In this document: piece after piece, positions 1 through 40,274 of the stretch
Position numbering within the stretch: position 1 is the stretch's first letter
How the letters are laid out: the number at the start of each line of letters is the position of its first letter
Assembly (NCBI GenBank): GCA_027295405.1
Contig: JAPUKZ010000211.1
Coordinates: forward strand, 1 to 40,274
Reading direction: 5' to 3'
From: Gammaproteobacteria bacterium
GTDB taxonomy: Bacteria > Pseudomonadota > Gammaproteobacteria > Pseudomonadales > Halieaceae
DNA length: 40,274 nucleotides
Notes under the pieces: model-generated
Told to the model about the DNA's origin: nothing
The model's database searches: none
Seen by the model: only the letters and a program-made list of their open reading frames with translations
Translations under genes and position numbers: made by a program

Positions 1-171
1 GCCCGCTTTGGCGAGCCGGAGAAGGTGATGATCCTGCAGCTTGATCAGGAGCGGAAGCTGGCGCGGGTGGATGCGGCGCAAGTTAGTCAATCCATTCGGG
101 AGCAGGGCTTCTTCCTGCAAATGCCAGCCGGCGCCGCAGAACTGCTGGCGGCGAGGCCGGATCATGACTGA
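1..171 (+). CDS. ycgL: YcgL domain-containing protein, C-terminal part (5' truncated by window)
   Basis: Frame 1 reads ARFGEPEKVMILQLDQERKLARVDAAQVSQSIREQGFFLQMPAGAAELL...*, resembling the YcgL C-terminus. It overlaps the start of a YcgN-like CDS by 8 nt. Confidence 0.7.
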   Translation, partial: ARFGEPEKVMILQLDQERKLARVDAAQVSQSIREQGFFLQMPAGAAELLAARPDHD

Positions 172-607
172 AACCCGCTTTTGGGAGCACAAATCCCTGG
201 TCGAGATGTCCGACACTGAGTGGGAGTCCCTCTGCGACGGCTGTGCCAAATGTTGCCTGCACAAATTGGAGGATGAGGCCAGCGGTGACATCTACTACAC
301 CAAGGTGCGCTGCCGCTACCTGGACGAAGCCAGTTGTCGCTGCACTGATTACCCCAATCGCTCGCGCCTGGTGGCCAACTGCATACGGCTGTCGGCAACT
401 GAGGTGACGAACTACCAGTGGTTGCCGCAGACCTGTGCCTATCGTCTGTTGGCGCAGGGGCAAGCCTTGCCCGACTGGCACCCCTTGCTCAGCGGCGACC
501 CGGACAGCGTGCACAAGGCAGGTATTTCTATTCGCGGCAGGGCTATTTCGGATGAATTTGTACACCCCGACGGTTACGATGAGCATATTATTCACTGGGT
601 GGAGTAG
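164..607 (+). CDS. ycgN: YcgN family cysteine cluster protein (UPF0260)
   Basis: MTETRFWEHKSLVEMSDTEWESLCDGCAKCCLHKLED... with CDGCAKCC motif. Start placed at ATG 164, in frame with the ORF at 41. Confidence 0.9.
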   Translation: MTETRFWEHKSLVEMSDTEWESLCDGCAKCCLHKLEDEASGDIYYTKVRCRYLDEASCRCTDYPNRSRLVANCIRLSATEVTNYQWLPQTCAYRLLAQGQALPDWHPLLSGDPDSVHKAGISIRGRAISDEFVHPDGYDEHIIHWVE

Positions 608-616
608 TCATAGCTC

Positions 617-967
617 GTGCTGACTACAGAATCTTACCAAATGGCCTGGGGCGTATACCTGGCTGCGGCACTGGGGCTGTTGTGGTTGGTTCGTCAGTGG
701 CTGCGCCCGCGCAGCGGTGCCGCATTGCAGGTGACCCTGCTTTTAATGCTGGCCGCCCTGGTGTTGACGCCCTCCCTGGCGGACCCGGAGTTGGAGCACT
801 ATGGGCCGGCAGTGGTGGTGGCGGTATTTGACCTGCTCACCCACGGGCCCGAGTCAATAATGCGGTCAGTTGAGCCTCTACTGTTAATGCAGCTGTTGGC
901 AGTGGCGCTGGGACTGTTGTTCCTGATCCTGACCCGCTGGGTATTGAAGCCAAAAACTAGCTTATAA
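617..967 (+). CDS. Small multi-pass membrane protein of unknown function
   Basis: GTG-start ORF of 116 aa with about three hydrophobic segments, co-oriented right after ycgN. Confidence 0.6.
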   Translation: MLTTESYQMAWGVYLAAALGLLWLVRQWLRPRSGAALQVTLLLMLAALVLTPSLADPELEHYGPAVVVAVFDLLTHGPESIMRSVEPLLLMQLLAVALGLLFLILTRWVLKPKTSL

Positions 968-1037
968 ATATATGTATATCAAATAGTTAGCACTTATAAT
1001 TAGATTTTGTGTAACTTGTGACTATAGGCTACCGACG

Positions 1038-2684
1038 ATGAGACGCGACCATTTTGCCAGTCGTGTGCTGACGCACACGGCAGTACAACTGCTGGCACTG
1101 CTGTGGCTCTCAACACCGCTGCAGGCGGATGAAACTCTGCCCGATGTGCGGCTGTTGATTGATGTCTCCGGCAGTATGCGCGAGTCCGACCCCAACAATC
1201 TGCGGGCGCCGGCGCTGGAACTCATGTTGCGCTTGTTACCCGAGGGTTCACGCGCCGGGGTCTGGACCTTCGGCCAGTGGGTCAATATGCCAGTCGCACA
1301 CCGTGAAGTCGACGAGCAGTGGCGCGAAGAGGCGTCCCGTGCTGTCGCGCAGATCCACAACCACGGCCTGCTCACCAATATTCCGGAGGCCCTGAAGCGC
1401 GCCACTTACGATGCCAATCGACTGGATTACCGGTTCAAGGCATCGATCATTCTGTTGACGGATGGCAAGGTTGAAGTTTCCGATGACGAGGCCAGGAATG
1501 TGCGCGCAGCCCAGGAGGTGCTGGATAAACTGGCGATAGAGCTGCGTGACACCGGGATTGAGGTTCACACCATCGCGCTTTCTGACAACGCCGACCACGA
1601 ATTTCTGGGCCGGTTGGCGCAGATAACCGGGGGGCTTGCAGAGCAGGCCGAATCAGCCGATGAATTGTCCGCGGTGTTTTTGCAGGCCCTGGATATTGCC
1701 GCGCCCACGGAGCAGGTTCCCCTGCTGGGTGGTGAGTTTCTGATAGATGATTCGGTGGAAGAGTTCACCGCGCTGGTTTTTCCGGAGCCAGATAGTGGCG
1801 ATGTCACCGTAATTGATCCCCAGCAGAACATGTTTACGGTAGCGGAGCGCCCGGCAGCGGTGCGCTGGTTCCTGCACCGGCGTTTCCAACTGATTACGGT
1901 AGTCAATCCGGAAGCGGGAGAGTGGCGCATTGTGGCCCCCGGCTCCCAAACCCGGGTGAACATCATTTCCCACCTCTCCGTGGTTCTGGATGGTCCGCCC
2001 ACAAGCATGGAAGCGGGGCACTCCCCGGAGCTGGGAATTCGCTTGATGGATTCCGCGGAAGTGATCCGCGACCCGGATTTACTCGGCCTGGTCAATATCG
2101 TTGCCCGCATTTACCGTGCGGACAATGAGCAATGGGAAATCCAGGTACCCACTGCACAGGTACCCAGCAGTGGTGAATACCGAATTGCCTTGCCCATGCT
2201 CGCTGATGTTGGTCGTTACGAGATCGTGGTCAATGTGGATGGCGGCAGTTTTCAGCGGGAGCAGATGTTGGTAACGGACGTGTTTGAGCCACGCCCCAGG
2301 GTTGAGATTGTTCCTCCCGCCGAAGCTGAGCCTGAGGGCCCCAGTGGCTGGTTGTTACCCGCGGTGGTCCCGGTACTGTTGCTGCTGGCGCTGGCAGTGT
2401 GGTGGTTTCGGCAGCGGCGGGAACCTGAATTGGAGAAAGAGTGGGAGGAAGAGTGGGATGACGAGGATGACCCAGAGATCGAGCTTATAGAGGGTTTCGG
2501 GACTGACTCCGGAGAGGACCTGGATGATGAAGAGTACCTCGATGAAGATGCTTATGAACTCACCGAGGACGACTTCGACGAGGACTACGAGGAAGCTGAC
2601 GAATACGATTACGACGATGAGGAAGGTGAGGACGATGATCTACCCGGCGATAGTCGTACTACAGACCCCGAGCGTCGCGATTGA
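1038..2684 (+). CDS. VWA domain protein: signal peptide, canonical MIDAS (DVSGS), C-terminal TM and highly acidic tail; central region resembles the TIGR03503 type
   Basis: N-terminal hydrophobic signal; VRLLIDVSGSMRESDPNN; late TM GWLLPAVVPVLLLLALAVWWF followed by a tail dominated by Asp/Glu. Confidence 0.85.
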   Translation: MRRDHFASRVLTHTAVQLLALLWLSTPLQADETLPDVRLLIDVSGSMRESDPNNLRAPALELMLRLLPEGSRAGVWTFGQWVNMPVAHREVDEQWREEASRAVAQIHNHGLLTNIPEALKRATYDANRLDYRFKASIILLTDGKVEVSDDEARNVRAAQEVLDKLAIELRDTGIEVHTIALSDNADHEFLGRLAQITGGLAEQAESADELSAVFLQALDIAAPTEQVPLLGGEFLIDDSVEEFTALVFPEPDSGDVTVIDPQQNMFTVAERPAAVRWFLHRRFQLITVVNPEAGEWRIVAPGSQTRVNIISHLSVVLDGPPTSMEAGHSPELGIRLMDSAEVIRDPDLLGLVNIVARIYRADNEQWEIQVPTAQVPSSGEYRIALPMLADVGRYEIVVNVDGGSFQREQMLVTDVFEPRPRVEIVPPAEAEPEGPSGWLLPAVVPVLLLLALAVWWFRQRREPELEKEWEEEWDDEDDPEIELIEGFGTDSGEDLDDEEYLDEDAYELTEDDFDEDYEEADEYDYDDEEGEDDDLPGDSRTTDPERRD

Positions 2685-2755
2685 GAACCACTTGCTTCAA
2701 GGTGCGGCTCTAGGTAGGCTGGCACGCTTGTTTAAAACCGGTGAAGCGATAAACC

Positions 2756-3601
2756 ATGAAATTTGAAGGAACTGAACGCTATGTGGCAACCGAAGACTTG
2801 CGCATGGCGGTTAATGCCGCTGTAATCCTGCAGCGTCCGCTGTTGATAAAAGGCGAGCCCGGTACCGGCAAGACCATGCTCGCGCAAGAGGTGGCCCAGG
2901 CGCTGGGTATGCCCCTGATCGAGTGGCACATCAAATCGACCACCAAAGCCCAACAGGGATTATACGAATACGACGCGGTGTCGCGGTTGCGTGACTCGCA
3001 ACTCGGTGATGGCAAGGTTCACGATATTGCCAATTACATAAAACCCGGCAAACTGTGGGATGCATTTGATTCCGATGAGCGAGTGGTACTGTTGATCGAC
3101 GAGGTGGATAAGGCGGATATCGAATTTCCCAATGACTTGTTGGTGGAACTGGACCGGATGGAGTTTTTTATCTACGAGACCGGCGAGACCATCAAGGCCA
3201 AACAGCGCCCGGTGATATTCATCACCAGCAATAACGAAAAAGAACTGCCGGATGCATTTTTGCGTCGCTGTTTCTTCCATTTCATCAACTTTCCCGATCG
3301 CGACACCATGCGCCAGATTGTGGATGTGCACTACCCGGCGATCGCTCAGGAACTGGTGCAGGAAGCGATGGAGGTATTTTTCGATTTGCGCAGCATTCCC
3401 GGCCTGAAGAAGAAGCCATCTACCTCGGAATTGATCGACTGGTTGAAGTTGCTGATGGCCGACGATATGCCCGACGAAATACTCAAGAATCGGGATCACA
3501 GCAAGGCCATCCCGCCCCTGTACGGTGCCTTGCTGAAGAACGAACAGGATGTACACCTGCTGGAGCGCCTGGCGTTCATGCACCGGCGCGAGATGCGCTA
3601 G
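2756..3601 (+). CDS. MoxR-family AAA+ ATPase
   Basis: Walker A GEPGTGKTM, Walker B VVLLIDEVDKAD, sensor VIFITSNNEKELPDAFLRRC. Confidence 0.95.
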   Translation: MKFEGTERYVATEDLRMAVNAAVILQRPLLIKGEPGTGKTMLAQEVAQALGMPLIEWHIKSTTKAQQGLYEYDAVSRLRDSQLGDGKVHDIANYIKPGKLWDAFDSDERVVLLIDEVDKADIEFPNDLLVELDRMEFFIYETGETIKAKQRPVIFITSNNEKELPDAFLRRCFFHFINFPDRDTMRQIVDVHYPAIAQELVQEAMEVFFDLRSIPGLKKKPSTSELIDWLKLLMADDMPDEILKNRDHSKAIPPLYGALLKNEQDVHLLERLAFMHRREMR

Positions 3602-3607
3602 TGTAGC

Positions 3608-3693
3608 AGTGTTCCTCCTCACTCATATTGTAGCTTTCAGCGAGTCGCCAAGGGGAGGCTCTGAAAGCTACAATATGAGTGAGGAGGAACACT
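3608..3693. repeat. Perfect inverted repeat, 33-bp arms (3608-3640 / 3661-3693), 20-nt loop
   Basis: Reverse complement of 3661-3693 equals 3608-3640 at all 33 positions, checked base by base. Confidence 0.98.
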
Positions 3694-3697
3694 TGTC

Positions 3698-4873
3698 ATG
3701 CTGATCAATTTTTTCCAGGGCCTGCGCGATGCAGGCGTCCCGGTGACCACCAAGGAGCTACTCGACCTGCTGGAGGGCCTCCAGCAGCGGGTGGCCTTCG
3801 CCGATATGGACGACTTTTATTATTTCTCCCGCGCCTGCATGGTCAAGGACGAAAAGTATTTTGACCGTTTCGACCGGGCCTTCGGCCTGCACTTCCAGGG
3901 GCTGGAGGCGCTGGACGATATCATCGAAGCCCTGATACCCGATGACTGGCTGCGCAGCGAGTTCATGAAGAACCTCAGCGAGGAGGACAAGGCCAAGATT
4001 GAATCGCTGGGTGGTCTGGAAAAACTGATCGAGGAATTCAAGAAACGCCTGGAGGAGCAGAAGGAGCGGCACGAGGGTGGCAATAAATGGATCGGCACCG
4101 GTGGCACCTCGCCCTTTGGCCAGGAAGGCTACCACCCCGAGGGAATTCGGGTCGGACCCAAAGGCAAGAACCAGAAAGCGGTGAAAGTCTGGGAGAAGCG
4201 CGATTTTGCCAACCTCGACGATTCGGTGGAGTTGGGTACGCGCAATATCAAGATCGCACTGCGGCGTCTGCGCAAGTTTGCCCGTACCGGCGCTGCTGAC
4301 GAGTTGGATCTCGATGACACCATCAGTTCCACAGCGCGCAATGCCGGGCTGCTGGATATCAAGATGGTGCCCGAACGACACAATGCGGTGAAGGTACTGC
4401 TGTTCTTCGATGTGGGAGGCTCCATGGATCCCCACATCAAGATATGTGAGGAATTGTTCTCCGCGGCGCGCACCGAGTTCAAACACATGGAGCTCTTCTA
4501 TTTTCACAACTTCGTGTACGAGTCGGTGTGGAAGAACAACATCCGCCGCCACAACGACCGCACCCAGATGCTGGATATCATGCACAAGTACAGCCATGAC
4601 TATAAGATTGTGTTTGTGGGTGATGCCTCCATGTCCCCCTATGAAATTGTCCAGCCCGGTGGCAGTGTCGAGCACTGGAACGAAGAAGCCGGAGAGATTT
4701 GGATGCGCCGGTTGACCCATACTTACGACAAGGTAATTTGGCTGAATCCGGTGCCGGAAGACGAATGGGAATATACCCAATCGGTGTCCATGACCCGCCA
4801 GTTGCTGGAGGGTCATATGTATCCTCTTAGCCTCAGAGGCCTGGAAGAGGGTATGTCCTACCTGTCCAGGTAG
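3698..4873 (+). CDS. VWA domain-containing CoxE-like protein (COG3825 type)
   Basis: MLINFFQGLRDAGVPVTTKELLDLLEGL...; LLFFDVGGSMDPHI MIDAS-like segment; follows a MoxR ATPase. SD AGGAGG at 3682-3687. Confidence 0.9.
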   Translation: MLINFFQGLRDAGVPVTTKELLDLLEGLQQRVAFADMDDFYYFSRACMVKDEKYFDRFDRAFGLHFQGLEALDDIIEALIPDDWLRSEFMKNLSEEDKAKIESLGGLEKLIEEFKKRLEEQKERHEGGNKWIGTGGTSPFGQEGYHPEGIRVGPKGKNQKAVKVWEKRDFANLDDSVELGTRNIKIALRRLRKFARTGAADELDLDDTISSTARNAGLLDIKMVPERHNAVKVLLFFDVGGSMDPHIKICEELFSAARTEFKHMELFYFHNFVYESVWKNNIRRHNDRTQMLDIMHKYSHDYKIVFVGDASMSPYEIVQPGGSVEHWNEEAGEIWMRRLTHTYDKVIWLNPVPEDEWEYTQSVSMTRQLLEGHMYPLSLRGLEEGMSYLSR

Positions 4874-4874
4874 G
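4857..4874. repeat. Palindrome CCTACCTG-TC-CAGGTAGG at convergent gene overlap
   Basis: 8-bp perfect arms, 2-nt loop, spanning the stop codons of both the + VWA gene and the - TrmH gene. Confidence 0.9.
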
Positions 4875-5634
4875 CGATCAGTGCCGCGGTCACTGCCACG
4901 TTCAATGATTCCACTCCGTTCTGCATGGGAATGCTCACGCTACTGTCTGCCAGCGCGCTAATCTGCCGCGAGACCCCCGTGCTCTCATTACCCAGCACAT
5001 AGATGGTGTCCGCGGTGGAGCGCAGGTTATACAGGGAGTCTTTGGCCGCGGCATCCAGGATGCAGACCTTGTGGCCGGCCTGTTGACACAGCCTGAGCGC
5101 TGCAGCCAGATCCTCACAGCGGACCAGGGGTGCACGGTACAGGGTTCCGGCACTGGCCTTGATAGCCAGGGGACCGAGTTCGGCGTTGCCACTGGCGGGC
5201 CAGAGGATCCCGTCGATGCCGCCAGCCACTGCCGATCGCACCAGCATGCCGACATTCTGCGGATTGCTGATGCCATCCAGTGCCAGCAGCCTGCGAGTCG
5301 CAGGGGTGGCAGGTTGCTCCAGGTATTGCGCCAGGGTTTGGAATTCGGGGCAAAGAATATCCGCGGCAACACCCTGGTCCTGCTTGCCGTTGCGGGAAAT
5401 TCGCGATAACTCCCGCTTGTTGTGCAGACAAATCTCAACACCGCGCCGCCGGGCCAGGGTTTCCATCTGCTCCAGCTCCGGCGCCGGCTTGTTACTGTCA
5501 GCCAGATGCAGGCGGTAGCACTGCAAGCTCTCGTCAAGCAACGCCTCCAGCACCGGTTTGCGGCCGTACACGGTAATGACTTGCTGGAAAAATGCCTTCT
5601 TTTCCCGAAAGGCGGCGCTGTCCCCGGTGCGCAT
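4858..5634 (-). CDS. TrmH-family (SpoU) RNA 2'-O-methyltransferase
   Basis: VYGRKPVLEALLDES..., LDGISNPQNVGMLVRSA, YVLGNESTGVSRQI, SIPMQNGVESLNVAVTAAL motifs. Confidence 0.93.
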   Translation of the reverse strand: MRTGDSAAFREKKAFFQQVITVYGRKPVLEALLDESLQCYRLHLADSNKPAPELEQMETLARRRGVEICLHNKRELSRISRNGKQDQGVAADILCPEFQTLAQYLEQPATPATRRLLALDGISNPQNVGMLVRSAVAGGIDGILWPASGNAELGPLAIKASAGTLYRAPLVRCEDLAAALRLCQQAGHKVCILDAAAKDSLYNLRSTADTIYVLGNESTGVSRQISALADSSVSIPMQNGVESLNVAVTAALIAYLDR

Positions 5635-6632
5635 CAGCCCAGGTCTGCTGCCTCTGGTACCACCCGCGAGCGGGCCTTTTCGGTAACGCGCTCAGCTGCG
5701 TTGCGCATGCGCTCGGCAATGGTCTCGATTTCCGCACCGCTGAGGGCTTTTTTGAAGGAGCCTGCGGTAAAACACACGGCGGGCAGTTGCTTATAGGCGA
5801 AAACCGGCACGCTGATGCCGCTAACTTCATAACGCGAGCGCGGGTCAATCCGGTCCAGGTGCACATACTCATCACAGAGGTCACGCTGGTACTGCTCGGT
5901 GATAGCCTCCAGGTCTTTCAGGTTCCAGGCGTTTTGAATCTTGCGCAGGTTTTCATGCAGGGCTGACTCGGCCCGGGTTTTCAAGGTCACCTCATAACCG
6001 CGCGCGCGGATGGAAATCACTGACATACGCAGCCGCTGATCCAGCTTCTCGTTGTACTCACCGCGGGCCTCGTGGGCCCTGGTCAGCCAGATCTCCAACT
6101 GCTTGGCCGGCGACCAGGCGGTAAAACAGGCGGCAATAGGCGCCGTATTCGGAAGCCGTAATCCCAGCTGGAAATGGTCAATCAGTAAGCTGGCTGAGCC
6201 ATACAGTGCCAGTAATACCATATGGGTTTTGGAGCGGCCGGTGACCGCGAAACCGACATCCAGCTCGTTCTCAAGGTTTTCCAGCTCCGGGCGGGCGTAC
6301 TCCAGCACCGGAAATTGTGCGAAGGCGGCATTGCCGGCGGCGATAATGCTGGGACCCAGACGGTAGGCTTTGGTCTTGGGGTGTTGCACCAGAAACCCGT
6401 AATTTGCCATGGTGGTGAGAATAGCATGGCAGGTGGCCTTGTTCAGGTTCAGCCGGCGGGTCATTTCCGTCAGGCCGAAAGCCTGGTGCGGATTGGCCAT
6501 CAACAAGTCGAGAATGGCGAGTGCACGAGCGGTAGGTTGTGAAAATAGGGCCACAGGGTCAGCTTTCTCTGGGTGGATTCCGGTATGAATTATTAAACTC
6601 GGCTGGCATCTTACTGTCAATGGCTCGTTCAT
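5634..6632 (-). CDS. IclR family transcriptional regulator
   Basis: HTH segment ARALAILDLLMANPHQAFGLTEMTRRLNLNKATCHAILTTMANYGFLVQ and a C-terminal IclR effector-like domain. Start uncertain (ORF opens at 6677). TGATG overlap with the TrmH start. Confidence 0.85.
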   Translation of the reverse strand: MNEPLTVRCQPSLIIHTGIHPEKADPVALFSQPTARALAILDLLMANPHQAFGLTEMTRRLNLNKATCHAILTTMANYGFLVQHPKTKAYRLGPSIIAAGNAAFAQFPVLEYARPELENLENELDVGFAVTGRSKTHMVLLALYGSASLLIDHFQLGLRLPNTAPIAACFTAWSPAKQLEIWLTRAHEARGEYNEKLDQRLRMSVISIRARGYEVTLKTRAESALHENLRKIQNAWNLKDLEAITEQYQRDLCDEYVHLDRIDPRSRYEVSGISVPVFAYKQLPAVCFTAGSFKKALSGAEIETIAERMRNAAERVTEKARSRVVPEAADLG

Positions 6633-6744
6633 TTCAAGGGGGCAGCGCGGCGTAGTCGGACGCCTGCTTGTTAGCACTGCCTTATCTCCAGTACTCTATG
6701 CGGCCTAAAACACACCACCATAAAAATAGCAGAGGACCTTCATC

Positions 6745-7962
6745 ATGGACGGAGCTAACACCTCCTGGATTCTCACCTCAACCGCGCTGGTGCTGTTTAT
6801 GACCCTGCCGGGCCTGGCCTTGTTTTACGGCGGTCTGGTGCGTTCCAAAAACGTACTTTCCGTACTCATGCAGTGCTTTGGCATCGCCTGCGTGGTCTCT
6901 ATTCTGTGGGTCCTGATCGGCTACAGTATCGCGTTTGACGAAGGCTCTGCCTGGTTTGGCGGCACCGGCAAGGCACTGCTGTCCGGCGTGGGTGAGGACA
7001 GCCTGAGGGGGGACCTGCCCGAGACTGTCTTTGTCATGTTTCAGATGACTTTTGCCATCATTACTCCGGCGCTGATAATAGGCGGCTTTGCCGAGCGTAC
7101 CCGTTTCTCCGCGGTGCTCATATTCTCCTCCCTGTGGTTGCTGGTGGTATACGCGCCAATCACCCACTGGGTCTGGGGTGGCGGCTGGCTGGGCGAAATG
7201 GGCTTGCTGGATTTTGCCGGCGGCACGGTGGTGCACATTACCGCGGGCGTGTCAGCACTGGTGGCCGCACTGGTGATTGGCAATCGCCGCGGTTTCGGTG
7301 AAGTGGCGATGCCGCCACACAATATGACCATGACCATTATGGGGGCCAGCATGCTGTGGGTGGGCTGGTTTGGCTTCAATGCCGGCAGTGCACTGGCTGC
7401 CAATGGTGACGCAGGCATGGCTATGTTGGTGACACATCTGTCCGCGGCGGCAGGCGCCTTCACCTGGTTGTCCATCGAATGGCTCAAGTATGGCAAACCC
7501 AGTGCCCTGGGAGCGGTGACCGGAATGGTAGCGGGACTGGGTACCATCACCCCCGCCTCGGGTTATGTCGGCCCCGCCGGCGCCCTGGTGATTGGGGTAA
7601 GCGCAGGCCTGGTATGCTTTTACGCCACCAACACACTCAAGCAAAAGTTCAAGATTGATGATTCGCTGGATGTGTTTCCAGTGCATGGTGTTGGCGGCAT
7701 TTTGGGGACCCTCAGCGTAGGTCTGTTTGCCAGTTCCGAGCTCGGCATCTTCAGCGGCCAGGGCCTGGCTGAGGGCGTCAGCATCGCCCATCAGCTCGGT
7801 GTGCAAGCCTGCGGTGTCGTTGCGGTAGCACTCTATACCGCGATCGCGACCTTCAGCATACTCCACCTGGTGAACCTGATGACGCCGCTGCGAGTGTCGG
7901 CTGAAGAGGAAGCCCAGGGACTGGATATCTCTCTGCACAACGAGAGTGCTTACGAACTTTAG
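6745..7962 (+). CDS. amtB: Ammonium transporter (Amt family)
   Basis: PGLALFYGGLVRSKNVLS, GGTVVHITAGVSALVAAL, DVFPVHGVGGILGTL (twin-His region). Confidence 0.96.
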   Translation: MDGANTSWILTSTALVLFMTLPGLALFYGGLVRSKNVLSVLMQCFGIACVVSILWVLIGYSIAFDEGSAWFGGTGKALLSGVGEDSLRGDLPETVFVMFQMTFAIITPALIIGGFAERTRFSAVLIFSSLWLLVVYAPITHWVWGGGWLGEMGLLDFAGGTVVHITAGVSALVAALVIGNRRGFGEVAMPPHNMTMTIMGASMLWVGWFGFNAGSALAANGDAGMAMLVTHLSAAAGAFTWLSIEWLKYGKPSALGAVTGMVAGLGTITPASGYVGPAGALVIGVSAGLVCFYATNTLKQKFKIDDSLDVFPVHGVGGILGTLSVGLFASSELGIFSGQGLAEGVSIAHQLGVQACGVVAVALYTAIATFSILHLVNLMTPLRVSAEEEAQGLDISLHNESAYEL

Positions 7963-8230
7963 TGTGAAACAGTACATTAGCCTGCTTTTGTTCACCACTG
8001 AAGCCTGTCACCTGTGTGAGCAGGCGCTGTCCCTGTTGCAGCCGTGGTTGCAGCGGGGATGGTCGTTGCGAGAAGTGGATATCTCGGAATCAGAGGAATT
8101 GTTTCAGCGCTATGGCCTGATCATCCCGGTGTTGCGCCAGGAGGGTAGTGGCCGGGAACTGCACTGGCCTTTCGACAGGGACTCAATAGCCCGATTCCTG
8201 GCCGCCAGTTCGCCGCCAACTGAAAACTAG
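7946..8230 (+). CDS. Glutaredoxin family (DUF836-like) thioredoxin-fold protein
   Basis: LLLFTTEACHLCEQALSLLQPWL...REVDISESEELFQRYGLIIPVL. Start GTG 7946 or GTG 7964. Confidence 0.85.
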   Translation: MLTNFSVKQYISLLLFTTEACHLCEQALSLLQPWLQRGWSLREVDISESEELFQRYGLIIPVLRQEGSGRELHWPFDRDSIARFLAASSPPTEN

Positions 8231-8335
8231 AGAGCCTCAGCTGCTCGCCCACGCGTCTAGAGAGTCTCGGCTGTGCCCACGTGTCTAGAGAGCATCAGCC
8301 GCCCACGCGTATAGAGAGCCTCACTCGCCCACGCG
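8226..8335. repeat. Four degenerate tandem units (26, 26, 28, 30 nt) filling the glutaredoxin/usp convergent spacer
   Basis: On the - strand: CGCGTGGGCGAGTGAGGCTCTCTATA / CGCGTGGGCGGCTGATGCTCTCTAGA / CACGTGGGCACAGCCGAGACTCTCTAGA / CGCGTGGGCGAGCAGCTGAGGCTCTCTAGT. The first unit contains the usp stop. Confidence 0.9.
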
Positions 8336-8755
8336 GACTGCCAGTACATCGCAATTGGCTCCGTGCAACACCCCGTTGGCCGTTGAACCCATCAACAGAG
8401 CCAGCCCGTAGCGGCCGTGACTTCCCACCACAATCAGGTCGGAACTCAGTTCCTCGGCCATGGCATGGATTTCCACCTCGGGCCGCCCCAACACAATGTG
8501 CTGTTGCGCCGGGGGAACGGAATGGCTTTCGCCGAAGCGGGTCAGCTGTTGTTGGGCCTGTTGCTGTATCTCCTCCTGGATGCCGGAGAAGTCCATGGGT
8601 ATATCACCCCCATAGGCAAAACTCAGTGGCTCGATGACGTGGATAATATGCAGTGTTGCCGCAAAGGCTTCGGCCAGCTCGCTGGCCCTTTTTGCAACCT
8701 GCTCGGATTCTTCACTCAGGTCGATCGCCAACAGTAAAGTACTATATGCGCCCAC
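8321..8755 (-). CDS. Universal stress protein, UspA family
   Basis: STLLLAIDLSEESEQVAKRA..., GSHGRYGLALLMGSTANGVL nucleotide-binding motif. Confidence 0.92.
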   Translation of the reverse strand: MGAYSTLLLAIDLSEESEQVAKRASELAEAFAATLHIIHVIEPLSFAYGGDIPMDFSGIQEEIQQQAQQQLTRFGESHSVPPAQQHIVLGRPEVEIHAMAEELSSDLIVVGSHGRYGLALLMGSTANGVLHGANCDVLAVRVGE

Positions 8756-8861
8756 GGCTTGCTCCTGATGTTTGCGGCTTTCTCAATATATAACATAGTA
8801 TAGACGGTGCAAATGCTGTGCTGAATCAAAGCCAGCACCTTTAGTTCATTCTGGAGCCCCT

Positions 8862-9290
8862 GTGACTTATTTATTGATCGCGCTGGTCGTCATGGTGGCG
8901 CTATCACCCCTGATCAGCATGATGCCCAGTCGCCGCCAGCGTCAGATTGCCGATCTGCGGCAAAGGGCCGCCAACTGTGGCATCAGGGTGCAGTTGCGTG
9001 AATTACCCAATGCGGCAAAGAGCGGTGATTTGCGGCCTTTCTACGGACGGCATCGGCAGCGCGGCGATCACAAGATCGCCGTTAATGCGGTTTATCAACG
9101 CCATGGAGAAGGCTGGCAGAGCAGCGCGGGTGCTCCCTCAGCCAATCTGATGGCATTGCTGGCGCAACTGCCCCCGGGTGTCAGCCACGTCTGCGAGAAT
9201 CTGCACGAGGTGGGAATATTCTGGGATGAACGGGGTCCGGAGGCTGATGTAGAGCGCATAGACGCAGCCTTGCAGCAACTTCTGCAGTGA
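8862..9290 (+). CDS. Hypothetical protein with N-terminal TM helix, upstream of topA
   Basis: GTG-start ORF of 142 aa with TM and basic stretch (MPSRRQRQIADLRQRAANCGI). Confidence 0.7.
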   Translation: MTYLLIALVVMVALSPLISMMPSRRQRQIADLRQRAANCGIRVQLRELPNAAKSGDLRPFYGRHRQRGDHKIAVNAVYQRHGEGWQSSAGAPSANLMALLAQLPPGVSHVCENLHEVGIFWDERGPEADVERIDAALQQLLQ

Positions 9291-9391
9291 GCTTGTTGCA
9301 GGAAAATTGGTAGCGGCTATGTGTTTTTTCTTGACCCTCGGCAGATCAGGTCTTATATATGTCGCCTTTTGCACGAACCACTTGAGGGAAT

Positions 9392-12103
9392 ATGGGTAAA
9401 TCACTGGTCATTGTCGAGTCGCCGGCCAAGGCGAAGACTATCAACAAATATCTGGGTTCAGATTATGTTGTGAAGTCCAGCGTGGGTCATATTCGCGATT
9501 TACCCACCGCCGGTAGTGGCAAGAACAGCGCAGACCCCAAGGAGCGTGCCCGGCAGGCGGCCAAGACCCGCAAAATGTCGCCCAAGCAGAAAGCCACACA
9601 CAAGAAAAAGAAAGCGCGCGAGCAGCTGATCAAGCGCATGGGCATAGACCCGGACCAGGGCTGGAAGGCGCAGTACGAGATCCTGCCCGGCAAGGAAAAA
9701 GTGGTCAGCGAACTGCAGAGGCTGGCCAAGGACGCCGATGACATCTACCTGGCCACTGACCTGGACCGGGAGGGAGAGGCCATCGCCTGGCACTTGCAGG
9801 AGGCAATAGGCAGCGATAACAAGCGCTATCACCGGGTGGTGTTCAACGAGATCACGAAAAAAGCCATCCAGGAGGCGTTCAAAACACCCGGGGCCCTGGA
9901 TACCAACCGCGTCAACGCCCAGCAGGCTCGCCGCTTCCTGGACCGCATCGTGGGTTATATGGTGTCACCCCTGCTGTGGGCCAAGGTAGCTCGCGGTTTG
10001 TCGGCGGGGCGGGTGCAGTCGGTGGCGGTGCGCCTGATTGTCGAGCGCGAGCGCGAAATTCACGCTTTCATACCGGAGGAATTCTGGGAAATTCACGCCG
10101 AACTGGAGGACACAGGCGAGCACCGGGTGCGCTTCCAGGTACGCAAACACCGGGGTGAGAACTTCCGCCCCACTAACGAGGAAAGCACCTCGGCGGCGGT
10201 CGCCGAGTTGCAGGAGCTGCCTTATGTTGTCAGCCAGCGCGAGGACAAGCCAACCCGCTCCAGGCCATCGGCGCCCTTTATTACCTCGACCTTGCAGCAG
10301 GCTGCCAGTACCCGCCTGGGTTTCAGTGTCAAGAAGACCATGATGATGTCACAGCGTCTGTACGAGGCGGGCTATATCACCTACATGCGCACCGATTCCA
10401 CCAACCTGAGTGCGGAAGCGGTGCAGGCCTGTCGCGACTATATTCAGAACAACTTTGCCGGCCGCTACCTGCCGGAGTCCGCCAACATCTACAGTTCCAA
10501 GGACGGCGCCCAGGAGGCGCACGAGGCGATCCGTCCCACGGATGTCAATGTCCAGCAACAAAACCTCGCCGGCATGGAGCGGGATGCCGAACGCTTGTAC
10601 GAATTGGTCTGGCGACAATTTGTTGCCTGCCAGATGACCCCGGCGGAGTATCTGGCCAGCACGGTTACCGTGGCTGCCGGCGACTACGAACTGAACGCCA
10701 AGGGCCGGATTATCAAGTTTGATGGCTACACCCGGGTCCATGCACCCGCCGGCAAACGCAGTGAGGAAGTGCTGTTACCCGATATCAAGCCGGGAGACAG
10801 CCTGAACCTGCAGGAACTGGATCCCCGCCAGCACTTCACCAAACCCGCTCCGCGCTATGGTGAGGCCAGCCTGGTGCGGGAACTGGAAAAACGGGGCATT
10901 GGTCGTCCATCGACTTACGCCTCGATTATTTCGACGATCCAGGACCGCGGTTATGTGCGGCTCGAAAACAAGCGCTTCTACGCCGAGAAAATGGGCGCTA
11001 TCGTCACCGAACGCTTGCAGGAGAGCTTCACCGAGTTGCTGGACTACGGTTTTACTGCCGGCATGGAAAAACACCTGGATGAGATTGCCGAGGGCAATCT
11101 GGACTGGCGCGACTTGCTGGACGAGTTTTACCGAGATTTCTCCCAGCAGATCCAGACTGCTGAACAGTTGGAAGGCGGGATGCGTCCCAACGAACCGACC
11201 ATGACCGATATCCCCTGTGCTACCTGTGAACGCCCCATGCAGATTCGCACGGCCAGTACCGGCGTATTCCTTGGTTGCTCAGGCTACGCGCTGCCGCCCA
11301 AAGAGCGCTGCAAATCTACCCTGAACCTGATTCCCGGTGATGAAGCGGTGAGTGAAGACGCGGATGAGGAAGCCGAATCACGGCAACTGCGCACCCGGCA
11401 TCGCTGCAAGCAGTGCAATACGGCCATGGACAGTTACCTGATTGACGAGAAGCGCAAACTCCATGTCTGTGGCAACAATCCGGATTGTACCGGCTTCGAG
11501 GTAGAGCACGGCGCCTTCAAGATCAAGGGTTACGACGGGCCGGTTATTGAGTGCGACAAGTGTGGCGCCGACATGCAGCTCAAGACCGGGCGCTTCGGCA
11601 AGTACTTTGGTTGCAGCAGCGAGACCTGCAAGAATACCCGTAAACTGTTGCGCAGTGGGGAAGCGGCACCGCCGAAGATGGCTCCGGTGCCGATGCCGGA
11701 ACTGGAATGCCAGAAGGTGGAAGACACTTATATTTTGCGGGACGGCGCAGCGGGTCTGTTCCTGGCCGCCAGCCAGTTTCCCCGCAAGCGGGAAACCCGG
11801 GCGCCGTTCGTGGATGAAATTCTACCGCACCAGGATGAGATCGACCCCAAATACAGCTTCCTGTTTTCGGCACCGATCAGCGACGATAACGGCCACCGCA
11901 CCCAGATTCGCTACAGCCGCAAGACCAGGGAGCAGTACCTGATGACCGAGGTCGATGGCAAGGCGACGGGTTGGCGCGCCTATTACAGCAATGGCAAATG
12001 GGATGAGAAGGCCACGCCGAAGAAGAAGCCGGCCCGCAAGGGCAGTGCCAGGAAAACCGCCAATTCCGGGGCTAGAGTTAATAGCCGGTCGTTGTTAGAA
12101 TGA
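9392..12103 (+). CDS. topA: DNA topoisomerase I
   Basis: [21 protein letters not shown]..., active-site region [15 protein letters not shown]-terminal CxxC zinc ribbons. Confidence 0.98.
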
Positions 12104-12134
12104 GACCCTTACACCGACTATTTTGAGGTCTAGT

Positions 12135-12386
12135 GTGGCATCAGCCTTTTTAGAAATCGTTGAACTGGCCAACGGCGACATCGTTTTGCAGCGCGCTGAA
12201 GACGAAGGCGAGCCGCTGGTAGTCATCCGATTCTCGGAAGAATCCCGTGTCTACTTATTTGATGCCACCCTGGAGGTGGCGCGGGTCATGATTCAGGCTG
12301 GCATGCAAGCCGCCGCGTCCATGGCGGAGCAGGGTGAGTTGGAACTGGAGCAGTACGAGGACGGGCAGTCGCGGATACTGCACTAG
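12135..12386 (+). CDS. Conserved hypothetical small acidic protein between topA and lexA
   Basis: ASAFLEIVELANGDIVLQRAEDEGEPLVVIRFSEES... GTG start chosen; the ORF track opens at TTG 12123. Confidence 0.7.
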   Translation: MASAFLEIVELANGDIVLQRAEDEGEPLVVIRFSEESRVYLFDATLEVARVMIQAGMQAAASMAEQGELELEQYEDGQSRILH

Positions 12387-12397
12387 TGCGCGCGCTC

Positions 12398-12481
12398 TAA
12401 CACCCACGCCGCAGCTTTTAACAACCCTGTCGCAGCTTTTAACAACCTCGCCGCAGCTTTTAACAACCCCGCCGCAGCACT
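12398..12481. repeat. Four tandem 21-nt units at the 3' end of lexA
   Basis: Forward units TAACACCCACGCCGCAGCTTT / TAACAACCCTGTCGCAGCTTT / TAACAACCTCGCCGCAGCTTT / TAACAACCCCGCCGCAGCACT. Confidence 0.95.
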
Positions 12482-13068
12482 CCCACACTCAGGCCTTCGA
12501 TGGCAAAGTCCTGATGCCGCAAATCCACTGCTATGGGTTGAAAGTCAGGATTCTCAGGTAGCAACATCAACTGGTGCTTGCTGCGCCCCTTCTGCAATCG
12601 TTTTACCGTGACCTCATCATCAATTCGGGCTACCACAATATCGCCATTGTTGGCGTTGCTGGTGCTGTGAACCGCCAGCAGATCTGAGTCAAATATCCCC
12701 ACACCGATCATGCTGTCGCCGTGCACCTGCAGGAAAAAATCTGCCGCCGGCTTGAAGAAGGAAGCGGGCAGGTCACAGTATTCTTCAATATGCTCCTCGG
12801 CCAGGATCGGGCTACCGGCGGCAACGCGCCCGACAATCGGGATACCCGGACTTTGCGGTAGCCGGATGCCACGGGAAGCACCCGGAACAATTTCGATAGC
12901 GCCCTTGCGCGCCAGTGCCTTGAGGTGTTCCTCGGCGGCATTGGCGGATTTGAAACCTAATTGCCGGGCGATGTCCGCGCGGGTGGGGGGATAGCCGGTT
13001 TCATCGATATGCGTGCGAATCAGCTCCAGTACCTGCTGTTGTCGCTGGGTCAGTCTTTCCATGATCAC
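12460..13068 (-). CDS. lexA: SOS repressor LexA
   Basis: [54 protein letters not shown]; Ala-Gly cleavage site [15 protein letters not shown] and VKRL catalytic regions. Confidence 0.98.
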
Positions 13069-13085
13069 GGCGCTCCGTCACGCAG

Positions 13086-13101
13086 CTGATTATTTATACA
13101 G
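13086..13101. promoter_or_regulatory. Putative second LexA (SOS) box, CTGATTATTTATACAG
   Basis: One mismatch to CTGT-N8-ACAG, 19 bp from the other box, upstream of lexA. Confidence 0.75.
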
Positions 13102-13104
13102 TAG

Positions 13105-13120
13105 CTGTGATTATATACAG
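13105..13120. promoter_or_regulatory. LexA (SOS) box CTGTGATTATATACAG
   Basis: Exact CTGT-N8-ACAG match upstream of lexA. Confidence 0.9.
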
Positions 13121-13244
13121 GCTGGATAGTTGTACAAGCTGAATTTCTGCCGTCTTTGCAAGCGCATGCGCGCCGGGACCGGGCCGGGGAGTGCCTGTGC
13201 GGGCTACGGGTCGCTGGTGGAGAGGGCCGGTATCGGTTGGCGCG

Positions 13245-13562
13245 TTAGTATTCTTCCACGCCGATCATAAACTCCGGCTCAATATCGCTGAGCGGGCCTG
13301 ACCAGTCTTCGGGGTGGAAGGGCAGGTCGGGATCGTGGCTTTCCTCGCCGTCCAACTCATAGGGATTGCGCCAGTCCTCCGGCGCCTCGATGGATATCGG
13401 CTGCAGTTCCTTCCAAGAATCCAGGTCGTACTCGCTGACCTCACCGTCAATGAACTGGGTTTCCACCAACAGAGTCTTGGGATCCCACGCAACCACCTCA
13501 AACGCTGTCTTGGTCTGTAAATCCTGATACCACTGACCCACCCTGGGCCCAAGTAATTTCAT
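13245..13562 (-). CDS. Conserved hypothetical protein, acidic and Trp-rich
   Basis: MKLLGPRVGQWYQDLQTKTAFEVVAWDPKTLLVETQFIDGEVSEYDLDSW... Internal ATG chosen as start. Confidence 0.65.
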   Translation of the reverse strand: MKLLGPRVGQWYQDLQTKTAFEVVAWDPKTLLVETQFIDGEVSEYDLDSWKELQPISIEAPEDWRNPYELDGEESHDPDLPFHPEDWSGPLSDIEPEFMIGVEEY

Positions 13563-13831
13563 AGCTGTGACTCCTTCACCTAACAACGCTGTTAGCATTA
13601 AACATATCACCTTGGCGGGAGCTGTCCAATATGCGCAACGGATATAAGACCAAGCTGTTAAATATGAAATTGTTCTATGTGGATGAACTTTAGCAGAGAT
13701 ATCAAGGGCTTAATATTATTGCAGTTGCAGCAGCTCGCGGCGACACCGGTTTTTTAGCTTGCTCAGGTATTACAGCCTGGCGTATAAATGACAAAAATGT
13801 ATAAGCACTTTGAAAAAAGCGAGATTGTGAC

Positions 13832-14575
13832 TTGAGCAGCACTGCCGTCATCGGTGGCACCGGCTTGAATCAGCTGGCGGGTCTTGAGCTGATTCGTGCG
13901 CACTCCCCGGAGACACCTTTTGGCGAGCCCTCGGCGCCGGTACAGGAGGGGCGTTTAGCCGGCAACAGCGTATTTTTCCTACCCCGGCACGGGACGCGGC
14001 ACCATCTGCCCCCGCACAAAATCAATTATCGGGCCAACCTCTGGGCGTTGCGGGAATTGGGGGTTGAGCGGGTGGTTGCAGTCAATGCGGTCGGTGGGAT
14101 ACATGCCGCACTCGGCCCTGGTGCTTTGGTGGTACCCGACCAGATCATCGACTACACCTGGGGTCGTGAGCAGTCCCTTTACGATGGCAGCGGCGCGGCG
14201 CTTGACCACATAGATTTCACCCGACCTTACACTGCCGGCCTGCGTGCAAAACTGCTGCAGGCCGCCGCCAGCTGCAACATCCCCTGCGCCGACGGCGCTA
14301 CCTATGGTGCCACCCAGGGTCCGCGGTTGGAAACCGCTGCCGAAGTACAGCGTCTGCTACGGGATGGTTGTGACCTGGTGGGTATGACCGGGATGCCGGA
14401 AGCGGCATTGGCGGTGGAGCTGGGCCTGGCCTACGCCGCCATTTGTCTGGTGGTCAACACGGCGGCGGGTTTGAGCGACGAGCCCATCACGCAGCAGGGG
14501 ATGGCGGTGATCCTGGAACAGAAAATCGCGACTATCGGCGAGATCCTGGCGAGGTTCCTGCAACTTCCCCCGTGA
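13832..14575 (+). CDS. S-methyl-5'-thioinosine phosphorylase (MTAP/PNP family)
   Basis: AVIGGTGLNQL, FLPRHGTRHHLPPHKINYRANLWAL, TGMPEAALAVELGLAYA motifs; location between lexA and mfd as in pseudomonads. Confidence 0.88.
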   Translation: MSSTAVIGGTGLNQLAGLELIRAHSPETPFGEPSAPVQEGRLAGNSVFFLPRHGTRHHLPPHKINYRANLWALRELGVERVVAVNAVGGIHAALGPGALVVPDQIIDYTWGREQSLYDGSGAALDHIDFTRPYTAGLRAKLLQAAASCNIPCADGATYGATQGPRLETAAEVQRLLRDGCDLVGMTGMPEAALAVELGLAYAAICLVVNTAAGLSDEPITQQGMAVILEQKIATIGEILARFLQLPP

Positions 14576-15707
14576 GTTCCTGCGCCAGGCGGACCTGCGG
14601 CTGGTAGAAGGGTTCAAATTGATAGGGCGAGACCCGCAGGATAAGTCCCAGCAGGGGATGATCCAGGTAGTGTAACTCGCCGCCGCGCATGCGCCGTTTG
14701 TACTGTACCCGAACCGCGTGCTCGAAGGGATACCAGGGCTGCTCGAGAAACTGCTCAATATCCAGCACGCCAATTCGCCGGGCGCTGATGACGATGGGTT
14801 GCAGACTATCCGCGGGATCCAGCTCAACCACTGGAACCAACTCGAGTGATTCGAGGTTCTCGGGTGGCAGCACGATAGCGTCGCTGAAACCGGCTTCCAG
14901 CTCCACCCGAAACGACCAGGGCGTCCAGCGGTACGCCTGCGGCGGCAGCGGCGGCGCGGGCATGGTCCAGGCGGGTTCAGCGCTTTCCCCCTCCGGGATG
15001 AACCCTGCCGGTGTTGCCGCAGCTTCTTCACTGCGGGTATTAAGCCAGAGGTTGGTTTCAATGTGCAGGTAGCGGGATACATATAGCATCACGCTGCCTT
15101 GCAAGGCCGGGTAATTGCCCTCGGCGATAACGCCGTCGATGACAATCGGCAGGCTGTGTTCGCGCGAGCGCATGGGTTGCAACCAGCTCTGGTGGAACAT
15201 CAGCCGCATATCGCGGCTGCGACGAATGCGCAGCGCCTCGGTGGCAAATTCAGCGGCATCCGCCGGCATCAGTACGAACGCTCTGGGTACGGTGAGACTC
15301 GTTGGATCGATGACCGGTGCGGGATCAGCAACACTCTCCGGGGTTGGCAGTGTTAACGCCACGCCAGGCGCGTCCAGCGAGCCCTGATACACTCGCCGCA
15401 GCTCGGCAACAGATTTGTCCCAGGCCAGGTCGAAGGCCGGTGTCGGCACGGTATCCTCTATGCGCTGCAGGAGAAACTCCTGCTGTAGATCGCTGTCAGT
15501 CATTCCGGCACGCAGGTGTCGCAGGTGCGGGGGATAGGACAGCTCGGGGAGGGCGGGCCAGTTCTCGGTTTCTGCGGCGGTTTCCAGATAACGGAAAATG
15601 ATGATTTCAACCTGGTACCAGGACGGTTCACGCTCGTCCTCGGCGACCCCTTGTGCCAGCGACGGCGTTACCAGTACCGCCAGCAGCAGTGCGCACAGAC
15701 TCTTCAT
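14532..15707 (-). CDS. csiV: CsiV family protein
   Basis: Signal peptide, WYQVEIIIFRYL N-terminal motif, directly downstream of mfd. Confidence 0.8.
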   Translation of the reverse strand: MKSLCALLLAVLVTPSLAQGVAEDEREPSWYQVEIIIFRYLETAAETENWPALPELSYPPHLRHLRAGMTDSDLQQEFLLQRIEDTVPTPAFDLAWDKSVAELRRVYQGSLDAPGVALTLPTPESVADPAPVIDPTSLTVPRAFVLMPADAAEFATEALRIRRSRDMRLMFHQSWLQPMRSREHSLPIVIDGVIAEGNYPALQGSVMLYVSRYLHIETNLWLNTRSEEAAATPAGFIPEGESAEPAWTMPAPPLPPQAYRWTPWSFRVELEAGFSDAIVLPPENLESLELVPVVELDPADSLQPIVISARRIGVLDIEQFLEQPWYPFEHAVRVQYKRRMRGGELHYLDHPLLGLILRVSPYQFEPFYQPQVRLAQELTGEVAGTSPGSRR

Positions 15708-18700
15708 GCGGCAACCTCGCGCGCATCCTTGCCAATCTGTTGCAATAAGTCGTTCACAAACTGGTAACGCTCCTCGAAGTCGGTGCTGTCGTGATCAAAT
15801 CGTAACCGGGTGCCATTGACCAGGCGGAACGTCTGCGGCTGGGTCTGGACCAGCTTGACCAGGGCGAGAGGATCCACCGAGGTGCTGTGGGCAAAATCAA
15901 CGCTACCGCCTTTTTCGCCCGCCTCTATTTTGTGAATTCCCAGACTGGCAGCCAGGAGTTTTGTCCGGGTAATTTTGAACAGGTTGCGAGTGGCTTCCGG
16001 CAACAGGCCAAAGCGGTCGATCATCTCCACCTGTAGGTCCCGCAAGTCCGATTCCCCGGCAGCCATTGAAATGCGCTTGTACAGTACCAGCCGGGTATTG
16101 ATGTCGGGCAGGTAGTCATCGGGAATCAGGGCAGGAATACGCAGGTTCACCTCGGTCTCACGGGCATCGCTCAGTTCCGGGTCGGGAATTTCACCGTTTT
16201 TCAGTGACTCGACGGCGCGCTCCAACATGTCCATATACAGCGTATAGCCAACGCTGTGTATCTGCCCGCTCTGGTCTTCGCCCAGTAGTTCCCCTGCACC
16301 GCGAATTTCCAGATCGTGGGTGGCCAGCAGGTAGCCCGCGCCCAGGTCCGCGGCCGCTTCGATGGCCTCCAGCCGTTTTTCCGCATCCCGGCTGATGGCG
16401 GATCGAGGCGGACAGAGCAAATAGGCGTAGGCCTGGTGATGGGAGCGACCGACACGGCCGCGCAACTGGTGCAACTGGGCCAGACCAAAGCGATCGGCCC
16501 GGTCGATAATAATGGTATTGGCGCTGGGCACGTCAATGCCGCTTTCGATGATCGTTGTGCACAGCAGGATATGGTACTGCTGGTGATAAAAAGATGACAT
16601 CACCTGCTCCAGTTGTCGCTCCCGCATCTGGCCGTGGGCAATACCGATTCGCAACTCCGGCACCAACTCTTGCAGCTTGCGCGCCACCTCCTCAATATTC
16701 TTGACTTCATTGTGCAGGTAGTAGACCTGGCCACCACGCAGGGTCTCGCGCAGCAACGCTTCCTTTATCAGGCCAATATTGTGCTCTCTGACGAAGGTCT
16801 TGATGGACAAGCGCCGTGCCGGCGGCGTGGCGATGATGGACAGGTCGCGCAGCCCGCCCAGCGCCATATTCAGCGTGCGGGGGATCGGTGTGGCAGTGAG
16901 GGTGAGTATATCCACCTCCGCTCGCAGTGACTTGATCTTGTCTTTTTGCTTCACCCCGAAGCGGTGTTCTTCATCGATGATCAGCAGCCCCAGGTCGTCG
17001 TACTTGATGTCGCCTTGCAGCAGTTTGTGGGTGCCGATCAGGATATCTACCTTGCCCTCCTTCACCCGCCTGGCGATATCTGCCTGCTCGGCGGCGGAGC
17101 GAAAGCGGGAGATCACTTCCACCTGTACCGGCCAGTCCGCGAAGCGGTCGCTGAAGGAGGTGAAGTGCTGCTGGGCCAGCAGTGTAGTGGGTACCAGTAC
17201 CGCCACCTGGCGAGCGTTTTGCACCGCCACAAAGGCCGCCCGCATGGCGACCTCGGTCTTGCCAAAGCCAACGTCGCCACAAATCAGCCGGTCCATGACT
17301 TTCTCCTCGCACATGTCGGCGAGTACCGATTTGATGGCGTCGGTCTGGTCCGGGGTTTCCTCGAACGGGAACCCGGCACTGAATTTTTCGTAAGCCTCGA
17401 TCTCGAGCTCGAAGCGGAAGCCCTTGCGGGCCTCGCGCCGCGCGTAAACCTCGAGTAGCTCGGCGGCAACATCGTTGACTTTTTCCGCAGCTTTGCGCCT
17501 GGCCTTTTGCCACTGTTCACTGCCGAGCTTGTGCAAGGGCGCCAGCTCGGGATCACTGCCGGTGTAGCGACTGATCAAGTGCAGGGAGGCCACTGGCACA
17601 TACAGTTTGGCCTCCTCCGCGTATTGCACGGCGATGAACTCGGTCAGCTGTTCGTCAACGTCCAGGGCTTGCAGACCCAGGTAGCGCCCGACCCCGTGAT
17701 TCAGGTGCACAACCGGAACCCCCGGGCGCAGTTCATTGATGTTCTTATAGGCGTTGGCCGCAGCTGCGGCACCGGCCTCGGCGCTATTGCGACGCCGCCG
17801 CTGGGCGACCCGGTTGCCGAATAATTGCGACTCACATACCAGGGTGGCCTGTTCCGCACCCGCATACAGGCCCCTGTCCATGGGGGCCGTGGTGATACCA
17901 AAGCGATGTCCGGCGCGCAAAAAATCGTCCCAGCCGTCACAGGGCACCGGCGCGAGTGCTGCGGTTTGCAGTAGCTCCAGCAGGATTTCCCTGCGCCCGG
18001 CGGATTCGGCGCACAGCAGAACCGGCGCCGAGTGCCCGGCCAGGAACCGGGCCAGGCAGTCCGCGGGCGATTGGTTGGAATCCGCGGGTGTCAGGTCCGG
18101 CGGCGGCTTGATGTCGAGTCGGTAATGGGTGGGGGCGTCGGGATCCAGTCGCAGCTCCAACAACGGCCTGGTGCCGAGTTGCTGGTACAGCTCTTCCACC
18201 GGGGTGAAGCAGCGGCCAGGTGGCAGCAGGGGACGGCGCGGGTCTATTCCGTATTCCTCGAAGCGGTTCTGGATTTCCTTCCAGAATTGTTGGGCTGCAC
18301 GGTGGTGTTTGCCGATAGCGACTACCGTACAAGTCGCTGGGAGATAGTCAAACAGGGTGCTGCAATGATCGAAAAACAGGGGCAGGTAATATTCGCTGCC
18401 CCCGGGCAATCGACCCGCATTCACCTCGGTGTACATGGGGCAGGCGTCGTGATCCACCTCAAAAGCTTCATGCCAGTTGGACTGGAAACGCAGCAGGGCG
18501 GCCCGATCGAGAGGGAACTCGCGGGCGGGCAGCAGCCTGATCGACTCGACCCGCTCAATGGTGCGCTGGCTCTCTGGATTAAAGGTGCGCAGGGTTTCCA
18601 CCTCATCATCGAGCAGGTCGATACGGTAGGGCAGGGAGCTACCCATGGGGAAAATGTCAAACAGGGAGCCGCGCAGGGCGAACTCGCCGTGCTCAAAAAC

Positions 18701-19240
18701 AGTATCAACACTGCGGTAACCGTTGCTCTCCAGCAAGCGGCGAAATTCCTGCATATCCAGTCGCTGGCCAATGTCCAGCATCAAACTGCTGCCGGCAACG
18801 TACTCCACCGGCGCCAGGCGATGCATCAGGGTCGATACCGGCACCACCAGTATGCCGCGCTGTAATCGCGGCAAGCGATACAGGGTATGCAGGCGCTCGG
18901 AAGTAATATCCTGGTGGGGTGAAAAATTGTCGTAGGGAAGGGTTTCCCAGTCGGGGAAACCCAGCAACTCGATATCTTGCTCGCGCCCGTAAAAAGCCAG
19001 TTCACGCAACAACCGGCCGGCGGCCTGGCTGTCGGCGGTGATGACCAGATGCACGCCGTCTGCGGCTGCCATTTCGATCAGCAGGCGACTGGCGGCGCTG
19101 CCATGCAGCGGCCCGACGGCGGTCCGGCGGCCTGAGTGGCTGCGGTTTTTGATCTCTTGCAGAACTTGTTCGAACATCGCTGGCCTGGTGACTGAAATCC
19201 CGGGGGCGCTATTGTAGCCAGCTTGCGCCACGCTCACCAT
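15704..19240 (-). CDS. mfd: Transcription-repair coupling factor Mfd
   Basis: Large helicase with [68 protein letters not shown]. True start may be internal (MFEQVLQE). Confidence 0.98.
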   Translation of the reverse strand: [1178 protein letters not shown]

Positions 19241-19290
19241 ATGAACATAATAAGCGCTCTTTTCAAGCGCCCGGATAACAGGTAGATATC

Positions 19291-20760
19291 GTGACGGAAC
19301 AACAGCGAGAACGCCCAGAAGACTATTTCAAGGACTGGAAGGAACGGGAGACCCTGGCGGAGGCTATGATCCCGCTGGTGGGCAAATTGTCGCGCGAAAA
19401 CAGCGTCAAAACCTACATCTACGGCAAGTCACTGGTCAATGGTTCAGTGCTTGAGATCATGCAGGACCACCGCTATGTGCGCCAGATAGAGCAGAACGAA
19501 CTGTCCGAATTTGAAACCTACCCGGTCATCGAAGCCCTGGCCAGCCTGGACCTGGGAACTGCACATATTGACGTCGGTCGTATTGCTGTTGGCTACGAGG
19601 AAGAGGGTCGCGCCCAGGGACTGAGCGTCAAAAAGTATGTGGTACAGCAGGTTGAGGATCTTATTGGCAGCAATGCCAAGCCCATCGACAAGCCGCGTGA
19701 TGTGGTGCTGTACGGCTTTGGACGCATTGGTCGCCTGATGGCCCGATTGCTGGTAGAAAAAGCGGACGGCGGCGACACGTTGCGGCTGCGCGCCTTCGTG
19801 GTGCGCAAGGGCAAGGCGCCCAACGATCTGTTCAAGCGCGCCAGCCTGTTGCGCCGGGATTCCGTGCACGGGCCCTTCCACGGAACCATCAGGGTCGACG
19901 AAGAGCACGAGTCTTTCGTTGCCAACGGCAATGAAATCAGGGCGATCTACGCCAATGCACCTGACGAAATTGACTATACCGAGTACGGTATCGACGATGC
20001 CATTATCGTCGACAACACCGGGATGTGGCGGGATGTGGCGGGTCTGTCACGGCACTTGCAAAGCCATGGCGCTGCCAAGGTTATTTTGACGGCACCCGGC
20101 AAAGGCGACATGAAAAATATCGTGCACGGAATCAACAATCATGAGATTAGCGCTGATGACTGCGTGATCTCAGCGGCTTCGTGTACCACCAATGCAATCG
20201 CTCCACCGCTAAAGGCGATTGACGACGAGTTTGGCATCATTACCGGCCACGTCGAGACTGTGCACGCCTATACCAATGACCAGAACCTGATCGACAATTA
20301 CCACAAGGCCAATCGGCGCGGCCGCAGTGCACCGCTGAACATGGTACTGACTGAGACCGGCGCTGCGATCGCGGTTGGCAAGGTGCTGCCCCAACTCAGT
20401 GGCAAGCTCACCGGCAGTGCCATCCGGGTACCCACGGCCAATGTTTCCATGGCCATCCTCAACCTCGACCTCGCCCGTGCTACCAGCGTCGAGGAAATCA
20501 ACGAGTACATGCGCAAGATTGCGCTGCACTCGCCACTGCGTAAGCAGATCGATTACTCCAATTCCCCGGAAGTGGTTTCCTCCGATTTTGTCGGCTCCCG
20601 GCACGCGTGTATCTACGATTCGGAAGCGACTATCGTCCACGGCAAGCAGGTTGTCATTTACCTGTGGTACGACAATGAGTTTGGCTACAGCTGTCAGGTG
20701 TTCCGGATTCTGGAACAGATGGCCGGCATACACTACTCTGTGTACCCCCGCGAAGACTAG
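19291..20760 (+). CDS. Glyceraldehyde-3-phosphate dehydrogenase with long N-terminal extension (PA3001-like)
   Basis: VVLYGFGRIGRLMARLL, ISAASCTTNAIAPPLKAI catalytic Cys, WYDNEFGYSCQVFRI. GTG start. Confidence 0.94.
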   Translation: MTEQQRERPEDYFKDWKERETLAEAMIPLVGKLSRENSVKTYIYGKSLVNGSVLEIMQDHRYVRQIEQNELSEFETYPVIEALASLDLGTAHIDVGRIAVGYEEEGRAQGLSVKKYVVQQVEDLIGSNAKPIDKPRDVVLYGFGRIGRLMARLLVEKADGGDTLRLRAFVVRKGKAPNDLFKRASLLRRDSVHGPFHGTIRVDEEHESFVANGNEIRAIYANAPDEIDYTEYGIDDAIIVDNTGMWRDVAGLSRHLQSHGAAKVILTAPGKGDMKNIVHGINNHEISADDCVISAASCTTNAIAPPLKAIDDEFGIITGHVETVHAYTNDQNLIDNYHKANRRGRSAPLNMVLTETGAAIAVGKVLPQLSGKLTGSAIRVPTANVSMAILNLDLARATSVEEINEYMRKIALHSPLRKQIDYSNSPEVVSSDFVGSRHACIYDSEATIVHGKQVVIYLWYDNEFGYSCQVFRILEQMAGIHYSVYPRED

Positions 20761-20932
20761 CCCTAAGGTCTGCAGGGTCAAAGCCATCAGGCCTGAAAAA
20801 TCTCTGCAAAATCAAAGTTATGAGGGCACATCCTGTGGTGTTACCGCGGTGGATTCCGTATAATGCGCGCGGCTTGGCAAGCTCTGCTGCGGGCCCAGAT
20901 TATTTGCACAACTTTGCGCACAGGCATCTTTA

Positions 20933-22276
20933 ATGATTAAGCTAAAGCGGGGTATGGATATCCCCATATCCGGGCTGCCCGAGCAGGTTATACACGAGGC
21001 CTCCCCGGCCCGCTCCGTCGCCCTGATCGGTTATGATTATGTCGGTATGAGGCCGACCATGGCGGTTCAGGTAGGCGATCGGGTCAAGCAGGGCCAACTC
21101 CTGTTCTCCGACAAGAAAAATCCCGGCGTACAGTTCACCGCACCCAGCTCTGGCACCGTGGCCGCTATCAATCGCGGCGCGCGCCGGGTGCTGCAATCCG
21201 TGGTGATTGATATCGAGGGTTCCGAGGCCCAGAACTTTGGTAGCCACAGTGCGGATCAGGCGCGTGCCTTGTCCAGCGCCGCGGTGCGCCAGCAACTCCT
21301 GGACAGCGGAATGTGGTCAGCGCTGCGTACCCGACCGTTCAGCAAGGTGCCACAAGTTGATGCCAGCCCGGCCGCAGTATTCGTGACTGCCATGGACACC
21401 CACCCGCTGGCGGCCGATCCCGCGGTCGTCATAGCGGAGCAAAGCGAGGCCTATGGGCTGGGCCAGGATCTGTTGGCCACGCTCACCGATGGCCCGGTGT
21501 ATGTGTGTACAGCGGCGGGTTCAGACCTCCCCGCTGGCAGTGCCAGCACGGTACAGCAGGAACAATTCGCCGGTCCCCATCCCGCCGGTCTGGCGGGCAC
21601 CCATATTCACCATTTGGCACCCGTGAGTGCTGACAAAACCGTGTGGACAATCGGCTACCAGGACGTCATTGCCGTGGGGCGCTTGTTCCTGGATGGGTGT
21701 TTGTACAACCAGCGCGTTGTAGCCCTGTGTGGTCCGCAGGTCAGCCAACCGCGCCTGCTACGCACCCAACTGGGTGTCGATCTGCAAGAACTGTGTGCGG
21801 GTGAGTTGCTGGAAGGTGAAAACAGAATTATTTCCGGCTCGGTGCTGGGCGGACGCAGAGTCCAGGCAGGTACCGCCTATTTGGGCCGCTACCACCATCA
21901 GGTGTCGGTGCTGCGCGAGGGTCGCTATCGCGAGTTCCTGGGCTGGTTTTCACCTGGCGTCAACAAACACTCCAGCCTGGGGATTTACCTGTCAGGCCTG
22001 TTGCCGCGCAAATTGTTTCCGATGTCGACCAACACCAACGGCAGCGAACGCGCCATGGTACCCATGGGTACCTATGAGAATGTAGTCCCCATGGATATCC
22101 TGCCCACCCAATTGCTGCGGGCATTGATCGTGGGTGACACCGAAGTGGCCCAGCAGCTGGGCTGCCTGGAACTGGAGGAAGAAGATTTGGCACTGTGCAG
22201 TTACGTGTGTCCTGGCAAGTATGAGTACGGGCCAATTCTGCGTGACAACCTCACTCTTATCGAGAAGGAGGGTTGA
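20933..22276 (+). CDS. nqrA: Na+-translocating NADH:quinone reductase subunit A
   Basis: [20 protein letters not shown]...; head of an ordered nqr cluster. Confidence 0.97.
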
Positions 22277-23472
22277 GCGTGGGGCTGAGAAAATTCCTGG
22301 ACAATATCGAGCGCCATTTCCAGGAGGGCGGCCGGTTCCAGAACTTTTATGTGCTCTATGAGCTGTTTGATACTTTTCTGTATGCGCCGGATTCGGTCAC
22401 CCGCAGTACCGCCCATGTGCGCGACGGAGTAGACCTCAAGCGAATTATGATCACCGTATGGCTGGCGGCTTTTCCCGCCATGTTTTACGGCATGTACAAC
22501 CTCGGCTACCAGGCCAATCTGGTGCTGGAGACCGGTATCGGCTCGATAACGGACTGGCACGCTCCCATCATATCACTGCTCGCGGGCAATGATCCGGGGA
22601 ACCTCTGGGATTGTTTCTGGTTCGGCGCGGTGTACTTCATTCCCATCTATGCAGTGACCTTTCTGGTGGGCCTCATCTGGGAGATTTTGTTCGCGATCAA
22701 GCGGGGTCACGAGGTGAACGAAGGTTTTTTTGTAACCTCAATCCTGTTTGCCCTGACCTGTCCGCCGGATATCCCCCTGTGGCAGGTGGCCCTGGGTATC
22801 AGCTTCGGCGTGGTCATTGGCAAGGAGGTTTTCGGCGGCACCGGCAAGAACTTCCTCAACCCGGCTCTGACTGGACGCGCCTTCCTGTTTTTCGCCTATC
22901 CCGCGCAGATGTCCGGTGACGCCGTTTGGACTGCCGTGGACGGCTATTCCGGTGCCACCGCACTTTCCATTATGTCCTCCCAGGGCATGGAAGTGCTGCG
23001 ACAGGGCATGCAATGGGGCGAAGCCTTCCTCGGCAGCATACAGGGTTCGATTGGTGAAACCTCCACTGCGGCCATCTTCGCCGGCGGCCTGCTACTGTTG
23101 TACACCCGCATTGCCTCCTGGCGTATTATCGCCGGGGTGATGCTGGGTATGGTGGCGCTGGCAGGCCTGTTCAATAACATTGGCTCAGACAATCCCATGT
23201 TCGCCGTGCCCTGGTACTGGCATATGGTGGTTGGCGGGTATGCCTTCGGCATGATTTTTATGGCCACCGACCCGGTCTCAGCGGCTATGACTAACGCCGG
23301 CAAGTGGTGGTTCGGCGCCCTGATCGGTGTGATGGTGGTGTTGATCCGGGTGGTCAATCCAGCGTTTCCGGAAGGCATGATGCTGGCGATTCTGTTCGCC
23401 AACCTGTTTGCGCCGCTGATAGACCATTTCGTGGTTCAGGCAAATATCAAACGGAGGCTCGCCCGTGGCTAA
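22273..23472 (+). CDS. nqrB: Na+-NQR subunit B
   Basis: GTG-start; multi-pass membrane; [13 protein letters not shown]-attachment motif. Confidence 0.97.
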
Positions 23473-24235
23473 CAACGATACCATTAAGAAAACCCTGCTG
23501 GTGGCGGTAGCCTTGTGCGTCGTCTGTTCGGTCATTGTCTCGGGTGCCGCTGTGGCACTCAAGGACGCCCAGGTGGCCAACAAGCTGGATGACCGCAATC
23601 GCAATATTCTGGCTGCTGCCGGCATGCTTGAAGAGGGCGTACCGATTGCCGAACTGTTCGCTCGGATCGACACCAAAGTCGTGGATCTGCGCACCGGGAA
23701 ATTTACCGATGCGGTCGCTGCTGACAACTATAACCAACGCAAGGCCGCCAAGGATCCTGCGGTATCCGACGCCCTCAGCAGCGCCGAGGATATTGCAAAA
23801 ATCAGACGCCGCGAACATCTGGCGTTGGTGTATATCGTGGAGGAACAGGGACAGTTGGACAAAATCATCCTGCCCATTCACGGCTATGCCCTGTGGTCCA
23901 CCCTGTATGGATTTATCGCCCTGGAGTCAGACGGCAATACGGTGGCTGGCCTGGGTTTTTACGAGCACAAGGAAACACCGGGGTTGGGTGGCGAGGTGGA
24001 CAACCCGCGCTGGAAAGCCCTGTGGCCAGGCAAGCAGGTTTACCTGGACGGACAGGTGGCACTGAAGCTCATGAAAGGTGTGGTTGACCCGGATAGCCCC
24101 GACGCCGACTACCAGGTCGACGGCCTCGCCGGTGCCACCCTGACCAGCCGGGGGGTGAGCAATCTGGTTCAGTTCTGGTTGGGAGAGGGGGGCTTTGGTC
24201 CCTTCATTGCAAATCTGAGAGCGGGGAAAGCGTAG
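23465..24235 (+). CDS. nqrC: Na+-NQR subunit C
   Basis: [16 protein letters not shown]-attachment motif; cluster position. Confidence 0.97.
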
Positions 24236-24236
24236 C

Positions 24237-24899
24237 ATGTTGACAATGAAGGAAATCCTGCTCACTCCGGTATTCAAGGAGAATCCGATTGCGCTGCAGA
24301 TACTGGGTGTCTGTTCCGCGTTGGCGGTCACCTCATCTCTGCAGGTGACAATGGTGATGTGTATCGCCTTGACCATGGTCACCGCATTTTCAAACCTGTC
24401 GATTTCACTGATTCGCCATCACATACCCAGCAATATTCGCATCATCGTGCAGATGATCATTATCGCATCGCTGGTCATAGTGGTGGATGAGCTTCTGCAA
24501 GCGGTGGCCTACGGCATCAGCAAACAACTCTCGGTGTTTGTCGGTCTCATCATCACCAATTGTATTGTCATGGGCCGGGCCGAAGCCTTTGCCATGAAGA
24601 ATGCACCCATCGCCAGTTTTGTCGACGGCATAGGCAATGGGCTGGGCTACAGCGTGGTGCTACTGGCGGTTGCCTTTGTGCGCGAGCTGCTCGGTGCCGG
24701 CAAACTGTTCGGCGTCGAAATTTTGCCGCTGATAACGGATGGGGGCTGGTACAACCCGAACGGCCTGCTGCTGTTACCGCCCAGCGCTTTCTTCCTGATC
24801 GGCCTGTTCATCTGGGGCCTGCGCAGCTGGAAGCGCGAGCAGGTGGAAGAGCCGGATTTCAGGATCACTGCCCACACAGTGGTCAGGGAGGGCTCGTAA
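24237..24899 (+). CDS. nqrD: Na+-NQR subunit D
   Basis: [31 protein letters not shown]...; cluster position. Confidence 0.97.
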
Positions 24900-25508
24900 A
24901 TGGAACATTACCTGAGTCTGTTTGTGCGCTCAATATTCATCGAGAATATGGCCCTGAGTTTCTTTCTGGGCATGTGTACATTTCTGGCGGTATCCAAAAA
25001 AATCCAGACCGCGATTGGTCTCGGAGTCGCGGTGGTGGTGGTGCTGACGATAACGGTGCCAGTCAACAACCTGATCTACAACTACCTGCTGGCCGATGGC
25101 GCGCTGGCCTGGGCCGGACTGCCGGATATGGATCTCAGTTTCCTCGGCCTGCTGAGCTACATCGGGGTCATCGCCGCCCTGGTGCAGATTCTGGAGATGT
25201 TCCTGGATAAATTTGTGCCCGCCCTGTACAACACGCTGGGTGTTTTTCTACCACTGATTACAGTGAACTGCGCGATCATGGGCGCCTCCCTGTTCATGGT
25301 GGAGCGTGATTACAACTTCGCGGAAAGCGCGGTGTATGGCGCCGGCGCCGGCATCGGTTGGGCCCTGGCGATCGCTGCGCTGGCGGGAATACGCGAAAAA
25401 CTCAAATATTCAGACATCCCCGCCGGACTGCAGGGGCTGGGTATCACTTTTATTATCGTTGGTTTGATGTCGTTGGGTTTCATGTCCTTCGGCGGCATTG
25501 ATCTGTAG
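24900..25508 (+). CDS. nqrE: Na+-NQR subunit E
   Basis: [34 protein letters not shown]...; cluster position. Confidence 0.97.
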
Positions 25509-25522
25509 GCGGATTCGGATCT

Positions 25523-26743
25523 ATGGATACGATCGTACTGGGTGTGGGGATGTTTACCGCCATCGTGCTGGGCCTGGTGGCAGTGATCCTGTTCGCTCGC
25601 TCGCGGCTGGTAGCCTCCGGTAATGTCACCATCGATGTCAATGGACTGAAGCAGATCTCGGTACCCGCCGGTGGCAAATTGCTGCAGACCCTGGCGGCCA
25701 ATGAACTGTTTCTCGCCTCTGCCTGTGGTGGTGGTGGAACCTGCGCCCAGTGCAAATGTGTGATAAAGGCGGGGGGCGGTTCCATGCTGGCCACCGAGGA
25801 ATCCCACTTCACCCGCCGGGACGCCAAAGAGGGCTGGCGCCTGTCCTGTCAGGTGCCCGTCAAGCAGGACATGCAGATCCAGGTACCCGAAGAGGTGTTC
25901 GGTGTCAAGCAATGGGAGTGCACGGTCGAGGCCAACGACAATGTCGCGACCTTTATCAAGGAACTGACTCTGCGCCTGCCAGAGGGTGAGAGCGTGGATT
26001 TTCAGGCGGGCGGTTATGTCCAGCTGGAGTGCCCGCCGCACACCGTGAAATACCGCGACTTCGACATTGGTGAGGAGTATCGCGGTGACTGGGAACGTTT
26101 CAAGTTCTTCGACCTGGAATCCACCGTCACGGAAACGGTGATTCGCGCCTACTCCATGGCCAATTACCCGGAAGAGAAGGGTATCGTCAAATTCGACATA
26201 CGTATCGCCACACCGCCGCCCGGTAGCGAGGGTATCCCCTGTGGGGTCATGTCCTCCTGGGTGTTTCACCTGAAGCCTGGTGACAAGGTCAATGTGTACG
26301 GCCCCTTCGGCGATTTCTTCGCCAAGGATACCCAGGCAGAAATGGTATTTATCGGTGGCGGCGCGGGTATGGCACCGATGCGCTCCCACATCTTCGACCA
26401 GCTGCGGCGCTTGCGCACGGACCGCAAGATATCCTTCTGGTACGGGGCCCGCTCCCTGCGCGAGATGTTCTACCACGATGAATACGACCAGCTGGCAGCC
26501 GAGAACCGCAACTTCGAATGGCATGTGGCTCTTTCGGACCCGCAGCCCGAAGACAACTGGGATGGCTTGACCGGCTTCATCCACAATGTGTTGTACGAGG
26601 AGTATCTCAAAGACCACCCGGCGCCGGAGGACTGCGAGTATTATATGTGCGGTCCGCCCATGATGAACGCCGCAGTCATTGCCATGCTCACCGACCTTGG
26701 GGTGGAACCTGAACACATCCTGCTGGATGATTTCGGCGGCTAA
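25523..26743 (+). CDS. nqrF: Na+-NQR subunit F
   Basis: 2Fe-2S motif [15 protein letters not shown]-terminal FAD/NAD module. Confidence 0.97.
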
Positions 26744-26744
26744 C

Positions 26745-27764
26745 TTGTCGGCCTTACCAGCCCGGGGCCAGCACTTGTTGCTGGCCTTTTTGCTGGTGCT
26801 TCTGGCAGCCTGCGGACAGGCGCCTGGACCGGTCACGCTGCAGGGCCCTACCATGGGGACGCGTTATCACGTCACCCTGGTGGCTGGCTCGGAGACGATC
26901 GACCCGGCGCAAATGCAGGCTGGAATCGACGCGGTTCTCGACACCATCGAAGACTCCATGTCGAGCTGGCGCGACGACTCCGAAATATCCCGTTTCAATC
27001 GCGCCCCCCCGGGTAAGTGGTGGCCCGTTAGCGCCGGTTTTCTCGAGGTGTTTTCCCTGGCCCGGCAAGTGACGCTGGCAAGTGATGGCGCCTACGATGT
27101 CAGTGTCGCTCCCCTGGTAGAGCTCTGGGGTTTCGGTCCCGGCGCCGGTGCTTCGATTCCGGGGCAGGCGCAAATTGACGCTGCCATGCAGCGGGTGGGT
27201 GAGGCCTACGTCGACATGGATGTGCCCGGGCAGCGCCTGCGCAAACAGCGGCCCCTGGCGCTGGATTTTTCCTCCATCGCCAAGGGGTACGGGGTGGACA
27301 AGCTGGGCCAGTGGCTGGAACAACAGGGTCACGTCAACTACATGGTGGAAATCGGCGGCGAGATCAGGGTTCGAGGCCACAGCCCGCGCGGTACTCCCTG
27401 GCGAATCGCGATAGAAAAACCGGAACCCGTGGCGCGCGAGGCGGTCGCGGTACTGGAGATCACCGACCAGGCGGTGGCGACCTCGGGAGATTACCGCAAT
27501 TTTTTTGAGGTGGACGGGGTGCGTTACTCCCATTCCATCGATCCCCGCAAGGGTCGTCCGGTACGGCACCAACTGGTGTCGGTGACGGTGGTGCACAGGA
27601 GCACGACGCTGGCGGATGCCTGGGCCACTGCGCTGATAGTGTTGGGGCCGGAACAGGCCTTGAAAACCGCGCTCAGGGAGAGCCTGGCGGTATACCTGAT
27701 CAGTCGCGAGCCAGGGGGGTTGCGGGTGGATAAAACGCCAGCAATCGAAACCTATTTGCAGTAA
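26745..27764 (+). CDS. apbE: FAD:protein FMN transferase ApbE (lipoprotein)
   Basis: Lipobox [28 protein letters not shown]. Probable TTG start at 26745 right after the nqrF stop. Confidence 0.92.
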
Positions 27765-27774
27765 GATTAGCGCC

Positions 27775-28008
27775 GTGGCGACATTTATTTTTACATTCCT
27801 GTTTTTCCTGCTGGTAGTGGCAGGCATGGCCGTTGGAGTAATTTTCAGTAACAAACCGATTGTGGGCTCCTGCGGTGGCATGGGTGCCCTGGGCCTGGAT
27901 ACGGACTGTGACATTTGCGGTGGTGATCCCCGGGTCTGCGAAGAGGAAACCCGCAGCGGCACGGGTTCCGGCGTCAAACTGTATTCCCCTACCGACAATA
28001 AAACCTGA
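27775..28008 (+). CDS. nqrM: Na+-NQR maturation protein NqrM
   Basis: Single TM followed by [27 protein letters not shown] Cys motif; follows apbE. Confidence 0.92.
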
Positions 28009-28020
28009 AGCGGGGCGAGC

Positions 28021-29274
28021 TTGCCTTTCAGCACTGACCAGCTACCTCTGTTTATCGGTCTTCGTTACAGTTTCTCTCGCCAGCGCAATCGCTTTATCGG
28101 CGTGGTATCCATGGTCTCCCTGTTGGGGATGGCCATCGGTGTCGCCAGTCTGATCACAGTACTCTCGGTGATGAATGGCTTTGCCGGCGAGTTGCGCAAC
28201 CGCATTCTGTCTCTGGTCGCTCACGCTGAAGTGCGGGCTGAAACGGGCAATCTGCAGGACTGGCGGGCCCTGGTGGAGCAGCTCAGTGGCCATCCGGAAT
28301 TGGAGGGGATTGCCCCCTTTGTCGAGAGCAAGGCCTTGTTGGCCAGCCGCAGGCAGGTGCGTGGGGCGCACATAATTGCGGTGGACGTGGCGCGGGAGGC
28401 CAGCGTATCCAGCGTGGTTGAACATATCACCCGCGGCAGCTTTGCGGATCTGGAGCGACAACCCTATGGAATCGTCCTGGGCTCACTGCTGGCCAGGTCG
28501 CTGGGGGTCAGTGTCGGCGACAACCTGGAGATTACAGTTCCGAGACTGATCCTGACCCCGCTGGGCACCTTTCCCCGCAGCAAGCGCTTTACCGTGGTCG
28601 GCATCTTCGAAGTGGGAGCCCAGCTGGATGGCAGTCACGCCTACCTGGCCCTAAACAGCGGCCAGAAACTGCTTTCCCTGGCAGATCGGGTACACGGGCT
28701 GCGTCTGCACTTTTCGGATCTGTACCAATCTGCCAGTACCGCCGCCGCTATTGCAGAGCAGTTGGGGGCTGGCTACCGGGTGCGCGACTGGCAGCAAACC
28801 CAGCGCAGCCTGTTCAGTGCAGTTCGCATGGAAAAGAACATGATAGGGGTGCTGTTGCTCAGCGTGGTGGCAGTGGCAGCCTTTAATATCATTTCCACCC
28901 TGACCATGGCGATTACCGACAAGCGGGGCGATATTGCGGTACTGCGCACCATGGGAATTCGCGCCAGCCGGGTCATGGCGATTTTTGTCGCCCAGGGTCT
29001 GGTACTGGCCATTATCGGTATCAGCCTGGGGGTTTGCGCCGGTGTGCTGCTGGCACTCAACATCAGTGAGATTACCCTGTTCCTGGAACAGTTGCTGGGT
29101 GTGAAACTGTTTAATCCCGATGTGTACTTCATCAGCATCCTGCCGTCAGAATTGCAGTGGTCCGATGTGACCGTCATTTCCCTGTCGGCGCTGGGACTGA
29201 GCCTGTTGGCGACCCTGCTGCCGGCCTGGCGGGCTACCCGGATCGCTCCGGCTGAGGTGTTGCGCTATGAGTGA
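28021..29274 (+). CDS. lolC: Lipoprotein-releasing ABC transporter permease (LolC/E family)
   Basis: FIGLRYSFSRQRNRFIGVVSMVSLLGMAIGVASLITVLSVMNGF...; followed by lolD. Confidence 0.92.
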   Translation: MPFSTDQLPLFIGLRYSFSRQRNRFIGVVSMVSLLGMAIGVASLITVLSVMNGFAGELRNRILSLVAHAEVRAETGNLQDWRALVEQLSGHPELEGIAPFVESKALLASRRQVRGAHIIAVDVAREASVSSVVEHITRGSFADLERQPYGIVLGSLLARSLGVSVGDNLEITVPRLILTPLGTFPRSKRFTVVGIFEVGAQLDGSHAYLALNSGQKLLSLADRVHGLRLHFSDLYQSASTAAAIAEQLGAGYRVRDWQQTQRSLFSAVRMEKNMIGVLLLSVVAVAAFNIISTLTMAITDKRGDIAVLRTMGIRASRVMAIFVAQGLVLAIIGISLGVCAGVLLALNISEITLFLEQLLGVKLFNPDVYFISILPSELQWSDVTVISLSALGLSLLATLLPAWRATRIAPAEVLRYE

Positions 29275-29959
29275 GACGCCGGTGCTGGAATGTCGTGACC
29301 TGGGTCGCACCTACACCGACGGCGGGCTGTCGGTACCGGTGCTGAGGGCGGTAAATTTTGTGCTGCCAGCGGCGGCCAAGGTGGCCATCGTCGGCGCCTC
29401 GGGTTCCGGAAAATCCACCTTGCTGAATCTGTTCGGAGGGCTCGACGTACCTACCACAGGACACGTGCTCATGCTGGGTCGCGATATCAACCAGATGAGC
29501 GAAGCGGAGCGCTGCCGCTTCCGCAATCAATCACTGGGCTTTGTCTATCAGTTTCATCATTTGCTCCCGGAATTCAGCGCCCAGGAGAACGTTGCGATGC
29601 CGCTGTTGATCGCCGGTGAGAAGCGGCGAACTGCCCTGGCCAGCGCCGCAAAATTGCTGGCGAAAGTCGGTCTGGAACAACGCCTGCTGCACCGTCCTGC
29701 GCAGCTATCCGGGGGTGAGCGCCAGCGGGTCGCCATTGCCCGGGCGCTGGTGATGCAGCCGGCCTGTGTACTCATGGATGAGCCAACCGGCAATCTCGAC
29801 CCCGGCGCGTCCCGCCAGGTCCTGGATTTGATGGATGAGCTGATGCGGGATACCACCGCCAGCTTCGTGGTAGTTACCCACGCCGCAGAGATCGCCGCTC
29901 ATATGGACCAGATCTGGGAATTGGCCGACGCCTGCCTGCTCCGACAAGGTGCTGACTGA
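29267..29959 (+). CDS. lolD: Lipoprotein-releasing ABC transporter ATPase LolD
   Basis: Walker A GASGSGKSTLL, signature LSGGERQRVAIARAL, Walker B CVLMDEPTGNLD. Confidence 0.96.
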   Translation: MSETPVLECRDLGRTYTDGGLSVPVLRAVNFVLPAAAKVAIVGASGSGKSTLLNLFGGLDVPTTGHVLMLGRDINQMSEAERCRFRNQSLGFVYQFHHLLPEFSAQENVAMPLLIAGEKRRTALASAAKLLAKVGLEQRLLHRPAQLSGGERQRVAIARALVMQPACVLMDEPTGNLDPGASRQVLDLMDELMRDTTASFVVVTHAAEIAAHMDQIWELADACLLRQGAD

Positions 29960-31194
29960 TGGCTCCGGGACAGATACTGGCACTGGCTTCGCGTTATACC
30001 TTTAGCCGCCGGGGTGCCTACCTGAGCAGTTTCCTCTCGCTGCTGTCGATTCTGGGCATCGTACTCGCCATCACCTTGCTGATTATCGTGCTCTCAGTAA
30101 TGAATGGTTTTGACCGGGAAATGCGCGAGCACATACTCGGCGTGGTTCCGCAGTTGACGATCAAGTCCTATGTGCCGGTGCAGGACTGGGAGCAGCAGAT
30201 CGCGCAGCTGGAACAACATCCGGACGTACTCGGTGCGGCACCATTCCTGCAGCTACAGGCGATGCTGGTGCATGCCGGAAATGTTGATACCACCCTGGTC
30301 AATGGCATCTCGCTGGTAGACGAAGAGCGCCTCGGTACACTGCAGCGGGTGCTGACTGAAGAGGAGTTGCGTCGGTTCGGGGCGCAGCCCCAGGGACTGT
30401 TGTTGGGTGTTGAGATCGCGCGGCGCCTGGCCCTGCAGCGAGGCGACCGCCTGACCTTGATTGTGCCCGGGGCAGCTGGCAGCGCCGCCGGCACCCGCTA
30501 CCAACACCTGCAGGTAAGCGGTCTTATCAACAGCGGCACCGAACTGGACCAGGTCGCCGCCTTTGTGCACCTGCCGGTGGCGGCGGAACTGGCGGGGACA
30601 ATCGGGGCGGTACACGGGTTCAGGTTGGTACTGGTTGATTTGTTTGCAGCCGGACGCGTGGGCTGGGAACTGGTTAGCAGCCTGCCAGCGGGCTTTTATG
30701 CCAGCGATTGGACCATGACCCACGGCAACCTCTACGCGGCGATCCAGCTGTCGCGGGATTTGGTCGGCATACTGCTGCTCTCGATTATTGCCATCGCAGC
30801 ATTCAATGTGGTGTCTTCGCTGGTACTGGTTGTGGTAGACAAGCAGTCGGATATCGCAATCCTGCGGGTCCAGGGCGTCACGCCCAATGCGATCAACGCT
30901 ATTTTCCTGATACAGGGTTTGCTCATCGCCGTGATCGGATCCGGTCTTGGCAGTGTGCTCGGTATCGTCGGGAGTTATTGGGTGGGAGATCTCGTCGCCC
31001 TGATAGAAACAGCGTTCGAGGTACAGTTTCTCACCACAGATATCTACCCGGTTTCCTACCTGCCTTCCGACCTGCGCCTGCGCGATGTGCTGGCGATCAA
31101 TCTGGTTACGGTGATAATGTGTTTTCTGGCGGCTATATATCCTGCGCGTCGTGCCGCGAAACTTCCTCCTGCCGAAGCTTTACGTCACGAATAG
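29959..31194 (+). CDS. lolE: Lipoprotein-releasing ABC transporter permease (LolC/E family)
   Basis: LASRYTFSRRGAYLSSFLSLLSILGIVLAITLLIIVLSVMNGFDREMREHILGVVPQ... Confidence 0.92.
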   Translation: MAPGQILALASRYTFSRRGAYLSSFLSLLSILGIVLAITLLIIVLSVMNGFDREMREHILGVVPQLTIKSYVPVQDWEQQIAQLEQHPDVLGAAPFLQLQAMLVHAGNVDTTLVNGISLVDEERLGTLQRVLTEEELRRFGAQPQGLLLGVEIARRLALQRGDRLTLIVPGAAGSAAGTRYQHLQVSGLINSGTELDQVAAFVHLPVAAELAGTIGAVHGFRLVLVDLFAAGRVGWELVSSLPAGFYASDWTMTHGNLYAAIQLSRDLVGILLLSIIAIAAFNVVSSLVLVVVDKQSDIAILRVQGVTPNAINAIFLIQGLLIAVIGSGLGSVLGIVGSYWVGDLVALIETAFEVQFLTTDIYPVSYLPSDLRLRDVLAINLVTVIMCFLAAIYPARRAAKLPPAEALRHE

Positions 31195-31723
31195 CTTTCT
31201 TTATGGTGCGCTTTCGGCGCAGGCCCCGTGCGCGCCAGCGCCGCAACACGCCCCAACGCCACAGCACACTCACCACGAAGTAACCCAGGCAGCCGAAGAA
31301 TACACCGCATAGCAGGCAGCCCAGCAGGAAAGGCTGCCAGATCGCCAGCAAGCCATGGGTTATCCATTCCCAGCTGAGTTGGAACTCCACCGATTGCGGC
31401 GCCACGCCCATGACCACCGCACCCACTTTGTAAGCCATGAAAAAAATGGGCGGTATGGTCAGCGGGTTGGTGACCCAGCACAAGATCACCGCCAGCGGCA
31501 GATTGCAACGCAACCAGATCGACATAAAGGCGGCGATGATCATCTGTGAAGGGAGGGGAATGAAGGCACAAAAAAAGCCAACAAAAAATCCGGTTGCCGA
31601 GGAGTGCCGGTTGATGTGCCAGAGATTGGGTTGGTAGATCCACTCGCCGAGAATTTGTAACGACTTGACCTGCCGCAACCGTCTGGGTGTCGGAATAAAA
31701 CGCTTGAGTGTGTCTTTTCTCAT
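31133..31723 (-). CDS. DUF2062 domain-containing membrane protein
   Basis: LWHINRHSSATGFFVGFFCAFIPLPSQMIIAAFMSIWLRCNLPLAVILCWVTNPLTIPPIFF. Confidence 0.9.
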   Translation of the reverse strand: MRKDTLKRFIPTPRRLRQVKSLQILGEWIYQPNLWHINRHSSATGFFVGFFCAFIPLPSQMIIAAFMSIWLRCNLPLAVILCWVTNPLTIPPIFFMAYKVGAVVMGVAPQSVEFQLSWEWITHGLLAIWQPFLLGCLLCGVFFGCLGYFVVSVLWRWGVLRRWRARGLRRKRTIKKAIRDVKLRQEEVSRHDAQDI

Positions 31724-31792
31724 GTAGGAGTGGCGGCCATCTAATTCCTGTGCTTGACTTCTAGATGCCCGGCATCAAGGCGGTTACTTTAC

Positions 31793-34129
31793 ATGCAATC
31801 ATGGATGATTGGTACTGTGGTGGGGGTCTTCGCCGTGGGCTGGATGCCCGCATTGACCCCGCTTGTCTACTGCGCTTGCAGCATTGCTGGCGCAGTGTCT
31901 TTGCTGTGTTGGCAACGCTCGGTTAGCAGCTGGTTGCTGCTTGGGTTGGCACTGGGTTTTTGCTACGGCAATGCCTGGGGCTATTCCCTGCTGGCCCGGC
32001 GACTACCAGCGGCGCTGGAAGGCCAGACTGTCGCCTTGCAAGGCGCGATCATCGAGCTGCCCCAGTGGCGTCGCTTCAGCGGTGGTGGACAGCGGCAGCG
32101 CTTCGCATTTGTGCTCGAGGAGCCCGCTTGTCTCGACAACACCAGCGCCTGTCTAGCGGCTGGCAGCAAACTATTACTGTCCTGGTACGGCCCCAGGATG
32201 CTGGAAGTGGGACAACGCTGGCGCTGGCAGGCAAAGCTGAAACGTCCCTGGGGCCTCGCCAACCCGGGTAGTTTTAACTACCAGGCCTGGCTGGCACAGC
32301 ACCGTTTCAGTGCTACCGGCAGCGTCAGAGAGCACGATCTTGTCCAGCTTGCCGACAGGCCCGCCTGGTGGCTGCCGCATCAGCGCCTGCGGCAATACTT
32401 GTCACTGCAACTGCCGATGGCAACGGCGACCGCTGCGGACGAGGTACTCAGAGCATTGACACTGGGGGACCGCAGCGCCATATCGGCATCCCATTGGCGG
32501 CAACTACAGGGCTTTGGCCTCAATCACCTGGTGGTCATCTCCGGATTGCATGTGGGTATGGTCGCTGCGCTGGGATTTTACCTGGGCCTGTTTTTAGGTC
32601 GCATTCACTGCTTGCTGCGGGTCGGAGCTGACAGTTACAAAACCGCGCAGCTGGCGGCTGCTGGCATGGCGCTGGGCTACAGCGCACTGGCCGGTTTCGC
32701 GCTGCCAACACAGCGGGCGCTGGTGATGCTGGCTTGTGTACAGTTGATCAGCCTGTACCGGCGCCGGCTCAGCCTGTGGCGATCGCTGCAAGTGGCTTTG
32801 CTGGTCATCGCCCTGTTGGATCCGCTGGCTACGCACAATGCCGGATTCTGGCTGTCCTTTGGCGCGGTGGCGTTGATTGCCTGGTTATTGAGCACCTGGC
32901 CACAGCTGCGTGGGCTGCAGCGGTTTCTGCTACTGCAACTTGGGTTGTCCCTGGCCACGGGCCTGGCCGGCAGTTTTTGGTTCGGTGGCAGCAGTTGGCT
33001 GGCCCCGCTGGCCAATTTGCTGGCGGTGCCGGTGGTGACTGTATTGGTGGCGCCCCTGTGTTTGCTGGGCGGCGTCGTTGCGCCGCTTTCCCACGCTGTA
33101 GCAAGCTGGTGCTGGTCAGTTGCCGCCTGGCCCGTGACCGGGTTCTTTGCCCTGGCCAACGCGATGGAGCAATCTGGTCTGGACCTATGGATAGAGCATC
33201 AGCCCGGCCCGTTGGCGGTACTTCTGTCACTGCTGGCTATTCTGGTACTCCTGCTGCCCAGGGGAATGCGCCTGCGCTGGTTGGCGCTGCCGCTGCTACT
33301 GCCGCAATTCCTGCCCGACCACCCACCGCCGGCGGCGGGAGTAATGGAGCTGACTGTATTTGATGTGGGACAAGGCCTGGCAGTACTGGTGCGAACCCGG
33401 GACATGGCCATGCTCTACGACACCGGTGCCGGAGATCCGGCGGGACCGAATATGGCGAGTTCCGTGATTCTCCCCTATCTGCGCCGCCGGGGTATCCGCG
33501 AGCTTGAACTGCTGGTGATCAGTCACGGGGACAGGGATCACGCCAGCGGAGTGGCCACCCTGGTTCAAAATCTCGCGATAACTGAGCTCTGGTACGGGGA
33601 CCAGCCCTTCCCCTTGGATCAGCTGCGTAACCCCGTACAGTCGCCTTCACAGAAAGCCTGCAGAGCGGGGCAGGAGCGGCGCTACGCTGCACTCAGGATC
33701 TTGCAGCTGCATCCCGAGCCGGGCCAGCAATATGACCAAAGCAATAATCGCTCCTGCGTACTGCTGCTGGAATTTGGCGGTTACCGGGTGCTGCTGCCCG
33801 GGGATATTGGTAAATTCATTGAGCTGAACTTGCGAGCGCGCTGGCGGGAGCGTCTGGCTGCGGACCTGTTGCTGGCTCCCCACCATGGCAGTCTCAGCTC
33901 GTCCTCAACCCCGTTCATCCGGGTGGTGGATCCCGACAGTGTGGTATTCAGCGCGGGCTACCAGAACCGCTTTCACCACCCCCAGCCACGGGTGCTGGCC
34001 AGATACCGCGGCGCCGGGATACAGGGCTATGAAACCGCAAAAACGGGTGCCCTGACCTTCGTGATCGAAGCAGGGGTCTTGCGCTCTGTCACTGAATATC
34101 GGCAGCAACACGCCTATTATTGGCACTGA
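31793..34129 (+). CDS. comEC: DNA internalization-related competence protein ComEC/Rec2
   Basis: Competence domain GLNHLVVISGLHVGM; C-terminal metallo-beta-lactamase VFDVGQGLAVLVRT, SHGDRDHASG. Start uncertain (ORF opens at 31754). Confidence 0.93.
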   Translation: MQSWMIGTVVGVFAVGWMPALTPLVYCACSIAGAVSLLCWQRSVSSWLLLGLALGFCYGNAWGYSLLARRLPAALEGQTVALQGAIIELPQWRRFSGGGQRQRFAFVLEEPACLDNTSACLAAGSKLLLSWYGPRMLEVGQRWRWQAKLKRPWGLANPGSFNYQAWLAQHRFSATGSVREHDLVQLADRPAWWLPHQRLRQYLSLQLPMATATAADEVLRALTLGDRSAISASHWRQLQGFGLNHLVVISGLHVGMVAALGFYLGLFLGRIHCLLRVGADSYKTAQLAAAGMALGYSALAGFALPTQRALVMLACVQLISLYRRRLSLWRSLQVALLVIALLDPLATHNAGFWLSFGAVALIAWLLSTWPQLRGLQRFLLLQLGLSLATGLAGSFWFGGSSWLAPLANLLAVPVVTVLVAPLCLLGGVVAPLSHAVASWCWSVAAWPVTGFFALANAMEQSGLDLWIEHQPGPLAVLLSLLAILVLLLPRGMRLRWLALPLLLPQFLPDHPPPAAGVMELTVFDVGQGLAVLVRTRDMAMLYDTGAGDPAGPNMASSVILPYLRRRGIRELELLVISHGDRDHASGVATLVQNLAITELWYGDQPFPLDQLRNPVQSPSQKACRAGQERRYAALRILQLHPEPGQQYDQSNNRSCVLLLEFGGYRVLLPGDIGKFIELNLRARWRERLAADLLLAPHHGSLSSSSTPFIRVVDPDSVVFSAGYQNRFHHPQPRVLARYRGAGIQGYETAKTGALTFVIEAGVLRSVTEYRQQHAYYWH

Positions 34130-34197
34130 CTTTGTTCCCAGCGATTTTGAGCGTGCGTATAATGAACCCTCGGCAGGCTGTGCATAGGGGATAGAGA

Positions 34198-34824
34198 GTG
34201 CTGGAATTGGTCACTGCAGGCGGCTGGTTGATGCTGCCAATCTTGCTCTGTTCGGTAGCGGCGCTGGCGATTTGCGTGGAGCGTCTGCTGACGCTCAACC
34301 CAAAAACAATATCGCCACCGCACCTGTTGGCGCTGGTGTGGCGACAACTCAAGAATAATGAAATGGATGCACCCAAGTTACGCACACTGCGGAATTCCTC
34401 GCCCCTGGGCGAGATTCTGGCAGCGGGCCTGGGCAACGCCCATCACGGTCGCGAGGTCATGAAGGAGAGTATTGAGGAAGCGGCGGGGCATGTGGTGCAC
34501 GAACTGGAGCGCTACCTGAATCCCCTGGGCACAATTGCCGCCGTTACCCCCTTGCTGGGACTATTGGGGACCGTTATCGGCATGATCAAGGTGTTTACCG
34601 AAATCATGGCACAGGGCACCGGCAACGCCTCGGTGCTGGCCGGGGGCATCTCGGAGGCCCTGATAACTACCGCAGCGGGACTGAGTGTCGCCATCCCCGC
34701 CCTGATCATGCATCGCTATTTCGTGGGTCGTATCGACGGCATTATCATCGAGTTGGAGCAGGAGACCATAAAACTGGTCGACGCCCTGCACAATGAGCGT
34801 CAGGAAAAGGGCGGCACCGCTTGA
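34198..34824 (+). CDS. exbB: MotA/TolQ/ExbB proton channel family protein
   Basis: GGWLMLPILLCSVAALAICVERLL; TPLLGLLGTVIGMIKVF; ISEALITTAAGLSVAIPAL. Confidence 0.93.
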   Translation: MLELVTAGGWLMLPILLCSVAALAICVERLLTLNPKTISPPHLLALVWRQLKNNEMDAPKLRTLRNSSPLGEILAAGLGNAHHGREVMKESIEEAAGHVVHELERYLNPLGTIAAVTPLLGLLGTVIGMIKVFTEIMAQGTGNASVLAGGISEALITTAAGLSVAIPALIMHRYFVGRIDGIIIELEQETIKLVDALHNERQEKGGTA

Positions 34825-35246
34825 AGTTCCGACGCCAGCGACTGGAGCAGGTTGAGGTTAACCTCACGCCACTGATTGATGTGGTGTTCCTGCTGCTCAT
34901 CTTTTTCATGGTCTCCACAACGTTCACCAAGGAGACCCATCTCAGTATCGATCTGCCGGAAGCGTCCGGTGAGAACAGCCCCGATGCGCTGGAGATGATT
35001 GAGATACTGATCAATGAGGGCGGCGCGTACACCATCAATGCCCAACGCCTGGTCGATCGGGAGTTGCGTACCCTGAAGTCTGCGATCCAGCAGATTTCGG
35101 AAGGTGATACCTCGCTGCCCCTGGTTATCACCGCAGACGCCCAGGCCCCGCATCAATCCGTTGTGCGAGCCATGGATGCAGCGGGTCAGATGGGGTTTGT
35201 GCATCTGAGTATTACTACCATGCAACCCCGCGCCGAGGAAAACTGA
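34821..35246 (+). CDS. exbD: Biopolymer transporter ExbD/TolR family
   Basis: [25 protein letters not shown]. Confidence 0.93.
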
Positions 35247-35265
35247 TGCCCGCGAGCTGTTGCAG

Positions 35266-36030
35266 ATGAGCTTCACGGTGGTGATTCCGGCACGCTATGG
35301 CTCCAGCCGCCTGCCCGGCAAGCCGCTGGCGGACATCGCGGGTAAACCCATGGTGCAGTGGGTGTACGAGCGCGCCTGTGCCAGCGGGGCAGATGAGGTA
35401 GTGATTGCCACCGATGACGAACGCATTGAGGCCGCCGCCCAGCGCTTTGATGCCCGGGTGTGCATGACGGCTGCCGATCACCCCTCGGGCACTGATCGCA
35501 TAGAGGAGGTGGCGCGCAGCCTGCAACTGACAGACGCTGCCATCGTGGTGAATGTACAGGGGGACGAACCCCTGTTACCCCCGGCGGTAGTAGACCAGGT
35601 TGCCGATAACCTCGCCGGCACGACCATTGCCCGTATAGCCACCTTATGTGAACCGTTGAGGTCTGCGACAGACCTGTTCAACCCCAACGTGGTGAAAGTG
35701 GTAACAGATGTGAACCAACTGGCCCTGTACTTCAGTCGCGCGCCCATACCCTGGGCGCGGGATGCGTTTGCGGTGGGTCAGCCGGGAGCGGGTACTGAAG
35801 TGACGGCGCAGCGGCACCTGGGTATTTATGCCTATCGCGTCGATTTCCTGCACGACTTTGTCAAATGGCCACCGGCACCATTGGAAGTTCTGGAATCTCT
35901 TGAGCAGTTACGGGCGCTGGCACATGGGGTCCGTATTCATGTCGCGAGCGCCTGCGAGACTGTGCCCCCCGGGGTTGATACCGAGACTGACCTGGCGCAT
36001 GTGCGATCTCTGCTTACGGCACAACCCTGA
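35266..36030 (+). CDS. kdsB: 3-deoxy-manno-octulosonate cytidylyltransferase
   Basis: [46 protein letters not shown]. Confidence 0.96.
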
Positions 36031-36031
36031 G

Positions 36032-36499
36032 ATGAGTACCTCGGTGTTATTTGTCTGCCTGGGCAATATCTGCCGCTCGCCCACCGCCCATGGGGTATTC
36101 CAGGAACTGGTCAAGGCCGCCGATCTGCAGGACCGGATACAGGTGGACTCGGCCGGCACCGGCGCCTGGCATGTGGGGGAAGCGCCGGATCAACGGGCAA
36201 CGGCAGCGGCCAGGGCACGGGGCTACGATCTGTCCAGCTTGCGCGCGCGGGTGGTAAGCGTGGCGGATTTTTCCAATTTCGACTACGTGCTGGCCATGGA
36301 CCAGCAAAATCTGGGTAATCTGCAGGCCATGGCACCGGCAGACTACCGCGGCCATCTGGGCTTGTTCCTGGATTTCCACTCACACCCCTTACTCAGGGAA
36401 GTTCCCGATCCCTATTGTGGCGGCAATGCGGGCTTCGATCAGGTGCTGGATCTGGTGGAGGAGGCCAGCCGCGGCTTGCTGAAGGCAATTACCGGCTAG
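36032..36499 (+). CDS. Low molecular weight protein-tyrosine-phosphatase
   Basis: VLFVCLGNICRSPTAHGVF P-loop; DPYCGG near the C-terminus. Confidence 0.95.
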   Translation: MSTSVLFVCLGNICRSPTAHGVFQELVKAADLQDRIQVDSAGTGAWHVGEAPDQRATAAARARGYDLSSLRARVVSVADFSNFDYVLAMDQQNLGNLQAMAPADYRGHLGLFLDFHSHPLLREVPDPYCGGNAGFDQVLDLVEEASRGLLKAITG

Positions 36500-36504
36500 T
36501 ACCG

Positions 36505-37548
36505 ATGACGGTATCCATTCAGTATAATAAAGACTTGCAGGCCCTGAATACCCTGACGACGCCGGCGGTAGCTGACGCCTTTTGCGCTGTGCATGACAAC
36601 CCTGAACTGGATGAGGCCCTGGCCTATGCCCGGCGCGAGCAGCTGTTAATCACGGTGCTGGGCGAGGGCAGCAACGTGGTATTGGGGGACACGCTGCCGG
36701 GTTTGGTTTTGCACCTGCGCAACCGGGGTCGCGAGGTGCTCGGGGAAGATTCTGCCCAGGTCACGCTCGCTGTTGCCGGCGGCGAGAGCTGGCACAGCCT
36801 GGTACGCTGGTGTTTACAGCAGGGCTATCACGGGCTGGAAAACCTGGCCCTGATTCCCGGTACTGTCGGTGCCGCGCCGATCCAGAATATCGGCGCTTAT
36901 GGGGTTGAAGTAGAACGCTTTATTGTCAGCGTGAATTGTCGGGACCTGGGTACCGGCGAGCCGGTTATTTTTCAGCGGGAAGAATGCAAATTTGGTTACC
37001 GTGACAGCATTTTCAAGGGCGAACTGCGCGATCGGATGATCGTGGAACAAGTGGTGTTTTGCCTGCCCAAACAGGTGGCACCGGTGCTGGACTACCCCAG
37101 TCTCGCCAGCTACCTGCAAGCGCAGGATATTGCAGCGGCCAGCCCCCGGCAGGTGTTTGCGGCGGTGGTCGCGATTCGCAGCTCGCGCTTGCCGAACCCC
37201 CGGCTGGTACCGAACGTGGGCAGTTTTTTCAAGAACCCGATACTCGACCCGGCGGCGCTACAGGCCTTGCAGGTAATGCTCCCGGATGTGCCGCACTACG
37301 CCAGGGGCGCAGGCCATTATGTCGTACCTGCGGCCCACCTGATTGCTGCCAGTGGGATCAGATCTCGCACCGACCTCCGATCTCGCAACGGCGCCCCGGT
37401 ATCCCTGCACCCTGATCACGCCCTGGTCATTATCAATCCGGACCACTGCAGTGCCGCCGCCGTGCAGCGTTATGCCGGGCACATAGTCGCTGCCGTGGAC
37501 GCGCAATTCGGGATCCGGCTGGAGCAGGAGCCGCGCAGCTATGGTTAA
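36505..37548 (+). CDS. murB: UDP-N-acetylmuramate dehydrogenase (MurB)
   Basis: LGEGSNVVLGD, IPGTVGAAPIQNIGAYG, YRDSIFKGEL, NVGSFFKNP. Confidence 0.96.
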   Translation: MTVSIQYNKDLQALNTLTTPAVADAFCAVHDNPELDEALAYARREQLLITVLGEGSNVVLGDTLPGLVLHLRNRGREVLGEDSAQVTLAVAGGESWHSLVRWCLQQGYHGLENLALIPGTVGAAPIQNIGAYGVEVERFIVSVNCRDLGTGEPVIFQREECKFGYRDSIFKGELRDRMIVEQVVFCLPKQVAPVLDYPSLASYLQAQDIAAASPRQVFAAVVAIRSSRLPNPRLVPNVGSFFKNPILDPAALQALQVMLPDVPHYARGAGHYVVPAAHLIAASGIRSRTDLRSRNGAPVSLHPDHALVIINPDHCSAAAVQRYAGHIVAAVDAQFGIRLEQEPRSYG

Positions 37549-39436
37549 CGAAAAAGGGGTTAACGGAAAAGGGGTTAACGAAAAAGGGGTTAACGGGGAA
37601 AGGGCTGAGGGCGATCCGGTCGAGTTTGATGCTGCATCTTTTCTGCGGTCGCTGACATCGCGCCCGGGGGTATACCAGATGTATGACCGGGCCGGTGACG
37701 TGTTGTATGTCGGCAAGGCCAAAAACCTCAAGAATCGGGTCTCCAGTTATTTTCGCGCCAGTGGGCTGGAAGTCAAGACCATGGCCATGGTGGCCAAGAT
37801 CAACGCTATACAGGTCACGGTAACCAGCACCGAGACAGACGCTCTGCTGCTGGAACACAACCTGATCAAAGCGCTCCAGCCGGCCTACAATATCTTGCTG
37901 CGGGACGACAAATCCTACCCCTACATTTTCCTGTCCAGCCAGGACAAGTATCCGCGCCTGTCCCTGCACCGGGGCAGCAAACGCCGCAAGGGACAGTATT
38001 TTGGACCCTTCCCCAGTGCCGGTGCAGTTCGGGAAAGCCTGAACCTGATGCAGAAGGTGTTCCAGGTTCGCCAGTGCGAGGACAGCTACTTCAAGAATCG
38101 CTCCAGACCCTGCCTGCAACACCAGATTGGGCGTTGCACCGCGCCCTGTGTGGAGAAAGTCAGCGAGCAGGAGTACGCCGAGCAGGTTGAACATACGGTG
38201 CTGTTCCTGAAGGGCAAATCCCAACTACTGATGCGGGAACTGGCCGATTCGATGGAGCAGGCCTCGGCGCAACTGGCCTTTGAGCGGGCCGCCGTGCTGC
38301 GCGACCAGTTACAGCAGTTGCAGCACGTGCAGGCGCGCCAGGCCATTGAAGGGGTGAGCGGCGACCTGGATATCATTAGCGCCGCAGTAGAGGCGGGCAA
38401 GGCCTGCGTTCAGGTCGTGTTTGTGCGGGCCGGGCGGGTGCTGGGCAGTAAAAGCTACTTCCCCCCCTTGCGCCTGGATGAAAAGGCGGCGGATGTAATC
38501 AGCGCGTTTGTGCCGCAATTTTATTTATCTGGCCAGCGGGAGATTCCGCGGGAGATCCTGGTGAGTGAGAAACTGGAGGAACTGGCCAGTCTGCAAACGG
38601 TTCTCAGCGAGCGCGCTGAACGAAAACTGAAGATCAAGACCCGGGTCCGCGACGCGCGCGCCAAATGGTTGCAATTGGCAAGCCAGACCGCGGCCCAGAA
38701 CCTGCAGTCGCACCTGTCCGCCCGACACACTGCCATTGAGCGCATTCATGTGTTGCAGGACAGCCTGAAGCTGCCCGAGGCGCCCCAGCGTATGGAGTGT
38801 TTTGATATCAGCCACAGCTCCGGCGAGGCCACGGTCGCCGCTTGCGTGGTCTTTGACCAGAACGGGCCGCGCAAATCCGATTACCGCAGATTCAATATTG
38901 AAAATATTACCGCTGGCGACGATTACGCTGCGATGCAACAGGCACTGGAGCGGCGCTACAAGCGCCTCAAGGCGGGTGAAGGGGCACTGCCGGATATCCT
39001 GTTTATCGATGGCGGCAAAGGCCAGGTGCAACAAGCGCTGTCGGTGCTGGAAGAATTGCAAATAAATTCGGTGGAGGTGATCGGCATCGCCAAAGGGGTG
39101 ACCCGCAAGGCCGGTTTTGAAACGCTGATTCTCGGTGGCAGCGGGCGTGAGCTACAGTTGCCCGGTGATAACAGCGGCTTGCACCTGATTCAGCATATTC
39201 GCGACGAGGCCCACCGTTTCGCCATCACCGGGCACCGCGCCCGCCGCGACAAGAAGCGCAAGGGCTCAGTACTGGAGCAAATACCTGGCGTTGGCGCCAA
39301 GCGGCGGCGGGATTTACTGCGGCATTTTGGCGGCATTCAGGGTATTCAGCGGGCCAGTCTGGAAGAGTTGATGAAAGTCAGCGGAATTAATGAAAAAATA
39401 GCCCGCGAGATTTACGGACAGATGAACCAGACCTGA
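37541..39436 (+). CDS. uvrC: Excinuclease ABC subunit C
   Basis: GIY-YIG region SRPGVYQMYDRAGDVLYVGKAKNLKNRVSSYF; UvrC C-terminal FDISHSSGEATVAACVVF; HhH IPGVGAKRRRDLLRHFGG. Confidence 0.97.
   Translation: MVNEKGVNGKGVNEKGVNGERAEGDPVEFDAASFLRSLTSRPGVYQMYDRAGDVLYVGKAKNLKNRVSSYFRASGLEVKTMAMVAKINAIQVTVTSTETDALLLEHNLIKALQPAYNILLRDDKSYPYIFLSSQDKYPRLSLHRGSKRRKGQYFGPFPSAGAVRESLNLMQKVFQVRQCEDSYFKNRSRPCLQHQIGRCTAPCVEKVSEQEYAEQVEHTVLFLKGKSQLLMRELADSMEQASAQLAFERAAVLRDQLQQLQHVQARQAIEGVSGDLDIISAAVEAGKACVQVVFVRAGRVLGSKSYFPPLRLDEKAADVISAFVPQFYLSGQREIPREILVSEKLEELASLQTVLSERAERKLKIKTRVRDARAKWLQLASQTAAQNLQSHLSARHTAIERIHVLQDSLKLPEAPQRMECFDISHSSGEATVAACVVFDQNGPRKSDYRRFNIENITAGDDYAAMQQALERRYKRLKAGEGALPDILFIDGGKGQVQQALSVLEELQINSVEVIGIAKGVTRKAGFETLILGGSGRELQLPGDNSGLHLIQHIRDEAHRFAITGHRARRDKKRKGSVLEQIPGVGAKRRRDLLRHFGGIQGIQRASLEELMKVSGINEKIAREIYGQMNQT
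37543..37603 (+). repeat. Tandem 15-nt repeat GGTTAACGRAAAAGG (about 4 units) across the murB stop / uvrC start
   Basis: GGTTAACGAAAAAGG GGTTAACGGAAAAGG GGTTAACGAAAAAGG GGTTAACGGGGAAAGG; encodes (VNEKG/VNGKG) repeats in UvrC. Confidence 0.95.
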
Positions 39437-39437
39437 T

Positions 39438-40004
39438 ATGGACCTGAACATCCCCAACACCTTGACCATCACCCGCATCGCGATGATTCCGATACTGGTG
39501 CTGGTATTTTACTGGCCCTTCGAGAATCACCAGCAGGTGGCAGCCGGTATTTTCGCACTGGCGGCGATCACCGACTGGTTTGACGGCTACATGGCCCGCA
39601 AACTGGCGCAAATGACCGAGTTCGGCGCCTTCCTGGATCCGGTGGCGGACAAACTGATGGTGGCCGTAACCCTGGTACTGCTGGTGGAACAGCACGACAC
39701 TATTCTGTTCACCCTGGCTGCCAGCGTCATTATCGGCCGTGAGATCGTGATTTCCGCGTTGCGGGAATGGATGGCCGAATTGGGCCAGCGCACCAGCGTG
39801 GCTGTGTCCTACATCGGCAAGGTAAAAACCTTTGTCCAAATGGTCGCCATCATTGCCCTGCTGGCCCTGAATCCTGCCGAGCACCCGGCATGGATGTTGA
39901 TGCTGGCCTACGGCATGATCTACGCCGGGGCGGCGCTGACTTTATGGTCCATGATGGTCTACCTAAAAGCCGCCTGGAAGGTCATCGAGGAACGCCAAAA
40001 CTAA
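39438..40004 (+). CDS. pgsA: CDP-diacylglycerol--glycerol-3-phosphate 3-phosphatidyltransferase
   Basis: NIPNTLTITRIAMIPILVLVFY; CDP-alcohol motif DWFDGYMARKLAQMTEFGAFLDPVADKLM. Confidence 0.96.
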   Translation: MDLNIPNTLTITRIAMIPILVLVFYWPFENHQQVAAGIFALAAITDWFDGYMARKLAQMTEFGAFLDPVADKLMVAVTLVLLVEQHDTILFTLAASVIIGREIVISALREWMAELGQRTSVAVSYIGKVKTFVQMVAIIALLALNPAEHPAWMLMLAYGMIYAGAALTLWSMMVYLKAAWKVIEERQN

Positions 40005-40033
40005 CTGTTTTTCAATAAGTTGCGCTATATTTC

Positions 40034-40061
40034 TTGACAGTTTTCAACAACTGCCTAGAAT
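40034..40061 (+). promoter_or_regulatory. Sigma70-type promoter for tRNA-Cys (TTGACA-N16-TAGAAT)
   Basis: TTGACA at 40034-40039 and TAGAAT at 40056-40061, 18 nt upstream of the tRNA. Confidence 0.75.
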
Positions 40062-40079
40062 AGGCGCCCTCTCTCTGAC

Positions 40080-40153
40080 GGCTGGATGGCAGAGTGGTTA
40101 TGCAGCGGACTGCAACTCCGTGTAGATCGGTTCGATTCCGTTTCCAGCCTCCA
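40080..40153 (+). tRNA. tRNA-Cys (GCA), CCA encoded
   Basis: GGCTGGA/TCCAGCC acceptor stem, anticodon loop CTGCAAC, TTCGATT T-loop; downstream of pgsA. Confidence 0.95.
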
Positions 40154-40201
40154 CTTTCCCCACAGTATCCGGGCGCAGTTAGGTGCACACCGGCCGCGGC
40201 A

Positions 40202-40274
40202 TTAGCGCCCCAAACGCGCCAGGTGGTGTACGAGTGGGATGAGTCGGTTCAGGTAGTGCGGGTCGGTGCCAGCA
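40202..40274 (-). CDS. Possible C-terminus of an unidentified protein running off the window
   Basis: Minus strand reads ...GTDPHYLNRLIPLVHHLARLGR* with no stop to the window edge; too short to assign. Confidence 0.35.
   Translation of the reverse strand, partial: AGTDPHYLNRLIPLVHHLARLGR

Follow-up and report, generated by a model that had tools for sequence, protein, structure and literature searches.

The 86-bp inverted repeat at positions 3608-3693, located between a moxR gene and a gene for a CoxE-like VWA protein, is an IS630-type MITE that has most likely displaced the native ribosome-binding site and now supplies the Shine-Dalgarno (SD) sequence of the VWA gene, hidden in its own hairpin. 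The window, i.e. the whole stretch of 40,274 nucleotides that was analyzed, comes from a gammaproteobacterium of the family Halieaceae. The repeat belongs to a mobile family with IS630-like ends and a TA target, and copies of this family are recurrently placed before start codons.

The upstream gene (2756-3601, forward strand) encodes a MoxR-type AAA+ ATPase, with Pfam AAA and AAA_5 matches in the ORF and a TAG stop codon at 3599-3601. The downstream ORF (3698-4873, forward strand) encodes the 391-aa VWA protein (VWA_CoxE, PF05762). As described in an earlier sequence-only reading of this DNA, positions 3608-3640 (left TIR, forward) and 3661-3693 (right TIR, reverse) are exact reverse complements of 33 nt around a 20-nt centre (3641-3660, forward strand). 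When mismatches were allowed, the arms grew to 42 nt at 90%. The second-best inverted repeat in the window had 21 nt at 81%, and the predicted RNA fold (-73.5 kcal/mol, z = -9.2) was matched in stability by 0 of 200 shuffles, so a chance origin is excluded. The right arm contains AGGAGG at 3682-3687 (forward strand), the predicted SD of the VWA gene, and the left arm contains the complementary CCTCCT at 3614-3619, both as previously noted. The spacing is 10 nt from AGGAGG to the ATG at 3698 and 4 nt from the end of the repeat. Folding of the whole leader placed this SD inside the stem, as had been proposed, with a probability of being unpaired of ~0.0001, compared with 0.34 when the left arm was absent. 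Its duplex with the anti-SD (-12.2 kcal/mol) was the best of all junctions compared, the median of 69 junctions in relatives being -5.6. An intrinsic terminator was ruled out, in line with the earlier reading, because no U-tract directly follows the stem: the sequence after 3693 is TGTCATGCTGATCAA, and a T6 run is found 15 nt beyond the stem, within the VWA gene. A scan with Rfam 15 gave no structured RNA family above the gathering cut-off at the hairpin, the only hit in the window being a tRNA at 40080-40150. Two small features were also seen here. The sequence TAGTGTAGC at the moxR stop (3599-3607) resembles a second, partial TIR start beside the left arm, and a nine-codon ORF (3675-3704) starts in the right arm and ends just past the VWA start codon, which may be a re-initiation leader or chance.

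Searches of the same genome with a 101-bp stretch alone gave ~12 further places with family copies, and adding a longer family member brought this to about 15. Many genomic copies had been named beforehand as the sign of a mobile palindromic repeat, and this is what was found. Of 140 further genomes from this bacterial family, five, in three genera, also contained the element family, and a search with the TIR pattern gave 2-19 matches in each of four other genomes. In a GTDB-wide exact scan it was confined to MAGs of Gammaproteobacteria/Halieaceae from a small number of assemblies (B19, B36, B37 ‘Guay6’ and SI047_bin19). A plasmid or phage origin was dropped, as searches of both gave no match to the element. 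The copies are short (49-303 bp), non-coding, bounded by 33-nt TIRs with the consensus AGTGTACCTCGTCACTCATATTGTAACATTCAG, and dispersed in several copies per genome, as is characteristic of MITEs; the window copy has the same short, non-coding, TIR-bounded form.

The interiors of the copies are built from modules, CGAGTCGCCAAGGGG being the left type and AGCCTCCCAATTYGTTCGCTGC the right type, and the window copy joins both by deletion. In its centre, the left-type CGAGTCGCCAAGGGG is joined to the right-type GGGAGGCT; this centre matches that of another copy (C2; 95 bp, same architecture, 29-nt centre) minus 9 nt. The left TIR differs from the family consensus at four positions, each matched in the right arm. 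These differences may reflect variation in the source element or hairpin-templated correction. They are not in themselves proof of selection, since matched arm variants occur in other copies as well. Two variants of the family design were observed besides. Palindromes of 49 bp (L182 388-436, and also L186, L188, L192, L194, L196 and L206) represent the minimal form of the family in the congeneric genomes G086 and G022, the one at L182 having matched CCTCCT/AGGAGG arms. At L050, L052 and L097, a second TIR type (V-type), TAGTGTACTGTAACGTATAAAGTGTACATTCAG, is found around these modules, which looks as though one interior were shared by two transposase specificities.

A link to IS630 was given by G088, a relative that carries the MITE together with one intact IS630-family transposase (L146; NF033545, 289 bits; DDE_3). 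Both ends of this transposon, TAGTGTAGGTCGTCAAACAGTTTGTAAC and TAGTGTAGGTCGTCATAAATAGTGTAAC, agree with the MITE end at 22/28 positions. Among 207,124 positions of other IS630 loci, matches of at least 19/28 to the MITE end were found only at other IS630 ends. For the V-type end, a similar end was seen in another IS630 relative, L155. The MITE and L146 have similar TIRs, the same CTAG/TA target and the same host family, and they reside in the same genome, but only L146 codes for a transposase, and mobilization of the MITE by L146 is a candidate link. In place of the GACGAGG of the MITE, the L146 ends have GACGACC. Searches with PF13358 revealed no IS630 transposase in the window's own genome (88% complete), and no transposase was found to adjoin family copies repeatedly. 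Weak IS630-like fragments in G086 and G022 have no TIR of this kind.

IS630 insertion duplicates TA. The flanks of the MITE copies had C at -2 in 67 of 79 cases and T at -1 in 53 of 79, giving the target CT|AG. At the junction before a STAS protein gene, G086 reads GGT-TA-GAATG and its sister species G022 reads GGT-TA[GTG...CAC]TA-GAATG, which is an exact TA duplication around an inserted element. Empty sites were likewise found at the PanB and VWA junctions of G086. Target-site duplication and empty sites are therefore observed at the level of the family; in the window copy itself the TA duplication is not intact (CA..TT).

The comparison covered 69 moxR-VWA junctions from relatives in the same bacterial family, with L024 included at its true gap of about 30 nt. 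In 68 of these the genes are separated by -1 to 40 nt without a recognised element, so the pairing is not conserved at the junction. Where an element is present, the gap is 96 nt (window) or 73 nt (G022). The G022 copy (C3, L271) belongs to another genus than the window and is a relic of the same MITE family, CGC-TA[GTGCACC...GCGCAC]TC-GTG. It begins exactly at the moxR stop, so that TA plus the element's G gives TAG. The congener G086 reads CGC-TAATG at the same place and has no element. Shared ancestry of the window and G022 insertions is thus disfavoured, and two independent insertions into the same gap are the simplest reading of these sequences.

The TIR ends of the family carry the SD-like heptamer GACGAGG, which is GAGGAGG in the window copy. 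The calculated anti-SD energy of the TIR end was -7.3 kcal/mol, compared with +0.6 for the V-type end and -0.6 for the IS630 end (L146), which is not SD-like because it reads GACGACC. Reading outward from 83 intact ends, the start codon of a recognisable gene was found within 0-7 nt in 13 cases, set against about 60 copies: proB (0 nt), priA (1), an ABC transporter (1), dinG (1 or 4), panB (2), hslU (3), a STAS protein (3), a carboxylesterase-like protein (3), VWA (4), sdhE (4), a lipoprotein (4), fur (6) and a VanY-like protein (7). Further start codons were located 12-14 nt (three) and 20-23 nt (two) from ends. The N-termini are backed by profile positions for PanB (1-80 on 1-79), HslU (4-80 on 1-77) and Fur (1-80 on 1-78), and those of PriA, DinG, ProB and SdhE likewise fit their family profiles. 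Of random intergenic TA, YTAR or CTAG sites, 4-8% are this near to a start codon, corresponding to ~3-5 expected of 60. The enrichment has P values of 1.2e-6 to 1.1e-3 for the 13 cases and, with a strict set of nine, of 0.001 to 0.06, to be read with a null that relies on crude gene calls, an observed set that was partly hand-checked, and a contribution from short operon gaps. The heptamer was retained at 16/18 start-side ends and 48/65 other ends, which is not significantly better (P = 0.22). In the hslU leader, G022 (L258, C6) carries a full 266-bp element and G086 (L257, C13) carries only the SD-bearing end, GTGACGAGGTACACCAGT, directly before the ATG.

Most likely, then, the native ribosome-binding site was displaced by the element, which now provides the VWA gene with an SD buried in a hairpin. 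The 3608-3693 repeat is best explained as a non-autonomous IS630 (Tc1/mariner) MITE in which internal deletion has left only two 33-nt TIRs and the 20-nt centre. The comparison with relatives shows that it was inserted into a short moxR-VWA junction, which separated the start codon of VWA by about 90 nt from its native initiation context at the moxR end (-1 to 40 nt in relatives). Translation of the VWA gene would persist because an SD-like sequence, suitably spaced, is part of the TIR end, which probably acts as its SD; in the window copy, a G-to-C change in the TIR appears to have made a perfect AGGAGG out of ACGAGG. On the mRNA of moxR and VWA, the two TIRs are predicted to pair as a 33-bp hairpin over this SD, so independent VWA initiation should be low unless RNase III cuts the stem or it is opened, possibly by the ribosome that finishes moxR 6 nt before it. 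The buried SD would then lower VWA translation or couple it to moxR. The family may be tolerated at operon junctions in that a TA insertion can restore a TAG stop for the gene before it and provide an SD for the gene after it. As the element ends look like ribosome-binding sites, copies can land directly before genes, apparently without silencing them.

The same elements may be no more than neutral passengers, i.e. an IS630-type MITE in a short operon gap whose SD likeness is coincidental, with the near-start copies reflecting short gaps and the loss of gene-breaking insertions. The short native gaps (three sister junctions have -1, 1 and 4 nt) and the similar SD conservation at start-side and other ends agree with this. 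However, copies at 0-7 nt from starts are ~3x more frequent than expected from intergenic target sites, genes such as panB, hslU and proB were retained although the insertions part the native SD from the start, and in G086 nothing but the SD-bearing end persists before hslU. Taken together, we consider neutrality unlikely, while still giving it real weight. Slightly more credible, though possible rather than probable, is the broader idea of a mobile translation-initiation cassette. Here the TIRs contain an SD that the related IS630 ends lack, and insertion at the TA of an operon junction would rebuild the upstream stop and give the downstream gene a working SD that is hairpin-locked at first; hosts would later erode the distal arm, keep the SD end and so rewire the translational coupling of the operon.

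A locus-specific hairpin, selected to keep VWA translation below that of the ATPase, would fit the fully paired SD and the arms that still pair perfectly although both depart from the consensus at four matched positions. It nevertheless appears improbable: the genes lie close together, with no element between them, at the 68 other junctions of the bacterial family, the same sequence is found at unrelated genes, and matched arm variants are not particular to this copy. Even less credible is a template-switch duplication of the SD region, or a fold-back assembly artefact at the locus, which we regard as very remote. The draft genome consists of 527 contigs, and long perfect palindromes can arise as chimeras, but the centre is asymmetric family sequence common to other copies, and full-length relatives are present in independently assembled genomes. 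The SD in the stem, the missing terminator and the mobile palindrome foreseen by the earlier reading thus held up, while its locus-specific hairpin and template-switch origin did not.

IS630-type MITEs are already known. The closest to the window MITE is RUP of pneumococcus, an IS630-Spn1-related MITE of 107 bp found at TA sites, which is also short, non-coding and intergenic with IS630-like TIRs (PMC2229807, PMC3049150). Compared by published description, RUP differs in host and sequence and has a TIR of 9 bp in a review table versus 33 nt here, and that review gives no functional motif for RUP and does not mention an SD (PMC2229807, PMC3049150). The Correia/NEMIS elements of Neisseria also have TIRs with terminal TA, are cotranscribed with their neighbours and form an mRNA hairpin, which is cut by RNase III (PMC2229807, PMC10969869). 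Their likeness to the window MITE is one of architecture, and the effects described for them involve promoter-like motifs, IHF sites and RNA cleavage (PMC2229807, PMC10969869). ERIC of enterobacteria is similarly cotranscribed between genes, has TA termini and needs ribosomes translating nearby for its effect, but has another sequence and affects the stability of the upstream message via an RNase E site, with no SD supply reported (PMC2229807). The words ‘ribosome’ and ‘Shine-Dalgarno’ are both absent from the main text of a 2024 review on prokaryotic MITEs, and no description of a MITE family with SD-bearing TIRs at start codons was found in the literature searched, the coverage of which was incomplete. 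If the proposed role of the element is true, it shows how an operon junction can take up a transposon while the gene that follows is kept. The natural series of full palindrome, damaged arm and SD end only would be suited to tests of SD-hiding hairpins in coupled translation.

The MITE family is scattered through related marine bacteria. Elements were additionally seen in the same cyaY-side intergenic region of two genera (L046 1286-1484 and L066 1514-1546), which is probably a second repeatedly hit site.
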